Shown in pieces: positions 1 to 64,000 of a stretch of DNA of 64,000 nucleotides; the stretch's first letter is position 1; the number at the start of each line of letters is the position of its first letter. Origin of the DNA: Atopobium sp. oral taxon 810 str. F0209 (GTDB lineage: Bacteria > Actinomycetota > Coriobacteriia > Coriobacteriales > Atopobiaceae); the NCBI RefSeq assembly GCF_000466405.1, contig NZ_KE952944.1, positions 1-64,000 on the forward strand, written 5' to 3'. The translations under genes were made by a program, and so were the position numbers. The notes beneath the pieces are model-generated. The model did no database searches and had not been told where the DNA came from. It saw only the letters and a program-made list of their open reading frames with translations.

Positions 1-125
1 GTTTGGCACGTAGGGCTGCTCCAACTGAAAGAATCTGTGGCGTTTGGCAGACAGGTGTTGCCGAAATAGGGCGATGGCTCATTTTGAATGTAAAAGCTAG
101 GAGCCGAGACCCATCAGCGCACTAC

Positions 126-152
126 AAAAAAGACCCCACCGAAGCAGGGTCT
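126..152 (-). terminator. Intrinsic terminator after tRNA-Asp
   Basis: On the minus strand, just past the tRNA 3' end, AGACCC and GGGTCT form a stem around a TTCG-containing loop and are followed by a run of T. This is a classic Rho-independent terminator for the tRNA transcript. Bases 1-125 show no gene I can support. Confidence 0.85.
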
Positions 153-162
153 GAAAATTTCC

Positions 163-239
<77 letters not shown>

Positions 240-258
240 AGGAATCACGTGCGGAAGC

Positions 259-288
259 ATTGTACACAGAAGCGATGGCATTTGTCTA
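259..288 (-). promoter_or_regulatory. Probable promoter of tRNA-Asp
   Basis: On the minus strand TAGACA (-35-like) and TACAAT (-10-like) are separated by 18 nt, and the -10 ends about 20 nt before the tRNA 5' end. The match to a housekeeping sigma factor promoter is good. Assignment is by sequence only. Confidence 0.6.
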
Positions 289-401
289 GCATTTTTTTAA
301 AAATTTGTACCTAAGGACTTATTTGCGGTTACAGTAGTGCCCTAAGCGTGCATTTTGATGGTACTTGTGCACATTTGGTGACCAAACGAGAGGATTTTTT
401 C

Positions 402-719
402 ATGCCCCAGATGAATATGCAGCAAATGATGAAGCAGGCCCGCAAGATGCAGGAGCAGCTCGAAGCAGCTCAGGCACAGCTAGGCGATATCGAAGTCTCT
501 TCTTCAACGGGTGGTGGCATGGTCAAAATGACTGCCACCGCTGATATGAAGGTTACTTCTGTCACTATCGACCCACAGGCACTAGATCCTGAAGATGTTG
601 ATTTGCTACAGGACATGATTCTCACCGCAGTTAACGACGTGATTGAGTCTGCTCAGGCGGCAGCAAGCCAGCAAGTCTCTGCTGCTACTGGTGGATTCAA
701 TATTCCAGGACTGATGTAG
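402..719 (+). CDS. YbaB/EbfC family nucleoid-associated protein
   Basis: A 105-residue protein, the usual size for the YbaB/EbfC family of small dimeric DNA-binding proteins found next to recR in many bacteria. The N-terminal third is a Met/Gln/Lys-rich helix (MNMQQMMKQARKMQEQ), followed by the conserved core with GGGMVKMTATADMKV and a DPQALDPEDVDLL segment. A longer frame starts upstream at 348, but GAGG lies about 9 nt before the ATG at 402 and family alignment begins there. It is separated from recR by only 3 bp, so the two are almost certainly cotranscribed. The family's proposed role is nucleoid organisation or support of recombinational repair. Confidence 0.93.
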   Translation: MPQMNMQQMMKQARKMQEQLEAAQAQLGDIEVSSSTGGGMVKMTATADMKVTSVTIDPQALDPEDVDLLQDMILTAVNDVIESAQAAASQQVSAATGGFNIPGLM

Positions 720-722
720 ACG

Positions 723-1328
723 TTGGAAAATACCAGTAATAGGCACACTCTGCAGCGCCTCCTTGACGAGTTGGGGCGCCTGCCGGGCATTGGGCCAAAG
801 TCGGCACAGCGAATCGCATACTATTTGCTTGAAGCGGATGCTGAAGAAGCATCGCGCTTAGCTCATGCTATTTTGGATCTTAAGAGCCAGGTGCATTTTT
901 GTCCGATTTGCTTCAACTACGCCACTGAAGATCGCTGTGAAATTTGTGCGGACTCCAGTCGTGATCGCTCGGCAATTTGCGTTGTATCCGAACCGCGCGA
1001 TATTAGCGCTATCGAACGAACGGGCGCCTATCACGGTCTGTATCATGTGCTCGGCGGCGTTATTTCACCGATGGACAAAATTGGCCCCGACCAGCTCCAT
1101 GTACGCGAGTTACTCGCACGTCTTTCTGACGGCGAAGTGACCGAAGTTATTCTTGCTACTAATCCCAATGTTGAAGGCGAAACCACCGCTACTTACCTCG
1201 CCCGTATCATTTCCCAACTGGGCATAACCACCTCGCGCCTTGCGAGCGGATTGCCTGTTGGCGGCGATCTAGAATATGCCGATGAGGTAACGCTTGGCCG
1301 AGCCATTGAGGCACGTCGTATTCTTTAG
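723..1328 (+). CDS. recR: Recombination mediator RecR
   Basis: RecR, 201 residues, full length for the family. It works with RecO (and RecF) to load RecA on SSB-coated single-stranded DNA during gap repair. Visible parts in order are an N-terminal helix-hairpin-helix segment ([20 protein letters not shown]), a four-cysteine zinc module (CPIC and CEIC, residues about 59-75), and a Toprim domain ([15 protein letters not shown] onward, ending in a [19 protein letters not shown] block). The start is a TTG at 723, 3 bp after the ybaB stop, which implies translational coupling. In many bacteria dnaX precedes this pair; here dnaX lies downstream on the other strand. Confidence 0.96.
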
Positions 1329-1394
1329 GTTCTTTAAGTAGCGCAAGCGGTAAAATCACAGAACAGTCTTTAGATGCGGCTGAGAGGACAGACG

Positions 1395-2234
1395 ATGGCA
1401 GCAAACCATGCACAGCACGGGAATAACGCTCAGCACTCTGGAGCAGCCGCAAACCCTTCTCGCAGAGGGTCGCGCCGCCACATGACTGGCGTTGCGCCCA
1501 GCACAAAACCCGCTAATACGCGAATTCCCTCACCGCTTGATGATGACTCTCCTCGCCCCATTGGCGTAGATCCCGCTCAGACTGGCTCATTTTCACTTTT
1601 GGGAAAAGGGCAGGGCGCGCGCATTACCAATCGCGACAATGCTGAGTTGACACGTCAAGCACAGACGCAAACACCACTGTCAAGCAAACGTCGTTTATCG
1701 CGTTCTGCTCGTCCTAAGGTAAAGTCTCATCAAACTAAAACTCATGGCGATCACAAACTCTATATCCTGCTAGGAGTTCTAGCGACAATCGTAATTTTGT
1801 TGGCTGTAGTCTTGCTGCGCGCTGCTTTTGCACCAAACCCTGCAGCGAAGAAGAACGCTCAGCAGACACAGGCAGCTGTTGGTGAGACCCTCAAACATGA
1901 TGGTGCTGCATATGCCCTGCGCGAGCAGGCTGATGGCAGCTATGCCCTAACCTATCTTGCAAAAGGCGCAGAAGCAGAACAAACCCTATGTACGCTGAGT
2001 GGTCAGCCAATAGGCCTTTACTTCTTTGATGGCTCGTTGATCATCCCTGAGAACACCAAAGCTGGCTGGGATGTTCTTGCATACATGCGCGGCGTCAATA
2101 CTGAGCCTGTACCTGTTGATGCAGGTGGAAAACCAGTCGGCGGCAAGGGTTCACTGGTCTCTGCTGAATTGAATGAGTCTACGCTGACCGTCACTGCCAA
2201 GGATGGGACAACCACCGAAGTAAAGTTGTCGTAA
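1395..2234 (+). CDS. Bitopic membrane protein with basic disordered N-terminus
   Basis: Not recognised as a named family. The 279-residue product has a low-complexity, Ser/Arg/Pro-rich cytoplasmic stretch of about 120 residues and one strong membrane segment (about residues 124-148, LYILLGVLATIVILLAVVLL). A polar extracytoplasmic domain of about 130 residues follows, rich in short beta-like segments (YALREQADGSYALTYLAKG). The start at 1395 is preferred over 1374 because GAGAGGA sits 6 nt upstream of it. The gene follows recR by 66 bp and may share its transcript. The topology suggests an envelope-associated function, but no catalytic motif is visible. Confidence 0.7.
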   Translation: MAANHAQHGNNAQHSGAAANPSRRGSRRHMTGVAPSTKPANTRIPSPLDDDSPRPIGVDPAQTGSFSLLGKGQGARITNRDNAELTRQAQTQTPLSSKRRLSRSARPKVKSHQTKTHGDHKLYILLGVLATIVILLAVVLLRAAFAPNPAAKKNAQQTQAAVGETLKHDGAAYALREQADGSYALTYLAKGAEAEQTLCTLSGQPIGLYFFDGSLIIPENTKAGWDVLAYMRGVNTEPVPVDAGGKPVGGKGSLVSAELNESTLTVTAKDGTTTEVKLS

Positions 2235-2344
2235 GCCTTTCCCACGCATTCGCATAAGTCCCTACCTCCGCATACGCTTCTGCGTTCTCAAATTTCTACT
2301 TCTGCAAAATCCTCGCTTCTACAAGCCTCTGCTTTCCTACATCT

Positions 2345-2422
2345 CTGTCTCTACATCTCTATAAAGGCAATCCCCCCTCATCCCTGTCTCTACATCTCTA
2401 TAAAGGCAATCCCCCCTCATCC
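2345..2422. repeat. Two perfect 39-bp direct repeats
   Basis: Positions 2345-2383 and 2384-2422 are identical 39-bp tandem copies that contain CTCTATAAAGGCAATCCCCC. They lie in the 519-bp gap between the convergent genes ending at 2234 and 2754. A C/T-rich sequence precedes them. No open frame of interest runs through them. Confidence 0.95.
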
Positions 2423-2434
2423 TTTATCGTTTAC

Positions 2435-2510
2435 TTAAAAAATTTAGCCCTGAGGTAGCCTTTTTATTCGGAATGCGAATAAATCTGGCTCCTCGGGGAT
2501 AAAAGATTTA
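2435..2510. repeat. Long imperfect hairpin between convergent genes
   Basis: The segment is a nested inverted repeat. TTTATTCG and CGAATAAA pair perfectly around GAATG. An outer arm GCCCTGAGGTAGCC faces GGCTCCTCGGGG with mismatches, and A/T-rich ends (AAATTTA and AGATTTA) flank it. It could act as a bidirectional terminator for the genes converging on this gap. It could equally be a mobile repeat unit. Confidence 0.7.
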
Positions 2511-2512
2511 AC

Positions 2513-2629
2513 TACCTAGACGCAGGGGTGCCTAGACGCGGAGGGCACCTAGACGCAGAAGGTGCGTAGGCGCAAAGGGTACCCAGATGCAGGGGGTACC
2601 TAGATGCAGAGGCGCCTAGACGCAGGGGG
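2513..2629. repeat. Seven degenerate 17-bp tandem repeats
   Basis: Units start at 2513, 2529, 2546, 2563, 2580, 2597 and 2613 and follow the consensus TACCTAGACGCAGRGGG with 1-5 changes each. Two units are 16 bp long. The array runs directly on from the long hairpin and ends 125 bp before dnaX. A unit length not divisible by three argues against a coding role. The remaining sequence to 2753 is a purine-rich, loosely repetitive stretch with no gene visible. Confidence 0.9.
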
Positions 2630-2753
2630 TGGACAACCAAGCGGCTAAGCGGATAAGCAGGACGAACGGATGGCCGAATAACTGGGCAGGCTGATAGGCA
2701 GCTAGTCGGGCGGACTGCCAAACAGATGTCGAGCAAATCTTGGACAAATTGAG

Positions 2754-5015
2754 CTAATTCTGGCCACTGCGATCTTTGACTCCGTCACCAAAGATGCTAA
2801 CAAGCATGTTCATTACACTCGCTGCGTCAGAGGGGTCAAAGTCAGGCTGCGAAGTATTCGAAGACTTCGTAGGTGATGGCTTTGGTGCAGCTGCCGGAGC
2901 GGGATGCGACGCAGGCACAGCGACTGGTGTTGGTATTGAATTTGGGACAGGAGCCGAAGCGATAGTTGATGCCGATGCGGACATCGTAGGTTGTGCGGGA
3001 GTTTGCGATACGGGCGTCTCAGGCTGCACGGGCACTACTTGCGATGTAGGCGCCGCAGGCTGTGCAGGAATTGACTGTGACAAGGGTGGGATTGCTGCAG
3101 CGGGCGCGGGCGTAGGAGCGGGTCGTGGCTGAGGCTGAGGAGTAGACGGAGAGGCTACAGGGTGAGATACTGGCGCATTCATTGCGGAAACGGCAGGTGC
3201 GGCAGAGGTAGTGCTGACGGCAATTTCATAATCTATCTGTCGGCGACCAAACTGCATAGCCACAGCTTCGCTCACCGCTTTAGCAACGTCAGACCGAGAA
3301 AGCATCTTGACGGCAAAAGGCGAGGCATTGTGCAAAACAACAACCAGCGTACTGCCGTCGTCAGACTTAACGCTAGAGTTAAGAAGCAAAGCAGCACTTG
3401 AAGGCTTTGCCTGCTGAAGCTGAGCGATAACTTGATTCCAATCTCCACCACCTGTTACGGCAGGAGCTGATGCAGCTGTCGTGTGAACCGCGTAAGCAGA
3501 GGATGTGGGCTGCTGCGACTGAACTGGCACCGCCTGTGGCGTAATAGGATGTAACTCAGGCGCAGCAGGATGCGGAATAGATGCGGATGCTGGTTCTGGC
3601 TTGGGTGTGACGACAGAGTGCGGCATAGGCTTCGGCGTGGGCGCGGGTGTCGACACAAACTGGACAGGCGCAGACATGGGGGTGGTAGGGGCTGCAGGCT
3701 GGAGTGATCCTGCGGGCTTGGATGCCATCGCAGACTGGAGTGATCCTGCAGGTTTGGATGCTGCCACAGGCTCAGGTGCCATCGCAGGCTCAGATTCCGC
3801 CACGGGCTTTGTCATTGCCACAGGCTTTGCCACTGCCACAGACTTCGCCACAGGCAAGGCCGCCCCATCACACGCCCGCGTCTCAAGCACAGCAATACGC
3901 TCCGCCAAAGACTCAAGTGTCAAGTCACTTTCAGGACGAGCGCAGCGCGTAAAAGCCAATTCAAGCGTCAAACGCGGATTGCGTGCGGTACGCATCTCCC
4001 CCATCGTCTCACTCAAAATGCCCAAAATTCGAGCTACGCGATCTGCAGAGCCAAAAGCAGTAGCCTCTTCACTCAGCTCTCCAAGTTCTTCTTGGCTGGA
4101 ATACACAACATCTGCCTGGGGACCAACGGCTGCAATCACATACACATCACGCAAGCGTGCCGCCAACTCACGGGCGAACTGAAGCAAATCTTGGCCTTCA
4201 TCGACCAAAGTGGAAACTTCAGAAAAAAGTTGAACTACATCACGCGCAGCGAGTGCCTTTGTCACGCCCGCAAGTGTTGCCGAGCCAACTTCGCCCAGCA
4301 AGCTCGACGCCATCTCAAAACTCACGGAACCAGCACCAAAAACCGATAGCTGCTCAAGCGAGGAAAGCGCATCACGCATACCACCGCGCGCATGGCGTGC
4401 AACCAATTCAAGTGCTGCGGGCTCATAACTAAACTCTTCCTGCTCACAGACATACGCGAGCCGCTGCTGCAGCTCTGCGTTGCTGATCGAATGAAAATCA
4501 AAGCGCTGCACACGCGATAAAATTGTCGCTGGCACCTTTTGCGGATCGGTGGTACAGAGCACAAAAGTTACGTGCGCTGGAGGTTCTTCAAGGGTCTTGA
4601 GCAGCGCATTAAAGGCTGCTGTCGTCAGCATGTGGACCTCGTCAATGATATAAACCTTGTGGCGCCCACGCACGGGAGCAAAACTGACGTTGTTGATAAT
4701 CTCTTCGCGCACATTATCAACACCTGTACGCGATGCCGCATCAAGTTCGTAGACATCGGGATGTTCACCCGCAGCAATAAGCTGGCATTGCTCACAAGTG
4801 CCATCAGGCAACTGACCTACCCCACGCTCGCACATTAAAGCTTTTGCCAGCAAGCGTGCCATGGTTGTCTTGCCTGTGCCGCGTGGTCCACAAAATAAAT
4901 AAGCATGGCTTGTACGACCTTCAACAACTGCATGCTCCAACGTAGAAACCACATGCTGCTGTCCAACAACATCTTCAAATGTCTGGGGACGATATTTGCG
5001 ATAGAGCGACTCCAT
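2754..5015 (-). CDS. dnaX: DNA polymerase III gamma/tau subunit
   Basis: DnaX, 753 residues, the clamp-loader ATPase that holds the replicative polymerase together. The N-terminal AAA+ part shows Walker A GPRGTGKTT (about residue 44), a zinc-binding cysteine cluster (C near 63, CEQCQL after it), Walker B IDEVH (about 126) and the sensor SRVQRFDF. Domain III follows. From about residue 385 the sequence is a very long Ala/Pro/Val/Ser-rich linker, interrupted near residues 530-620 by an ordered segment (WNQVIAQLQQAKPSSAALL) like the tau polymerase-binding domain. The tail ends in a short acidic segment. GGAGG precedes the ATG by 5 nt. No A-rich slippery heptamer was seen, so a programmed gamma product is not supported. 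Confidence 0.96.
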   Translation of the reverse strand: MESLYRKYRPQTFEDVVGQQHVVSTLEHAVVEGRTSHAYLFCGPRGTGKTTMARLLAKALMCERGVGQLPDGTCEQCQLIAAGEHPDVYELDAASRTGVDNVREEIINNVSFAPVRGRHKVYIIDEVHMLTTAAFNALLKTLEEPPAHVTFVLCTTDPQKVPATILSRVQRFDFHSISNAELQQRLAYVCEQEEFSYEPAALELVARHARGGMRDALSSLEQLSVFGAGSVSFEMASSLLGEVGSATLAGVTKALAARDVVQLFSEVSTLVDEGQDLLQFARELAARLRDVYVIAAVGPQADVVYSSQEELGELSEEATAFGSADRVARILGILSETMGEMRTARNPRLTLELAFTRCARPESDLTLESLAERIAVLETRACDGAALPVAKSVAVAKPVAMTKPVAESEPAMAPEPVAASKPAGSLQSAMASKPAGSLQPAAPTTPMSAPVQFVSTPAPTPKPMPHSVVTPKPEPASASIPHPAAPELHPITPQAVPVQSQQPTSSAYAVHTTAASAPAVTGGGDWNQVIAQLQQAKPSSAALLLNSSVKSDDGSTLVVVLHNASPFAVKMLSRSDVAKAVSEAVAMQFGRRQIDYEIAVSTTSAAPAVSAMNAPVSHPVASPSTPQPQPRPAPTPAPAAAIPPLSQSIPAQPAAPTSQVVPVQPETPVSQTPAQPTMSASASTIASAPVPNSIPTPVAVPASHPAPAAAPKPSPTKSSNTSQPDFDPSDAASVMNMLVSIFGDGVKDRSGQN

Positions 5016-5149
5016 GCTTCCTCCGTACAGGTTGGGTGAATACTAAGTATACCCACCGACCTAGACTACAGAATAGCCAGAGCCAAACGCAAAAATTTAT
5101 AAGCAGAACAAACGAAAGCGCCTTCAACGTCTAAAGCTAGAACAACAGC

Positions 5150-5944
5150 TTAATTCCAATCACGATACGAATGGAAAAATGCACGGGTTTCGGGATCGCT
5201 TGGATTGTCCATAACGTCGTGAGGCGTACCATTCTCGGCCACCTTGCCACGACGAAGCAACACAATGCGATCTGCCGCACGATGAGCAAAGCCCATCTCA
5301 TGTGTTGCCATCAAAATTGTGGCACCTTGATTTTTGAGCTCTTCAACCATTTCGAGCACTTCACCCACCAGCAGCGGGTCAAGGGCAGAGGTGATCTCGT
5401 CTAGTAGCAGCAGCTCGGGCTCCATCATCAACGCACGCGCAATGGCTACACGCTGTTGCTGACCGCCAGAAAGGCGATCGGGAAATTCGCGAGACTTGGC
5501 ATCCATGCCAATGCGCTTGAGCAGTTCCATCGCGCGTTCCTCAGCACGCGCTCGATCCCAACCAAAAACTTTACGAGCAGCCAGAGTGACATTATCGATA
5601 ACGCGCATATGAGGAAAAAGGTTGAATTGCTGGAAGACCACACCTATGCGTGCACGGGTCTTATCCTGATCTATGTGCGGATCAGTAATATCGGTATCTC
5701 CCAGCCAAATTTGCCCATCATTGACCTGCTCAAGAAGGTTGACGCACTTCATCAAGGTTGACTTACCCGAACCCGAAGGTCCCAACACTGCCACTGTCTC
5801 GTGTTTGCGCACGTCAAAGGAAATATGATTGAGCACAACATTGTCGCCAAAGCGCTTGACCACACCATCAATGCGCAGGACTGGCTCGCCAACCACTCGC
5901 TGTTCCCGCTCGCTATAGCCTGCACCAGCAATCAAATCTGCCAC
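5150..5944 (-). CDS. Polar amino acid ABC transporter, ATP-binding protein
   Basis: ATPase of a GlnQ/HisP-type importer, 264 residues. Walker A GPSGSGKST, Q-loop VFQQFNLFPHM, signature LSGGQQQRVAIARAL, Walker B LLLLDEITSALD and the switch histidine in MATHEMGFAH are all present. The protein should be active and drive import of a polar amino acid together with the permease at 5954 and the binding protein at 6962. It carries a short N-terminal extension of about 20 residues before the ABC domain. The start is GTG at 5944, with AGGAG 6 nt upstream, only 9 bp after the permease stop. It is the last gene of this operon. Confidence 0.93.
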   Translation of the reverse strand: MADLIAGAGYSEREQRVVGEPVLRIDGVVKRFGDNVVLNHISFDVRKHETVAVLGPSGSGKSTLMKCVNLLEQVNDGQIWLGDTDITDPHIDQDKTRARIGVVFQQFNLFPHMRVIDNVTLAARKVFGWDRARAEERAMELLKRIGMDAKSREFPDRLSGGQQQRVAIARALMMEPELLLLDEITSALDPLLVGEVLEMVEELKNQGATILMATHEMGFAHRAADRIVLLRRGKVAENGTPHDVMDNPSDPETRAFFHSYRDWN

Positions 5945-5953
5945 AAAAAGCTC

Positions 5954-6817
5954 CTATACCATGCCAGACGTCTGCTCACGCTTGCGCAGGCGCGCAGTGT
6001 ACCAGTCGTTAAGAATAATGAACGGGATACTCATGAGGATAAAAAGCAAGCTTGCAACCACATAAGGCGTGTAGTTAAACGAGCGCGCCACCGCAATCTG
6101 TGCCGCGCGAACCGCATCAACCGCACCCAACGTCGAAATCAAGCCCACGTCTTTTTGCATAGAGATAAAGTCATTCATCAGGGCAGGTGCAATCTTGCGC
6201 AGTGCCTGCGGAATAATAACAAGACGAACCGTTTGACCCGAAGTTAGCCCCAATGAGCGAGCAGAGGCGCGCTGCGAGGGGTGCACATCTTCAAAACCCG
6301 CACGCAACACCTCAGCGATATAGGCGGAGTAACTCAAAATAACTGCAATAGTACCCAGTACCGCTGAGTCCATGCGCCCAAAAAGTCCTAGGCCCGGTAT
6401 ACCAAAGCCAATCAGATACAGCACCACCAGCATCGGAATGCCACGCATAATCGTGGTATAAGCACGCGCAAGCACACGCAGAGGGAAAAGTACCGGTGAT
6501 TTGGAAATGCGCACAACTGCCAACAAAGTGCCAAGCACTGCTGTACCCACGAGTGCATAAACCAACACACGCATATTGAGCCACAGACCATCAAGCACCT
6601 TGGGGAACGACTCGGCAAAATATTCAGGTGAGAAAAACATCTCGCGCACACGTGGCCAACCAGGAGATACGTTGAGAATCACACCCACAGCCATAACAAA
6701 AGCAACTGTGCTCAGCAAACTCACCACAACAGAACGCATACTCTGGTGACGTCGGAACGCCTCACGCTCCTGCTCGATGCTGCTTACTTCAGTATCGAGT
6801 GGCTTGCCGTCTGACAT
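5954..6817 (-). CDS. Polar amino acid ABC transporter, permease
   Basis: Membrane component of a HisM/GlnP-type importer, 287 residues. A charged cytoplasmic N-terminus (about 35 residues) is followed by about five or six membrane segments. The cytoplasmic EAA loop that contacts the ATPase is clear (ASARSLGLTSGQTVRLVIIP). Single permeases of this class usually homodimerise, which fits the lack of a second permease gene. The ATG at 6817 has AAGGTGG 5 nt upstream and is preferred to the ATG 18 nt earlier, which has no ribosome site. It lies between the binding-protein gene and the ATPase gene in the same direction. Confidence 0.92.
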   Translation of the reverse strand: MSDGKPLDTEVSSIEQEREAFRRHQSMRSVVVSLLSTVAFVMAVGVILNVSPGWPRVREMFFSPEYFAESFPKVLDGLWLNMRVLVYALVGTAVLGTLLAVVRISKSPVLFPLRVLARAYTTIMRGIPMLVVLYLIGFGIPGLGLFGRMDSAVLGTIAVILSYSAYIAEVLRAGFEDVHPSQRASARSLGLTSGQTVRLVIIPQALRKIAPALMNDFISMQKDVGLISTLGAVDAVRAAQIAVARSFNYTPYVVASLLFILMSIPFIILNDWYTARLRKREQTSGMV

Positions 6818-6919
6818 CCTATCCACCTTTTCCATAAATCACGACCACCCATAATAGCGGGCGGTTTTCTTGTCCTGCGCAAAGAATGAGCAGCTGGGTT
6901 GATGGCCCGTAATAACAAC

Positions 6920-6947
6920 GGCAGGACGGAAGGGTAGTCCGCCTGCC
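6920..6947 (-). terminator. Stem-loop between binding-protein and permease genes
   Basis: On the minus strand GGCAGG-C-GGA and TCCG-TCCTGCC form a stem with one bulge in the 144-bp gap downstream of the binding-protein gene. A hairpin here is common in ABC operons. It protects or partly terminates the message, so that more binding protein than permease is made. This role is inferred from position. Confidence 0.55.
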
Positions 6948-6961
6948 ATCGAAAATAAGTA

Positions 6962-7933
6962 TTACTCAGAAAGTATAGGAACCTCGGTAGTGTACTCTGC
7001 CATCCACTGCTTGGTAAGTTCCTCAATCTTGCCGTCTTTGGTCAGGGCGTCAACAGCGGCCGTAACGGGAGCGGTAAGCTTGGAATCCTTGGGCAGAATA
7101 AAGGCAAGAGGCTCTGCTTCCGAACCAGGAATCTGACCAATAAGCTTGGCGTTATCAAGCTCGCCGTTATCAGGATTTGCCATGTAAACGGCTGTGGGAG
7201 TATCCGTCACGATACCGTCAATCTGATGCAAGTTGAGCTGAGAAGCAGAGTCAACATTGTCGCCCAAAGGCTGGACATTGCTGCCAATCTTATCCTGTGT
7301 CCAAGCCAAAGCTGTAGAAGAAGCATCCATACCAATGGAAGCATCCTTGAGCTCAGACAAAGAAGTTGCTTTTGCAAATTTGTCGTGATCCTTGGCGGCA
7401 TCCACAATCACCGATTGAGTCGGGGTGAAATAAGGGCTAGAGAAGTCCACGGCAGCCTTGCGCTCTTCAGTAATGCCAAATTGCTGGATGTTGACATCCC
7501 AGTCTTTATCGCCAGGAGTAATTGCATTATCAAAGCTCGTACGCACCCAAACAACATCGTCATAAGCAAAGCCAAGCTGAGCTGCAACAGCATAAGCAAC
7601 AGCAGCCTCAAAACCCTCGCCCGTCTCGGGAGCATCATCCATGACATAAGGAGGCCAAGCAGGCTCACCAGTAGCAATAGTCAACTTACCTGCCTCGTGA
7701 GTGGCAAGCGCCTTTGCCTCGTCAGTAGTGGCGGCAACAGGATAAGAAGCCTTAAAAGCAGCGACCTTTTCTGCCTTTGCAGCATCATTGCTAGCAGAAC
7801 CCCCAGCACTACCTGCGGCGCTACCGCTGCTTTGAGGTGCCTTGTTTGAGCATGCAGCCAAAACCATGACTCCGCCTGCACCAGCAGTAATAGCTGAAGC
7901 CTTCAGAAAGTTACGTCTGTCGAGATTCGCCAT
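6962..7933 (-). CDS. Polar amino acid ABC transporter, substrate-binding lipoprotein
   Basis: Family 3 extracellular solute-binding protein, 323 residues. The N-terminus has a twin-arginine motif (DRRNFLKAS), a hydrophobic stretch and a lipobox ending VLAAC at Cys28, so it is probably exported folded by Tat and lipid-anchored. A Ser/Gly/Ala-rich tether follows. The mature domain has the typical segments GKLTIATGEPAWPPYV, a central WDVNIQQFGITEERKAAVDFSSPYF block and PLAFILPKDSKL. The ligand cannot be told from sequence; a polar or charged amino acid is likely. It is the first gene of the transporter operon, preceded by GAGGAGGG. Confidence 0.92.
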   Translation of the reverse strand: MANLDRRNFLKASAITAGAGGVMVLAACSNKAPQSSGSAAGSAGGSASNDAAKAEKVAAFKASYPVAATTDEAKALATHEAGKLTIATGEPAWPPYVMDDAPETGEGFEAAVAYAVAAQLGFAYDDVVWVRTSFDNAITPGDKDWDVNIQQFGITEERKAAVDFSSPYFTPTQSVIVDAAKDHDKFAKATSLSELKDASIGMDASSTALAWTQDKIGSNVQPLGDNVDSASQLNLHQIDGIVTDTPTAVYMANPDNGELDNAKLIGQIPGSEAEPLAFILPKDSKLTAPVTAAVDALTKDGKIEELTKQWMAEYTTEVPILSE

Positions 7934-8231
7934 TTGCGTAGTCCCTCCTCAACGCGCTCGCAATAACTACGAGCATGTTATGGCAACAAAATCTGTCACC
8001 CTACGAAACCTAAAGCATTAATATCCTAACAATCAGTCGCTCGGTATGCGAGCTATGTCAAGAAATGGGTCGGCTAAACGTAACATTCTTTTCTGTCACT
8101 GCTGTAAGGTCATTCCCATCAAGCAGCGCCGTCGTTTCTTATCACCACTCAGCTACTCCCACCAAGCAGCAGCACCGCCTATTCGCCACCTCGCTATACT
8201 AAAAAACAGCTCAATTGCGAAAGGATTGCTT
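7934..8231. other. Divergent intergenic region
   Basis: This 298-bp gap separates the amino acid transporter operon (leftward) from the SAH-related genes (rightward). It must hold both promoters. A TATACT at 8196-8201 is a possible -10 for the rightward genes, but I see no convincing -35. No riboswitch fold that I recognise is evident. An open frame from 8046 continues into the deaminase, but it lacks a good ribosome site and family similarity. Confidence 0.4.
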
Positions 8232-9515
8232 GTGGGATTTGAAATTCAAAACGGCTTAGTTTTGCTTGATAAGGGTACAGAGGTTGGCTTTTGCGTAGAG
8301 CAAAAAACTCTTTATATCCAAGACGGACTAATCACAGGTATTGGCGCGGCTCCTACTGGGTTTATAGCAGAGCAGATCATCGATGCGCGTGACCGCCTCA
8401 TAATCCCTGGGCTTATCAATGCTCATACGCATAGCTATATGTCGCTGATGCGCAACGTGGCCAATGATTTGCCCTTTTCCGATTGGCTCTTTGGCGGGGT
8501 GCAGCCCATCGAGGACCGCATGGAGCCCAAAGATGCCTACTGGGCATCACTTTTAAGTCAAGCAGAAATGATTCGTACGGGCACTACCTGCTTTAATGAT
8601 ATGCAGATGCATATTAATCAGACCACTCGTGCTGTCAGCGAAACTGGTATGCGTGCTGTCATCTGCCGAGGTCTTGTAGGCAATGACTACGATCTTAATG
8701 ATCGTCGTCTGGCAGAAGCTCTTGACGAGCTTAAGGACTGGCGCAATTGCAGCAGGCTTTCCTTTCTGCTGGGACCCCATGCTCCTTATTCTTGTGGTCC
8801 TGATTACCTACGCATGCTTGCTGAAATAGCCCAAGAGGCTCAACTGGGTATCCACATCCACATTGCTGAATCCCAAGCTGAGACTGACGACATCCAAAAA
8901 AAGTATGGCGTCTCTCCCGTTGAATATATTGACAGCACTGGCATTTTTGATGTGCCTTGCATCGCGGCGCACTGTGTTCGTGTCAGCTACTCTGACCGCA
9001 TGATTCTTGCAAAAAAACACGTCAGCGTTGTAAGCAATCCCGCTTCAAATATGAAACTTGGCAATGGTTTTGCGCCTGTACCCGAACTCATGGCGGCAGG
9101 TGTGAATGTGTGCCTTGGCACCGATGGTCCTGCTTCCAATAATGCACAAAATATGTTTCGCGAAATGGGGCTGTTTGCTTTGATACACAAAGGAACCCAT
9201 GACAGCTCCACCTGTATCACCGCAGCAGACACCTTGCGCGCAGCAACTAGCAATGGTGCCCGTGCGCTCAGACTAAACTGCGGCGAAATCGCTGTTGGTC
9301 GCAAAGCAGATCTTGCGCTGTTGCGGCTCGATCTACCTTCTATGATTCCTGCTACCAATCTTCCCGCTGCGCTCACCTATTCGGCAAGCGGTGCTGAGGT
9401 AGAAAGCGTCATTATTGATGGCAAATTTGTAATGGATCACGGAGAATTGCTTACCATCGACGAAGAACGAGTCCGCGCAGAAGTCACGCGTATTTATCAT
9501 CGTCTCAACCTCTAG
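8232..9515 (+). CDS. MtaD/DadD-type SAH or methylthioadenosine deaminase
   Basis: A 427-residue amidohydrolase of the family that deaminates the adenine ring of S-adenosylhomocysteine, 5'-methylthioadenosine or 5'-deoxyadenosine. All metal and catalytic signatures are present: NAHTHSYMSLMR (HxH), GPHAPYSC, HIHIAESQAE, AAHCVRVS and LGTDGPASNN. The start is placed at GTG 8232, where AAGGA lies 6 nt upstream. The longer frame from 8046 adds about 60 residues with no family similarity. It is 58 bp upstream of the SAH-hydrolase gene. Together they suggest SAH is deaminated to S-inosylhomocysteine, then hydrolysed. The exact substrate preference is inferred. Confidence 0.88.
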   Translation: MGFEIQNGLVLLDKGTEVGFCVEQKTLYIQDGLITGIGAAPTGFIAEQIIDARDRLIIPGLINAHTHSYMSLMRNVANDLPFSDWLFGGVQPIEDRMEPKDAYWASLLSQAEMIRTGTTCFNDMQMHINQTTRAVSETGMRAVICRGLVGNDYDLNDRRLAEALDELKDWRNCSRLSFLLGPHAPYSCGPDYLRMLAEIAQEAQLGIHIHIAESQAETDDIQKKYGVSPVEYIDSTGIFDVPCIAAHCVRVSYSDRMILAKKHVSVVSNPASNMKLGNGFAPVPELMAAGVNVCLGTDGPASNNAQNMFREMGLFALIHKGTHDSSTCITAADTLRAATSNGARALRLNCGEIAVGRKADLALLRLDLPSMIPATNLPAALTYSASGAEVESVIIDGKFVMDHGELLTIDEERVRAEVTRIYHRLNL

Positions 9516-9573
9516 CTAGGTCAATTTTGTAAGAATGTGCAAAAAGCACTGCGATATGTAACGGAGGATACTT

Positions 9574-10836
9574 ATGCCAGCCGATAAGAGTGTTATCAGG
9601 GACATCAATCTTGCTGATTCTGGATTGCTCAAGATTGATTGGGTAAGACGCAATTGCCCGCTGCTTACCATGCTGAAGGAAGAATTCGAGCAGACCAGGC
9701 CATTTGCAGGCAAGAAAATTGCCTTGTCCATTCATCTCGAAGCAAAGACAGCTTATCTTTGCCTGGTGCTTGCAGCTGGCGGAGCAGAAATGTATGTTAC
9801 GGGCTCCAATCCACTATCGACCCAAGATGATGTCGCCGCCGCATTAGTACACGAGGGTCTTGAGGTCCATGCCATTCACGGTGCAACAGCCGAAGAATAT
9901 GCCGCTGGCACTCACGCCGTACTCGCCGCTGGTCCCGATCTCATCATTGATGATGGTGGCGACTTGGTTTATCTCATGCATACCGATCCAGAGCTGCAAA
10001 AACTTATCCCTCATGTCATTGGCGGCTGCGAGGAAACTACAACAGGAATCATCCGCCTAGAAGCTATGAACCGCGAGGGCAAGCTACGCTTCCCAATGGT
10101 GCGCGTTAACAATGCCATGATGAAGCACTTCTTTGACAACCGCTATGGCACAGGCCAATCTGTTTGGGATGGTATTGACCGTACCACCAATCTTGTTGTT
10201 GCTGGCAAGACTGCTGTTGTCGCAGGCTATGGCTGGTGTGGCAAGGGCGTTGCAATGCGCGCTAAAGGCCTTGGAGCTCGTGTTATCGTTACAGAAATCG
10301 ATCCCGTCAAGGCAATCGAAGCGGTGATGGATGGCTTCGACGTGATGCCTATGGCAGAAGCTGCACCTTTGGGCGACTTCTTTATCACTGTTACTGGTTG
10401 CAACAAGGTCATCGATGAGGAAGATTTCCTCCTCATGCATGAGGGCGCCATCCTCTGCAATGCTGGTCACTTTGACGTCGAAGTCGACATGGAGGGGCTA
10501 CACAAGCTTGCTGTAGAATCCAAGCTCATGCGTGAAAACATCATGGGTTACAAACTACCTAATGGTATCTGGATTTATGTCCTTGGCGAGGGCCGTTTGG
10601 TCAATCTTGCTTGCGGCGATGGGCACCCTGCAGAGATTATGGATATGTCCTTTGCAATTCAAGCGCTCTCAGCAAAATATCTGGTTGAGCACCAAGGTGA
10701 GTTTGATGAGATGCTCATGGATGTTCCTACGGACGTTGACTTGGAGACTGCCCGCAAAAAACTCTCCTTTATGGGCAAGCACATCGATGTACTTACACCC
10801 GAGCAAGAGCACTACCTCAATGACTCTGACGTGTAA
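9574..10836 (+). CDS. Adenosylhomocysteinase family protein, HxExK type
   Basis: A 420-residue NAD-dependent SAH-hydrolase family enzyme that cleaves S-adenosyl- (or S-inosyl-) homocysteine to homocysteine and a nucleoside. The catalytic set is intact: His54, Asp126 (IIDDGGD), Glu153 (CEETTTG), Lys184 with Asp188-Asn189 (KHFFDN), His299 (GHFDVEVD) and a GHP motif near the end. The Rossmann motif GYGWCGKG is also present. The motif after His54 is HLEAK, not the HMTVE of animal and most bacterial enzymes. The C-terminal Lys/Tyr tail is absent, as in archaeal and Thermotoga-type enzymes. GGAGG precedes the ATG at 9574. Paired with the deaminase at 8232, S-inosylhomocysteine is a plausible true substrate. 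Confidence 0.9.
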   Translation: MPADKSVIRDINLADSGLLKIDWVRRNCPLLTMLKEEFEQTRPFAGKKIALSIHLEAKTAYLCLVLAAGGAEMYVTGSNPLSTQDDVAAALVHEGLEVHAIHGATAEEYAAGTHAVLAAGPDLIIDDGGDLVYLMHTDPELQKLIPHVIGGCEETTTGIIRLEAMNREGKLRFPMVRVNNAMMKHFFDNRYGTGQSVWDGIDRTTNLVVAGKTAVVAGYGWCGKGVAMRAKGLGARVIVTEIDPVKAIEAVMDGFDVMPMAEAAPLGDFFITVTGCNKVIDEEDFLLMHEGAILCNAGHFDVEVDMEGLHKLAVESKLMRENIMGYKLPNGIWIYVLGEGRLVNLACGDGHPAEIMDMSFAIQALSAKYLVEHQGEFDEMLMDVPTDVDLETARKKLSFMGKHIDVLTPEQEHYLNDSDV

Positions 10837-10878
10837 AAGCTTGAGAACAAGCAGTACACAAGTAAGCTAAATAATTTG

Positions 10879-10937
10879 AACCGCACCTGCAAAACTTGGA
10901 CTTAGAAAAAAGTTCGGGTTTTGGAGGTGCAGTTTTT
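10879..10937 (+). terminator. Intrinsic terminator after the SAH-hydrolase gene
   Basis: CACCTGCAAAAC and GTTTTGGAGGTG form a stem with one mismatch around a loop of about 22 nt, followed by GCAGTTTTT. It ends the rightward deaminase/hydrolase transcript. The partner gene on the other strand ends at 10999, so it may serve both directions. Confidence 0.75.
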
Positions 10938-10998
10938 ACCATCCATCTTCAATGAAATCCACTGTCGCGATTGGCATTCTCAATCCACCAGACTTGAT

Positions 10999-13608
10999 TT
11001 AATCCGGCAAATTTTGATTGGTAAGATCGCTTGATGTAACAGGAAGCAACTTCTTCGCTGCATAGTTGTACAAAAGACTTATCGCAAAGCATAAGACGCC
11101 GCCAATAATAAAAGCGACGATACGAGAAATTGTAGAACCATCACCAAAGTCAAAGAGCACCATCTTGAGTACGCAAAGCATTGTTACAACCAAGCCATAC
11201 AGACGCATTGGTCGAATGTTTAATCTAAAGCCTACGGCTATACAAATGAGAGCACAAATCATATAAATCAAACTTATGGCATAACCCAGCTCTTCAAGAA
11301 TGCCCAAACGATTTAAAACTGCTGGGCATAAGAACGTAAACAAGATTGCCCAGACAACCTGAAGAAAGGCAAGTGAACGTCTATTCTTTTGTGCGTGCTC
11401 CCATACACGAGCCACGATCATAGCCAGTACAAGCACAGCGCACAAAAGATATATGGTAGTAGCAAATAGGTTTCTCGCTGGACTGTTTGTATCAGGGCTA
11501 CCTGAGATATGAAAAATAAAACTGCTGAGAAGAACAACTTCGTTAATCTGTGCCGCTATAATCCAAGCTCGAGAACAAACGGACTTTTCTTGTAATTGCA
11601 AGAGAGAAAAGCCCGTAAAAGCTGTCTGTGGAAGACCGGGGAAGAACACAAACAACCCCATAAGCTGAGCCAATCTGAACAATGGTAATTGTTCAATAAA
11701 GAGACCATTAATAGATGGAATTGTCTCCATAGATAGCTCGAAGAACACCAGTAATACAAATAGCACAGGAACACGTTTTGCCTCAATATCAACGTTGTAG
11801 CCATGATGCCTCCACCATACAAGCGGAGCCATAGTTGCTATTAAAGCAACAAGGGGTCCAAGTACACCAAATTCTGGAACAAGCTGAGCGTAGCCAGTAG
11901 TCAAAAGATACACTGCTTCGACGGCCAAAATTACATGACCTGCAATAGCATAGTTGCCGTCTAGCTGTGCGTACGAAAGAGCATAGAGCACAACTGTAAC
12001 GAGGAGCAAACCAGAAATTGAAGGAATAAAGGCTACCCATCTAAAGTGTGGAGCACTAATCAGCAGCAAGATAGCAGCAACACTTGTTGCCGCAATAATC
12101 GCCACTCTGCTCAAACCAGCATTGAAGTCCTTTTTCTGGACAAACAATAAAATAATTCCCACATGAAGCACCAGTACAAGAATGCATATACCAAGCGCAG
12201 CATCAAGCTCCCAAGTAATACTCTCCTGCATAATGCGCTGGAAGAAAAACTCCGATGACACCTGCAGATTTGTATGCGTCCAAGATAGAAAAAGATGAAC
12301 GAGCACCTTGTATACATCAGTGCAAAGCATATAAAGCCACAAAAACTCCCCTATCACATAAGATGGAGTTGCTGCTGTATGTTGAGAGACTTTTTGATCC
12401 TGCATCAAAGCTTTTCTTAGTAAATAAAGAACGAATGATGCGGTAATAAACTGAATGAAAAACGCAAGGACAACAACAATACTCGGAAGTTCCGAACGAA
12501 ATCCCGCGGTATATATAGGAATAACAAACCAGAATATCCCAGAAAAGAGGATTTCTCCTGCATCAAAGCGATGCCACAGATAAGTGCTTGCTATGAGGGC
12601 AAGGACTAATGATGCAAGTAGCCCCAAGCAGTATACGCGACGCATACTTACTAGGCTTCCACCTACAACAATAAGACAAGCAAGCAGCTGATAAGCAATA
12701 ATAATGAAAATACTGCTGTCACTAAAACCAAAGCTGTAGGAAAAACAAACCGAGATGATCATGCCTGCATGGGCTACAACCGCAAGCACAATGGAATTAA
12801 AGCGTTTTACCAAATACATACATAAGGCGCTCCAGACTAAAAGCAGCGCCAGAACACCAAGATTGTCAAGATATCCAAAATAAAGGCGTGTTATAAGAAG
12901 CGAAATAAAGAATCCTCCTGCACCTGTTCCCAAGAGGATTGATGGGAGCAGCGGCGCATGCTTTGTTACATTAATCTCCCCCGTAGCCAAAGGAATTGTA
13001 TGAGCAGAAACTTGACGTTTGACGGCAACGAAGCCAACAACCAAAAATACAGCGCTCAAACTGTACATAAGCGAGCAGCGGATAACATCACCCAAAGAAG
13101 GAACAACGAGCATGCCAAGAAGTACAAGACCAATAAAGACCAATCCAGCAGAAACAAAACCAAAGATATTTCGACCTATGAGGTTTTCAAATGATGAGAA
13201 ACTCGCCTTTTGAGAAGGCTCAAAACTAGAGGATGACTCTGGGGTAAACGCTGATTTTGAAATAAACCCCTCTGGTATGGGAGGCACACCTGCAGATCGC
13301 TGTGGTACAGCGGGATGCTGCGGTGTAGTAGGGACTGAAGTAGGTATGGTGGTTGGTGCAGGTGTAGCACGGACTACAGAACTGGATGGTGTTGCGGATG
13401 TATATTCCGTTTGATTCGGGGGCGTAAGTGCAAGATCGGGGTTATTATTTGTCGATTTAGGCTGCTTCTCTGGTAGGAGCGTCTGCAGCACATTTTCTAA
13501 ATGCTTGACTTTTCTTTTTAGTGTAGAGATCGAAACAACGCTGTAAATGACAAGCACTATGAGCGCAAGTTCGAAGAGCGGAGGAAGCCTATCATACGGA
13601 TATAGCAT
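10999..13608 (-). CDS. Large polytopic membrane protein, DUF2339-like
   Basis: An 869-residue protein with a short N-terminal membrane segment, a coiled-coil-like stretch (LKRKVKHLENVLQTLLP) and a Pro/Thr/Ser-rich linker to about residue 130. A long run of perhaps 20 or more membrane helices follows. The entry motif IGRNIFGFVSAGLVFIGLVLL resembles the start of the DUF2339 family of predicted membrane proteins, whose function is unknown. The ATG at 13608 has AAAGGTGG 6 nt upstream; the frame upstream of it lacks a ribosome site. It stands alone between the two SAH-related gene pairs. A transport or envelope role can only be guessed. Confidence 0.8.
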   Translation of the reverse strand: MLYPYDRLPPLFELALIVLVIYSVVSISTLKRKVKHLENVLQTLLPEKQPKSTNNNPDLALTPPNQTEYTSATPSSSVVRATPAPTTIPTSVPTTPQHPAVPQRSAGVPPIPEGFISKSAFTPESSSSFEPSQKASFSSFENLIGRNIFGFVSAGLVFIGLVLLGMLVVPSLGDVIRCSLMYSLSAVFLVVGFVAVKRQVSAHTIPLATGEINVTKHAPLLPSILLGTGAGGFFISLLITRLYFGYLDNLGVLALLLVWSALCMYLVKRFNSIVLAVVAHAGMIISVCFSYSFGFSDSSIFIIIAYQLLACLIVVGGSLVSMRRVYCLGLLASLVLALIASTYLWHRFDAGEILFSGIFWFVIPIYTAGFRSELPSIVVVLAFFIQFITASFVLYLLRKALMQDQKVSQHTAATPSYVIGEFLWLYMLCTDVYKVLVHLFLSWTHTNLQVSSEFFFQRIMQESITWELDAALGICILVLVLHVGIILLFVQKKDFNAGLSRVAIIAATSVAAILLLISAPHFRWVAFIPSISGLLLVTVVLYALSYAQLDGNYAIAGHVILAVEAVYLLTTGYAQLVPEFGVLGPLVALIATMAPLVWWRHHGYNVDIEAKRVPVLFVLLVFFELSMETIPSINGLFIEQLPLFRLAQLMGLFVFFPGLPQTAFTGFSLLQLQEKSVCSRAWIIAAQINEVVLLSSFIFHISGSPDTNSPARNLFATTIYLLCAVLVLAMIVARVWEHAQKNRRSLAFLQVVWAILFTFLCPAVLNRLGILEELGYAISLIYMICALICIAVGFRLNIRPMRLYGLVVTMLCVLKMVLFDFGDGSTISRIVAFIIGGVLCFAISLLYNYAAKKLLPVTSSDLTNQNLPD

Positions 13609-13772
13609 TACTGCACCACCTTTGTATGCAAGCCTTAAGGCAGCCACCAATACAACAAGGCGTTTATACTCCGTAGTATTACACACAATATGGTATTGCG
13701 TTTTTAGCATGCCAAGCTGTGATGCCTTTGAAACGCAGGTTAAAAAGGCGAGCTTACGTATTAAGCTCTGTG

Positions 13773-15116
13773 CTACCAGATACGATTGTAGACAAGCTTA
13801 CCAGACAACAGTGTTGCACGACAGCTACCGGCACCTTTGAGGACAAAATAATCGAGCGTCTCTTCAACACCCATAGGCGTGCTGATATCGATAGGTATAT
13901 CAAAGAAAGCAAGGTCAGCAAGGGCGCCAGGATTAATCTGGCCAATACGATTGGAACCACAATTGAGTCCCATTGATTCAGCCCCGCCCAAGGTCAGCGC
14001 ACGAATAATGCGATGTGACAAATCGTCGCGATCGTAGCCCTGCTCAACTGCAAGCTTATAGACCTCCGCTGCATCATCCATAACATCTAAAGAAGGACAG
14101 CTCGACAAAGAGTCAGTACCAATTGCAATAGGATTTCCTTCTTCTAGATAGCGGGCAACGGGCGCATCGCGCACGGTGCAGGTCACACGATTTGAACGTG
14201 GACACAAAGCAACGCTCACACCACGTTGCCGCAGAATACGCCTATCCTCACGCGACGCATATACCCCATGCGCGATATGCACATCTGGTCCCAGCACACC
14301 CAGTTGATCAACAAACTGGATTGCACTTACCTCAAAACCAGCCGCGTGGAGTGCAAGATAGCCATCCCAATTTTTGTCACTCCATACATACGAGGTAAGA
14401 TTTGAGAGCTTTGAGGGAAAAGCGCCAGCCTCAACAGGAGTTTCTCCCAAATGAATATGTAAGCGCATACCAAGACCACGCGCAATATCAGGCAAGTCCA
14501 ACAAGGGACCTGAACCTAATGAATAAGGCGCATGGGGACTGATGCCCAAACGAATATCTTGGTTGCGTCCAGCTTCTGCCAGCTGACTGATAAGCGTGCG
14601 TGCGCCCTCACGCGACCAAGCTTCATTTTCCCAATCCATAACTTCCCAGTACGCAATACCGTGCATACCAAGACTACCAAGCGCACCAACTGCTTCGATA
14701 TCAGACACCACATCAGCCGCCGACGTTGCACCTAATTCAAGAAGCTGACGCGCACCATCATGTGCCCACCGTTTCCAAGGCTTCTCTTCGGGCACATCGT
14801 AAATCTCATCAAAAGCCAGTTCCCATGCGCGGAAACTGTCATAAATCTTTTGTCCCACCGAAGACATACCCGTGTACTGCAAATGCGTATGAGCATTTAC
14901 AAGACCCGGTAACAACATGCCATCAAAATGTCGCTCAATCATCTCTTGCTGAGCCTGCGCATCCAACTCTTCGCGTAGCACTTCAAGCACCCACGAGCGT
15001 GTACCCACATGCAAAACCCGCTCCCCGCGTACAGCTACGGCACCATTGACGATAACGGGCATCGATACGGGTACAACCAGGGGAGCCGAATACACAATAA
15101 CTTGTTGACTCTGCAC
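13773..15116 (-). CDS. Second MtaD-like amidohydrolase
   Basis: A 447-residue amidohydrolase of the adenosine-type deaminase group. Metal-ligand motifs are intact: NAHTHLQYTGM (HxH), ISPHAPYS, HIHLGETPVEAG, IAHGVYAS and GTDSLSSCPS. It is clearly different from the protein at 8232, having ETPVEAG where MtaD has ESQAE. That makes the substrate uncertain. Aminodeoxyfutalosine deaminases of menaquinone synthesis belong to the same superfamily and are an alternative. The GTG start at 15116 has AAGGAGG about 8 nt upstream. It follows the diverged AhcY-like gene by 69 bp in the same direction, so a shared pathway with a nucleoside thioether is the best inference. Confidence 0.82.
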   Translation of the reverse strand: MQSQQVIVYSAPLVVPVSMPVIVNGAVAVRGERVLHVGTRSWVLEVLREELDAQAQQEMIERHFDGMLLPGLVNAHTHLQYTGMSSVGQKIYDSFRAWELAFDEIYDVPEEKPWKRWAHDGARQLLELGATSAADVVSDIEAVGALGSLGMHGIAYWEVMDWENEAWSREGARTLISQLAEAGRNQDIRLGISPHAPYSLGSGPLLDLPDIARGLGMRLHIHLGETPVEAGAFPSKLSNLTSYVWSDKNWDGYLALHAAGFEVSAIQFVDQLGVLGPDVHIAHGVYASREDRRILRQRGVSVALCPRSNRVTCTVRDAPVARYLEEGNPIAIGTDSLSSCPSLDVMDDAAEVYKLAVEQGYDRDDLSHRIIRALTLGGAESMGLNCGSNRIGQINPGALADLAFFDIPIDISTPMGVEETLDYFVLKGAGSCRATLLSGKLVYNRIW

Positions 15117-15185
15117 GCTATAGCCTCCTTGGCGGCAAACTTGGTCACACAGTTTGGTTACACGATAGCGTTTCGGACATCTAGG

Positions 15186-16607
15186 CTAGACATCCGAAAA
15201 ACGCATAAGTCTCCAATCAGGCACAGTATCACTCTTTTGCCCCACTTGCCGTGCAGAAGCCCCGCGAACAGCAAGAGCAAGCTGAGCTATAAGGCTCTCA
15301 TCATCCTTGCCCAGACGCAAAAGCTTGGCAGGAAGCTCCCCCTTATGCTCCACGAGATATGCTATCGCTGCTACCTGCACAGCCAAGCTAAGGTCCATCA
15401 CCTCAATCGGATTGCCTCCACCAGCGGTGTAATTTACCCCATCGCCATTGGCAAGCAAGCGGAGCGTTGGACCATCTGGAACTTGTAGCTCACGAATAGC
15501 ATCTGTATCTGCACCCCTTAGTGCGTCAGCGGGCAGCTCGTCTAGAGCAAGCTCATGAGAAATGCCCCCTATCACTGCTAGGGTCACCCCATCTCGTAAC
15601 AGTTTCATCTCCTCTACCGATACGGTATGGCGAACACCCGTTGCAGACACAACCATATCAGCGCATGCAAATGCTTCTGCAATATCGGCAACCTTAAAGC
15701 CATCAAAACGTGCCCGCAAAGCAGCTGCAGGGTCACCATCCACGATACAGACGTCCGCCCCCAAAGTACGAATACGTCGTGCAAAACCTTCGCCCACAGG
15801 GCCATAGCCAATAACTACTACCTCTACCCCCGCAAAACAGTGCCACCCAAACAGAGCTTGTATGCTTGTCACACAGGTTTCGCCCGTACCATGCCGATTG
15901 TCAAAGCAGGTTTTAAGGCGCGAGTCGTTAACCGCAACCACAGGCCAGGGCAGCTCCTGCGCCGCTTCCATGGCTGCAAAAGCACGAACACCCGATGTTG
16001 TCTCCTCTGCCACACCTATAAGCTGAGCAGATAGCTCTGGACGCTCCAACTTGCATAGTCGAGCAAAACTACCCCCATCATCCACAATCAGATTGGGTCG
16101 CAGATGATCAAGCAAACACAAAGCACCTGCGTGATCTTGCTCGGACGTCCATGTAGCACATGCCTCAACCATCACATCACGTCTGGCAAGCTCATCAGCC
16201 ACGCGCGGGTCAACTTCTGCGGCAGGCGCAAATACCCCTACCTCAGCGCCTGCACGCTTAAGTTCTTGTAACAGCACACTTGTCTTGGGCTCCAGTACCA
16301 GACAGACTGCAATACGCAGCCCCTGCAAGCTTTGCTTTGCCACAAGGCCATCCACAAGAGCACGGGTAACAGGCATGTATTTTGCAGCGCGCGCCATCGC
16401 TTCGGTACCAGTGAGTTCCTTCTTTTCGGGCAACTCATTCCAAACGAAATCTGCTTCCTCACGTTGAGAAATCGGCAGCAATCCCCAACTCTGAAACGCC
16501 GTGCGCAGACTGTCTGTCAAAGTTTCCTTAGTCACAAAAACGCACGAGCCCGCTAGTGATCTATTTGTCCGACAGGATAACTCTGCAACCCATTCTGCAA
16601 ATTCCAT
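15186..16607 (-). CDS. Diverged AhcY-like protein with altered active site
   Basis: A 473-residue member of the SAH-hydrolase superfamily. The Rossmann motif GYGPVGEG, Asp176-Asp177 (IVDDGG), Glu201 (AEETTSG), Lys232 and Asp236-Asn237 (LKTCFDN) are kept. The catalytic His before LEPK is Val104, the GHFDVE histidine is replaced (IGGISHE, a Gly at that place) and the GHP motif is GNP. NAD binding therefore seems kept while the substrate chemistry has changed. The first 80 residues are unlike usual SAH hydrolases. The start is uncertain: ATG at 16607 has GGAG 13 nt upstream, and TTG at 16619 is possible. It lies 29 bp downstream of a MATE exporter. Confidence 0.75.
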   Translation of the reverse strand: MEFAEWVAELSCRTNRSLAGSCVFVTKETLTDSLRTAFQSWGLLPISQREEADFVWNELPEKKELTGTEAMARAAKYMPVTRALVDGLVAKQSLQGLRIAVCLVLEPKTSVLLQELKRAGAEVGVFAPAAEVDPRVADELARRDVMVEACATWTSEQDHAGALCLLDHLRPNLIVDDGGSFARLCKLERPELSAQLIGVAEETTSGVRAFAAMEAAQELPWPVVAVNDSRLKTCFDNRHGTGETCVTSIQALFGWHCFAGVEVVVIGYGPVGEGFARRIRTLGADVCIVDGDPAAALRARFDGFKVADIAEAFACADMVVSATGVRHTVSVEEMKLLRDGVTLAVIGGISHELALDELPADALRGADTDAIRELQVPDGPTLRLLANGDGVNYTAGGGNPIEVMDLSLAVQVAAIAYLVEHKGELPAKLLRLGKDDESLIAQLALAVRGASARQVGQKSDTVPDWRLMRFSDV

Positions 16608-16636
16608 ATCAGCTATCAAACTCCGTTCTGCTTTGC

Positions 16637-17989
16637 TTATCTACCTATCTCAATCCTGCCGCCACGCAGCTCACGACGGAAGTAATACAGCGCTGCAAGC
16701 GACAAAATCGCACCTAGCCACTCCGCACAAACATAGTTGAGCCACATACCCAAAAGGCCCAAGGGATACAGCAAAAACACCAATGCAACGGGGAAAATGA
16801 AGGCATTGCATAATGACAAAATCGAAGCCAAACGCGGCTGGCTGAGCGCCACCAACATGCTATATGTGCCCATCACTAGCCAACGCACAATATAGCCCAA
16901 TGAAAATAGTCGCAGTGCCCGAATAGCCTCTGCCAGATTGTCACCACTAGCAGTCGTTATAAAGACATGAACAATTTCATCAGGATAAATCCAAAGCAGG
17001 ACAATTGCGACAATGCATACCACTGCCGCCGCAGCAAAGCAGCGCAACTCAATCTGCTTGACACGATGTACATCATGGCGCCCCCAATTAAAACCAACTG
17101 CTGGCTGCAAGGAATCAAGCATGCCATAAACGAGCGGGAACACCATGCCATCAAAATACATCACCATGCCGTAGATAGTAACCGCAGCGGAACCACCTAA
17201 TTTCAGAAGAAAAAAATTCAATATCAGCGCAGTTGTTTGACCCGCAATATTACTGAGAAAAGTAGGTGTTCCATCGCCCACTACCCGACGAATGAGTGCC
17301 CACGTAAACTGAGGCCGCACAAAATGCAGTTGCAGCTCTCCTTTAAAAAACGGCCAAAATGCCACACACACTGCTATAAAAGTAGCCAAGCAAAAAGCAT
17401 GTCCTGCAGCCGCTACATCCAGATGCCAAACACCTAAAAACAAAATCATAAAAGCGATGCCTAGGCCGCTCATCAAAATATTGACACTCGTTGAGCGGCG
17501 GATGCGGCCGCAGATACGCAAATAGTTGTCTACTGCATACATAATGGTTGTGATGGGCGACCACATCGCATTAACCCGCAAGAACTTCACGGCATTATCA
17601 AGTAGCTCACCCTCAGCTCCCATTGCCCTAAAGAGAGACGGCGCTCCAAAGAAAAGCAGCGATCCTGTCAGCAAACCTGCGGCAAAAATTAACAGTATGG
17701 TACTTGAAAAAATATTGTTAGCCTCATCCTCATCACCACGGCCCAGCGCAATTGAGATGGGCACAGAGGACCCCACACCCAGCAAATCTGCAATTGCATA
17801 ATTGATAATGACAAGCGGTAGCGCAAGATTGACCGCTGCAAACGCCGCACTACCAAGAAAGCGCCCTACAAAAAGACCTTCGCTCACGTTATAGAGCGAA
17901 GAAGCAACCATGCTTACAGCACCAGGCAGCGCTGCCGTAAAAAACAAACGAGTTGGGCTTGTTTGAGTAAAAAGTTTTTCGTTATTCAT
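16637..17989 (-). CDS. MATE family efflux protein
   Basis: A 450-residue multidrug-and-toxin-extrusion type transporter with about 12 membrane helices in two similar halves. The start SPTRLFFTAALPGAVSMVASSLYNVSEGLFVGRFLG and the early GVGSSVPISIALGRGDEDEANN segment are typical of the bacterial NorM/DinF-like branch. Such proteins export small molecules using a Na+ or H+ gradient. The ATG at 17989 is chosen because family similarity begins there; an ATG 27 nt upstream is also possible. It sits just upstream of the diverged AhcY-like gene and the second amidohydrolase, so it may move a metabolite of that pathway. Confidence 0.87.
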   Translation of the reverse strand: MNNEKLFTQTSPTRLFFTAALPGAVSMVASSLYNVSEGLFVGRFLGSAAFAAVNLALPLVIINYAIADLLGVGSSVPISIALGRGDEDEANNIFSSTILLIFAAGLLTGSLLFFGAPSLFRAMGAEGELLDNAVKFLRVNAMWSPITTIMYAVDNYLRICGRIRRSTSVNILMSGLGIAFMILFLGVWHLDVAAAGHAFCLATFIAVCVAFWPFFKGELQLHFVRPQFTWALIRRVVGDGTPTFLSNIAGQTTALILNFFLLKLGGSAAVTIYGMVMYFDGMVFPLVYGMLDSLQPAVGFNWGRHDVHRVKQIELRCFAAAAVVCIVAIVLLWIYPDEIVHVFITTASGDNLAEAIRALRLFSLGYIVRWLVMGTYSMLVALSQPRLASILSLCNAFIFPVALVFLLYPLGLLGMWLNYVCAEWLGAILSLAALYYFRRELRGGRIEIGR

Positions 17990-18100
17990 ATGGTCCAAAC
18001 TATCGTCACCATGCATTTATTTAGCAGTCTCGTTGTGAGAGTAGTCTAACCGTGAACCCTCCTTGGGTACTATAAAAATACCGATAAAGGAGAGGCGTTC

Positions 18101-19381
18101 ATGGCAGATATGTTTGACTACTTAGATTGGTTTGGTGACTTCGATTTTGACCACGTTCCTTTCAATGAAGTGGATAATATCATACTCTCCCAGCTGTCTT
18201 ATCTAAAGCTCGATAACGTACTTTCTACTTGTGAATTCCTTGATACCTCTGAGGTCTGGCATAGATTTTCTACGCAAAAGGTATTGCCTAGCACGGGACC
18301 ACTCATTTCGGACCGTACTAACGAACTATTGGGATACATGGTCAAGTCGGGCCAGCGTTTTGCCAATGCAAAGCTCGGTTACTACGAGACGCGCTTTGAC
18401 GAAGAGGCACGTGAGCAATTTGCTGCGTTGACGCTTTATCTGTCTGATGGCAGCAGTTACCTCTCGTTTCGCGGCACCGATGACAGCTTGGTAGGATGGA
18501 TTGAGGACTGTGATATCAGCTACAGTATCGTCCCCGCACAGAAAGATGCACTTGCCTACCTTCGCCAAATCGCAAGCCTGACAGATGGTCCCTTGCGGGT
18601 TGGTGGGCATTCAAAAGGCGGCAACCTGGCTGCCTATGCAGTTGCTATGGCGCCAGAGCTCGACGAACGTATTATTGAACTTTGGTGCAATGACTCTCCA
18701 GGGTTTGACGATGCCGTACTTCCACTCTCAACCTTTGAGCGCCTGCGCGAGCGCACACATCTCTTTACGCCCGAATACAGCCTCGTAGCAGGACTTTTCT
18801 CGCATGCAGTAGAACCCGTTCTCGTCAAATCAAGCGCCCAAGGTGTTATGGAGCACAGCGCGGTTAATTGGCAGGTTATGCGCGACAAATTGGTGCGTGG
18901 AGATGCAGTGCGCCAAGCAAGCGTTCATGTGGGGCAGGCCTTCAACGAACTGCTCGCCAGCCTTGATTTGCAGGGACGCAAGAAGTTCGTTGACGAACTC
19001 TATCAAGCATTTATCTCCCATGACATTCATGACCTCGCAGGTATCATGGGACAAAGTCCCGCAGGAATCCGAGCAGTCACCGATTCGCTTAATTCGCTAG
19101 ATGAAAATAGCAAACATATCATTAACAGTTTTTTGTGGAATACCATGGGAGGAGCCGTACGCGGCGCTGCGGAGGAATCTGCCGAGCAGACCGCCAAAGC
19201 CTTGGCACCTGTTGCCAAAGCGGTCAATGTAGCGCTCTCCGAGGCTGGTGAAAAAACCAAACAAACTCTCGCAGTATGGAAAGCACAAACCGAAGCGCGT
19301 ATTGAAGGCTTGCAAACAAGCACTGTACAAGATAGGTCTTTACCAAGTCCGCCCAACAAAACTGACGCGAAAACCGACTAG
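18101..19381 (+). CDS. DUF2974-type alpha/beta hydrolase
   Basis: A 426-residue protein matching the DUF2974 (Mbeg1-like) group of predicted lipase-like hydrolases common in Firmicutes and Coriobacteriia. The nucleophile elbow GGHSKGGNLAAYAV is at about residue 167. The earlier SYLSFRGTDDSLVGWIEDC segment forms the expected FRGT oxyanion region, and a later SPGFDD carries a likely acid residue. The C-terminal 120 residues are helical and Ala/Glu/Lys-rich. No signal peptide is seen, so it is probably cytoplasmic. AAAGGAGAGG precedes the ATG. The substrate is unknown. It converges on the broken phosphatase gene with a 6-bp gap. Confidence 0.82.
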   Translation: MADMFDYLDWFGDFDFDHVPFNEVDNIILSQLSYLKLDNVLSTCEFLDTSEVWHRFSTQKVLPSTGPLISDRTNELLGYMVKSGQRFANAKLGYYETRFDEEAREQFAALTLYLSDGSSYLSFRGTDDSLVGWIEDCDISYSIVPAQKDALAYLRQIASLTDGPLRVGGHSKGGNLAAYAVAMAPELDERIIELWCNDSPGFDDAVLPLSTFERLRERTHLFTPEYSLVAGLFSHAVEPVLVKSSAQGVMEHSAVNWQVMRDKLVRGDAVRQASVHVGQAFNELLASLDLQGRKKFVDELYQAFISHDIHDLAGIMGQSPAGIRAVTDSLNSLDENSKHIINSFLWNTMGGAVRGAAEESAEQTAKALAPVAKAVNVALSEAGEKTKQTLAVWKAQTEARIEGLQTSTVQDRSLPSPPNKTDAKTD

Positions 19382-19387
19382 CTTTGC

Positions 19388-19868
19388 TTACCCTACATAC
19401 GCGAGCAGTGCTTTGCAGCCAGAAAGCACATCGCGCCAAGTAGCATCAAAATCGCCGGTGTACCAAGGATCTGCAACGTTAGCTGCACTTTGCCCAGGCT
19501 TTCCATCCACAAAGGAAAGCAATTTGACAAACTTATCTTCAGGATCGTCTCTGCAAATACGATGCAATCCACCAAGGTTCTCGTCGTCCATATAAACAAT
19601 CGTCCATATAAACAATTAAGTTCCAATCGCCATACTCAGAGGCACGGAACTGCCGTGCATAATGTTCGCAGACAGGCACTCCTTCTTTATGCAACTTGCG
19701 CACAGTACCGCGATGCACAGGATTGCCAATTTCTTCACGACTGGTTGCAGCAGAGTCAATGACAAATTCATGCTGGCGTCCTGCTTTACGCACTAAATCT
19801 TTCATCACGCTCTCTGCCATTGTCGATCTGCAGATATTTCCGTGACAGATGAACAGGATTTTATTCAT
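19388..19868 (-). pseudogene. Low-molecular-weight tyrosine phosphatase, frameshifted by a 16-bp duplication
   Basis: The 5' part, from ATG 19868, encodes the phosphatase start with catalytic loop ICHGNICRS (CX5RS). The 3' part, in another frame ending at TAA 19388, encodes the rest with the general-acid loop DPWYTGDF. The frames meet at a perfect tandem 16-bp duplication. Removing one copy gives an uninterrupted protein of 154 residues with continuous NLIVYMDDENLGGLH, the normal family length. The current frame from 19868 yields a 109-residue product with an altered tail, lacking the acid loop and so probably inactive. The lesion could be a fixed mutation, a reversible slippage switch or an assembly error. 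Confidence 0.88.
19585..19616. repeat. Perfect 16-bp tandem duplication inside the phosphatase gene
   Basis: CGTCCATATAAACAAT occurs at 19585-19600 and again at 19601-19616 with no spacer. Sixteen is not a multiple of three, so the duplication shifts the reading frame of the phosphatase gene. Confidence 0.97.
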
Positions 19869-19950
19869 TTCTTTATCCCACCGGTTACGACTCTGTAATC
19901 AATTGTTGTTGCGAGGCATCCAACAGGATGCACACAGCGATGATAGTCCA

Positions 19951-19973
19951 GTCACCTTGTCTCCAAAGGTGAC
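19951..19973 (+). promoter_or_regulatory. Leader hairpin before the ABC importer operon
   Basis: GTCACCTT and AAGGTGAC form a perfect 8-bp stem with a 7-nt loop, 59 bp before the start codon of the binding-protein gene at 20032. No T run follows, so it is not an obvious terminator. It may be an operator or an RNA control element. No T-box or tryptophan leader peptide is seen. Confidence 0.4.
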
Positions 19974-20031
19974 ACGGAAACAAATTACCGCTATACGGCA
20001 ATGTGTGGCGGAGCTCATGAGGAGGAACGAC

Positions 20032-21015
20032 ATGTCAAAAACTATCACACGTCGTCGTGCACTTAGCGTATTGGGAGGTATGGGATTAGCCGCCTTTGGA
20101 CTTTCTGCTTGTTCTAATGCTGGCTCTGGCAGTTCCGCCTCTGGTGAGGGCGAATCCAAGATTGGCGTATTACAGCTAACTGAGCATGCTGCACTTGATG
20201 CTGCAAACAAGGGCTTTGTCAAAGCGCTAGATGATTCGGGTATCAAATACACCATTGACCAGCAAAATGCCCAAAATGACCAATCCGCCTGCCAAACTAT
20301 TGCCTCAAAGTTAGTCAATGAGGGCAACGACCTCATCCTTGCCATAGCAACTCCAGCTTGCCAGGCTGTAGCAGGCGCCACAACTGATATTCCCATAGTC
20401 GGCACTGCCATTACTGACTACGCCGCCTCGGGACTTGTGGCCGACAATGATGCTCCTGGAGGAAACGTCACAGGTACCTCTGACCTCACTCCTGTTGAAG
20501 AGCAGTTTGATCTGCTGCAAAAGCTCCTGCCTGATGCCAAGAAGGTAGCAATTCTTTACTGCACTGCAGAGTCCAACTCTAGCGTACAAGCCGAAATGGC
20601 CCACGATGCTGCCCGTACACGTAAGCTAGACGCCGAAGACTACACAGTATCAAGCTCCAATGAGATTCAGCAGGTTGTTGAGTCTATGATCGGCAAGGTA
20701 GATGTTATCTACGCGCCCACAGATAACACCATCGCGGCAGGCATGCAAACCGTTTCTATGGTCGCAACCGAGCACAAACTCCCCATCATCTGTGGTGAAA
20801 GCGGAATGGTTGCAAACGGCGGCCTGGCTACCTACGGCATTGATTATGAAAAATTGGGTTACAAGACAGGCGAGATGGCTGTCAAAATTCTCAACGGAGA
20901 AGCAAAGCCCGCCGAGATGCCTATCGAACATCTAGATGTCTCTGAGTGCACCTTGGCAACTAACAAAGAAATTGCTAAAACCTTAGGCATTGACCTTTCA
21001 AAATTGGATGCCTAG
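20032..21015 (+). CDS. TrpX-type ABC importer, substrate-binding lipoprotein
   Basis: A 327-residue extracellular binding protein of the family that includes the streptococcal TrpX (ABC_sub_bind, periplasmic-binding fold). The N-terminus has arginines (TRRRALSV), a hydrophobic run and a lipobox GLSAC at Cys24. The mature fold begins KIGVLQLTEHAALDAANKGF and includes IPIVGTAITDY, GNVTGTSDLTPVEEQ and PIICGESGMVANGG, all typical. GGAGG lies 6 nt before the ATG at 20032; the frame extending upstream to 19849 is not coding. With the permease and ATPase that follow it forms a complete importer, probably for an aromatic amino acid or related compound (inference). Confidence 0.88.
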   Translation: MSKTITRRRALSVLGGMGLAAFGLSACSNAGSGSSASGEGESKIGVLQLTEHAALDAANKGFVKALDDSGIKYTIDQQNAQNDQSACQTIASKLVNEGNDLILAIATPACQAVAGATTDIPIVGTAITDYAASGLVADNDAPGGNVTGTSDLTPVEEQFDLLQKLLPDAKKVAILYCTAESNSSVQAEMAHDAARTRKLDAEDYTVSSSNEIQQVVESMIGKVDVIYAPTDNTIAAGMQTVSMVATEHKLPIICGESGMVANGGLATYGIDYEKLGYKTGEMAVKILNGEAKPAEMPIEHLDVSECTLATNKEIAKTLGIDLSKLDA

Positions 21016-21143
21016 GACAACGCTTTTCTTATGAACCGCGCTTTTCTTATATTGGATAGCCTCAAAATTGCCCACACACGATTATCAACAAGTGCGGCGC
21101 GGGCTTTAGGCTGGCAACAAAAGACTATGTTGGGGAGAACTAC

Positions 21144-22061
21144 ATGCTATTAGCGCTTTCGGGAGCTGTATCTCAGGGCATCCTTTGGGGTGTAATGGTG
21201 CTCGGGGTCTTCATCACGTACAAAATGCTCGACATTGCAGACCTCACCGTTGACGGCAGCTTTGCATTAGGGGGCTGTGTTGCAGCAGTTTGTTCGGTAG
21301 GAATGGGCCTTGATCCACTCATCGCAGTACTGCTGGGCACACTCGCTGGTGTTGTTGCAGGAGCAGTTACTGGTCTGCTTCACACTCTCTTTGATATTCC
21401 AGCGATTTTGGCGGGAATTCTGACTCAAATCGCGCTTTGGTCCATCAATTTGCGTGTCATGGGCAAATCCAACACGCCGCTCTTAAACGTCGATACTGTT
21501 TTTACTCGCACAGCATCCCTTTTGCATATTTCTCGCGATAACGCAACGTTTGTTGTGGGAATCGTTGTCGCCATTTTGGCGATCGTATTCCTCTACTGGT
21601 TTTTTGGTACTGAGATTGGTTCGGCAATGCGCGCCACTGGCCAAAACGAAGATATGTGTCGTGCGCTGGGTATAGATGTACGTATTACTAAGCTCTTTGC
21701 CCTGATGCTTTCCAACGGTTTTGTGGGTCTATCGGGTGCGCTCATTTGCCAAAGCCAAAAGTATGCCGACATTGGTATGGGAACAGGCGCCATCGTTATT
21801 GGCCTTGCTGCTATTGTCATCGGCGAAGTACTTGGACGTCTAACCCCAAATAAATTACAGGCCTTTGGCAGCCGCCTCACATCAGCCGTAGTAGGCTCTG
21901 TCGTATATTTCCTCATCCGTGCGATTGTGCTTCAGATGGGCATGGATGCCAATGATATGAAATTGCTGTCTGCAGTTATTGTTGCTCTTGCGTTGGTTGT
22001 ACCCGTTATCTGGGAGCGCAATCAACAGCGTCGCGTTTACGCAAAAGGAGGTGAGTGCTAA
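21144..22061 (+). CDS. TrpY-type ABC importer, permease
   Basis: A 305-residue integral membrane protein with about eight helices, of the branched-chain/sugar permease superfamily that pairs with TrpX-type binding proteins. Characteristic segments are MLDIADLTVDGSFALGGCVAA near the start, FDIPAILAGILTQIALWSINLRVMGKSNTPLL and the coupling region MRATGQNEDMCRALGIDVRITK. GGGAG precedes the ATG. It lies 128 bp after the binding-protein gene, in a gap with a duplicated CGCTTTTCTTAT. Its stop overlaps the next start, so the ATPase is translationally coupled. Confidence 0.9.
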   Translation: MLLALSGAVSQGILWGVMVLGVFITYKMLDIADLTVDGSFALGGCVAAVCSVGMGLDPLIAVLLGTLAGVVAGAVTGLLHTLFDIPAILAGILTQIALWSINLRVMGKSNTPLLNVDTVFTRTASLLHISRDNATFVVGIVVAILAIVFLYWFFGTEIGSAMRATGQNEDMCRALGIDVRITKLFALMLSNGFVGLSGALICQSQKYADIGMGTGAIVIGLAAIVIGEVLGRLTPNKLQAFGSRLTSAVVGSVVYFLIRAIVLQMGMDANDMKLLSAVIVALALVVPVIWERNQQRRVYAKGGEC

Positions 22062-22855
22062 TGCTCGTACTTAAAGGCGTCAGTAAGACCTTCAACAAAG
22101 GCACCGTTAACGAAAAGCCAGCACTCATTGATGTAAATCTGCATCTCAATCCTGGCGACTTTGTCACAGTCATAGGTGGCAACGGGGCTGGCAAGTCCAC
22201 CCTACTCAATAGTATCGCAGGTGTCTTTCCCCTTGATGGCGGTCAGGTCATCTTGGATGGACAGGATATCAGTCGGCTACGTGAACACAAACGCGCTGTC
22301 AATCTCGGTCGCGTTTTTCAAGATCCCATGCGAGGTACTGCCGCTGACATGCAAATCATTGAGAATCTTTCTCTTGCAGCGCGGCGTGGGGCAAGCCGTG
22401 GGCTCAGCTGGGGTATCAGCAAAAATGAACATGCCCTTTACCATGAACGCCTAGCCGAGCTAGACCTAGGTCTTGAAGATCGCATGACTTCCAAGGTGGG
22501 ACTACTCTCTGGTGGACAACGTCAAGCACTTACGCTTTTGATGGCCATACTCAAAAAGCCAAAGCTGTTACTTTTAGATGAGCATACCGCTGCTCTTGAC
22601 CCCAAGACTGCTTCAAAAGTATTAGATTTGACTGAAAAACTCGTAGGAGAGTACAACCTGACTACGCTCATGGTTACGCACAATATGAACGACGCCATTC
22701 GCTTGGGCAACCGTCTTATCATGATGCATGAGGGTCATATCATTTTCGACGTACGCGACGACGAAAAACGGCAGTTACATGTGCACGATCTGCTTCAAAA
22801 ATTTGAAGAGGTCTCCGGAGGCGAGCTCGCAAACGATCGCATGCTCTTGTCATAG
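22061..22855 (+). CDS. TrpZ-type ABC importer, ATP-binding protein
   Basis: A 264-residue ABC ATPase with Walker A GGNGAGKST, Q-loop VFQDPMRGTAAD, signature LSGGQRQALTLLMA, Walker B LLLLDEHTAALDP and switch histidine in MVTHNMNDA. It completes the importer begun at 20032. The ATG at 22061 shares one base with the permease stop (TAATG) and has AGGAGG 8 nt upstream; the GTG at 22055 is too close to that site. The C-terminus is a short helical tail. Confidence 0.93.
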   Translation: MLVLKGVSKTFNKGTVNEKPALIDVNLHLNPGDFVTVIGGNGAGKSTLLNSIAGVFPLDGGQVILDGQDISRLREHKRAVNLGRVFQDPMRGTAADMQIIENLSLAARRGASRGLSWGISKNEHALYHERLAELDLGLEDRMTSKVGLLSGGQRQALTLLMAILKKPKLLLLDEHTAALDPKTASKVLDLTEKLVGEYNLTTLMVTHNMNDAIRLGNRLIMMHEGHIIFDVRDDEKRQLHVHDLLQKFEEVSGGELANDRMLLS

Positions 22856-22962
22856 ATGGTTCGAATTTCGGGCATAAAATTCGCAGATGGTTCAAGCTTC
22901 GAAGTAGGCGAGCATAAACGCGCAGGTCACATTTTTCGAAAACTCGAAGAATGAACCATCTG
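22854..22962. repeat. AGATGGTTC repeat block with long inverted repeat
   Basis: AGATGGTTC appears at 22854 and again within CAGATGGTTCA at 22884-22894, and an exact inverted copy TGAACCATCTG lies at 22952-22962. Inside the loop there are further short TCGAA/TTCGA elements. The block fills the gap between the convergent ATPase gene and the dedA-like gene. There is no T run, so its action as a terminator is uncertain. Confidence 0.7.
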
Positions 22963-22986
22963 TGAAAGGATGCTTATTAAAACCGC

Positions 22987-23625
22987 TTATTTATTGAGGC
23001 GGCCACGAATCAAGCCAACGATCATCGGGATAACTGAAACTAAGATAATGCCAACAACCACCAGTTCAAAGTGCGCTTGCACTGCAGGGATACCACCAAA
23101 GAAATAGCCCAAAAGCAGGAAAAGTGTTGACCAAGTAATACCGCCGAGGATATTAAAGAGCACAAAGTGGTGCCACTTCATGCCACCCATGCCAGCAAGG
23201 AAGGGCACAAAAGTACGAATAAAGGGAAAGAAACGCCCGAGAAAAATTGCAAGACGACCCCATTTATCCAAAAACGCCTCGGACTTCTCTATGCGCTCAG
23301 GCGTCATAGCCTTTACTTTGCCTGAATCGATAATGCGCTTACCCAGAAAGTGACCAATCAAAAAGTTGCATTGATCGCCCAAAATTGCAGCGCACCACGC
23401 CACTGCCAGCAAAAGGTAGATATTAAAGTCACCCGTTGCAGCAAAAAAGCCTGATGCAAAAAGTAGAGAATCACCAGGTAGAAAGGGAAAGAACACAACC
23501 CCTGTTTCAATGAAAATAATCAAAAAGACAAAGCCATATGCAGCAACAGGTCCCATCGCAATCCAGCTTGCGATAGCGCTGCGGGGATCGCGGAGAAGGT
23601 CGACAAAAAAGTTGACGATGTCCAT
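22987..23625 (-). CDS. DedA family membrane protein
   Basis: A 212-residue DedA/SNARE-associated family protein, full length. The conserved segments FIETGVVFFPFLPGDSLLF, GDQCNFLIGHFLGKR and FLGRFFPFIRTFVPFLAG are all visible, with about five membrane-embedded helices and a basic C-terminus. DedA proteins act as lipid scramblases or flippases and affect envelope integrity and proton-motive force. AGGAACC precedes the ATG at 23625. It lies downstream of the SRP RNA gene on the same strand and is probably transcribed separately. Confidence 0.93.
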   Translation of the reverse strand: MDIVNFFVDLLRDPRSAIASWIAMGPVAAYGFVFLIIFIETGVVFFPFLPGDSLLFASGFFAATGDFNIYLLLAVAWCAAILGDQCNFLIGHFLGKRIIDSGKVKAMTPERIEKSEAFLDKWGRLAIFLGRFFPFIRTFVPFLAGMGGMKWHHFVLFNILGGITWSTLFLLLGYFFGGIPAVQAHFELVVVGIILVSVIPMIVGLIRGRLNK

Positions 23626-23653
23626 AGGTTCCTAACGTCGTTATGTATGATGA

Positions 23654-23684
23654 CGCCCCGGGGCTTTCAGAAAGTCTCGGGGCG
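23654..23684 (-). terminator. Hairpin after the SRP RNA
   Basis: CGCCCCGAG and CCCGGGGCG form a GC-rich stem just past the SRP RNA 3' end, followed by TCATCATAC. The T run is poor, but position and stability fit a terminator or a 3' end-forming hairpin. Confidence 0.6.
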
Positions 23685-23697
23685 ACCGCAAGTGCGC

Positions 23698-23790
<93 letters not shown>

Positions 23791-23813
23791 ACTCACTTGC
23801 AGGCCAAAGTATA

Positions 23814-23850
23814 GCGGCAGCCGAGCTTTGTTGCCTAGCTCGGCTGCCGC
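23814..23850 (-). terminator. Perfect 14-bp hairpin abutting the SRP RNA promoter
   Basis: GCGGCAGCCGAGCT and AGCTCGGCTGCCGC pair perfectly around a 9-nt loop. On the minus strand it lies 100 bp past the oxidoreductase gene and directly against the TATACT -10 of the SRP RNA. It can end the oxidoreductase transcript, although only a weak T tract follows. Confidence 0.65.
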
Positions 23851-23949
23851 ACTGCCACAAATACTCATAAAGCTTGTGATTTACTGAGACATTCGGACGC
23901 AAAATGCCACAAGCACGCACGTGAGCACTCTCTAGTGGGCACTCTCTAG

Positions 23950-25008
23950 CTACTTGTCTGCAGGGAAGCGCACACCAAGCTGTCTGCGGGCTTCGTCCAT
24001 TGTGGTTAGCGCATCACAGGTCACCTGCTGGAATTGATGAACGCGTTTAAGCGCTTCGGCTTTCCCCGCGACCGCATCACGGAAGAAGGACAACTCACAC
24101 ACCATATCGTTTTCAGGCGTCACAACAGGGAGCTCTTCTTCCGCACCACCCACAGTGCCATATGCCATACCTGCATCCACATGCGTCACGAGCTTTAACT
24201 GTGAGCAGTTAGGCAGCGTTCCAATAGTCAGCGTGGCTTTTTCACCTTGAATCTGAGATGGGATAAGATCGTCAGTCACCTTTCCATAGGAAAGGTTCAC
24301 CACCTTGTCGCCGTAGTCAAGCAGCATTTCACCCGCTAGATCAATCTTTCCGTAAGCGCTATCAACGGGCTCGCCAGGAACCGCTGCGCAAATTCCTGCA
24401 GCTAGTACGCGCTGTGGGCGACCAAAGAGCGCTACTGCAGGCTCCATGGTATAGATGCCAATATCCATCAGCGCACCCTCGGAAAGCAATGGATCAAACT
24501 GACTGACACGCTCACCAGCGAGCAATCGCGCCATGCGAGAAGTAATTTTAGAGAAGCGCAGAGTTGCTTGGCGAATAGTTCCCAGGCGGTCTAAATTCTG
24601 TTCAATCTTGGCAAAACCAGGGTCATAAAGATTGCGCATTGCTTCCATCGCAATAACACCCGCGGCTTCTGCAGCAGCAAATACTTCTGCCGCCTCGATG
24701 GCATTCGATGCAAAAGCTTTCTCTACCAACACATGCTTGCCACCTGCAATGAGTTGTTTTGCCTGAGGTCCATGTAGCGCATTGGGGCTTGCGATATACA
24801 CTGCATCCACATCAGGTGAAGCAGCCAATTCAGCAAGATCATCAAACGCCAACTCTGCGCCATGCTTTTGTGCAAAATCTTTTGCCCGCACGAGCGCACG
24901 CGAATAACAGCCTACTAGGCGTACACCTTCAGTTTTTGCTACCGCATCAAGAAACCTCTCACAAATCGCACTGGTACCGATAGTTGCGATTCTTAGCTCG
25001 TTTTCCAT
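23950..25008 (-). CDS. Gfo/Idh/MocA family NAD(P)-dependent oxidoreductase
   Basis: A 352-residue oxidoreductase. The Rossmann domain opens with LRIATIGTSAICERFLDAV; the binding turn reads GTSAI rather than the common GxGxxG. The conserved EKP-type motif appears as EKAFA (residues about 92-96), so the usual proline is an alanine. The C-terminal alpha/beta domain carries DIGIYTMEPAVALFG. Members oxidise or reduce sugars and sugar derivatives such as inositols and dihydrodiols; the substrate here is unknown. GAGGGAGG lies 8 nt before ATG 25008, which is preferred to 25050. It is divergent from adenine deaminase with a 126-bp shared promoter region. Confidence 0.87.
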   Translation of the reverse strand: MENELRIATIGTSAICERFLDAVAKTEGVRLVGCYSRALVRAKDFAQKHGAELAFDDLAELAASPDVDAVYIASPNALHGPQAKQLIAGGKHVLVEKAFASNAIEAAEVFAAAEAAGVIAMEAMRNLYDPGFAKIEQNLDRLGTIRQATLRFSKITSRMARLLAGERVSQFDPLLSEGALMDIGIYTMEPAVALFGRPQRVLAAGICAAVPGEPVDSAYGKIDLAGEMLLDYGDKVVNLSYGKVTDDLIPSQIQGEKATLTIGTLPNCSQLKLVTHVDAGMAYGTVGGAEEELPVVTPENDMVCELSFFRDAVAGKAEALKRVHQFQQVTCDALTTMDEARRQLGVRFPADK

Positions 25009-25134
25009 AGCTGCTGCCTCCCTCACGTTGCTTTGACATTTTTCCGTCATTTCTAATTATCCCACCAGTGAGAATTGTTTTGTTTAACTGCGGGGTATTA
25101 TGTTGAGAAGCAAAATCCATGGATTGGAGCCGCC

Positions 25135-26943
25135 ATGTTCAACACCTATTGCAAAAAGTCCCAATGGGAGTGCCAACGTGACCTCATCCACGTTGCACGC
25201 GGTGAGCAAGCCGCGGATTTGGTCATTCGCCATGCAACGTTAGTTTCTACTACCACCCGCGAACTGCTAAAAGATGCAGATATTGCTGTCGTTGCTGGCC
25301 GCGTGGCTTACCTGGGTTTGGAGGGAAAGACCGCAGAGCATTGTATTGGACCTAACACCAAAGTTGTAGATGCTACGGGCTACTATGCCTTGCCCGGTCT
25401 TATTGACTCACACATCCACATTGAATCATCCATGTGTTCGCCCGCCGAGTATGCTCGCGCGGTTGTTCCTCATGGCACCACAACCATCATGTGGGATCCG
25501 CACGAAATCGCCAACGTTGCAGGTCTTGCAGCAGTACATGCCGCTGAAGCCGATGCCAAACGCACACCACTCAAAGCGATGGTTACCACACCAAGTTGTG
25601 TGCCGGCAGTGCCAGGTTTTGAAGATACCGGCGCTGAGGTCACCGCTATCGATATCGCCCAAGAAATGCAACGCGATGACACAGTAGCCCTCGGCGAAAT
25701 GATGAACTACCCTGGCATTCTTTCCTGCGAAGACAATGCTCTTAATGAGGTTGCGGAAACTCTCAAAGCAGGGCGCACCGTCACTGGCCATTACACTGTG
25801 CCCGAGCATGATCGTGATCTCAACGCCTACATCGCCGCAGGCATCACAGCAGATCATGAATCCTACCGTCCCGAAGACGTAGTCGCAAAACTGCGCTTAG
25901 GCATGTATGTACAATTGCGCCAGGGTTCTGCTTGGCAAAATATGAAACGTCTAGCTCCTGCAGTGACACATCATCAGATTGATAGTAGATTCTGCACACT
26001 GTGCTCCGATGACAATCAACCACGCACTATTGTTGAGGATGGACACGTGGATCGCTTGCTGCGTCTTGCAGTGAGTTGCGGCATCAATCCTATCGAAGCA
26101 ATACAGATGGCAACTCTCAACACAGCTACATGCTTCCATCTTGACCATGATTTAGGGGCGATTATCCCCGGGAAATGTGCCGATATTGTGCTATGCGATA
26201 GCTTGGATGAATTCAATGTCCACCAAGTCTTTATTGATGGTGAATTAGTTGCTGAGGATGGTAAACCCCTCTTTGACTTTGAACCCTACGACTGGCCACA
26301 GGAGTATACGCACACCATGAACCTCGGGATGGAAATTACTCCCAAAAGTTTCCGTATTCCCACTGATAAGGCCGATGGCCCCGTCAAGGTGCACGTCATT
26401 GGCTCTGCTCCTGGCTCAACAGTAACTGATGATCTTGTCATGGAAGTCCCTGCCAAGGACGGCGAGCTGCTCAGTGACCCCACAAACGATTTGATTAAGG
26501 TCTGTGTCTTTGAGCGCCATCATGCTACAGGCACACATGCAGCTGGCTTCCTGCATGGCTTTGGTATTCACGGTGCCCTCGCCCAGACCGTAGCACATGA
26601 TGCTCATAACCTGCTGGTTGCAGGCGACAACGACGATGATATGGCCCTAGCTGCACGCACCCTCATCGAATGTGGCGGTGGCGAAGTCGCCGTCCAAGAT
26701 GGTAAGGTGCTCGCGCTAGTCGAGCTGCCTGTCTTTGGTCTGCTTTCCGACCAGCGCATCGAGCTTATCGCTGAAAAAGTTGCTCAAGTCGAGGAAGCGT
26801 GGCGCACAATGGGATGCACTATGCCCTCGCCGTTTATGACTATGGGCATTATGTCGCTGGCTTGTGTGCCTGTGCTACGCATCACCAACAGAGGTTATGT
26901 TAACTGCATAACCTATCAGTTCCAACCACTCGAAGTTGAGTAA
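25135..26943 (+). CDS. ade: Adenine deaminase (AdeC type)
   Basis: A 602-residue metal-dependent deaminase converting adenine to hypoxanthine and ammonia, of the AdeC/YicP type. The amidohydrolase motifs are complete: DSHIHIESSMCSP, TIMWDPHEIANVAG, the glutamate in VALGEMMNYPG and GHYTVPEHD. A C-terminal AdeC domain ends TNRGYVNCITYQF. The ATG at 25135 has GGAG close upstream and matches the family N-terminus; the frame from 25075 is unneeded. A probable promoter (TTGTTT, 17 nt, TATTAT) lies just ahead. It may work with the two purine-nucleoside-type deaminase pairs of this window in purine salvage. Confidence 0.94.
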   Translation: MFNTYCKKSQWECQRDLIHVARGEQAADLVIRHATLVSTTTRELLKDADIAVVAGRVAYLGLEGKTAEHCIGPNTKVVDATGYYALPGLIDSHIHIESSMCSPAEYARAVVPHGTTTIMWDPHEIANVAGLAAVHAAEADAKRTPLKAMVTTPSCVPAVPGFEDTGAEVTAIDIAQEMQRDDTVALGEMMNYPGILSCEDNALNEVAETLKAGRTVTGHYTVPEHDRDLNAYIAAGITADHESYRPEDVVAKLRLGMYVQLRQGSAWQNMKRLAPAVTHHQIDSRFCTLCSDDNQPRTIVEDGHVDRLLRLAVSCGINPIEAIQMATLNTATCFHLDHDLGAIIPGKCADIVLCDSLDEFNVHQVFIDGELVAEDGKPLFDFEPYDWPQEYTHTMNLGMEITPKSFRIPTDKADGPVKVHVIGSAPGSTVTDDLVMEVPAKDGELLSDPTNDLIKVCVFERHHATGTHAAGFLHGFGIHGALAQTVAHDAHNLLVAGDNDDDMALAARTLIECGGGEVAVQDGKVLALVELPVFGLLSDQRIELIAEKVAQVEEAWRTMGCTMPSPFMTMGIMSLACVPVLRITNRGYVNCITYQFQPLEVE

Positions 26944-26975
26944 GCCGCTGTCAATCCCTATCGAAAGGAATTCCT

Positions 26976-27845
26976 GTGCCGCAGCACGTGCAAATGCAAA
27001 CCTATCCCTTCTCGCTTGTTGCCTTTGACCTTGATGGCACCACTATCGATACGGTTTCGGGCGAAATGCATCCACGTGTCCAAGCAGCACTTAAATATGC
27101 TCATGACCACGGTGCTCAAGTCTCCGTGGTGAGCGGTCGTCCTCTGCATATGCTCCACAACTTGCTGGTATGGGACTGGGTCGATTGGCTGGTAACGCTT
27201 AATGGATCAGTTGTGCGTCGCCAGACCGACCAGAGTGTTCTTTTTGAAAATGAAATGCCCGATGAGCTGGTAAGCACTGTTTTTTCTACCCTTGATGACC
27301 TTAACCCCGCATGGTTTGTCTTTTATGAAAGTGAGACTTACCGCGAGCGTCGCGCAATTACATATATGGCACGCGGAGGATCGGACGGCTTAGGCGAAGC
27401 CAATAGCGAGGAAGACATCATAAACGCAATGGCAGGTATGAAACCGGTAGATTCCATCCATGAAGCCATGGCTACGCACCCCGACACAGTCTTCAAAATG
27501 GAATGCAGCTTTGAGACCGCCGCACTAGCCGATGAGGCTGGCCAGCGCTTGCACGCGCTTGGCCAGCTGGATATCGCTCGGATGGGACCGATCGAATATG
27601 AGCTTACCTACGCTGGCATCAACAAGGGCGCCGCGCTTGAACAGCTTTGTCAGGAGCTGAAGCTCGACATTTCGCGTTCTGTCGCATTTGGTGATAGCGG
27701 CAACGATTACTCAATGATTGGCCATGTTGGTACTTTTGTCGCAATGGCTAACTCCACACCCGAAATTCTTAGGGATGCTGATGAGATTTGCCCCTCTTTT
27801 GACAAGCAGGGCGTAGCTGTTTGGCTGGAACAGTATCAAGCTTAG
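26976..27845 (+). CDS. HAD-superfamily (Cof-type) phosphatase
   Basis: A 289-residue HAD hydrolase of the Cof/IIB subfamily. Motif I is FDLDGTTID, motif II lies in VSVVSGRP, and motif IV is VAFGDSGNDYSMI, separated by the typical IIB cap domain. Substrates of this group are sugar phosphates, pyridoxal phosphate or flavin mononucleotide; nothing here picks one. It starts at GTG 26976 with AAAGGAA upstream and follows adenine deaminase by 32 bp, so the two are probably cotranscribed. It converges with the ABC exporter genes, 20 bp away. Confidence 0.88.
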   Translation: MPQHVQMQTYPFSLVAFDLDGTTIDTVSGEMHPRVQAALKYAHDHGAQVSVVSGRPLHMLHNLLVWDWVDWLVTLNGSVVRRQTDQSVLFENEMPDELVSTVFSTLDDLNPAWFVFYESETYRERRAITYMARGGSDGLGEANSEEDIINAMAGMKPVDSIHEAMATHPDTVFKMECSFETAALADEAGQRLHALGQLDIARMGPIEYELTYAGINKGAALEQLCQELKLDISRSVAFGDSGNDYSMIGHVGTFVAMANSTPEILRDADEICPSFDKQGVAVWLEQYQA

Positions 27846-27865
27846 GGCACTCTTAGAGCGCCCGT

Positions 27866-29563
27866 CTAATCAGATACTTGCTTGATAAATTTGCGGTCTT
27901 CAAGCTGATAAACGCGATCGCATGATGATAAGGTCGAAGGCCTATGCGAAACCATAATGATGGTCTTGTCGGCGTACACCGTTTGCAACGTATGCACTAG
28001 CTCGCGCTCGTGCAGCACATCAAGCGCACTTGTTGGCTCGTCCATCACAATGACATCAGGATTGGCTAGCAGCACACGCGCAATACCTATACGTTGGCGC
28101 TCGCCACCCGAAAGGCGCGCTCCCATCTGGCCCATTTGCGTATCATAACCTTCAGGCAGGCTCTCGATAAGATCTGCAATGCCTGCTCGTTTGGCAGCAC
28201 GCCTCACCTCTTCAAGCGTTGCTGTTGGCTGCGCAAATGCAATGTTATCTGCAATGGAACAATCAAAAAGATAAGTATCCTGTTCGAGCAATGCTATGCG
28301 CCGACGCAAAACATTTAGAGAGATCTCTCGTGCATCAACACCATTAATCCTAATGTGTCCCTGATTGGGGTCATAAAAACGCAACAGCAAACGAAAACTC
28401 GTTGATTTACCTGCACCACTGGGGCCCGCAATGCCAATACGTTCACCCGCTCTGATATGCAGGACAGCGCCATTCAATACGGCGGTATTTGCACCAGGAT
28501 AGGTAAAGCTCACGTCCTCAAACTCGATAGACTGAATCGGACCGCAATCCTCATGTCCCGTCTCTGTAATTGCTGCGGCGCAATCTTCAATACGGAAAAT
28601 CCGATCTGCAGCAGCAAATGCTTCGAGCAAGTGCGTTACCACGAACGTTAAGGAGAACGTCGACGAAAACGATGCCGTTGCAACAAAGGAGACGATAATC
28701 GCTCCAGCAGGATTCCCCACGCCTGCTGCCGCAAGACTTGCCGCTACAACAACTACCAAAATACGCGCTAGATAGACAAAGAAGTCAGGAAGCGCGGATA
28801 CTGCCTGCTGATGCAGGGCCAATCCGTGCGCAGAGCTATTAACCCGCTCATTTGCTTCTAGAACCTGACTTTTGCGCTGTTGACCTGCATTGAATATCTG
28901 GATGTCTCGTATGCCATACACGCTTTCAAGTACCAATGATTTGAGTTGCGCGAGAGCGGCTCGATACCTTAGGCCAATGCTTCTGCCTACACGTAAAGCT
29001 AGCAACGGAATCAAAACACTCGTCAGCACAAAAATCGGCAGGAGTACCGCAACATACAAAAGATGCACGCGCGCCGCCACAATAAGCGCAGCGAGAGGCA
29101 CAAGCACAACTGTGGACAGCGGACCTATCGTATGTGCAAAAAAGAACTCTAGGGTTTCAACATCAGTTACTGCAATAGATAGCAACTCACCTTGACTGCG
29201 TTCAATCAAAATTGTAGGTGCCAAGCGGTCGATTTCCTCAAATAGATGTACACGCAGCTGTGCCAACAAGTTATAAGCACCTACATGCGAGTAACGTCCC
29301 TCAAGGTAACGGCACAGCGCGATAAGACTGCTGCTAAAAACTACCATTGCAAGATAGATGCGCCAATCACCGGCCAACATTTGGGCTACATTCAAAATCG
29401 CAGCGGCACCAAAACCCATAACGCCTAGACGTGCCAGATTGCCCACAATTGACGCAAGCGCAGACACCACAAGATAGGGAGCGATTGGCTTGCCTATGCG
29501 CAGTAGCCGAATTGCGAGCACAGGAAGTGGATATGCATAGCTGTAGCTTTTCTTTTTACTCAT
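27866..29563 (-). CDS. Heterodimeric ABC exporter half, CydC-like
   Basis: A 565-residue fusion of a six-helix membrane domain and an ABC ATPase. The nucleotide-binding part shows GPSGAGKST, ALLEQDTYLFDCS (Q-loop), LSGGERQRIGIARVLL, VIVMDEPTSALD and MVSHRPS. Its overall pattern resembles CydC, half of the CydDC thiol exporter needed for cytochrome bd assembly, but no cydAB genes are nearby and other exporters look similar. It overlaps the partner gene by 4 bp (ATGA), so the two are made together. Its catalytic site residues look intact. Confidence 0.83.
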   Translation of the reverse strand: MSKKKSYSYAYPLPVLAIRLLRIGKPIAPYLVVSALASIVGNLARLGVMGFGAAAILNVAQMLAGDWRIYLAMVVFSSSLIALCRYLEGRYSHVGAYNLLAQLRVHLFEEIDRLAPTILIERSQGELLSIAVTDVETLEFFFAHTIGPLSTVVLVPLAALIVAARVHLLYVAVLLPIFVLTSVLIPLLALRVGRSIGLRYRAALAQLKSLVLESVYGIRDIQIFNAGQQRKSQVLEANERVNSSAHGLALHQQAVSALPDFFVYLARILVVVVAASLAAAGVGNPAGAIIVSFVATASFSSTFSLTFVVTHLLEAFAAADRIFRIEDCAAAITETGHEDCGPIQSIEFEDVSFTYPGANTAVLNGAVLHIRAGERIGIAGPSGAGKSTSFRLLLRFYDPNQGHIRINGVDAREISLNVLRRRIALLEQDTYLFDCSIADNIAFAQPTATLEEVRRAAKRAGIADLIESLPEGYDTQMGQMGARLSGGERQRIGIARVLLANPDVIVMDEPTSALDVLHERELVHTLQTVYADKTIIMVSHRPSTLSSCDRVYQLEDRKFIKQVSD

Positions 29564-31308
29564 GCTGCAGCTCCTTCGAGCTTTGCTTGTTCTGCGACAA
29601 GTTGCTGGTAGAGACCCTCATGCTGCATAAGCTCTTCATGCGTGCCCCGTGCCGTGACACAGCCGTGTTCGAGAACATAAATACAATCTGCCCAGCGAAT
29701 GGTTGAAAGGCGATGAGAGATAATTACTAACGTACGGGTACGTGACAATTTACGGATGCAGTGCCAAATCTCCTGCTCGCTCGCTTCGTCGACCGAGGAA
29801 GTCGACTCATCAAAGATAAGATACTTCGCCTGCGACAAGAGTACGCGTGCGATACCCATTTTTTGACGTTGACCACCCGAAAGACGCGACCCCGCGTCAC
29901 CTACTGCAGTATCTAATTTGTCAGGAAGACTACGCACCCAATCACCCAAGGCAGCTTCGTCCAGCGCCTCATAAAGCTTTTCGTCATTTGCATTCGGAGC
30001 GGCAATCTGAAGATTTTCGCGGATACTACCCGTAAAGAGACTGACTGTCTGAGGAACCATCGCTACGTGATAACGCAGCTCTTCGGGAGTAAGACTGAGA
30101 TAGTTTTGCCCATCGATATAAAGATTGCCAGCTGTGGGATCTATAAAGCGCGCAAGAAGCGCCGCAACCGTTGACTTACCGCAGCCCGAAAGCCCTACCA
30201 GCGCAATTGTCTTGCCGCGAGGCACCCGAAGCGAAACATTATTGAGAGCCATACGATTCTTAGACTCGGGGTAGCTGAAACTCACATGCTCCAATCGGAT
30301 ACCGTCATATGCCTCGGGATCGGTAGGCGCTTGAGGATTGTAAGCTCGGGAAGTATCAACAGCAAAGATATCTTCGACCTTTGTGGCAGCCGATACTGCG
30401 GTGAGCGCATCGTGAGTTGCATCCATTAGCTGGCGTATTGACGCGAAATAACCATAAGCAAGCAAGAGAATGGTGAGGCCAGAGCCCACATTTATCCTAG
30501 CCGCTGCCAAGTCGAAACATACGATGACAAGTGCAATGGTTATAGCCAAATACATAAGCGCTTCATTTACAAAGTGCGAGCTAAAGTTGATACGCATGAA
30601 TTCGTTGATATCTGCGCTCAAGCGGCGAGCCTTGGATTGTAGAGTCTGGCTGCGATCCGCATCGCGGTCAAAAAGTTTGATACTCGTCAGTCCTCGCACC
30701 GAATCAAGGAAGTACGCCGTCATGTCTTCAACCGAAACCCAATAGCGACGGCGCAGAGCTTCTATCTGATGGCGGAACAAGTTGTTGAGCGGCAAGAGCA
30801 CTACAGACACTACCAGCAACAATACCGCTATAGACAGCGACATAGGTGCTAAATGGAAAAACAGATATACAGGAGCAATTACCGAAAAAATCAACGAAGG
30901 CAAATAGAGGGAGTAATAGGTTTGCATCTGCTCAACAGCATCCGCTGATGAAGTAATAGCTGATACCGGACCAATTTTTTCGATACCACCTACATCCAGA
31001 GCAAGAACCTTGTCAAAGATGACTTCGCGCAAATGAACACGGGCAGAAGCGGTGGTGCGGTACTGCAGCTCCCCCTGCGCAAGACGCGTAACCAAGGTAA
31101 GTAACGAAGCGGCAGCTGCGGCGGAAGCCGCAGCTGCTAACTTTGTAGTATCAGGATGAGGACTTGCCAAATTACCCAGAAAAGTACCGATAACCTCCGC
31201 AAACAGAGTAACGCCGATAAGTTGTGCAAATCGCACTATAACAATGGCAACTATCCAACCCCAGAGTCCTTTAGACAGTCTTAAAAGCGTTTTATCTAAT
31301 AACAGCAT
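29560..31308 (-). CDS. Heterodimeric ABC exporter half, CydD-like
   Basis: A 582-residue membrane-ATPase fusion, the partner of the product at 27866. The membrane domain includes EKIGPVSAITSSADAVEQMQTYY and an SIKLFDRDADRS coupling region. The ATPase has GLSGCGKST, MVPQTVSLFTGSI, LSGGQRQKMGIARVLL and YLIFDESTSSVD. The Walker B glutamate is kept. The pair may export glutathione-like thiols, cysteine, haem-related compounds or a peptide. The ATG at 31308 is preceded by GAAGGGG. A perfect palindrome lies 38 bp upstream of the start and could control the operon. Confidence 0.83.
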   Translation of the reverse strand: MLLLDKTLLRLSKGLWGWIVAIVIVRFAQLIGVTLFAEVIGTFLGNLASPHPDTTKLAAAASAAAAASLLTLVTRLAQGELQYRTTASARVHLREVIFDKVLALDVGGIEKIGPVSAITSSADAVEQMQTYYSLYLPSLIFSVIAPVYLFFHLAPMSLSIAVLLLVVSVVLLPLNNLFRHQIEALRRRYWVSVEDMTAYFLDSVRGLTSIKLFDRDADRSQTLQSKARRLSADINEFMRINFSSHFVNEALMYLAITIALVIVCFDLAAARINVGSGLTILLLAYGYFASIRQLMDATHDALTAVSAATKVEDIFAVDTSRAYNPQAPTDPEAYDGIRLEHVSFSYPESKNRMALNNVSLRVPRGKTIALVGLSGCGKSTVAALLARFIDPTAGNLYIDGQNYLSLTPEELRYHVAMVPQTVSLFTGSIRENLQIAAPNANDEKLYEALDEAALGDWVRSLPDKLDTAVGDAGSRLSGGQRQKMGIARVLLSQAKYLIFDESTSSVDEASEQEIWHCIRKLSRTRTLVIISHRLSTIRWADCIYVLEHGCVTARGTHEELMQHEGLYQQLVAEQAKLEGAAA

Positions 31309-31346
31309 GCTGCCCCTTCACATGCAATGGCGATTCTAATTAGGCG

Positions 31347-31384
31347 CAACAAAATGGATGATAGTTCTATCATCCATTTTGTTG
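31347..31384. promoter_or_regulatory. Perfect 18-bp-arm palindrome upstream of the ABC exporter operon
   Basis: CAACAAAATGGATGATAG and its exact complement CTATCATCCATTTTGTTG are separated by only TT. The palindrome begins 38 bp before the start codon at 31308. It may be an operator, or a transcribed hairpin acting on the exporter message. It is too perfect to arise by chance. Confidence 0.8.
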
Positions 31385-31581
31385 CTAGGATTAAGTTTAT
31401 CTAAGGAAACATTCCCTTTTTACGCAATAGTATTTCAACCAAAGACAGTTTTCGACACCTTCAATTTAATCTGTGTTTATTTGCATTATTTATGACTGAT
31501 TCTAAGCCGTTTTAAGGCGCCTCAAACCATACTTATGAGTAATATGACCTCAGTACATAGAGGACTCTAGCCAGCAATTCT

Positions 31582-31702
31582 GCCCCATACATACGGGGCG
31601 TGAAATTTAGCTCAAAAACACCTAGCTTTACCTGCACTTTTGTGAGGCACATTTCTCTACGGTGGAGCAATAGGCCAAAAATTCACCCCATTCTATATGG
31701 GG
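31582..31702. repeat. Pair of similar short hairpins in an A/T-rich gap
   Basis: GCCCCATACATACGGGGC (31582-31599) and CCCCATTCTATATGGGG (31686-31702) are hairpins with similar arms, about 100 bp apart. They lie in the 546-bp gap between the exporter operon and the nuclease-like gene. No gene is visible in the gap, which is more A/T-rich than its surroundings. Confidence 0.55.
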
Positions 31703-31743
31703 CTTTACGGGTGTATATATTTTCATTTTTCTCAAATGACAGC

Positions 31744-31837
31744 AAAAAACATCCACACTATTATATTTATATATCTAAAAACCGCAGGTTACTGGATATG
31801 TATTTTAATTATATGGTGAATAGTGTGGATGTTTTTT
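31744..31837. promoter_or_regulatory. Long inverted repeat with T tract just before the nuclease-like gene
   Basis: AAAAAACATCCACACTATT (31744-31762) and AATAGTGTGGATGTTTTTT (31819-31837) are exact 19-bp complements, 56 bp apart. The right arm runs into TTTTTTT and ends 6 bp before the AAGGGG ribosome site of the gene at 31855. As RNA it would be a terminator-like stem in both directions. It may be an attenuator, a miniature mobile element or a recombination site. Confidence 0.8.
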
Positions 31838-31854
31838 TGGCTTAAGGGGCAAAA

Positions 31855-33087
31855 TTGGAAATTGTTGTCGGGTTATCCGCGTTACTCCTCACGCGCATTA
31901 TCCGCAGTCATTCAAATCGGGGAAATGCCATCAAGGAGCCTCTCGTTGACCTGCCACAGATACAACTTTCATTTCCTGCAGACAAAGGCATTCCAAACGC
32001 AGAGTCTTTAGCTATATTTCATTCAACGCTCTGCACCGAACAACTCGTGTCCAATTCTGAGTTATCCATACCGTCTAGACATACTCTTGAAGATAGCAAC
32101 TTTGACTTTGACAGCGTCAACCCTCTTGCAAAGACAGATCTCAGCCGATTTATCGATAGATGTGCCATCGATACAGAACACCCTTTAGAGCTGGGAGTCT
32201 TCAACCTAAATCACCGATATCAACGTACAAAATCTCGTACGATTATGCTGTCACGCAAGTTACCCACAGAAGCGATATTTCCCATTGATCCAAGTCTCGC
32301 GATTTCGAGTCCCGAGCTCACCATCATGCAACTTGCCCCTAAGCTAGATATTATTGACCTTGCGCTTGTAATAATGGAATTCTGTGGGCGTTATTCTCTG
32401 CGCCCACAACGCGATGGCTCTCTCTACAAAGAACGAAGTTTTGTTAATTGTGACTATCCTGCTACAACATGTGCACGCATAGCAGCCTTTATCAAAGCGG
32501 CAAATATGCGCAGATACCGTCACAAACTCGAGACTGCTCTTAAGTACTGCGCGGATAATTCCGCTTCGCCAATGGAAACCGCCCTTGCCCTCACGCTGAC
32601 GCTTCCTGAAGAGTTGGGTGGATACGGCCTTCCGCGGCCCATTCTTAACCCAAAAATTTCCATCCCAGACGATGTGCGTCTATATGTAGGTCGAAATAAT
32701 TTTCACCCCGATCTGTACTATCCACAGTGGCTCTGTGACTTGGAATATGAAAGTAGCGGATTTCACTTTGACCCTCTGCAAGCTGGTATAGCCACCGATC
32801 AAATGGATCGCTGGCGCAAAAGAGAAATCAGTCATCAAGCAGCGGATCGCAGGCGCTCGCGAGATATACAAGCACTGGGCATCAAAGTCATCCCCGTCTT
32901 GAGTAACGATTTCCTCAGTGCACAACGTATGGACCAAGTAGTATGGGCGTTAGAACGCCAGGCGCAAAAATTCACGAGCAGCACCATCAGCCTCGTCAAG
33001 ACTGCTGATACTCGTGAGTTACGCGACATGCGCACTCAACTCCTCGAACGCTTGAGCCTAGCAAGTCCTAGACATTCGGCCTTTTAA
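31855..33087 (+). CDS. Orphan protein with nuclease-like C-terminal region
   Basis: A 410-residue protein of a coriobacterial family without a settled name. The middle has ISSPELTIMQLAPKLDIIDL and IMEFCGRYSL. The C-terminal part has an E-x-x-x pattern typical of restriction-endonuclease-like folds: LCDLEYESSGFHFD, then ISHQAADRRRSRDIQALG and IKVIPVLSNDF, like DUF559 or Vsr-type proteins and the C-terminal part of AbiEi-type antitoxins. It starts at TTG 31855 with AAGGGG 5 nt upstream. It is a lone gene with large hairpins on both sides, a layout often seen for transferred or defence-linked genes. Catalytic competence is not proven. Confidence 0.6.
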   Translation: MEIVVGLSALLLTRIIRSHSNRGNAIKEPLVDLPQIQLSFPADKGIPNAESLAIFHSTLCTEQLVSNSELSIPSRHTLEDSNFDFDSVNPLAKTDLSRFIDRCAIDTEHPLELGVFNLNHRYQRTKSRTIMLSRKLPTEAIFPIDPSLAISSPELTIMQLAPKLDIIDLALVIMEFCGRYSLRPQRDGSLYKERSFVNCDYPATTCARIAAFIKAANMRRYRHKLETALKYCADNSASPMETALALTLTLPEELGGYGLPRPILNPKISIPDDVRLYVGRNNFHPDLYYPQWLCDLEYESSGFHFDPLQAGIATDQMDRWRKREISHQAADRRRSRDIQALGIKVIPVLSNDFLSAQRMDQVVWALERQAQKFTSSTISLVKTADTRELRDMRTQLLERLSLASPRHSAF

Positions 33088-33142
33088 CCCGGTCAGACGC
33101 CACCATATTGATAGAACGCGGGATAAAAATAGCCCCAGCTAT

Positions 33143-33189
33143 GTGAACTACCTCCCATTTTTGGGCACAGGAAATGGGAGGTAGTTCAC
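33143..33189. terminator. Perfect 18-bp-stem hairpin between convergent genes
   Basis: GTGAACTACCTCCCATTT and AAATGGGAGGTAGTTCAC pair perfectly around an 11-nt loop. Partly matching outer segments (AGCT and AGCC against AAGCT and GGCT) extend the stem. It lies between the nuclease-like gene and pgi, both ending here. It has no T run, but such stability should stop or protect both transcripts. Confidence 0.75.
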
Positions 33190-33225
33190 TCAAGCTGAGG
33201 CTACTTCACACCAAGTTAAAAGCAC

Positions 33226-34920
33226 TTACTTTCTATGGGTGCGATAATAAGCAATCAGGCTTTGTGTGCTTGCATCCTGAGTCGCCAACGCCTCATCGTC
33301 ATGGAAAGCGGGCGTAATCTGCTTTGCAAGCTGTTTGCCCAGCTCAACGCCCCACTGGTCATAGGAGTCAAGACCCCACACCGTACCCTCAACAAAGGTA
33401 ATATGCTCGTAAAGCGCAATCAACTCACCAAGAGCATGTGGCGTCAAAGCCTCACCAAAAATAGAGGTTGTTGGACGATTACCCTCAAACACACGCGCAG
33501 GCACCATCCATTCAGCAGTGCCCTCAGCACGCACCTCATCTGCAGTCTTGCCAAAGGCTAGTGCCTTGGTCTGCGCAAGGAAATTACCCAAGAAAAGCTC
33601 GTGTACATCTTGGTCACCATCAACAACAGGATGAGCCGTATTGGCAAAAGCAATAAAGTCCGCAGGGATCTTGCGAGTTCCTTGGTGAATTAGCTGGTAG
33701 AAAGCGTGCTGGCCATTGGTACCAGGCTCACCCCAAAAAATCTCACCTGTGGCACACGTCACCGGTGTGCCGTCCCAACGTGTTGCCTTGCCATTGGACT
33801 CCATCGTAAGCTGCTGCAAATAAGCAGGGAAACGATGTAGGTACTGGCAATACGGCAACACGGCATGGCTGGTAGTTCCCCAGAAGTTGTTATACCAAAC
33901 GTTCAGCAAGCCCATCAGCGCCACAACATTATTTTCAAGCGGCGTCTCTTGGAAGTAGACATCCAACTCGTTGAAACCTTCAAGGAACTGACGCCAGACA
34001 TCGGGTCCCAAAGCAACAATCAACGACAGGCCCACTGCAGAACCAACCGAATAACGACCGCCGACCCAACTCCAAAAACCAAAGGCATTCTCAGGATCAA
34101 TGCCAAAGTTTTCAACTAGCTCAAGATTGGTCGACACAGCAACAAAATGCTTACGAATTGCATCAGCCGCTTGCTCGTCTGATCCATCAATAGCACCCGC
34201 CTCCTGTAAGGTCTTGAGCAGCCAGGTCTTTGCCTCACGCGCATTGGTCAATGTCTCAAGCGTCGTAAACGTCTTGGACACAATGATGACCAGTGTTGTC
34301 TCAGGATCCAGACCACGAGTCTTTTCTGCCATATCATTAGGATCAATGTTTGAGACATAGCGGCAGTCAATACCCGCAGTCGCATAAGGCTTCAACGCCT
34401 CATACACCATGACCGGACCCAAATCAGAGCCGCCAATACCAATTGAGAGCACGTGCTTGATGGTCTTGCCACTCACACCACGCCACTCGCCAGAGCGGAC
34501 GCGCTCAGCAAAGGCATACATGCGATTTAGCACCTCGTGCACGTCAGCAACACAATCCTGCCCATCCACCATAACCTTGCCCTTATCGGCGGCGGGGCGC
34601 CTCAAGGCTGTGTGTAGCACTGCACGATTCTCGGTAGTGTTAATTTTTTCGCCCGCATACATGGCGTCGCGACGAGCCTCTAGGGCCACCGCACGTCCAA
34701 GGTCCGCCAACAGCGACACCGTAGTATCGTCAATCAAATTTTTCGACAGATCAAAATGCAAATCCGAAGTATCAAAGGAGAGTTTTTGAACGCGTTGAGG
34801 ATCCTCGGTAAAAGCTTGCTTTAGGTTAAAACCATCAGCAACCATCTTGTCGTGATGTTCCTGAAGTGCTTGCCATGCGGGAGTTTGGGTCGCATCAATA
34901 GGTGCGGAAATTGCTGCCAT
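33226..34920 (-). CDS. pgi: Glucose-6-phosphate isomerase
   Basis: Pgi, 564 residues, interconverts glucose 6-phosphate and fructose 6-phosphate in glycolysis and gluconeogenesis; cytoplasmic. It is the long bacterial/eukaryotic form. Signature segments include [56 protein letters not shown] and the final GVELGKQLA with its catalytic lysine. [15 protein letters not shown] holds the catalytic histidine. The ATG at 34920 has AGGAG 6 nt upstream and is chosen over 34959. It stands alone, with a small palindrome in its leader. Confidence 0.97.
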
Positions 34921-34935
34921 AGCTACTCCTTTTCC

Positions 34936-34958
34936 TGCCGCAGGATCTGCCTGCGGCA
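34936..34958 (-). promoter_or_regulatory. Palindrome in the pgi leader
   Basis: TGCCGCAGG and CCTGCGGCA are exact complements around ATCTG. The palindrome lies just upstream of the pgi ribosome site, close enough that a stem would end near the AGGAG. It may be an operator or a translation-control hairpin. Confidence 0.5.
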
Positions 34959-35041
34959 TACAGTGCTACCTATGCATAGCCTACCACCGTATCACCCAAT
35001 TTTTGACCTGGGCGCCCCAGTTGTCAGAGAATCTTATGCAA

Positions 35042-35123
35042 ATGAAATTGTTCAGCGGAGTTTGGGATTCAACCAATGAAACAATTCAGCGGAGTTTGGG
35101 CTGCAGCCAATGAAATAGTTCAG
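35042..35123. repeat. 34-bp tandem repeats upstream of pgi
   Basis: Units begin at 35042 and 35076, each 34 bp, sharing ATGAAAN(2-3)TTCAGCGGAGTTTGGG, and a truncated third unit begins at 35110 (ATGAAATAGTTCAG). They lie between the divergent pgi start and the 3' end of the gene at 35180. No protein is encoded. Confidence 0.8.
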
Positions 35124-35179
35124 AAAATCGCATTCACGCCCACATGTCGCTAGGGCCGCTATGGCTCGTATCGCCATGC

Positions 35180-35773
35180 CTAATATGGCTCACCCAGCGG
35201 TGGAACTCGCTTGAGGCAGGCCCATGCCCACTGTTTGCGTTGTGGATCTTCCAGCGACTTTGCAAAACCGCCCAAGTTTAACACCCGCATACCCAACACG
35301 CGTACAACCAGACCAGCCTTAAGCAGTGCCGCGTCCAACTCTTCAACTTCCGCCAGCTGATTCACATAAGCAGAACGCACAACGTCCGCTGCAACTTCAT
35401 CAAGCGCCACCAGCGTTGTAGGCTCCAGTGCTGCCACTGCCTCACGAAAAAGCTCTGACTGCATAACACTGCCATCTGCACGCAGCACTGATAACGCAGT
35501 CCAATCCTCAGGCGCATAACCCAGCGCCGCAAATGCCTGTCGCAACGCCTTACCATCGGCACCAGCCAGCAGCTCGCCGCCCGCACGTTCCTCAGGTGAT
35601 AGGTCACCCTTCACCAGCAGCAGCGATGAAAAAGCATTGCCGCTCATTACCACGCCACGCCCCGCCAGCGACGCAAGTTCCGCTTGCGTCTTGGCAAGGT
35701 ATGCCTTACGCCGACTTGATTGACTGGCAACCACGAACGTCCGCCGCCTTTCCTTCGTATTCTTCACAAACAA
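35180..35773 (-). CDS. Conserved protein, weakly uracil-DNA-glycosylase-like
   Basis: A 197-residue protein I do not recognise securely. The layout VKGDLSPEERAGGELLAGADGKALRQAFAALGYAPEDW, followed by a region of alternating strands (TTLVALDEVAADVV, LVVRVLGMRVLNLGG), loosely resembles the uracil-DNA glycosylase superfamily. That superfamily usually has a motif for DNA entry after a short beta strand. The catalytic Asp/His signatures of that family are not convincing here. The start is uncertain: TTG at 35773 opens the longest frame, and GTG at 35767 or 35734 are alternatives, none with a strong ribosome site. It is divergent from trxA. Confidence 0.5.
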   Translation of the reverse strand: MFVKNTKERRRTFVVASQSSRRKAYLAKTQAELASLAGRGVVMSGNAFSSLLLVKGDLSPEERAGGELLAGADGKALRQAFAALGYAPEDWTALSVLRADGSVMQSELFREAVAALEPTTLVALDEVAADVVRSAYVNQLAEVEELDAALLKAGLVVRVLGMRVLNLGGFAKSLEDPQRKQWAWACLKRVPPLGEPY

Positions 35774-35890
35774 TTCTACATGAGCGATTGCGGCGTAAGA
35801 AATTGGGTATACGTCAAAGCAAGGAAATAAGCGCGCCTAAAACTGGCGCATCCCGTATTGTATGCGGTACTTTCACGAGAGGAACCAACC

Positions 35891-36208
35891 ATGGCAAGCA
35901 AGCAGCTCACCACTAGCAACTTTAACGATATTAAGTCCAGCGACAAACCCGTCCTTGTAGACTTTTGGGCATCTTGGTGTGGCCCCTGCCGCGCAATGGG
36001 TCCTGTTGTCGAGCAAGTTTCCGACGAGATGGCCGATAAACTCAATGTGTATAAGTGCAATGTTGACGAAGAACCTGCGCTTGCTCAGCAGTTCGGCATC
36101 GTCTCTATCCCCACCTTAATTCTCTTTAAGGGTGGCGAGGTGGCCCAGCAGTTTGTTGGCTCCATGCCCAAATCTTCCCTTATCAGCCAAATTGAGGCCA
36201 ACCTCTAA
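35891..36208 (+). CDS. trxA: Thioredoxin
   Basis: A 105-residue thioredoxin, the usual size. The active site is WCGPCR after VDFWASWCGPC, and the cis-proline is in the IPTLILFKGG segment. It reduces protein disulphides in the cytoplasm using electrons from thioredoxin reductase, which is not encoded nearby. The ATG at 35891 has AGGAACC upstream; the longer frame from 35858 is not needed. The gene is monocistronic. Confidence 0.97.
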   Translation: MASKQLTTSNFNDIKSSDKPVLVDFWASWCGPCRAMGPVVEQVSDEMADKLNVYKCNVDEEPALAQQFGIVSIPTLILFKGGEVAQQFVGSMPKSSLISQIEANL

Positions 36209-36252
36209 GGGTTCGTGCAGAAGCTCAATTCAGTCATTAGGCAGTACAAACA

Positions 36253-36285
36253 AAAAGCCAATTCACTCCAAGGTGGATTGGCTTT
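36253..36285. terminator. Bidirectional terminator between trxA and module 1
   Basis: AAAGCCAATTCAC and GTGGATTGGCTTT pair around TCCAAG with one mismatch. A T run follows on the minus strand (GGCTTTTTGTTTG). It can end the trxA message rightward and, more convincingly, the module-1 message leftward. Confidence 0.75.
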
Positions 36286-36383
36286 GAGCATATAAAGTGA
36301 CACGACAAGCGATTTGCTAAGTTTATGCCGTCTCCTTTTAGATGCGGGAAAAGGGTGGTATAGCACTTCTAACCAATATTTAC

Positions 36384-37031
36384 CTAGACATGTATATCAA
36401 CAACCATGCGTTGGGGTTTTGTTGCCAAAAGATAGTAAAATTCCTTTTCCTTAACCGTTGCAAATTCGGAGTCCATTTTTTCAGCTGGACCAAAAAACTC
36501 TTGCCCCTCATCACGAATTAAATAAAAAGGTAAATACGTGATATAAGAAGTGCCCGTTCTTACACCAATTCCCGTATAATTCTTACCTGCCATTTTGGTC
36601 TCACGATGTTCCCAAAGCTCGCTGTCTGTGCGATAGAATGTATTTTTGTCGGGCTTCCCTACTACCCATGAAGAAATATAGTTGAAGTTACCACCGTCTT
36701 TTTTGCCAGAATTCTTAAACTCCACCTCAAGTACAACTCTTGTATTGGGTACGTCTCCACCTTCAACACTTGTCACACCATCGCGAGAATAACGCTGCAG
36801 ATATTCGTTAGCAGACATAATTTGTGCCTTTTTGACTGTAAGAGAATAGCCGTTGGTATCCTCACTAATATCATCAATAAAGGCTCCGTTTAGTTTTACT
36901 TCTTCATTCATCGAAAACGTTTGCTCTGGAGTCTCAATACGTGTGGCATTAACCCACCAGATACGTATGCCTATAAGAGTAGTCACCACAATTAAGGCAG
37001 CTAGTACAAAAGGAGTTCTTTTTTTGCTCAT
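36384..37031 (-). CDS. Module 1 bitopic extracytoplasmic protein B
   Basis: A 215-residue protein with a short basic N-terminus and one membrane segment (about residues 7-28). The remainder is an extracytoplasmic domain of about 185 residues, mostly beta-like. It resembles small coriobacterial proteins of unknown function (DUF5028-like, low certainty). Its paralogue is at 43826; the segment SANEYLQRYSRD and the ending KEKEFYYLLATKPQRM are strongly shared. GAGGAG lies 9 nt before the ATG at 37031, 5 bp after the ATPase stop. It is the last gene of module 1 and may act as an anchor or sensor domain for the transporter. Confidence 0.7.
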   Translation of the reverse strand: MSKKRTPFVLAALIVVTTLIGIRIWWVNATRIETPEQTFSMNEEVKLNGAFIDDISEDTNGYSLTVKKAQIMSANEYLQRYSRDGVTSVEGGDVPNTRVVLEVEFKNSGKKDGGNFNYISSWVVGKPDKNTFYRTDSELWEHRETKMAGKNYTGIGVRTGTSYITYLPFYLIRDEGQEFFGPAEKMDSEFATVKEKEFYYLLATKPQRMVVDIHV

Positions 37032-37036
37032 AGTGT

Positions 37037-37705
37037 TTAGCTCCTCGCAAGGTGGGTGGCAGGCTCAAGCTTTTCATAACCATCAATATGGCCTTCTGCA
37101 AGGTAGTAGATTTGATCGGAGAGCTCACGCAGTATTGATGCGTCGTGACAAGAGATGACACAGGTTGCACCACGCTCACGTTCACGGGCAATTATGCGTT
37201 TGAACATAGCCACACCATCAGAATCTAGCGCATTGGTAGGCTCATCTAACAAGAGTAGGTCTGGACGCTCCATTATTGCAGCAGCAATACCTAGGCGCTG
37301 TTTCATACCCAAGGAATATTTGCGAAACTTACGCTTATCATCTGGGTCAAGGCCCACCTCTTTAATGACTTGTCGCAGATCGTCTTCTTGTAGCAAGTCC
37401 TTAATGGAAGCCAAGATACGTAGGTTTTCTAGACCTGTGCGGTCATTAAGAAATGCTGGGTTTTCAATAAGTACACCCACGCTTGGAGGAAAGGATATAT
37501 CACGCCAGAGGCGTTTTCCATCAATATCTATCGTTCCTGAGTTTAGGCGTATAAGTCCTGCCACTGCTCTCATAAGCATTGTTTTACCTGATCCGTTAAC
37601 TCCAGCCAAACCAGTCACACATCCAGAAGGCATGCTCATTGAGATATTGCTAAGGATAGTCACACCATGGATTGTTTTATTCAAATTATTAATTTCTACT
37701 GACAT
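37037..37705 (-). CDS. Module 1 ABC transporter ATPase
   Basis: A 222-residue ABC ATPase of the short type that pairs with ABC-2-like permeases of antibiotic or peptide exporters and LanFEG-type immunity transporters. Walker A GVNGSGKT, signature YSLGMKQRLGIAAA and Walker B LLLLDEPTNALD are intact, and the switch region reads VISCHDAS. Starts at ATG 37705, which lies 2 bp past the permease stop, so it is coupled. Its N-terminal 45 codons are identical in sequence to the paralogue at 44464 because of a shared 182-bp tract. It should power the two permeases upstream. Confidence 0.88.
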   Translation of the reverse strand: MSVEINNLNKTIHGVTILSNISMSMPSGCVTGLAGVNGSGKTMLMRAVAGLIRLNSGTIDIDGKRLWRDISFPPSVGVLIENPAFLNDRTGLENLRILASIKDLLQEDDLRQVIKEVGLDPDDKRKFRKYSLGMKQRLGIAAAIMERPDLLLLDEPTNALDSDGVAMFKRIIARERERGATCVISCHDASILRELSDQIYYLAEGHIDGYEKLEPATHLARS

Positions 37706-37706
37706 A

Positions 37707-38552
37707 TCAAGCTTCTTTCTCGAGGATGTCTGTCTTTGTAAGGAAATAGCCCCCAATAACCACAGAGGCCACTATCGCTATCAATCCAAGGCAGGTGCTC
37801 CATAGGGGTGATACGCCATCCGCAACATACACAGTGCTCCGAATTGCCATCAAAGAATTGCCCAATAAAAAATGATTTCCCGAAAAGGCTGACACAAAAA
37901 GAATGCTAATCGTTACTACATAGCCCCACAGCGGACGAAAAAGCAGTGATATCGCAAGCTGCAGCATGCAGAGTGCACAGAGCACCACGGGCACCACATA
38001 AAGAAATGACATGATATCGTAACTGGTAACATCGAAGTTTATTACGCTATCAAATCTAAGTAATAAAGCTGATGTATCTGTTGCAATAAAAGAATGATCA
38101 CATCCAATAATCAGCGCAAAAAATGTTGTCAATACAAATCCAATAAGGCAATAAATGCAAACATAAACAATTATCCAGGCACACTTTGCAAGCCACCACG
38201 ACCAGCGTGAGCCGCTTGCAATCATCATGGTTTTGCCCGAACCCATAAGATCATGATAGGGATACCACAGGGTGATATATGCTAACAAAAGAATGGGGGC
38301 AAACCAGCTAATAGGCAGCGTAAATGGTGTTGAGCTTGTCGGATCGTAGGCAAGCCCACCCGCAGTAAGATTAAAATAGTAATCTCCTAAGGTAAATTGA
38401 GCTGCTATGCCTTCTGCTCGTAGATTTAGTGTGCTTAAATAAAATGCAACCGGAAGAATAAGAAAAACCCCTGCTGCAACTAACCACCATGCTAACGAGC
38501 GGCGCCAACCCTCCCTGATATCTAGCATAAAGAATTTAAAAAACCTGCTCAT
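37707..38552 (-). CDS. Module 1 ABC-2-type permease B
   Basis: A 281-residue integral membrane protein with about six helices, typical of permease subunits of ABC-2 exporters. It begins MSRFFKFFMLDIREGWRRSLAWWL. Segments WYPYHDLMGSGKTMMIASGSRWSWWLAKC and LRPLWGYVVTISILFVSAFSGN are near the paralogue's sequence (45134), and both are 281 residues long. The ATG at 38552 overlaps the stop of permease A (ATGA), which decides the start against the longer frame from 38618. With permease A and the ATPase it forms a heterodimeric transporter. Confidence 0.82.
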   Translation of the reverse strand: MSRFFKFFMLDIREGWRRSLAWWLVAAGVFLILPVAFYLSTLNLRAEGIAAQFTLGDYYFNLTAGGLAYDPTSSTPFTLPISWFAPILLLAYITLWYPYHDLMGSGKTMMIASGSRWSWWLAKCAWIIVYVCIYCLIGFVLTTFFALIIGCDHSFIATDTSALLLRFDSVINFDVTSYDIMSFLYVVPVVLCALCMLQLAISLLFRPLWGYVVTISILFVSAFSGNHFLLGNSLMAIRSTVYVADGVSPLWSTCLGLIAIVASVVIGGYFLTKTDILEKEA

Positions 38553-39403
38553 AATACATCTCTCTTTAATTTTAATAGTGAAGGCACCAGCGATAGAATT
38601 AAAAGAAGCAACATCCAAATGCCTACTATGGTGAGACTGTGTGTAGCGTCTCTTTCGAATGCCCGTATGAGCTGCGGCAACCCAAATTCAGGATGAGCCA
38701 CTCCACTAGCAATCAGATATAAGCGATCAGAAATAAAATCGGAAAGAATGGCTGCGAGATATGTGCCTGAAATGAGCGCGACGCGATTGCGAATAAGAAA
38801 AGATAGCCCGAGCACGGCTACTGCCCACAAGCCGCACATACAAAATGCAATAGCCGAATAAAGCACGCAATATAACAGCGGATTTGTATAAAAAATTTCT
38901 GACCAGAGGGCAGAGGTGTAGACACCTGTATAAATAACATTTTCAATCGAAGGAGTATATGTTGGGACAAAGCAGGCAAGTACTATAAGATTGATCGTAG
39001 ACGGAATGAGGGCAACAAGACCGCCTGAGATAAAGGCTGCAATATACTTTGCAACAAAATATTTTACGCGACTTACACGTGAAAACACTTGGTTTGCGTA
39101 TCCAAATTCGAGCTCCTGACGCATCGAGCAGGCATAAGGAATTGCTGCAAGCAGAAGCACCAACTGATAAAACAAACCCTCAAACGGAACCACATTATGC
39201 ACTGACATCCAAAAGGCATAACAGCTATCCCAATTCGTTGGACCCCAGCTCGTTGGAGAAAGCTGCTTTGGAATCATGTCGAAATGGGTTTGAATACCAG
39301 GAATTGCGCTTAACAGAGCCAAGACAATGCCTACAGCAAGAACGGCATAGTATAGTCTATTGCGAAAAGCGCGTGATAACTCCATTTTTAGCAAGCGAAT
39401 CAT
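38549..39403 (-). CDS. Module 1 ABC-2-type permease A
   Basis: A 284-residue polytopic protein with about six helices. It begins MIRLLKMELSRAFRNRLYYAVLAVGIVLAL, and its loop PYACSMRQELEFGYANQVFSRVSRVKYFVAKYIAAF resembles MrsE/LanE-type immunity permeases. It overlaps the preceding gene (TAATG) and the following gene (ATGA). The paralogue at 45976 is the same length and clearly homologous. Which substrate is moved is unknown; peptide or lipid-like molecules are the likeliest. Confidence 0.82.
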   Translation of the reverse strand: MIRLLKMELSRAFRNRLYYAVLAVGIVLALLSAIPGIQTHFDMIPKQLSPTSWGPTNWDSCYAFWMSVHNVVPFEGLFYQLVLLLAAIPYACSMRQELEFGYANQVFSRVSRVKYFVAKYIAAFISGGLVALIPSTINLIVLACFVPTYTPSIENVIYTGVYTSALWSEIFYTNPLLYCVLYSAIAFCMCGLWAVAVLGLSFLIRNRVALISGTYLAAILSDFISDRLYLIASGVAHPEFGLPQLIRAFERDATHSLTIVGIWMLLLLILSLVPSLLKLKRDVL

Positions 39404-40095
39404 TACTTGTCATCTTTCTCTGTACTCAGGGAGATGTGGTGGTACATCTCTGACCCAGCAACACCAATAGTGAGCTCGGCTGGCTGGTCTGAAGGATCGG
39501 TGTCCAGATAAAACCCTAAAACCATTGTCTTTTCTTCACCTGGATCTAATCTGAAGTGAAGGTATTCTGGCTGTCCAAGTGTATAAGCTGAGTTATTAAA
39601 GTAGGAAACATCCGATCCCAAATTGTATTTAAAGACACTGCTATGAAATGTATCATCGTCGCTATGAAAAGGCTTCGCATCGATATTTTTTAGTCTAAAG
39701 GTAATAAGTGCAAATCCATATGTCTTAAACTCAGCCGATAACTCATGGTACTCTCCAACGGCAAGACCCGCATCTTTTGGAGAATCAAACAATTCGTACT
39801 TATCAACCGTAACTTGCATCGTTCCAGACCATGGATAAAACACGCCATATGAATCGCCTGATGATGTCTTTTTTAGATCTTTTTTGGAGTCAAGGGTAAT
39901 TGTTGTGTGCATTGCTCCATGCATACGCTTATTTTCACTCTGTTCAAATTCCTTGGCCTCTTGGTGAGCTTGTCTTAAAAGTGCATACTGATAGGTAAGC
40001 CAAGCTCCATATATCAACACGGATCCTATGGTAAAAGCTACAAGCAACTTTAAGGCACGTTTCTCACTTTTTGTGATTTGAGCTATCCTTGCCAC
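39403..40095 (-). CDS. Module 1 bitopic extracytoplasmic protein A
   Basis: A 230-residue protein with one membrane helix (residues about 15-35, LKLLVAFTIGSVLIYGAWLTYQY) and an extracytoplasmic domain of about 190 residues rich in beta-like segments (YPWSGTMQVTVDKYELFDSPKDAGL). The paralogue at 46827 shares GVYYDWSGVMQATVDSYKVFDSPKEAGL, the membrane anchor and the ending GEEKxxxLGFYLD. The start is GTG at 40095, with GGGAG 7 nt upstream. It resembles protein B in layout but not clearly in sequence, so each module has two anchored proteins. Function unknown. Confidence 0.7.
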   Translation of the reverse strand: MARIAQITKSEKRALKLLVAFTIGSVLIYGAWLTYQYALLRQAHQEAKEFEQSENKRMHGAMHTTITLDSKKDLKKTSSGDSYGVFYPWSGTMQVTVDKYELFDSPKDAGLAVGEYHELSAEFKTYGFALITFRLKNIDAKPFHSDDDTFHSSVFKYNLGSDVSYFNNSAYTLGQPEYLHFRLDPGEEKTMVLGFYLDTDPSDQPAELTIGVAGSEMYHHISLSTEKDDK

Positions 40096-40201
40096 AATAA
40101 CTCTCCCTCAAACAACTCTTTCAAAGTCGATAAAGACACCCGGAAACGTAATGCATAACCTCAGTGATTCATAATTTTATTCCTAGTTTTTTAACAAGAA
40201 G

Positions 40202-40729
40202 CTAGTTCATCGATGGATATGAATACATGCTGTCAGGACTCCAAACACCCGATACGGTTACCTTAGATCCCCTAACAAACCAACCTCTCAGACGTGCGTA
40301 GTCATATCCACTTTCTTTCACGTTGTTGTGTATGCACCACTGCCCTTTCTTCAGTATGGGCGCATAGCCGCCAACAGTCATGTTTTTCCATGAGCCTGTT
40401 TTGCTTTTGGCTCCGTCTACATACATCCTTGCCGTGCCGTTGTAATTTGAGTTATTTAAATATGCGATGTTTACATACGTGGGACTTGTGTCGTCTTTTT
40501 TCCGCCCCGGCGTGCTTTGCCCACGATTAAATGCCGATAACTCGAATGCATAGTATTCGTCGTCTGTTATACGCCTCAATAAGATTTTTGTCTCGGGGGG
40601 CGTTGTAAGAGGATTAACATCATCTTCATTGATTGGATGTGCGAACGCGGGACTAACTGGAACGCACATGAGTAATACCGCTACCGCCACAGCCCATTTC
40701 CAACAACAGCGCTTTCTACCTTGTTGCAT
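40202..40729 (-). CDS. Module 1 secreted protein, putative bacteriocin-like or signal
   Basis: A 175-residue protein with a clear Sec signal peptide: basic start, hydrophobic core, and a likely cleavage after AFA at about residue 30. The mature region of about 145 residues is rich in Tyr, Asn, Ser and Gly, with a likely structured stretch (GGYAPILKKGQWCIHNNVKESGYDYARLRG) and an ending WSPDSMYSYPSMN. It loosely resembles secreted DUF2712-type or lactococcin-972-like proteins found beside ABC transporters, but I cannot confirm either. ATG at 40729 has GAGGAAGAGG upstream and is preferred over TTG 40747. It has no counterpart in module 2 beyond the 27-residue peptide at 47526. Confidence 0.65.
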   Translation of the reverse strand: MQQGRKRCCWKWAVAVAVLLMCVPVSPAFAHPINEDDVNPLTTPPETKILLRRITDDEYYAFELSAFNRGQSTPGRKKDDTSPTYVNIAYLNNSNYNGTARMYVDGAKSKTGSWKNMTVGGYAPILKKGQWCIHNNVKESGYDYARLRGWFVRGSKVTVSGVWSPDSMYSYPSMN

Positions 40730-40800
40730 GCCTCTTCCTCTCTTCAAAGTCTCCGGGTGCCTGTACTAAGGCAGATTGTTGTGCGATAGCACGTGTAGCG

Positions 40801-40824
40801 CTAGTCAACAGGGGTACCAGAGTT
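40801..40824 (-). promoter_or_regulatory. Conserved element downstream of the module 1 regulator
   Basis: The minus strand reads AACTCTGGTACCC then CTGTTGACTAG. Nearly the same sequence (AACTCTAGTGCCC then TGATGACTAG) lies at the same place in module 2 (47684-47706). Both are 16 bp past the regulator stop and 72-75 bp before the next start. It is a candidate operator or promoter of the structural genes. Confidence 0.5.
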
Positions 40825-40839
40825 GGAAGAACGGGCTGT

Positions 40840-43605
40840 TTACATGCCTAAACCATGTGAAACAAAGTCAACAAGCTTATCTCTACTTGAGATGCCAAGA
40901 ATTTTGTAGCCACTTGAACGCGCCGCGCTAATACTAGAAGAGGAATATCCCAGGTGAGAAGCGATTTCTCTTGTTGTACGTCCGCGAATTACGCCAAGTA
41001 ACGACTGGGCTTGAATTTCGCTGAGTCCTCGGGATGCAAAAAGATAAAGAATACGCTCGTCCAGTGACTGAGGCAGTTTATCGGTCAGCTCATAGCTAGA
41101 AATCCTGCCAGATATCTGTACGTAGCAGAAGATGGCTGCGGCACACGCCAACACCGATCCCATGCCCGAGCAAAACAAAAAAATCTGCCTTAGGATGGTG
41201 GGGCCACCCAACCATTCAAAGTAGTATGAATTTGCTATCAGCAAGGTTGCATACTTATCAACTGCAATTGAGCCAAAAACTGCTCCAACGCCAAAACAAA
41301 TAAGACAAACCGACGCGATATGCCGCACAGACGATAATCCATTTACTGGAGATAGCTCTTCTAAAATGGAGGACAGCCACGGATAGTGCACGAATACGGC
41401 CGCAACCACCATGGGACACCAAGCAAAAATGATATAGGGGCATATATTCCAAATGCCTTGCTGCGCTATCAGTAGCATCCCGCTCACACAGACGATACTT
41501 ACAGGAATCAGAAGGCGTGCTATACGGTGTTTTATCAGTATAAATCCCGACAGGAATACCAACGTTGCTATAAATGGAACAAACGCAGGGAGCGCGCACA
41601 GCAGCGTGTGAATTCTCCACGACTCCTCAAAAACGAAACCAAGTGCACAGGCGAGTAGGCAGAGCGATATTCGCTCGGCAGCACCTATAGTAGCCACGTG
41701 CATCGCACCAGTTTGTAGCTGAGACATCCGTTGGGAGCACTCCCCTTTTAGCTCATATGTATTTCCATCACTCACTATCCACGTAGTATCGACTACAAAT
41801 AAAGCCGTAAAAGCCGCTGACACAGCAATCGCAATAAGCCAAGTAATGTCTCCAAATAACGAAAAGGCCATCATCCCCGCTGCAACAGCAATAGCCTGTA
41901 TAAATTCACATGCACGACTTGTGTGAATTGCTGCTCTGATACATAAAAAAATACATGAAGTGAGACTGAAATACGCGAGTAGATACCCTAGGGCAGCAAA
42001 GTCCAACAACCCGTCATCCTTTACGCGTATATAAGTTTGGGTGTACTTTACACATATGCCAACCATAAAAACGATGCCTACAACCAATAAAAATTTTTCT
42101 ATACCACTAAAGGCTACAGCGTCCTCTTCATCTTTTTCTTCTGTCTGATGAAACTCTGCATACAAACGCAGAGCGCCGCATACAACAAAGGCAAGAGCAA
42201 CGCCAAGTACGATATGGCGACCTGAGCCCCAGAGCTGATTGGTGGCGCCTATGGGTAATAAGAGTAAATAAATAAGTGAAATAGGTCCACAAAGCTCAAG
42301 GCATCTCGGGAGATGTAGCCAACTTGGCAAACTTAGCCGCTGCATCCATTCCAGTTGCCCAGACAGCCCCCACTCACCTTGAGAAACATCTGCCAAAGAA
42401 TCGATGTTTTGAAAACTGTGGTTCTCATTAGCCTGAGGCTCTTCCTCACTACGAGCGCTTGTACTATCATCTGCCCAATTAAGTTGCGACATGAGTTCCT
42501 GACCATCAACAACGCCAAGTTTTTTGTAGGAACGTCGGAGATAGGTACGGACTGTTGACGCACTGATGCCTAGTTCTTCGGCAGAGTCTGCAGATGTCTT
42601 TCCTTTAAGCATCAACTCAACTGCCGCCGTTTCGCGGTCACTGAGATCTGCTTCAACACACAACGTTCTCAGCTCAGCAAGCTTTTTCTTCAGCTGGTTA
42701 TCTTCAGTGGGGGCTATGGAATCTTTTTTCATACCCCAAAGCGATAAGGCAAGCAGTATCAAAAGGAGAGCAAGGAGCATACAAGCGATAACGCCCACCG
42801 CAAACATACTTACAACTCGTGTCACGACATTCCATATAAAGAGTCCGCAGGCAAAAAGTCCCATATAGACAGCGCGTTGTGTTGCCAGCTTGTCTGCCTG
42901 TAAAAAACCTTCTTCCAGAGCATGTGCCTTTGCAATCATTTCTTCTTTTGTAGGTATCCGCTCTGCAGCAGTTGTTTGTATTTTCGCGGACTCGCCATCA
43001 GTTCCGGAGTCTTCTTCACAAGCTATATCGTCAATCTGTGGGGTACCACAATAAAGCAGCACAAGCGTTGCAACAAGCACGATACCTGTGGAAATAAGGT
43101 TATACCCAAGTGATAGATGTTCTGGAAAAATTTGCGAGACTGATTGACAAAATCCTGCAAGCAGAAGTAAAGAAAACCCATAGCGGACTGTCAAATCTTC
43201 TTCTTGAATTGCCTTATCAGCATAAGTTTGGGCACGTGCAGCAAAGCTCATGGTGCAAAGGGCACCAGAAATTATGATGAGTGTCTGGGGCAGGAGTTCC
43301 CATACCCAATACAGCTCACCCATAAACGGAAGCTCTATAAATCCTGTAGAATATATCGCAAAAAACAGTGCGGTATATGTCGTTACGACATATCCAGAGA
43401 CAAGTAAAACTACATCTCCATGAGCCACTGTAAAAAAGTCTGTTTGTGCGATTTTGTTATAGAACACTGCGCCTGCAATGATGCCCATTGCAAGGTAGGC
43501 AAATATGCCAGGATATCCCAGTCCATCTCCCTGCCAAAGCCGTGTAGTAAGCAGAGTTTCAGCCATGAGGGCTCCCCATGCGATATCGGGTTGCCGCCTT
43601 CTCAT
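40840..43605 (-). CDS. Module 1 membrane-bound double-HTH LuxR-type regulator
   Basis: A 921-residue protein with an unusual order: about eight membrane helices (residues 20-295), a LuxR-type HTH (LSDRETAAVELMLKGKTS... TVRTYLRRSYKKLG, about 323-368), then about twelve helices, and a second C-terminal LuxR-type HTH (GRTTREIASHLGYSSSSISAARSSGYKILG, near 857-905). Coriobacterial regulators usually have one membrane part plus one HTH, so this one looks like two units joined. ATG 43605 has GGAAGG 6 nt upstream; ATG 43611 is possible. It is first in module 1 and probably controls the genes after it, perhaps by sensing an envelope or peptide signal. Confidence 0.85.
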   Translation of the reverse strand: MRRRQPDIAWGALMAETLLTTRLWQGDGLGYPGIFAYLAMGIIAGAVFYNKIAQTDFFTVAHGDVVLLVSGYVVTTYTALFFAIYSTGFIELPFMGELYWVWELLPQTLIIISGALCTMSFAARAQTYADKAIQEEDLTVRYGFSLLLLAGFCQSVSQIFPEHLSLGYNLISTGIVLVATLVLLYCGTPQIDDIACEEDSGTDGESAKIQTTAAERIPTKEEMIAKAHALEEGFLQADKLATQRAVYMGLFACGLFIWNVVTRVVSMFAVGVIACMLLALLLILLALSLWGMKKDSIAPTEDNQLKKKLAELRTLCVEADLSDRETAAVELMLKGKTSADSAEELGISASTVRTYLRRSYKKLGVVDGQELMSQLNWADDSTSARSEEEPQANENHSFQNIDSLADVSQGEWGLSGQLEWMQRLSLPSWLHLPRCLELCGPISLIYLLLLPIGATNQLWGSGRHIVLGVALAFVVCGALRLYAEFHQTEEKDEEDAVAFSGIEKFLLVVGIVFMVGICVKYTQTYIRVKDDGLLDFAALGYLLAYFSLTSCIFLCIRAAIHTSRACEFIQAIAVAAGMMAFSLFGDITWLIAIAVSAAFTALFVVDTTWIVSDGNTYELKGECSQRMSQLQTGAMHVATIGAAERISLCLLACALGFVFEESWRIHTLLCALPAFVPFIATLVFLSGFILIKHRIARLLIPVSIVCVSGMLLIAQQGIWNICPYIIFAWCPMVVAAVFVHYPWLSSILEELSPVNGLSSVRHIASVCLICFGVGAVFGSIAVDKYATLLIANSYYFEWLGGPTILRQIFLFCSGMGSVLACAAAIFCYVQISGRISSYELTDKLPQSLDERILYLFASRGLSEIQAQSLLGVIRGRTTREIASHLGYSSSSISAARSSGYKILGISSRDKLVDFVSHGLGM

Positions 43606-43692
43606 GTGCATCCTTCCGCCTTCTCACGACTATCCGCGTATAACCTTACACCAAAGAACTGGAGACAACTGCACAGTAGACGTTGCGGGCAT

Positions 43693-43726
43693 AATGGACG
43701 GCGCAACAATATATGCGTCGTCCATT
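43693..43726. promoter_or_regulatory. Inverted repeat upstream of the module 1 regulator
   Basis: AATGGACGGCGCA and TGCGTCGTCCATT are 13-bp arms with one G-T pair and an 8-nt loop, about 90 bp upstream of the regulator start at 43605. No T run follows on either side, so an operator for the regulator or for a dimeric repressor is more likely than a terminator. Confidence 0.55.
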
Positions 43727-43825
43727 GTGCTGGCCTTCAATTAATAGGATGTTGGCATAAAGATCAGAGCGATCTAATCGCTTGCACGTCAGAGTTCACC
43801 CTCTCTTTATAAAAAAGAAGTATCC

Positions 43826-44458
43826 TTAAACATGCACATTAACCCTCATCTGCTGAGGTTTTGTCGCAATCAGGTAGTCGAATTCCTTTTCATTAATGGT
43901 TGCATAGGTAGAAGCCTTCTCCTTATAAGGGGAAAGAAAAGGAGGGTTAGTCAGCATATAGAACGGTATGAAAGTGGTATATGTAGTGCCATCCTTTATC
44001 GATACTGCCGCGTAGTTCCCGCCAATTTTGGTTTCACGATGCTCCCAAAGCTCCGTATCCGTACGATAGTAGGTATTACGACTAGGCTTACCTGTTACCC
44101 AGGAACTGATGATATTAAATGCTCCCGTGCTTCCCGAATTGCGGAACTCAACTTCAAGAACAACTCGCGTATTCGGTGTATCCCCACCCTCGACACTCTT
44201 CACATCATCGCGAGAATAACGCTGCAGATATTCGTTAGCAGACATAATTTGTGCCTTTTTGACAACGAGCGAATACCCATTTGTGTCCTCACTGATATCA
44301 TCAAGAAATGCACCGTCTAGTTTTATCTCTTGGTTCATGGGAAAAGATTGCACAGGAGTCTCGATGCGATGCGCGTTTATCCACCAAATGCGCACTCCTA
44401 TCAGCGCAGTTACCACAATTAAGCTAGCCACAAATAGCGGGATTCTTTTCTTACTCAT
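43826..44458 (-). CDS. Module 2 bitopic extracytoplasmic protein B
   Basis: A 210-residue paralogue of the protein at 36384: a basic N-terminus, one membrane helix (residues 7-28) and a beta-like extracytoplasmic domain. The shared segments ISEDTNGYSL, SANEYLQRYSRDDVKSVEGGD and WEHRETK make the homology clear. A 5-residue gap and the ending KEFDYLIATKPQQM distinguish it. GAGGAG lies ahead of ATG 44458. It is the last gene of module 2. The domain is unnamed to my knowledge. Confidence 0.7.
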   Translation of the reverse strand: MSKKRIPLFVASLIVVTALIGVRIWWINAHRIETPVQSFPMNQEIKLDGAFLDDISEDTNGYSLVVKKAQIMSANEYLQRYSRDDVKSVEGGDTPNTRVVLEVEFRNSGSTGAFNIISSWVTGKPSRNTYYRTDTELWEHRETKIGGNYAAVSIKDGTTYTTFIPFYMLTNPPFLSPYKEKASTYATINEKEFDYLIATKPQQMRVNVHV

Positions 44459-44463
44459 AGCAG

Positions 44464-45132
44464 TCAGCTCCTCTGTAGATTGTTAACAGAGGTCAATTCT
44501 TCATAGCCATCAATATGACCCTCCGCGAGGTAGTAAATACTGTCTGAAACTTCCCGCAACACAGAAGCATCGTGGCAAGAAACTATGCATGTTGCACCTC
44601 TTGCGCGAGCCTTAGCGAGAATATGTTTGAACAGGACAACACCATCAGAATCAAGGGCATTTGTTGGCTCATCCAAAAGCAGTAGGTTTGGCTGTTCCAT
44701 CGTTGCAGCCGCTATTCCTAAGCGCTGTTTCATCCCGAGAGAATATTTCCGAAACTTGCGTTTATCATCTGGCTCAAGTCCAACCTCCTCGAGAGCTTGG
44801 CGAAGGGCGTTCTCTTGCACAATTCCTTTTATAGACGCCAAGATCTGCAGGTTTTCCAAGCCAGTGCGATCGTCCAAAAAGGCAGGATTCTCAATCAACA
44901 GCCCAACACTTGGCGGGAAGGAAATATCACGCCATAAACGATTCCCATCTATATCTATCGTTCCAGAGTTTGGACGTATAAGCCCAGCTACTGCTCTCAT
45001 GAGCATTGTTTTACCTGATCCGTTAACTCCAGCCAAACCAGTCACACATCCAGAAGGCATGCTCATTGAGATATTGCTAAGGATAGTCACACCATGGATT
45101 GTTTTATTCAAATTATTAATTTCTACTGACAT
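44464..45132 (-). CDS. Module 2 ABC transporter ATPase
   Basis: A 222-residue ABC ATPase, paralogue of 37037, with the same Walker A GVNGSGKT, signature YSLGMKQRLGIAAA and Walker B LLLLDEPTNALD. The first 45 codons are identical in nucleotide sequence to module 1. Past that point the two differ at scattered positions (for example QENALRQALEEVGLEPDD against QEDDLRQVIKEVGLDPDD). The start is ATG 45132, 2 bp after the permease stop. Confidence 0.88.
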   Translation of the reverse strand: MSVEINNLNKTIHGVTILSNISMSMPSGCVTGLAGVNGSGKTMLMRAVAGLIRPNSGTIDIDGNRLWRDISFPPSVGLLIENPAFLDDRTGLENLQILASIKGIVQENALRQALEEVGLEPDDKRKFRKYSLGMKQRLGIAAATMEQPNLLLLDEPTNALDSDGVVLFKHILAKARARGATCIVSCHDASVLREVSDSIYYLAEGHIDGYEELTSVNNLQRS

Positions 45133-45133
45133 A

Positions 45134-45979
45134 TCAAGCTTCTTTCTCGAGGATGTCTGTCTTTGTAAGGAAATAGCCCCCAAGAAAAATTGAAAGCAGC
45201 GTGATTGCTACACCCAAACCAAGGCTCCATTCGGAGGTGATCCCATGCGCAGCAAAGGCTGTACTGCGAATGGCCATCAAATTGCTGCCCAAAAGGAGGG
45301 GGTGCTCTATAAAAGCAGAGATAAACAAAATGCTCACCGTTGTCACGTAACCCCAGAGGGGTCGTGCTACTAAAGAAATCGTAAGCTGTAACAAACATAA
45401 GGCACAAATACCTATGGGTACCGTACGTAAAAATGACACAATATTATAGCTTGCAAGGTCAACGTTAACAGCATCTTGGAAACGCAATAACATCGCAGCT
45501 AAAAATGTTGCGTGTAAAGATTTATCGCATCTTGCAATAAGGGCAAACACAACGGTTACTACCAGCGCAATCAGGCAATAGCTCACAACACAGACAATTA
45601 TCCAAGCACATTTTGCAAGCCACCACGCCCATCTTGACCCGCTCGCGATCATCATTGCTTTACCTGAACCCATTAGGTCACGGTAGGGATACCATAAGGT
45701 GATATAAGCCAACAACAATAAAGGTACAAACCAACTGATAGGAAGCTTAAACGGAGTAGAACTGAGAGAATTAAAGGCATTCCCCCCTGCAACAAGATTA
45801 AAAAAATAGTCCCCCATAGTAAGCTGCGAAGCAAGATTTTCATCACCAGCTGTTGCAGCATTCCAAAAGAAAGAAAATGCCAAAAAGAAAACTGCTATTG
45901 CAGATAGTAGCCACCAGAGCCACGTACGTCGTAGACCTTCCCTGACATCAAGCAAGAAAAATTTTGCAAACCTGCTCAC
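45134..45979 (-). CDS. Module 2 ABC-2-type permease B
   Basis: A 281-residue membrane protein with about six helices, paralogue of 37707 and of the same length. It begins MSRFAKFFLLDVREGLRRT. Shared segments are WYPYRDLMGSGKAMMIASGSRWAWWLAKC and ARPLWGYVTTVSILFISAF. It starts at GTG 45979, inside the 4-bp overlap with the upstream permease. The last 17 codons and the next gene's start fall in the 182-bp identical tract. Confidence 0.82.
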   Translation of the reverse strand: MSRFAKFFLLDVREGLRRTWLWWLLSAIAVFFLAFSFFWNAATAGDENLASQLTMGDYFFNLVAGGNAFNSLSSTPFKLPISWFVPLLLLAYITLWYPYRDLMGSGKAMMIASGSRWAWWLAKCAWIIVCVVSYCLIALVVTVVFALIARCDKSLHATFLAAMLLRFQDAVNVDLASYNIVSFLRTVPIGICALCLLQLTISLVARPLWGYVTTVSILFISAFIEHPLLLGSNLMAIRSTAFAAHGITSEWSLGLGVAITLLSIFLGGYFLTKTDILEKEA

Positions 45980-46830
45980 AATACATCATCCCCAAGTCTG
46001 AACATGGGGAGGGCAAGAGATACTACAAGCAAAGTAAATGCCCAAACGCCCATAACAAAGAACGTGTGAGAGAGGTTTACCTCGCATGCCCTCATCAGTT
46101 CTATTAAGCTAAATTCTGGAAATACAACATAGCCCAGCATTACATATATACGCGTGGATACAAAGCCCGATAAAAGCGCAACAAGATAGGAACCAGAAAC
46201 TAGCGCGACACGATTATGTACAACAAAAGACAACCCAAGTACTGCCACAGCCCATAGCCCACAAAGGCAAAAAGCCACAAGCGAATATAGAACAACATAG
46301 AGCAATGGATTGGTATAAAAAAGATGTGACCAAGGCATTTCAGGATAGACGCCAGTATACAAAAGCTGCTCAACCGAGGGTACATATGCGGGAACAAAGC
46401 ACGCAAGCGTTACAAAATTCACTGTAGAGGGAATAAGGGTGACACATCCCCCCGAAACAAAAGTTGCAAGATATTTTGCTATGAAATACTTGCTGCGTGG
46501 AGTACGGGAAAATATGTGGTTTGCATAGCCAAAGTCAAGCTCTTGGCGCATGGAGCATGCATAAGGAATAGTAGCGAGCAGTGGAGCAAGCTGATAGAGC
46601 AGCCCCTCAAAGGGCACCACATCATCAAGAGACATCCAATAAACGTAGCAGCCATCCATGGATGTTGCTCCCCACTCCGTAGGGGAAGCCTCTTTCATAA
46701 GTAACATTTCGTGACGCTGAATTCCATACAGGGCACTTATTAATGCCAGAGCAACAACGATAAAGAGAGCTACGTAATACTTTCTATTGCAAAATGCACG
46801 GGAGAACTCAATCTTGAGAAGCTGACTCAT
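45976..46830 (-). CDS. Module 2 ABC-2-type permease A
   Basis: A 284-residue polytopic protein with about six helices, equal in length to its paralogue at 38549. It begins MSQLLKIEFSRAFCNRKYYVALFIVVALAL and shares YACSMRQELDFGYANHIFSRTPRSKYFIAKYLATF. It overlaps both its neighbours by 4 bp, so the whole transporter is translationally coupled. It would form the membrane channel with permease B. The substrate is unknown. Confidence 0.82.
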   Translation of the reverse strand: MSQLLKIEFSRAFCNRKYYVALFIVVALALISALYGIQRHEMLLMKEASPTEWGATSMDGCYVYWMSLDDVVPFEGLLYQLAPLLATIPYACSMRQELDFGYANHIFSRTPRSKYFIAKYLATFVSGGCVTLIPSTVNFVTLACFVPAYVPSVEQLLYTGVYPEMPWSHLFYTNPLLYVVLYSLVAFCLCGLWAVAVLGLSFVVHNRVALVSGSYLVALLSGFVSTRIYVMLGYVVFPEFSLIELMRACEVNLSHTFFVMGVWAFTLLVVSLALPMFRLGDDVL

Positions 46831-47513
46831 TTCTTATCACCTTCCGCCTCTTCAACAAGCGGAATGTGATACTGCACTGCAGAGCCATCAATACCAATCA
46901 CAAACTCTGAAGAATTCTCATCAGAGTCTGGATCAAGATAAAATCCCAACTCTATCTGTTTTTCTTCACCAATTCCCAGCTCATAATTTAAATATTCATG
47001 CTCAGAATGTGCGTGTGTCGCAAGGTTAAAGTAATCTATTTCACTAGTCGCGTTATGGTGAAATACAGATACACTATACCCATCGTGATTGCCCAAGATT
47101 CCACTAGGAGTAGCGCTCACGTTCTTGAGGGTAAACGTTACAAGTGCAAATTTACTTTTTTTGTCATTTGTTGGTGTAACCCCATATTCACCAACCTTGA
47201 GTCCAGCCTCTTTAGGACTATCAAATACCTTGTATGAATCTACAGTCGCCTGCATTACGCCAGACCAGTCGTAATACACACCCATTGGATCTCCGTCTGG
47301 GATATCCACCACGTCTTTTTTAGAATCTAAAGTCAGAGTCTGATGCATGGACCCCTTAAATCTTTTATCCCTCTTAAATTCTTTTACTATCTGATCAGAC
47401 TGCCTGGCTAGAACATATTGGTAGGAAAGCCACCCACCATAAGCTATGGCAGCTATGCCAATAAGTACCGCAAGCAATCTGATGGTTCGCATTTCGCTTT
47501 TTTTAATATTCAC
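46827..47513 (-). CDS. Module 2 bitopic extracytoplasmic protein A
   Basis: A 228-residue paralogue of 39403. One membrane helix (residues about 9-30, RTIRLLAVLIGIAAIAYGGWLSYQY) precedes an extracytoplasmic domain. Shared segments include TLDSKKD, DWSGVMQATVDSYKVFDSPKEAGL and GEEKQIELGFYLDPDSDE. It starts at GTG 47513, with AGGAG upstream, directly after the stop of the 27-residue peptide at 47526. Its stop overlaps permease A by 4 bp. Confidence 0.7.
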   Translation of the reverse strand: MNIKKSEMRTIRLLAVLIGIAAIAYGGWLSYQYVLARQSDQIVKEFKRDKRFKGSMHQTLTLDSKKDVVDIPDGDPMGVYYDWSGVMQATVDSYKVFDSPKEAGLKVGEYGVTPTNDKKSKFALVTFTLKNVSATPSGILGNHDGYSVSVFHHNATSEIDYFNLATHAHSEHEYLNYELGIGEEKQIELGFYLDPDSDENSSEFVIGIDGSAVQYHIPLVEEAEGDKK

Positions 47514-47525
47514 CAGCAGCTCCTT

Positions 47526-47609
47526 CTAACATGAAAAACTAGGCATGCATGAGAGAAGCATTGCCAGCGCTGCAGCAATCGTTAAAGCGAAGGGCTTTTT
47601 GTGCAACAT
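47526..47609 (-). CDS. Module 2 27-residue lipoprotein-like peptide
   Basis: A short frame of 28 codons including TAG. AAGGAAGGATGAG lies 4 nt before the ATG at 47609. The product starts with HKKPF and a hydrophobic core of about 12 residues, and ends LLSCMPSFSC. LLSC fits a lipobox, so cleavage would leave a seven-residue product beginning with Cys. It occupies the place of the secreted protein in module 1. The next gene's ribosome site starts within 2 bp of its stop. It could be a small signal peptide, a remnant of a lost secreted-protein gene, or a leader peptide. Coding is judged by context only. Confidence 0.5.
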   Translation of the reverse strand: MLHKKPFALTIAAALAMLLSCMPSFSC

Positions 47610-47683
47610 AATCTCATCCTTCCTTTTGTAATTTCTCGGGCGCCCTTAGTGAGGTCAATGATTGGTTAGCTGCTCACTCTTTA

Positions 47684-47706
47684 CTAGTCATCAGGGCACT
47701 AGAGTT
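47684..47706 (-). promoter_or_regulatory. Conserved element downstream of the module 2 regulator
   Basis: The minus strand reads AACTCTAGTGCCC then TGATGACTAG, matching the module 1 element at 40801-40824 with four differences and a 1-bp gap, while flanking sequence is not conserved. It sits 16 bp past the regulator stop and 75 bp ahead of the 27-residue peptide. Candidate operator or promoter of the structural genes. Confidence 0.5.
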
Positions 47707-47721
47707 AGGAAGGATGGCTGA

Positions 47722-50283
47722 TTACATGCCTATACCTCGCAATATACAGTTCACTAGACCCTTGCGCTCATGAACATCAAGTACCTTATAGGCACTGGTT
47801 CGAGCGGCACCTATTGCGGAAGGAGAGTAGCCCATACGGGTAGCAATTTCTTTTATACTAAAACCGCGCACGATGCCCAACGATACGCGAGACTGAATCT
47901 CGTCCAAACCGCGGGATTCCAGATAGTGAAGTATGCGCTCGTCAGTAGAAAGAGGCAACTTCTCTAAAAGCTCATTACTCGCAATTCTGTTATAGAGATG
48001 CATGCCGCAAACAGCTGTAGCTGCACTCGAAAACACTGATACCACACCAGCGAAAAACAAAAAAGCCTGTCGTAACACAGTCGGTCCGCCCAGCCAAGAA
48101 AGATAGCTTTGATGCGCTGAGAGTAACTGTGCGTATTTATCAACTGCAACCAAACTTGCGACGATACCCAAACCAAAGCAGATGAAATATCCTGGTAATG
48201 AAGAGGCTCTGGCTACTGAGTGGTCGCCTTCGTTATACGCCACCAAAAACTGCGCAAGCATCAGCGCACACCAGATAAAAACAACAAGTGGACAAATGCT
48301 CCAGATCCCCTGTTGCAACACCAACACCAAACTAGCCATAGAGACAATAATTAGAGGCATAAGTTGCTTATCGCTTTTTTGTTTTACGAACATCATTCCT
48401 GAAAATAAAATTAAAGTCGTAATAAACGGAACAAGCATGGGTAACATACAAAGCCAAGTAGAGATACGCCACGTTTCCTCAAATGTGACGCCAATCCCAA
48501 ACGCAACAACAAACATTGCAAAGTTCGCAGGAGAAGCTTCGCTAAAAAATGATGGCTGGTCACTCGCCGCTTGAAGAGCTCCCACATTTTCTGTCATCTT
48601 CCCAGACAATCGGATAAAGGCTATCGAGAGGACTGAGGCAATACCAACTGCAATTACCCAGCAAATAGTACCAAACGAAGAAAATGCTACGAAACATGAC
48701 GCGCTTGAAATGGCGTATACAAGATCAGAAATACATATCGTTCGAATGGCAATACGTGCACACATCAGTAAGCAAACCATAAGGATTGCAAACGCAAGTA
48801 GATACCATAAGGATGTTATTGAGTCCCTAGGCCAGTCTTCTGTCTGGACATAATTCAGGTGATATACCGCACAGATACCCACTGCCCATAGAAGACACAA
48901 GCTAAAGAGTATCCAATATCGCTTTGTACTCGTCTCGTTAAGAACTTCTGATGCTTCATCAAAACGACGAGTAAAAAGATATCGTTTATAGGCACCAAAT
49001 AAAATACAGGCACAGGCAACGCCCAGCGTTATATGACGCCCTAAACCCCACGGATGCATAGCAGCTCCGATTGGGAAGAGCAGCAAATAAGCTAACGATA
49101 ACGGGCCGCACAACCAAACATAAATCGGCAAACACAATAATTGTTGAATTTTGTTTGCTTGTACACTATCTATAATTTTTTCGCTTTGCTCTATGCAGGT
49201 CTTCGCTATTGTTTCTGATACCGAGTCAAGATTGTTCTCTTTGTTGTCCTGAAAACGTGATTCCAATTCTTGGGCATCGGCAACATGAAGCTTTTTATAG
49301 GATCGTCTGAGATATGTGCGCACCGTAGGTGCACTAATACCAAGCACTTCGGCGGACTCAGAGGAAGTTTTTCCTGCCAGCATCAGTTCAATTGCTGAAA
49401 TTTCACGCTCGCTAAGACCAGCCTCTATACACGCTACGCGTACAATATCAGATTTTTCTTTTGGCATCGATACAACAACGGGGGAGCCCTTTTGCCTCTG
49501 CAACTCATGCATTGATTTCACAAGTAATATGAACGCGAGAATAAGAAGTACGCATGCGCCCATGCCAACAACTGTCATATTAACTACGCGAGTTACCACA
49601 TCCCACATAAGAAGACCGCAGGCAAATAATCTAAACTCCTGAACTGCTTGGCTAAGCGCGTATTCTACTTCAGCATTCTTACCCATCGCTGTGTTTTCAG
49701 GTGATTGCTCAAATGGGGTCAGGCAATGCAACAAAACGCATACTGCAAAAAACGTTGCAATGGCAGATAGCACATAATAACCAACCGACAGTTGTTCGGG
49801 AAAAACCTGCGGGATAGACTGGCAAAATCCTGCAAGCATCAGAAGGGGAAACTCATAAGGAATAACTGCACTATGAGCTTCTTGTTGTCCTTCTTGAGTG
49901 CGTCTCAATGCTCTCGCCATATATGATGCTACGCAAAGAATACCAAGGGCAACGAGACATATCGGAAGCAATACTTCTATAATCCAGACCCTTAAAATGA
50001 GTCCCTGAATATGCATCACATTAAACAAATCATCAATGAAAAGAAATATCGAAACGAAGCAAGTAAGAAATCCAGCAACAAAAATCCAGCGAGCTCTTCT
50101 CGCTGAAATTGAATGATGAGACTGTAAAAACTTGCGACATAAAATAGTTCCAATAATTATTCCGCCCGCAAAATACATAAATATGCCCGGACTTGGCGCA
50201 TCCCCTCTCTGCCAGGGTCGTATAACTATCAAAGCAAGCGCTATGAGAGCTCCCCAAACTATGTCAGCCTGTCGTTTTCGCAT
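47722..50283 (-). CDS. Module 2 membrane-bound double-HTH LuxR-type regulator
   Basis: An 853-residue paralogue of 40840 with the same order: about eight membrane helices, a LuxR-type HTH (LSEREISAIELMLAGKTS, TVRTYLRRSYKKLH), about twelve helices, and a second HTH (GFSIKEIATRMGYSPSAIGAARTSAYKVLD) at the C-terminus. The start is uncertain. ATG 50283 aligns with the module 1 start (MRKRQADIVWGAL against MRRRQPDIAWGAL). Upstream ATG codons near 50304 have a plausible AAAGAG site. It probably controls the module 2 genes. Confidence 0.83.
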   Translation of the reverse strand: MRKRQADIVWGALIALALIVIRPWQRGDAPSPGIFMYFAGGIIIGTILCRKFLQSHHSISARRARWIFVAGFLTCFVSIFLFIDDLFNVMHIQGLILRVWIIEVLLPICLVALGILCVASYMARALRRTQEGQQEAHSAVIPYEFPLLMLAGFCQSIPQVFPEQLSVGYYVLSAIATFFAVCVLLHCLTPFEQSPENTAMGKNAEVEYALSQAVQEFRLFACGLLMWDVVTRVVNMTVVGMGACVLLILAFILLVKSMHELQRQKGSPVVVSMPKEKSDIVRVACIEAGLSEREISAIELMLAGKTSSESAEVLGISAPTVRTYLRRSYKKLHVADAQELESRFQDNKENNLDSVSETIAKTCIEQSEKIIDSVQANKIQQLLCLPIYVWLCGPLSLAYLLLFPIGAAMHPWGLGRHITLGVACACILFGAYKRYLFTRRFDEASEVLNETSTKRYWILFSLCLLWAVGICAVYHLNYVQTEDWPRDSITSLWYLLAFAILMVCLLMCARIAIRTICISDLVYAISSASCFVAFSSFGTICWVIAVGIASVLSIAFIRLSGKMTENVGALQAASDQPSFFSEASPANFAMFVVAFGIGVTFEETWRISTWLCMLPMLVPFITTLILFSGMMFVKQKSDKQLMPLIIVSMASLVLVLQQGIWSICPLVVFIWCALMLAQFLVAYNEGDHSVARASSLPGYFICFGLGIVASLVAVDKYAQLLSAHQSYLSWLGGPTVLRQAFLFFAGVVSVFSSAATAVCGMHLYNRIASNELLEKLPLSTDERILHYLESRGLDEIQSRVSLGIVRGFSIKEIATRMGYSPSAIGAARTSAYKVLDVHERKGLVNCILRGIGM

Positions 50284-50384
50284 GCGGGTACTCTCGCCTC
50301 TCATCATCTCTTTAGAATTACTGCTTGCTATGGACCAAAGTATAGACCCCCTACTCTTACTTGATGGCTCATATATCGATGGGC

Positions 50385-50407
50385 TGACTCTAGAAATTTT
50401 AGAGTCA
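50385..50407. promoter_or_regulatory. Inverted repeat upstream of the module 2 regulator
   Basis: TGACTCTA and TAGAGTCA are exact 8-bp arms around a 7-nt A/T-rich spacer, about 100 bp upstream of the regulator start. It resembles a binding site for a dimeric regulator. A TTGACT on the minus strand overlaps one arm and could be a -35 box, although no well-spaced -10 is seen. Confidence 0.5.
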
Positions 50408-50530
50408 ACCCAAAGCATCCCTCTTATTTTTTTGTATCATCCTCGTTTGCTAGAGAGCACAAGCAGGAAAGACGCTCATGTTGCACAGCATTCTAGATTA
50501 TGTAGAGCCTACTCGTACGCTAACTCCTCA

Positions 50531-52225
50531 CTACATCACCGTGCGAATAACCAAAGCCATTGACACAGCTCCCGCATCGGGTGTGCCTAAACTACGTTCC
50601 GCCGCAGGACGCGCGCGACCAACCTTGGGGACAAGCTGTGCTGTATCCTTGGCAGCCTGATCGGCAACCTCAGACGCCCTTGTCCACGCATCAGCAAGAG
50701 AAGATCCATCTTGTGCTGCAGCCTCAAGTGCTTCGGCAAAAGGAATAAGGGTATCTAGCATGGTTTTGTCACCACGATGTGCGCCACCAAGCTCAAGCAT
50801 ACGCTCATATGCAGCTTTGGTTGCAGCTGCCGCAATCGTGGCATCGTAGCTGTCTGCGTTGTCTCCCACAACTTTGCCAGCAGCTTCGAGGGCTTCTCCC
50901 CACAGCACTCCGGAGGTACCTCCGGCCTTAGATGCCCAAGCCTTACCTGCTTCGATGAGCACAGAACCCGCAGCGGCACCTGCGGCATACGCTTCGGCCG
51001 CTGCCTCAGCAGCAAAAGTCGTTCCTTTTACCATGCCGCGACCGTGATCGCCATCGCCTGCTACACCGTCAATCTTTGCAAGTTCAGGCTCGGCCTCAGC
51101 AATCGCTGCTTTCACGCGGTCAAACGCATCAACGATATAGGAGGCAGCTACGCGAGAAGCCTCGGAACCCGCAACGTAGCTCTTGCTTGCGTCGGCTACT
51201 GCAGCATACTCACGACGAGCACCAGACAGCCCTTCGCTTGCACCCTTGCGGAATGCAGGAGTGGATGCAGGAGCTTTCCAGTAGCGCTCCAACTCATCGG
51301 TTAAGAATTCAACAGAAAGTGCAATGCCTTCCATATCAAGACTGGTGACAAACTCGCCCACCAAGGGTTCAACCAAGGTATATCCGCGTTCTTCAAGCAA
51401 GTCGCGCACGGTGCCCCATACCACAAAAAGCTCTTCATACTTAGTGGAACCTAAGCCATCAAGAATAACAGCGATACGCTTGTTGTCGTCTGCTGGAGCC
51501 TCTGCCAATACGCGGTCTACTAGCAGTTTTGCCACCTCTGCTGCAGACGCAAGATCTGCTTCACCAACACCAGGCTCGCCATGAATGCCCTGACCTACCT
51601 CCATTTTGCCTGCGGGTACATGGAATAAGGGTGCGCTCTCACCTGGCAATGTACAGCCACGGAAACCCATGCTCATCGTACGCACGCGATCATTGGAAAG
51701 CTTTGCCACACGCTCAAGCTCATCAAGGCTTTTGCCCTCAGCCGCAGCGGCGCCCACCGACTTGAATACGGTAAAAGTGCCGACGTTGCCACGTCTCTTT
51801 TCCCATTCTTCGGGCTTTGCTGCAGCTACATCATCGGTAATGTAGAAGGTACGCGCATCGATTCCCTCCTTGCGCATAGCGTCACGCGCGAGGTTGAAAT
51901 TCATCTTGTCGCCAGCGTAATTACCACCAACGATAAAGACGCCGATACCATGCTCGACAGACTTTGCTACATGCAAAACATCATCGGTAGAAGGTGAAGT
52001 AAAGACATTACCTACCACTGTTGCATCCATGAATCCGTCGCCAACAATACCGCAAAATGCAGGATAGTGACCCGAGCCACCACCATTGATAACGGCAACT
52101 TTATCCTCAGGCATTTCAGTAGCACGAGCTACACCACCTGGCACCTGAACAATATATTCAGGATAGGCAGCTGCATAGCCTTTGAGCATTTCCTCACGAA
52201 AGGTTTTAGGATCGTTATATAGCAT
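50531..52225 (-). CDS. Fused DhaK-DhaL type ketose kinase
   Basis: A 564-residue protein with an N-terminal DhaK domain and a C-terminal DhaL domain, the arrangement of ATP-dependent dihydroxyacetone kinases. DhaK motifs are VINGGGSGHYPAFCGIVGDG and GQGIHGEPGVG with the substrate-binding histidine. The DhaL part has DGVAGDGDHGRGM, whose aspartates bind Mg-ATP. The substrate may be dihydroxyacetone or a related ketose such as erythrulose. The ATG at 52225 has AGGAG 6 nt upstream. A strong terminator-like hairpin precedes it, so it may have lower or separate expression from the DhaK and DhaL genes upstream. Confidence 0.85.
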   Translation of the reverse strand: MLYNDPKTFREEMLKGYAAAYPEYIVQVPGGVARATEMPEDKVAVINGGGSGHYPAFCGIVGDGFMDATVVGNVFTSPSTDDVLHVAKSVEHGIGVFIVGGNYAGDKMNFNLARDAMRKEGIDARTFYITDDVAAAKPEEWEKRRGNVGTFTVFKSVGAAAAEGKSLDELERVAKLSNDRVRTMSMGFRGCTLPGESAPLFHVPAGKMEVGQGIHGEPGVGEADLASAAEVAKLLVDRVLAEAPADDNKRIAVILDGLGSTKYEELFVVWGTVRDLLEERGYTLVEPLVGEFVTSLDMEGIALSVEFLTDELERYWKAPASTPAFRKGASEGLSGARREYAAVADASKSYVAGSEASRVAASYIVDAFDRVKAAIAEAEPELAKIDGVAGDGDHGRGMVKGTTFAAEAAAEAYAAGAAAGSVLIEAGKAWASKAGGTSGVLWGEALEAAGKVVGDNADSYDATIAAAATKAAYERMLELGGAHRGDKTMLDTLIPFAEALEAAAQDGSSLADAWTRASEVADQAAKDTAQLVPKVGRARPAAERSLGTPDAGAVSMALVIRTVM

Positions 52226-52246
52226 TGGATCTCCTTTAAAAGCTAG

Positions 52247-52284
52247 AAAAAACGGGCGCGACAGCCAAAGGCCCATCGCGCCCG
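52247..52284 (-). terminator. Intrinsic terminator before the fused kinase gene
   Basis: On the minus strand CGGGCGCGA and TCGCGCCCG pair perfectly around a 14-nt loop and run into TTTTTT. It lies between the DhaL gene and the fused kinase gene and should reduce read-through. Confidence 0.8.
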
Positions 52285-52299
52285 CCGGAAAGGGATAAA

Positions 52300-52944
52300 C
52301 TAAGCGTTTTTGGCCTGGAAGTAGTTCAAGATGGCTGTATCAAGATAGCAACCAGCCACAGCACCCTGGTCCGCAACGCCCTTGGCCTTAGCAGAAAAAA
52401 CTGCCGCCTTACCATACTTAGGAATCATATCCTTGGTAGCCTCAACGCCTGCTTTGGCACCCTCAACCGCAGCAGTGGCAACAGCCAAGAAGCCTTCTGC
52501 GGGATCTACCTCTGCAGCTTTCACTGCACCTGCGTCCAGCGCATCAAGAATGGTGCGGTCGCCCAGCTGAGTCTTGCCACGTTTTGCCAAGCCATCAGCA
52601 AAAGCACGATAGAAGGTGATAAGGTCAGCAGGTTCAAGCTCGGTCTTGCCCTTGAGAGCCTTACCTGCGCCCATGATGCCCGAGCTCATCAAGGTGCCCA
52701 TTGTTGACGGAACAACCGAGGACATCTTCATGCCACCTTTTGCAAGCATCTTGCCAATATCACCCTCGGCAGAGTTATCGCGAAGCAAGCCAGGCAGTGC
52801 GGCATAACCCTTATTCATCGTCAGGCCTAGGTCACCATCGCCCATAGCGGCATCCATCTCGCAGAGTTCTTCTTTCTTCTCAGCGAAAATAGCAGCTACG
52901 CTCTCAAACATCTCAATAACGTCTTCTACGCCCATCTTGTCCAT
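52300..52944 (-). CDS. DhaL-type kinase subunit
   Basis: A 214-residue stand-alone DhaL domain protein, the nucleotide-binding half of a dihydroxyacetone-type kinase. The Mg-ATP motif MDAAMGDGDLGLTM is at about residues 27-40. Later segments (GMKMSSVVPSTMGTLMSSGIMGAGKA and GDRTILDALDAG) match the family. It sits directly after the DhaK gene and probably forms a two-chain kinase with it. ATG at 52944 has AAGGAAGG upstream and is preferred to the longer frame. No DhaM phosphotransferase gene is found nearby, so the phosphate donor is more likely ATP or an unlinked phosphotransferase. Confidence 0.87.
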   Translation of the reverse strand: MDKMGVEDVIEMFESVAAIFAEKKEELCEMDAAMGDGDLGLTMNKGYAALPGLLRDNSAEGDIGKMLAKGGMKMSSVVPSTMGTLMSSGIMGAGKALKGKTELEPADLITFYRAFADGLAKRGKTQLGDRTILDALDAGAVKAAEVDPAEGFLAVATAAVEGAKAGVEATKDMIPKYGKAAVFSAKAKGVADQGAVAGCYLDTAILNYFQAKNA

Positions 52945-52969
52945 AAGGATTCCTTCCTTGCGTGTAACT

Positions 52970-52996
52970 TGGGACAAGCAGAACCTACTTGTCCCA
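52970..52996 (-). terminator. Hairpin between DhaK and DhaL genes
   Basis: TGGGACAAG and CTTGTCCCA pair perfectly around a 9-nt loop in the gap of 60 bp. There is no T run. It is more likely an mRNA-processing or stability element than a terminator. Confidence 0.45.
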
Positions 52997-53004
52997 GACA
53001 TTTC

Positions 53005-53994
53005 TTACTTCTGGCAGATGAAGGGGGTATTCACGGGGTAGTCAACATAGCCCTTGAGCTCGTCATCCATCTTGCAGATTGAGATAGAGGCACCCATCAT
53101 TTCCATTGAGGTAGCATATTCGCCGACGATAGCCTTGTAGACCTTAATACCCTTGGCATCAAGATAGCGACGGACCGAATCAAAGAGAATGTAGAGTTCC
53201 TCACCAGAGGTGGCACCGAGGCCGTTAATAAGTACGGCAACTTCTTCACCCTCTGCCACGGGCATATCCTTGAGAATAATGTCGAGAGACTCTTCTGCTA
53301 GCTCATCAGCAATCTTGATGGGACCATTCCAAACGCCGGGCTCGCCGTGGATGCCCATGCCAAAGGCCATCTCCTCGTCGCCAAGAGTGAAGTTAGATTT
53401 ACCAACTTCAGGCACAACACAGGGAGTCAGAGCAAAGCCAACAGTCCTGACATTATCTCCGGCCTTCTTTGCAGCTGCAAGAACCTCATCCAAAGTGCCA
53501 TCCTGGTCTGCCTTGGCACCAGCAGCTTTGTACATAAAGTAGATGCCAGCAACACCACGACGCGCCTCAGGATTTGCGTTGGAATTGACATCATCAGCGC
53601 CGACAATAGAGCGAGTCTCAATGTCGTCCATATCAAGCATTTCGGCCGCCATGTCAAAGTTCATGATATCGCCCGTGTAGTTGCCATAAAGGAACAGCAC
53701 GCCAGCACCTGTTTCAACCTGCTTGGCAATGTTGTAAATCTGCTCACCCGAAGGGGACTGGAATACGCCGCCAACACCGCAGCCGTCGATAAGACCTTCG
53801 CCTACATAACCCAGAAAGAGGGGCAAATGTCCCGTACCGCCACCAGTGATAATGGCAACTTTGTTGGGCTTGGGCTTGGCAATGCAGTAGCAGCGCAGGT
53901 CATCCTCGGCGTAAGTAACCTCGGGATGAGCTGCGTAGATGCCACGCAGCATATCGTCGGTATAGTTCTCGGGTGCGTTGATGATCTTTTTCAT
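53005..53994 (-). CDS. DhaK-type kinase subunit
   Basis: A 329-residue DhaK domain protein. It shows VAIITGGGTGHLPLFLGYVGEG, GDIMNFDMAAEML and the substrate-binding histidine in AFGMGIHGEPGVW, where the hemiaminal with the ketose forms. It closes with NGLGATSGEELYILFDSVRRYL. It is the DhaL partner but only moderately like the DhaK half of the fused kinase at 50531, so the operon carries two distinct kinases, possibly for two substrates or two steps. ATG 53994 has GAAGGG upstream. Confidence 0.87.
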   Translation of the reverse strand: MKKIINAPENYTDDMLRGIYAAHPEVTYAEDDLRCYCIAKPKPNKVAIITGGGTGHLPLFLGYVGEGLIDGCGVGGVFQSPSGEQIYNIAKQVETGAGVLFLYGNYTGDIMNFDMAAEMLDMDDIETRSIVGADDVNSNANPEARRGVAGIYFMYKAAGAKADQDGTLDEVLAAAKKAGDNVRTVGFALTPCVVPEVGKSNFTLGDEEMAFGMGIHGEPGVWNGPIKIADELAEESLDIILKDMPVAEGEEVAVLINGLGATSGEELYILFDSVRRYLDAKGIKVYKAIVGEYATSMEMMGASISICKMDDELKGYVDYPVNTPFICQK

Positions 53995-54024
53995 AGCTCA
54001 TCCCTTCTTTTGCGCGGTGGCAAC

Positions 54025-54864
54025 TTAGCGAACGACAAAAAACACGATGTAATTGGAGAACATCGCAATCAGGCAAAAAATAGTCTCCATATAGGTAAAG
54101 GGCACAAACTCAATACCTTTGTACTTGATAGTCCAGACATAACCCAGATAAGCAGCACAAGCGATATAGACCACATCCATTGCAGTGCCACTAATAGGCA
54201 GTAAACGCTCGACAAACCACATAGCCGCATACACTCCAAAAGTGATAAGGCCCCACCATCTGACGTCGTAATGCAGCATTTGCATGTAATAGTGAATTGT
54301 CGAGGCCGAAGGTTTTACGTCGTAGCGACGACGCGACTCCAACAGACCGCGAGTCACGTGCATGGCAAACAATATGCCAAAGAAAAGCACCGCAAGACCA
54401 ACGCCTGCCATGATGTCACTTAGACGATCATAGAGCAGATTAAAAGCAAAAATCCACACTGCGCTGAGCGCAAGCACCTCAACGATAGTCCAAATGCGCA
54501 TGCCCACCGAAATAGGCAAGGGCTCTTTGCGCTCAGTCATACGCTCAAGACCATATTTTTTGCGCAGGTGCTCAATGCGTTTTTTCTGGCGACGACGCTC
54601 ATCGCGCTCATTGGTTTTATTGGCATTTGTGAGAGGATTTTCCGAGACAATCAAATCGCCGTCTTCGGTCTTTTTCCAAACGCTCTTGTGAGTAGGTTGT
54701 TCTTCGGGTGCCTCAGTCTGAGTATCTGCCTTCTTTGACTCACGGCGCGCCGCAGGGGTAGCAGCGTCAATAGCAGCAGTGATATCCTGCTCGACAGAGT
54801 TCACCGAACCATCCTCCGCCTGAGGAATTTTTTTGCTCTTATGCACCTGCTTGCCCTTGCTCAT
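54025..54864 (-). CDS. Small polytopic membrane protein of the PTS/Dha locus
   Basis: A 279-residue protein I do not recognise. The first 120 residues are charged and disordered-looking, including a Lys/Arg-rich stretch (RRRQKKRIEHLRKKYG). About four membrane segments follow (WTIVEVLALSAVWIFAFNLL, IMAGVGLAVLFFGILFAMHV, LITFGVYAAMWFVERLL, VVYIACAAYLGYVWTI and possibly a fifth). It sits between the aldolase and DhaK genes in the same direction, so it is likely part of the operon. A transport-accessory or sensing role is a guess. Confidence 0.65.
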   Translation of the reverse strand: MSKGKQVHKSKKIPQAEDGSVNSVEQDITAAIDAATPAARRESKKADTQTEAPEEQPTHKSVWKKTEDGDLIVSENPLTNANKTNERDERRRQKKRIEHLRKKYGLERMTERKEPLPISVGMRIWTIVEVLALSAVWIFAFNLLYDRLSDIMAGVGLAVLFFGILFAMHVTRGLLESRRRYDVKPSASTIHYYMQMLHYDVRWWGLITFGVYAAMWFVERLLPISGTAMDVVYIACAAYLGYVWTIKYKGIEFVPFTYMETIFCLIAMFSNYIVFFVVR

Positions 54865-54957
54865 ATAGTTATTCCAAACCCTTGTTGCGATGGCGATATA
54901 CCGCTGTTAGCAAAATCACATTCCCGTCGGTACAACCACATGTAATGGCAATACCAA

Positions 54958-54990
54958 GACACGGCAGATGCACGCAACGTCTGCCGTGTC
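54958..54990 (-). terminator. Hairpin after the aldolase gene
   Basis: GACACGGCAGA and TCTGCCGTGTC pair perfectly around an 11-nt loop, starting 12 bp past the aldolase stop. The T tract is weak (TCTTGG). Possible terminator or attenuator for the downstream genes. Confidence 0.6.
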
Positions 54991-55001
54991 CGAAGCTTTA
55001 C

Positions 55002-55673
55002 CTACTTAGCGTTGGGAAACTTAATCTCCTTGGGGTACTCCCACTTCTGAAGCTCGTCCACAGGGAAGCTGTAAGGCTCGACACCCTGACCAGCAACGAG
55101 AGAGTGATAGTAGAGCTCAGCCAGCTCTTCGATGTAGCAAACCTTGAGGTAGGCCTCCTCCACACTGGTCTCATCAACAGCAACGCAACCATGACCTTGC
55201 ATCAGGAAAACGTCAGCCTCATGAATGGCCTCAACCACATTATCGGCAAGGGCAGGAGTGCCGGGGCGACCATAAGGAGCCACAGGAATACGAGCCTGAG
55301 AGCAGTTGAGATTGGCAATCTCATAGACAACTGCAGGGATGGGCTTGTTTAGCACCGCAAAGGTTGTGGCATACATCGAATGAGTATGCGCCAAAGCGAC
55401 AACGTCTTCGCGCTCCTGATAAATCTTGAGATGCATCAAAGACTCTGAGGTAGGACGCAAACCGGTCTGGTTTTCGACGACATTAGCATCAAGGTCCATA
55501 ACAACCATATCAGGGACAACAAGGTCCTCACGGTCAACACTGGTTGGGGTAATAACAACGAGACCAGTTTCTTTGTCACGTGCAGAGAAGTTACCGGACT
55601 TGTGCTTGCACAGACCATCGCGCTGAGCCTGCTTTGCAACATTCATAACACGGAGCTTAAGATCCTCAAGCAT
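55002..55673 (-). CDS. Class II aldolase/adducin family protein
   Basis: A 223-residue enzyme of the class II aldolase or epimerase group (fuculose-phosphate aldolase, ribulose-phosphate epimerase type). Zinc ligands are in ALAHTHSMYAT and the late QGHGCVAV, with the catalytic glutamate in RPTSESLMHL. Such enzymes split a ketose phosphate to dihydroxyacetone phosphate and an aldehyde, or epimerise a pentulose phosphate. Its neighbours (PTS and Dha kinases) favour cleavage of a sugar phosphate imported by the PTS. The ATG at 55673 has AAAGGA upstream; a longer frame starts at 55703. A strong terminator lies just upstream. Confidence 0.85.
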   Translation of the reverse strand: MLEDLKLRVMNVAKQAQRDGLCKHKSGNFSARDKETGLVVITPTSVDREDLVVPDMVVMDLDANVVENQTGLRPTSESLMHLKIYQEREDVVALAHTHSMYATTFAVLNKPIPAVVYEIANLNCSQARIPVAPYGRPGTPALADNVVEAIHEADVFLMQGHGCVAVDETSVEEAYLKVCYIEELAELYYHSLVAGQGVEPYSFPVDELQKWEYPKEIKFPNAK

Positions 55674-55718
55674 TGTTGGATCCTTTCTATTTGGTGGAAC
55701 CAAAACTAGACAGAACCT

Positions 55719-55759
55719 AAAAAGCCGCCGTCCGTGCTGGGAAGAACACGGGCGGCGGC
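55719..55759 (-). terminator. Intrinsic terminator between IIC and aldolase genes
   Basis: On the minus strand GCCGCCGCCCGTG and CACGGACGGCGGC form a stem with one mismatch and run into TTTTT. It ends the PTS message or attenuates read-through to the aldolase and kinase genes. Confidence 0.85.
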
Positions 55760-55797
55760 GATGCCAGATGAGTGGCTGGCGTTACCGCCCAGACAAA

Positions 55798-57180
55798 CTA
55801 CTCTTCAGAGGTGGTCTCGGGAGCAGCGTTGCCACCCTTCTTGATGTCGTGGACTGTGTACATAAAGCCCAGAATCCAGATAACCAAGCAAATCAAAGGC
55901 AGGAAGTTACCCTTGAGACAGTCAAGGAACTCTGCAAAAGCATAGGTCTGCAGAGGAGCGTCCATACCAGAGTTCGAAATCATCTGACCAGCAGCAAGAC
56001 CCAGCTTGAGGCCCGTGCTGTTTGCAAGGTCAGTCATGAAGGGAGCGAATGCAGTACCAACGAGCAGATACACAGGAACAGCGATGACAAAGAGGATGCA
56101 CATACGAGGCACGTTGCCACGTGTAACAAGCCATGCGGGAACTGCAAGAGAAACATTGACAATGCCTGCAAAGGGCAGAATCTCATTGCCATGGCCGGCA
56201 AGCAGAAATGCCCAGATGGTGGTTACAGGAATGCCCCACATAGCAGCAAGCCAAATCTCGTTGGCGCCGCCAAGGAACGGCCAGTCGAGACCGACGACCA
56301 GGGTGCGACCCTCGAAACGAGCGTTCATGTAGTCGGAGACAGCCTCGGAGATGGGGGACAGAGCCTCCATGAAGTACTTGGAGATAACAGGGAAGAGTGT
56401 CAAGCACATGGCACACTCAATGCCAGTGCCGAGAAGCTTGCCCGGATCATAGCCAGCAAGCAGACCAAAGAAGCAGCCAAGGATAAAACCAAGGACATGA
56501 TTCTCTGCAAAGATACCAATCTTTTCACGCAGTGCTGCAGCATCCATCTTGGTGTTCAGCGCAGGAATCTTGCGGAGAAGCTTGTCGATGGGATACAGCC
56601 ATGCAGCGGTAAATACCATCCTGTGAGTAGTGGTAACACCAGGAATGCCACTCATCTCATAAATCTGATCCTTGAACACGTCAGCAATCTTGAGCTCAAA
56701 GACGATTTGGACAGCAGCAATAACAAAAGCGATGGGCACAGATCCAGTAATGGCAACAACGCCGACGGCGGTAAAGATCTTGCCCCAGACATTCCAGAGG
56801 TCAGCGTTAAACGTATCGGTCTGGTTGATGGTCAGCATGATGATGTTGATGACAATCATCAGGGGGAACATCAAAACGGCATACGGCCAGGTCCAAGAGA
56901 TAGCGGACATGGTTGTCCAGCCACCGTCAACGATGGGCAAGTTGATGCCTAAGCGACCCAACATGGCCTCACCGATGGGGCCCATGATGCCGGTCATGTA
57001 AGAAATCAGCATGGACATGCCAGTAAAGGCAACACCCAACAGCAAACCAGAACTTACAGCCTCAGACGGCTTCATCTTGACGATAAGACCCATGATAATC
57101 ATGAGTGCAGGTACAAATACGTACGACGGGACAGAACTCAAGAAGCCTTGAATCCATGTCGAAGCAGCACTAATGTCCAT
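55798..57180 (-). CDS. PTS system galactitol-type IIC component
   Basis: A 460-residue polytopic transporter of the GatC/SgcC family, the channel of a galactitol-type phosphotransferase system. It has about ten membrane segments; GLIVKMKPSEAVSSGLLLGVAFTGMSM and the long PIVDGGWTTMSAISWTWPYAVLMF are typical. The C-terminus is short and polar. It would import and phosphorylate a sugar or sugar alcohol with the IIA and IIB proteins encoded upstream. The substrate is not decided by sequence. It lies 133 bp after IIB, with a hairpin in the gap. Confidence 0.9.
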   Translation of the reverse strand: MDISAASTWIQGFLSSVPSYVFVPALMIIMGLIVKMKPSEAVSSGLLLGVAFTGMSMLISYMTGIMGPIGEAMLGRLGINLPIVDGGWTTMSAISWTWPYAVLMFPLMIVINIIMLTINQTDTFNADLWNVWGKIFTAVGVVAITGSVPIAFVIAAVQIVFELKIADVFKDQIYEMSGIPGVTTTHRMVFTAAWLYPIDKLLRKIPALNTKMDAAALREKIGIFAENHVLGFILGCFFGLLAGYDPGKLLGTGIECAMCLTLFPVISKYFMEALSPISEAVSDYMNARFEGRTLVVGLDWPFLGGANEIWLAAMWGIPVTTIWAFLLAGHGNEILPFAGIVNVSLAVPAWLVTRGNVPRMCILFVIAVPVYLLVGTAFAPFMTDLANSTGLKLGLAAGQMISNSGMDAPLQTYAFAEFLDCLKGNFLPLICLVIWILGFMYTVHDIKKGGNAAPETTSEE

Positions 57181-57240
57181 TAGGCACCCTCTCTTCGTTC
57201 GCGTGAAACTACACTTGCTAAACCCGCCACCAACTCCACG

Positions 57241-57277
57241 CTCTTCCCTACCAAGCTTCCCCCCAGATAGGGAAGAG
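57241..57277 (-). terminator. Hairpin between IIB and IIC genes
   Basis: CTCTTCCCTA and TAGGGAAGAG pair perfectly around a 17-nt loop in the gap of 133 bp. A second small palindrome TGGCGTAACGCCA lies at 57286-57298. No T run is present, so partial termination or message processing is likelier than full stop. Confidence 0.55.
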
Positions 57278-57313
57278 TAGAAAGCTGGCGTAACGCCAAA
57301 TCACCAGAGAACG

Positions 57314-57616
57314 CTACTTAGCAGCGTTCTGGAAATCCTTGATGTAGCCCAGCAGCTTCTGGTACTCCTTCTGCTGGTTCATGCCAGTAAGAAAAGCGAT
57401 GCCATCGACAACGGGTACGCCGTAGTTCTTGTTCTTCTCACGGACAATGGTGATATAGGCCGCCGCGCCCTTGAGATGACGCTCAACGGACTTAAGGTCA
57501 ACAGCAGTGACCTCGGCATCAATGTTGTCTTTTTTAAGCATGCGGTTCACCTTGGAGGCAACGGTCTGAGAAGTGGCAACTCCGCTGCCGCAGGCGACGA
57601 TAATAGGTACTGGCAT
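57314..57616 (-). CDS. PTS system galactitol-type IIB component
   Basis: A 100-residue IIB protein, the normal size. The phosphorylated cysteine lies in the early loop VACGSGVATSQTVASKV at Cys9. It relays phosphate from IIA to the incoming sugar in the IIC channel. ATG 57616 has AAAGGGG upstream. It lies between IIA (45 bp upstream) and IIC. The set IIA-IIB-IIC is complete; HPr and enzyme I are expected elsewhere. Confidence 0.92.
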   Translation of the reverse strand: MPVPIIVACGSGVATSQTVASKVNRMLKKDNIDAEVTAVDLKSVERHLKGAAAYITIVREKNKNYGVPVVDGIAFLTGMNQQKEYQKLLGYIKDFQNAAK

Positions 57617-57661
57617 AACTAATCCCCTTTCAATCAGGACTTTCCTTGCTTTTTGCGGCTC

Positions 57662-58138
57662 TTACTCGTCGTAGACCCATTCCATATCCATGACCGTGTC
57701 ATAGAAAGCATCGGCCGTAGGAGCCTTGAACAGAGCATCAACCCAATCTTGACGCTGGAAATTGTGCATCAAAATCTGCAGCAAAATAATGTGAGCACCG
57801 GGCTCATTAAAACCAAGCATAAAAGCGAGCTTCACATCTAATTTGTTGTCGGGATCAGACATATCACCCCAAGGGATTGGGGTTTTTAGACGAACAGGGG
57901 CAATGAAAGGCTTGACAATAGCCTCGCCCTCGGTATGAGGAATTGCAATGGGATAGGGCTCTACAGGAAGTGCGGTGGGGTAGTTATTCTCACGCTCAGT
58001 AATGGATGGAAGATAAGTTTCGTTGACATAGCCTTTTTCGAGGAAACGCTTACCCATAATCTCAAAAACTTCAAAAGGGGTGGATGCTTCAAGATCCACT
58101 TCGGCAAGCTCTTTCATAATGACTTCCTTGCCCAGCAT
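57662..58138 (-). CDS. PTS system fructose/mannitol-type IIA component
   Basis: A 158-residue IIA domain protein with the phosphorylated histidine in PIAIPHTEGEAI, about residue 65. It accepts phosphate from HPr and passes it to IIB. ATG 58138 has AGGAG 6 nt upstream and is preferred to the earlier ATG at 58159. It is the first gene of the PTS/aldolase/kinase operon, 380 bp downstream of the DeoR-type regulator gene. Confidence 0.91.
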   Translation of the reverse strand: MLGKEVIMKELAEVDLEASTPFEVFEIMGKRFLEKGYVNETYLPSITERENNYPTALPVEPYPIAIPHTEGEAIVKPFIAPVRLKTPIPWGDMSDPDNKLDVKLAFMLGFNEPGAHIILLQILMHNFQRQDWVDALFKAPTADAFYDTVMDMEWVYDE

Positions 58139-58518
58139 GAAATTCTCCTCTCCGCACATTTTTTATCACTGGCAAGCAGTTGGTATAAATGTACGTTCAA
58201 CTGCCATTATATTTTGTGAATTACCGCCAGCGGTAGTATTATAACGGTGAGCGGTTTTGTTTGTATTGTTAATTTTTGTTTGTTCTGCATCAGATAAACA
58301 TACTTGTGCGAATTGCAAACTTGCAAAATCAGCTTTGTAAAAGCTAACAGTTATGTTGACGTGCGGGTTAATCTTTTCTAAACAAAAATCCATTCACACA
58401 ATCAAACAAAAAATTTTCAGACAAAATAGCGAGCTTTCATGAGACCGATGGCCAGTTACAAAGCATTGCTTTTAAACTCGGTAAGGCCGATCAAAACGCT
58501 TTCTCACCCGATTAATTT
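58139..58518. other. Promoter region of the PTS/Dha operon
   Basis: A 380-bp gap between the DeoR-type gene and IIA, A/T-rich, without a gene. A TATAAT lies on the minus strand at 58238-58243, followed by a palindrome. Runs of AACAAA or TTTGTTTG occur at about 58257-58280 and 58381-58410, the kind of sequence DeoR-family proteins often bind. Confidence 0.5.
58222..58243 (-). promoter_or_regulatory. -10 box and palindromic operator candidate
   Basis: On the minus strand TATAAT (58238-58243) is followed 2 bp later by a palindrome with arms TACCGC and GCGGTA around a 2-nt centre (58222-58235). A protein bound there would block the start of transcription. A clear -35 is not seen. Confidence 0.5.
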
Positions 58519-59283
58519 TTAGAAGATGACTTCAGTGAGTTCTGAAAGGGCTTTTGCTTGCTTTTCGCTGATGGCAGCATCGGTCACAATGCCATCAAGG
58601 TTCACTACATCGTAGAAACCGTAAAAATCTCGCTTGCCAATCTTGCTTGAATCGGTCACCACATAACGAGCGTCAGCACGATTAAGCGCCATGCGAAAGA
58701 GGCTGCCCTCAAGAGAATTTGAACCAAAAATCAGTCCATCATGCACACCGTTGGTCCCCACAAACGCCTTGCTAATGCCAATAGCTTCAATAGAACGTTC
58801 GGAAATACCCCCAACAAAGGCACCTGTATTGGGACGATACTCTCCCCCGATAAGAATGACATCTAGCGTATCGCATTCGTTAAGCGCACTAAAAACCTGA
58901 ATGCTATTTGTAATGGCACGCAGATGGACATTGCCAATAGCACGCGCAAGCGCCTCACAGGTGGTACCGGCGCCCAGAAAAACTGTGTCCCCATCTTGGA
59001 CAAGACGAGCGGCTGTTTGGGCAATTTGTTCTTTTTCGATAGCGTGCTGCTGATGCTTTTCGCTGGTGGTGTATTCGCGACGAGCTACAGTGCCATGAAG
59101 ACCTGCGATACTACGCGCGCCACCATGCACGCGCGTTAAGCGCCCAACCTCAGCAAGTTCCTCAAGATCGCGACGGATGGTCATCTCGGACACATCAAGT
59201 TGTTCCGAAATTTGCTTTACCGAAGCAAAGTCCAACTTGGTCACAAGGGTGACAATTGCATTTTGGCGCTCCGGCTTTAGCAT
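58519..59283 (-). CDS. DeoR-family transcriptional regulator
   Basis: A 254-residue repressor. The N-terminal DeoR-type HTH is textbook (FASVKQISEQLDVSEMTIRRDLEELAEVGRLTRVHGGA). A sugar-phosphate-binding domain follows, with VFLGAGTTCEALA, ITNSIQVFSAL and KAFVGTNGVHDGLIFG. These proteins usually repress sugar operons until a sugar phosphate binds. It is closely placed upstream of the PTS/aldolase/kinase operon and is the likely controller. It follows the HAD gene by 3 bp with GGAG at the junction. Confidence 0.93.
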   Translation of the reverse strand: MLKPERQNAIVTLVTKLDFASVKQISEQLDVSEMTIRRDLEELAEVGRLTRVHGGARSIAGLHGTVARREYTTSEKHQQHAIEKEQIAQTAARLVQDGDTVFLGAGTTCEALARAIGNVHLRAITNSIQVFSALNECDTLDVILIGGEYRPNTGAFVGGISERSIEAIGISKAFVGTNGVHDGLIFGSNSLEGSLFRMALNRADARYVVTDSSKIGKRDFYGFYDVVNLDGIVTDAAISEKQAKALSELTEVIF

Positions 59284-59286
59284 GAC

Positions 59287-60126
59287 CTACTCCTCGCTCA
59301 TAAAGCTGGGCATGGATCCCGTTTTGGATGCTTGCACAATATCGCGCAAGGCACCAGCCACCGCATCTTCGGCAGACGAACCAACGTGCCAACGAGCCAT
59401 TCGAGCAACTTCGGGCATGGCATTTGCCATGGCGACCGAATTCGGCACAGCATTAAGCAGCATGAGGTCATTTTCTGCATCACCAAAGGCGCAGACCTCA
59501 TCCCAATCTAAGCCCAAGGCTTTGCGTAAAACGTCAGCTCCTGTTGCCTTGTTTTTGCCGTGGGGCAAGATATCAATCAGGGGAGCTGTGGGGTTGGGAT
59601 AAACAAAATCCAGCTCGGGAACCTCAGAAACCAATACTTCCTTAATGCGCGCCATGCGCTCACGTGTACCCTTTACATGTACATTGGCCTTAACAATTTC
59701 ATAGTCAGGCACCACGGGGCGCACGCCTGTCTCTGGCCAAAAAATATCGCTACAAGCAGCGCGTTCCTCATCAGAGATACCAACGCCATAGCTCACGTCA
59801 TGCTCTTCATACAAAGTCAACACGGCGCCAAACTCGTCACTTAAGATCTCGGTCACACGCACCAACGCGTCATGCGGCAAAACCTCGCGAGCAATGACTT
59901 TGCCTTCAAGCAAAACAATCTGACCATTGCAACAAACTGTCGTTGCGCTTGCCCTCTGATCTCCACGCAGCAGATGAGGAATTGACGAGGCTACACGACC
60001 TGTTGCGGTAGCAAAATGCAAACCTGCATCTTGCATAGCATGAATCGCTTCAACTGCCTCTACCGTAGCTCCATTGCCATAGTGGACAAGCGTGTCATCA
60101 ATATCTGAGAGTGCAAGCTTAATCAT
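59287..60126 (-). CDS. HAD-superfamily (Cof-type) phosphatase
   Basis: A 279-residue HAD-IIB hydrolase. Motif I is DIDDTLVHYG, the middle motif ATATGRVASSIPHL and motif IV VCAFGDAENDLMLL. A C-terminal tail of about 15 residues reaches the stop. It may dephosphorylate a toxic sugar phosphate from the PTS pathway. It overlaps the phosphodiesterase gene by 4 bp and precedes the DeoR gene. Confidence 0.88.
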   Translation of the reverse strand: MIKLALSDIDDTLVHYGNGATVEAVEAIHAMQDAGLHFATATGRVASSIPHLLRGDQRASATTVCCNGQIVLLEGKVIAREVLPHDALVRVTEILSDEFGAVLTLYEEHDVSYGVGISDEERAACSDIFWPETGVRPVVPDYEIVKANVHVKGTRERMARIKEVLVSEVPELDFVYPNPTAPLIDILPHGKNKATGADVLRKALGLDWDEVCAFGDAENDLMLLNAVPNSVAMANAMPEVARMARWHVGSSAEDAVAGALRDIVQASKTGSMPSFMSEE

Positions 60127-60590
60127 GAATCTTCCTTGCTGAGTTTAATAATGCGGGCCTCAGTGATTTTGCCATTGGTGATTATCAAGCGCACCATAGA
60201 AGGAAAACCGTTGCGTGGCCAAGTGGGACTGCCTGGATTGATAAGAAGCGTGCCGGTTGTCTGATCGCGCTCTATGAAGGGGCGATGAGTGTGTCCACAC
60301 ACAGCAATATCGCAACTGTCTAAGTCTAAGCGATATTCATAATGGCAAATCTGCCAGCGGAAACCCTCGGACTCAAAATGCACTTGCTTCTGCACGCGCG
60401 GGCCATAGGGTATATTGTCCCAATCGTTGTTGCCCAAACACAAATGCACCGGTGCAATATTTGATAGCGTGCGATAGTCAGAAGGGGAGCAGATATCTCC
60501 CGCATGAACAATAACATCAGCTCCTTGGAGCTGCTTTAGCAGTTCCTCTGAAAGCCATCCGTGGGTATCGGAGATGATGTCATATCGCAT
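60123..60590 (-). CDS. YfcE/MJ0936-type metallophosphodiesterase
   Basis: A 155-residue calcineurin-like phosphoesterase. Metal-binding motifs are complete: DIISDTHGW, VIVHAGDIC, CLGNNDWD, AVCGHTHRP and LINPGSPTWPRNG. Such enzymes hydrolyse phosphodiesters in vitro; their true substrate is not known. The ATG at 60590 has GGGGGAG upstream and is preferred to the longer frame at 60605. It starts 21 bp after the response regulator stop. Confidence 0.92.
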   Translation of the reverse strand: MRYDIISDTHGWLSEELLKQLQGADVIVHAGDICSPSDYRTLSNIAPVHLCLGNNDWDNIPYGPRVQKQVHFESEGFRWQICHYEYRLDLDSCDIAVCGHTHRPFIERDQTTGTLLINPGSPTWPRNGFPSMVRLIITNGKITEARIIKLSKEDS

Positions 60591-60611
60591 TACGCACTCC
60601 CCCACCTCGGC

Positions 60612-61358
60612 TTAGAGGCCGAGCATCCTTTTAACAGCAACTACACGACGGCGAGACACCGGAATCTTCTTGTCTTCAACGTCCTTGAGACCCAGCTGAA
60701 CAACGCCGCCCGATATAGTGACAAAATCTTGTACAAAATCAAGGTTAACGATGTAGCCACGATGCACACGATAAAAACCGTGAGGAGTCAGGCGCTGCTC
60801 GAGCTTGGCCAGCGAGATTGTCGACAGATAGCGATCAGCATCGGTATAAATGCAGGAGTAGTCGTCTTTGGCCTCAACGTAACGAATCTGATTGACAGGC
60901 ACCAAGACCTTATGACCGCCCTTTTCCACAGGAATGCGCTCGGTATTGATGCTATTTGCAGGTTGTATCACCGCAGTCTTGAGACGAGCCTCAACCTTGG
61001 CAATGGCTTGCTGCAGACGGTCCATCTCAACAGGTTTCATGAGGTAATCAACCGCATCGACGCCAAAAGCCTCAACAGCATACTCGCTGTATGCCGTCAC
61101 AAAGACAATTGCGGGAGGATTTTTGAGCTTATGCAATGCATCAGCAAGCTGCATACCCGTAGTCTTGGGCATCGAGACATCTAGAAAAAGTACATCGATA
61201 TTCTCTCCACCATGCTCGCGACTCTTGACCAGACTTGCCACAGCTTCGCGCGCGCTCGACACCTCAGAGATGGCATCCATTTTGCCTGTCTCCTCTAGCA
61301 AGGAACGCAGCTCGAAACGAGCAGGAGCCTCGTCGTCCACAATCAAAGCGCGCAGCAT
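60612..61358 (-). CDS. LytTR-type response regulator
   Basis: A 248-residue response regulator of the LytR/AlgR type. The receiver domain has VDDEAPAR, the phosphorylated aspartate in DVLFLDVSMPKTTGM and a late conserved lysine in YLMKPVEMD. The DNA-binding LytTR domain has RYVEAKDDYSCIYTDADRYL and YRVHRGYIVNLDFV. The ATG at 61358 has GAGAGGA upstream and begins at MLRALIVDD; a longer frame starts at 61439. It is 173 bp downstream of the histidine kinase gene, in the same direction, and should be its partner. Confidence 0.93.
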   Translation of the reverse strand: MLRALIVDDEAPARFELRSLLEETGKMDAISEVSSAREAVASLVKSREHGGENIDVLFLDVSMPKTTGMQLADALHKLKNPPAIVFVTAYSEYAVEAFGVDAVDYLMKPVEMDRLQQAIAKVEARLKTAVIQPANSINTERIPVEKGGHKVLVPVNQIRYVEAKDDYSCIYTDADRYLSTISLAKLEQRLTPHGFYRVHRGYIVNLDFVQDFVTISGGVVQLGLKDVEDKKIPVSRRRVVAVKRMLGL

Positions 61359-61531
61359 GCAATCATCCTCTCTATATCTGACATAGCTGGACGCAGCATA
61401 AAAACCCGATGCTAAAAACAGTGCGAACTTGTGCGTCATAGCCGTGCATGAGTCTCTATATAGTACGCCAACGATGTCAAAGCGTCACTTTTGAACATTT
61501 TTCTGTTCGAATTACTATAGAATTGCTCACA

Positions 61532-62974
61532 CTAGATCAGCTCAGTAAAGGTATCACTCTCGTCACTCACATCCTCATCATCATGAGGCGCAGCGTTAAC
61601 CAATCTCAAAGTAACAACCGTACCTTCACCTTCACGACTCATAACCTCAACTCCAGAACCCACGCCAAAGAAGCGCTCTATGCGCTCAGCAACATTGGAA
61701 AGAGCAACGCCAGCACCTCGGCCATGAGCACCAGGGGCAATGGTGACCGTCTTGGCGGAGTTATCTAACAGGCGCTCGGCCACCTCTGAGCCCATGCCCA
61801 AGCCATCGTCTGCAACAGCAATCATCACATCATCACCATCGTGCACCACCTGCACATCAATATGCAGTGGGCCTTCATCACGCATAGCGTGACGGACAGA
61901 ATTTTCCACAATAGGCTGAATGAGAAAACCGGGGATACGAATCGCTTCGCAACCCGCTTCTATATGCTCTGTCTCGATAATACGATCTGCACCAAAACGC
62001 GCTTTTTCAATCTTGAGATAGCGCCGTGTTTGTTCCAACTCCAGCGAAAGCGGTATCAGAGAGCGAGAACTATCGAGTGTATACCGATAAAAAGATGAGA
62101 ACTCACGCAGTAGATTACGTGCCTTAGTAGGATCTACACGCGTAAATGACGCAATGGTATTGAGCGTATTAAAGAGAAAATGCGGATTAATCTGCGCCTG
62201 CAAGGCCTTAATCTCTGCGCGGGCGGTAAGTTCTGCTTGGCGATCTACCTCATAGCTGTAGAGCTGAGTCGAGAGTAATTCCGAAAAACCGCGCGCGATG
62301 GCAAGCTGCGTGCGATCAACATCGCGACCATGACGGAAGTAGAACTTGAGAGTGCCTACCGTACGATTTGCCACAATCAAAGGCACAATAACCCCAATGG
62401 GGTGCGGCAGTATACCCTGGGGCTTTTTAGGGGAATCCGAAGCATCCCATTCGGCTTTATCAATGTCAGCATAGGTCTGCATATGCCCACTCGCAAGTAC
62501 TTCTTGTGTGGGCTGAGAGACGGGAAAATCAACGGGAAAATCTACGCGTTCCTCCCCGACATATGCCAAAGTGGTACGCGTATCGGTCATAGAAATCGCA
62601 TTTGCCTGCGTCTCAGGCAGCAAGATACGACAGACTTGCTCGCAATTTTCAGCTGTCAGGCCACCGCTCATATAGTTGAGCGTCTTGGATGCCAAGCGCA
62701 AGGTACGCTCGGTGGCTTCGGAGCGTAGATTATCTGGCATCGCCGTCGAGGTACCCACCAACACAATTGCCACAGCCAAGCCACCGCCCGCAATCATCGT
62801 TGCAGCAAAATTTGCAGCGGTGATACCCCACGCAAGCAAGATAACCAAAAACACAGCCGCCACGATAAACGTGCCGTGCACCAACGTATCCTGATTACGT
62901 CTAAACCAACTGGGAATATCTGACCATTCAGTGCTGCGCGACGAGCCAACTTTGTTATTTTGAGCTTCGCTCAT
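61532..62974 (-). CDS. LytS-type sensor histidine kinase
   Basis: A 480-residue sensor kinase with two N-terminal membrane helices (residues about 33-75), a GAF-like middle domain (SMTDTRTTLAYVGEERVDF onward) and a C-terminal kinase core. The phosphorylated histidine lies in INPHFLFNTLNTIASF. ATP-binding motifs PIVENSVRHAM, VADDGLGMG and the G-rich GRGAGVALSNVAERI follow. It overlaps the glycosyltransferase gene by 4 bp (ATGA). Its signal is not known; LytS-family kinases often sense pyruvate or envelope state. Confidence 0.92.
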   Translation of the reverse strand: MSEAQNNKVGSSRSTEWSDIPSWFRRNQDTLVHGTFIVAAVFLVILLAWGITAANFAATMIAGGGLAVAIVLVGTSTAMPDNLRSEATERTLRLASKTLNYMSGGLTAENCEQVCRILLPETQANAISMTDTRTTLAYVGEERVDFPVDFPVSQPTQEVLASGHMQTYADIDKAEWDASDSPKKPQGILPHPIGVIVPLIVANRTVGTLKFYFRHGRDVDRTQLAIARGFSELLSTQLYSYEVDRQAELTARAEIKALQAQINPHFLFNTLNTIASFTRVDPTKARNLLREFSSFYRYTLDSSRSLIPLSLELEQTRRYLKIEKARFGADRIIETEHIEAGCEAIRIPGFLIQPIVENSVRHAMRDEGPLHIDVQVVHDGDDVMIAVADDGLGMGSEVAERLLDNSAKTVTIAPGAHGRGAGVALSNVAERIERFFGVGSGVEVMSREGEGTVVTLRLVNAAPHDDEDVSDESDTFTELI

Positions 62975-63999
62975 CTCTGCTCCTCTTCAATCTTGGGAAG
63001 CAAATCCCGAGAGGTCAACGGAGCGCTTGCCATCGTATCGTCTGAGATTCCCTGATGTAATGACTGTACTGTACCTGACTGCAGAATTTTTCGGGCGATA
63101 AGATGATCGTCCCAAAGCATGGACATTACTCGCGGCCAATAAGTTTGAAACTCCAAATAACGTCCTGATATTTTTTTTGCCCACTCCTGTGCTTGTTTTC
63201 GGCCGCGGCGCCACACAAAGAAATACGACAGATGCTCCCGACAACTAATTGCACGGCGCAATGACGTACGAGCGATACGGCTATAAAGCTCGTCTTCGCT
63301 AAGCCACGGCGCTGGATACGGCATGAGTGAAGCAGGACGAATTTGTCGCATGCCTATCGTTGCATTTGTGCGCTTGAGTTTGGCAATCTCATAGCACCAA
63401 CGATAGACATCCTGCAAAAAGAGGGATGCGTGAGAAGGAATGGGGGGCGGCAAATGACGCACGCACCATTGCGAGTCAAACCACACGTCCATCCCATACA
63501 TCCTAAGGTTAAGAAGGTAATCAAGGTCTTCCCCACGGGTAATCATGGGGTCAAAAGCAACCTTGGTAAAAGCTTCTGCGGCAACAGAGAAACAGCCACC
63601 GTAAATGGTGTTTGAACGAGAAATGCGTGTACCCGAGAGCGCACCACGCATCCACTGGTTGAACTCGCGATGCAGGCCCCAGTATCTATCACACCAACGC
63701 GTACGGCCCTCATCTGCATAAGGGGAGCCATCTTTGGTGAGGTAATAGCCCGTCTTCGCCAAAATTGGCAGACCTTGCCTATTAGCATTGCCAAGCCCAT
63801 AAACCGCATCCAACAAGAAATTCTCGTCAAGAACAACTTCGTCGTCGTCCAAAAAGACAACCGTGTCGTGCCCCAAAACTGCAGCTACAGCCAATCCCAT
63901 ATTGCGAATAGCACCGTAGCCGCGCAACGACAGGCAATCCGAACGCATGCGCGGTGCGATATGTTCCACCGCCTTGCGAATACTACGCGCTTCCGCGTC
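62971..63999 (-). CDS. Glycosyltransferase family 2-like protein, N-terminus cut by window edge
   Basis: The frame is open to the window edge, so the start and the first part of the enzyme are missing. The visible 343 residues contain the DxD-like VVFLDDDEVVLDENF, the acceptor-side segment TIYGGCFSVAAEAF, the RGEDLDYLLNLRMYGM motif and a C-terminal helical region. It transfers a sugar to a lipid, polysaccharide or protein acceptor. It is upstream of, and overlapping, lytS, so the kinase pair may be cotranscribed with it. Confidence 0.82.
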   Translation of the reverse strand, partial: DAEARSIRKAVEHIAPRMRSDCLSLRGYGAIRNMGLAVAAVLGHDTVVFLDDDEVVLDENFLLDAVYGLGNANRQGLPILAKTGYYLTKDGSPYADEGRTRWCDRYWGLHREFNQWMRGALSGTRISRSNTIYGGCFSVAAEAFTKVAFDPMITRGEDLDYLLNLRMYGMDVWFDSQWCVRHLPPPIPSHASLFLQDVYRWCYEIAKLKRTNATIGMRQIRPASLMPYPAPWLSEDELYSRIARTSLRRAISCREHLSYFFVWRRGRKQAQEWAKKISGRYLEFQTYWPRVMSMLWDDHLIARKILQSGTVQSLHQGISDDTMASAPLTSRDLLPKIEEEQR

Positions 64000-64000
64000 G

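Follow-up and report, generated by a model that had tools for sequence, protein, structure and literature searches.

Tandem transporter modules headed by double-HTH membrane regulators in an Olegusella genome as candidate bacteriocin-like loci

The minus strand between positions 36384 and 50418 of the window (the 64,000-nucleotide stretch of DNA analysed here) carries two modules with a shared gene order: regulator (reg), secreted product (sec), bitopic protein A, permease A (pA), permease B (pB), ATPase (ATP) and bitopic protein B (Table 1). The reading that we favour, with a confidence that we place at even and no higher, is that each module forms, or once formed, a bacteriocin-like locus complete in itself, with a secreted protein, a LanFEG-like immunity system and a one-component membrane regulator; antimicrobial activity, immunity, DNA binding and activation are what we infer from the genes and their surroundings. 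The secreted protein would be made with a Sec signal peptide, exported through the general secretory pathway, and would act extracellularly against competing bacteria, with the envelope as the probable site of action. The two permeases and the ATPase would form a LanFEG-type ABC transporter that, together with A (DUF5027) and B (DUF5028), removes or blocks sec at the producer's own surface, providing immunity. The regulator would be a one-component sensor built of two membrane domains with a LuxR-type HTH behind each; on sensing a signal from the envelope or from outside the cell, it would bind two half-sites that lie ~33 bp from each other immediately after its own gene, and turn on the operon. 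Module 2 would be the complete version, and module 1 a version that has lost the secreted protein and retained the regulator and immunity genes.

Table 1. Features of the two modules in the window, listed in the direction of transcription.
Feature	Position	Strand	Description
reg1	47722..50418	-	Membrane regulator, two LuxR-type HTH; 898 aa as ORF; likely start 50283, giving 853 aa
reg1 inverted repeat (candidate operator)	47687..47725	-	GTAATC-N27-GATGAC, imperfect; overlaps reg1 stop codon
reg1-A1 gap	47514..47721	-	27-aa signal-peptide stub; probably decayed secreted-product gene of module 1
A1	46827..47513	-	Bitopic protein; DUF5027, 38.7 bits, above cut-off
pA1	45976..46830	-	ABC-2-like permease A, 284 aa
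pB1	45134..45979	-	Permease B; weak DUF2705 match
ATP1	44464..45183	-	ABC ATPase; lantibiotic-protection type, below cut-off; likely start 45132
B1	43826..44458	-	Bitopic protein; DUF5028, alone below cut-off
reg2	40840..43611	-	Membrane regulator, two LuxR-type HTH, 923 aa
reg2 inverted repeat (candidate operator)	40804..40843	-	GTAAAC-N28-GTTGAC, imperfect; overlaps reg2 stop codon
sec2	40202..40729	-	DUF2712-like secreted protein; signal peptide-like N-terminus, C-terminal GVWSPDS; ATG at 40729
A2	39403..40095	-	Bitopic protein; DUF5027-like, weak
pA2	38549..39403	-	ABC-2-like permease A, 284 aa
pB2	37707..38618	-	Permease B; start probably internal ATG 38552
ATP2	37037..37756	-	ABC ATPase; start probably 37705
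B2	36384..37031	-	Bitopic protein; DUF5028, 32.1 bits, above cut-off

The source genome is that of an Olegusella species (Atopobiaceae), a bacterium of vaginal type, and the closest named genome is that of O. massiliensis KHD7. A sequence-only reading of the window had described two sets of seven genes with the same order and direction, paralogous gene by gene apart from the secreted product. Order and direction stand, and paralogy was confirmed for six homologous pairs at 42-85% identity (reg 42%, A 47%, pA 59%, pB 61%, ATP 85%, B 69%); the secreted product, however, is intact in module 2 only. The gene arrangement, conserved as it is across genera, is far beyond chance. Several gene starts (reg1, both ATPases and sec2) are likely over-extended as ORFs. 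For reg1, ATG 50283 is the more likely start: ATG 50418 adjoins an inverted repeat resembling a terminator, and the downstream position is also the one that alignment with reg2 supports. The repeat at the over-called start lies at ~50385-50420 in the window and, in O. massiliensis, at L005:9821-9960 (GGGCTGACTCC...GGAGTCAGCCC). An RNA-family scan of the window returned one tRNA and an SRP RNA and nothing else. The first ~70 residues of ATP1 and ATP2 (44464-45183 and 37037-37756) are almost identical and the remainder has diverged, a pattern that looks like gene conversion.

Searches of 300 Coriobacteriia genomes with sec, pA and regulator profiles located 36 sec places in 29 genomes. Sec lies within 5 kb of pA in 34 of the 36, and near a regulator in at least 22 when the best three regulator candidates per genome are scored. 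Non-conservation of the gene order anywhere else had been named beforehand as grounds for giving up the initial reading; the order reg-sec-A-pA-pB-ATP-B was instead found in many genera belonging to four GTDB families. Apart from module 2, ten loci have exactly this order; six further loci and module 1 have it minus sec, and three loci of Collinsella type have it minus A. There are also clusters with no regulator and others with reordered transporter genes. A 30 kb plasmid of C. aerofaciens carries reg-sec-pA-pB-ATP-B, mobilizable L. lactis plasmids of 8.5-9 kb carry a shortened set, a plasmid cluster in Vescimonas has an ECF sigma gene just upstream, and on a 627 kb replicon of E. eligens the cluster is surrounded by agr-type quorum-sensing genes. 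Such neighbours, whether ECF sigma or agr-type genes, are as expected of a regulated effector locus. Two annotation details of these replicons may be recorded: in L. lactis plasmid pLlaUC109V (L050:4328-6540) three membrane-protein ORFs between sec and the ATPase are missing from the gene table, and on the E. eligens replicon (L053:5786-6261) a gene annotated as a cyclic lactone autoinducer peptide overlaps a WSPD-motif ORF in a different frame.

The sec ORFs share features at both ends. An N-terminal hydrophobic segment is present in 31 of 35, the other four being fragments or ORFs with uncertain starts, and an AxA-type cleavage site follows the segment in most aligned members. Near the C-terminus, 33 of the 35 carry [WF]SPD, mostly as GxWSPD[SCT], and the mature proteins have a full length of ~110-145 aa. 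Against DUF2712 (PF10916) sec2 scores 19.8-20 bits, below the gathering cut-off of 22; matches to the same family at E <= 0.5 are found in 9 of 19 sec relatives, and four places in other genomes exceed the cut-off. The Pfam family Lactococcin_972 has no match among 19 sec members at E <= 0.5, neither Pfam nor NCBIfam assigns sec to a named bacteriocin family, and profiles of sec, pA and B found nothing among the sequences of solved structures. Viral contigs searched for sec relatives yielded none, and a search of a phage collection gave no match. The structure predicted for mature sec2 from a 2-sequence alignment (pLDDT 38) was unusable. That the family includes no member with known activity and no solved relative counts against the bacteriocin reading. 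The earlier statement that the region contains no known bacteriocin synthesis gene is true for known families; sec itself, however, is the likeliest candidate for one.

The tight linkage of sec to the transporter can also be read in another way, namely that the transporter, with A and B, finishes the release, folding or surface display of sec, which would then be a surface or signalling protein and no toxin. A and B are membrane-anchored relatives of one another, and their predicted outer domains could serve as chaperones. We regard this as unlikely, since sec has its own signal-peptide-like N-terminus and modules persist without sec, which would be unexpected were sec the substrate. It is also conceivable that sec or a fragment of it is a signal for the double-HTH regulator in a peptide-pheromone circuit, with the transporter importing or clearing sec, and the adjacency of sec and regulator in many loci and the agr-type genes of the E. 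eligens cluster would fit such a circuit. This we hold to be improbable: known pheromones do not look like mature proteins of this size whose C-terminal motif hardly varies, and each partner occurs without the other, the regulator without sec at several loci and sec without the regulator in several clusters.

Within the window, it is module 1 that has no intact sec gene. The gap between reg1 and A1 holds a single 27-aa signal-peptide-like ORF ending at a stop, MLHKKPFALTIAAALAMLLSCMPSFSC. The sec profile found no sec match in module 1, scoring the stub at noise level (5.8 bits, E 9.7); the position of the stub is right for sec, and it is probably a decayed secreted-product gene. The transporter is kept and sec lost in module 1 and in loci L034, L040, L066, L067, L069 and L070. 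Comparison of the close relatives L034 and L039 is instructive: the leader that follows the regulator is nearly identical up to the ribosome-binding site, beyond which sec follows in L039 and A comes at once in L034. Sec loss is frequent among modules, and its loss with retention of transporter and regulator supports the bacteriocin/immunity reading, this being the behaviour of immunity genes. Decay of another kind is seen at L065:3001-6463, where a regulator, a fragment of a WSPD gene and A are present and the transporter is absent.

The second Olegusella species offers a view of the history of the pair. A single module occupies the corresponding site in O. massiliensis, and the upstream flank of its regulator matches that of reg1. 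Between an extra A gene and sec (L005:13540-13610) lies a remnant, EWLGGPSILR...ILRG, that is like parts of the regulator C-terminal region. The simplest reading is that both Olegusella species would once have had the tandem pair, which collapsed in O. massiliensis. Three other genomes of Olegusella gave no regulator match. Between the two species sec is 66% identical, as against 83-90% for pA, pB and ATP, a comparison by which sec evolves faster than its transporter.

Retention of the transporter without sec in several loci is also compatible with a role in envelope stress or antibiotic detoxification, in which the transporter would protect against foreign lantibiotic-like peptides, the regulator would sense them, and sec would be a secreted shield or decoy and no weapon. 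The LanFEG-like ATPase, the membrane one-component sensor in front of the module and the ECF sigma neighbour in Vescimonas are all consistent with such a role. Nevertheless, sec almost never occurs without the transporter (34 of 36 places are linked), its faster divergence is as expected for a competition protein, and location on small plasmids fits bacteriocins better, and detoxification seems to us a rather unlikely account.

For the transporter itself, the best NCBIfam match of the ATPase is the lantibiotic-protection family TIGR03740, at 166 bits against a curated cut-off of 309.75 that is not reached; against L_ocin_972_ABC (TIGR03608) it scores 95 bits, again short of the cut-off (255). 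The permeases are of ABC-2-type size (~250-300 aa), with ~5-7 predicted TM segments each in relatives, and a Pfam ABC2 match is found in 1 of 20 pA members only. The likeness to LanFEG or gallidermin-type immunity transporters, with LanFEG suggested from the window alone, lies in the one ATPase closest to TIGR03740 and the two short ABC-2-like permeases; the sub-threshold score is a difference. Unlike LanFEG systems, the modules have an extra DUF5027/DUF5028 bitopic pair, and neither a lantibiotic precursor nor LanBC/LanM modification genes turned up when the module proteins were compared with Pfam and NCBIfam. Between the two functions that had been left open, peptide export or immunity, immunity is favoured by the TIGR03740-closest ATPase and by retention of the transporter where sec is lost, and export of sec by the transporter is disfavoured because sec carries its own signal-peptide-like N-terminus.

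Of the bitopic proteins, A1 exceeds the DUF5027 (PF16430) cut-off of 25 bits and A2 alone falls below it; B2 exceeds that of DUF5028 (PF16431), 29.9 bits, and B1 alone falls below, with 11 of 14 B proteins matching. Profile comparison relates A and B to each other (probability 95.8%), and every module accordingly encodes two related proteins, both anchored in the membrane and predicted to expose their domains outside it. Prediction of the B/A outer domain from 7 sequences was unusable (pLDDT 42), and a fold search with the model gave no significant match. The module proteins match DUF2712, DUF5027, DUF5028 and DUF2705 weakly to clearly, and in Pfam these entries are separate, function-less domain names. 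The literature covered, largely outside subscription journals, mentions none of the four and contains no account of them as one system.

Among the closest known systems are the lactococcin 972 loci (lcn972-orf2-orf3; scbABC). Lactococcin 972 is a Sec-exported, unmodified bacteriocin, and the membrane and ABC genes that follow it are thought to give immunity (PMC4055356, PMC11796350). The lcn972 locus is found on a small plasmid with transporter-type immunity genes (PMC4055356), and pneumococcal strains are known that have no functional scbA yet retain scbBC (PMC11796350). The modules described here share with these loci a gene for an exported protein followed by membrane and ABC genes (sec having an N-terminus that is only signal-peptide-like), a regulator gene just upstream (ScbR in the scb locus), occurrence on small plasmids, and loss of the bacteriocin or its counterpart with transporter genes kept. 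They differ in that sec gives no match to Pfam Lactococcin_972, the ATPase is far below the L_ocin_972_ABC cut-off, and the membrane components comprise a pair of short permeases together with bitopic proteins of DUF5027/DUF5028 type. The modules are loosely analogous to lactococcin 972 loci, and the likeness is one of analogy, not membership.

The regulators at the head of both sets had been described as double-HTH membrane proteins, and PF00196 (GerE) does match two stretches in each. In reg1 these are HTH1 at 332-391 and HTH2 at 829-891, with about 6 + 11 predicted TM segments, and in reg2 HTH1 at 320-377 and HTH2 at 854-916, with about 6 + 12. Of 31 ORFs examined that match the regulator profile, 30 have two HTH domains, among them all that head a module; the sole exception, a 575-aa ORF in L066 with a single HTH, is a separate neighbour. 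The predicted layout, by a simple hydrophobicity count of TM segments, is ~6-8 TM segments, HTH1, 9-12 TM segments and HTH2. HTH1 and HTH2 are homologous to each other by profile comparison. An internal duplication of the whole unit is not supported, as the two membrane halves show no detectable homology by profile comparison outside the HTH region. A defence-system reading was dropped, PHROGs and PADLOC having given HTH matches only. The main exception to the association of regulator and module is L068:6523-9114, a double-HTH membrane regulator with no adjoining module.

Membrane-bound LuxR-type regulators (TM-LuxRs) with one C-terminal HTH and 10-12 TM helices are abundant in the Coriobacteriia and encoded beside the genes under their control, according to the part of the E. 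lenta work drawn on here; DadR, CadR and HcdR of that study each switch on an adjacent catechol dehydroxylase gene when the substrate of that enzyme is present (PMC9734109). As far as that part of the account goes, the module regulators resemble these proteins in having a multi-TM domain followed by a C-terminal LuxR-type HTH and in their placement next to putative target genes, and differ in having an internal as well as a C-terminal HTH, that is, two membrane-plus-HTH units head to tail. They differ further in the putative paired half-sites in the DNA beside the module regulator.

These half-sites form an inverted repeat just past the last codon of the regulator, upstream of sec and overlapping the stop codon, with 6-bp arms, a 27-29 bp spacer and the type GTAAAC-N27-GTTTAC. 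Of 29 regulator loci, 10 have a perfect repeat, where 0.16 would be expected (shuffle maximum 2), and 16 have one when a single mismatch is allowed, where 2.7 would be expected (shuffle maximum 9); the null model, 2000 dinucleotide shuffles of the sequence downstream of the regulator, counts related loci as independent and so overstates the significance. The arms vary among genera with complementarity kept (GTAAAC/GTTTAC, GTAATC/GATTAC, GTAGAC/GTCTAC, CTAAAC/GTTTAG, TAGGCA/TGCCTA), and paired arm changes recur in several genera. The two repeats of the window are imperfect, with 5 of 6 pairs each, and differ from one another by a paired change (GTAAAC/GTTGAC versus GTAATC/GATGAC). At 18 places upstream of sec that have no regulator, no repeat of the GTAAAC-N27-GTTTAC type was found; four of the 18 have unrelated 6-bp pairs at the same spacing, and L036 has a lone TACAGAC-like half. 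The half-site centres are ~33 bp apart, or three helical turns, a spacing that would suit two HTHs on the same face of the DNA. The repeat is, on this pattern of covariation, a candidate operator. We did not adopt a reading of it as an RNA hairpin or terminator, since a terminator is unlikely to have a 6-bp stem and a loop of 27-29 nt. Control by a membrane-bound sensor, as originally proposed, finds support in the gene association and the covarying inverted repeat.

Taken beyond the Coriobacteriia, the modules may belong to a so far unnamed group of "WSPD" bacteriocins, secreted through Sec, each with an ABC immunity module of its own and distributed over Actinomycetota, Bacillota and plasmids; in the Coriobacteriia, control would lie with a one-chain, two-HTH membrane regulator that reads paired half-sites three helical turns apart. 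We advance this tentatively, at somewhat less than even confidence. Few bacteriocins are, to our knowledge, known in the Coriobacteriia. If the proposal is true, several function-less Pfam families would be united in a single system open to testing, one that pairs a secreted antibacterial protein with immunity to it and is common among Coriobacteriia of the gut and vagina. The regulator would then be a membrane transcription factor that has two heads by nature and a DNA site that can be read; two HTHs on one chain would be an architecture new among one-component membrane transcription factors, and TM-LuxR signalling from membrane to DNA would become directly testable.
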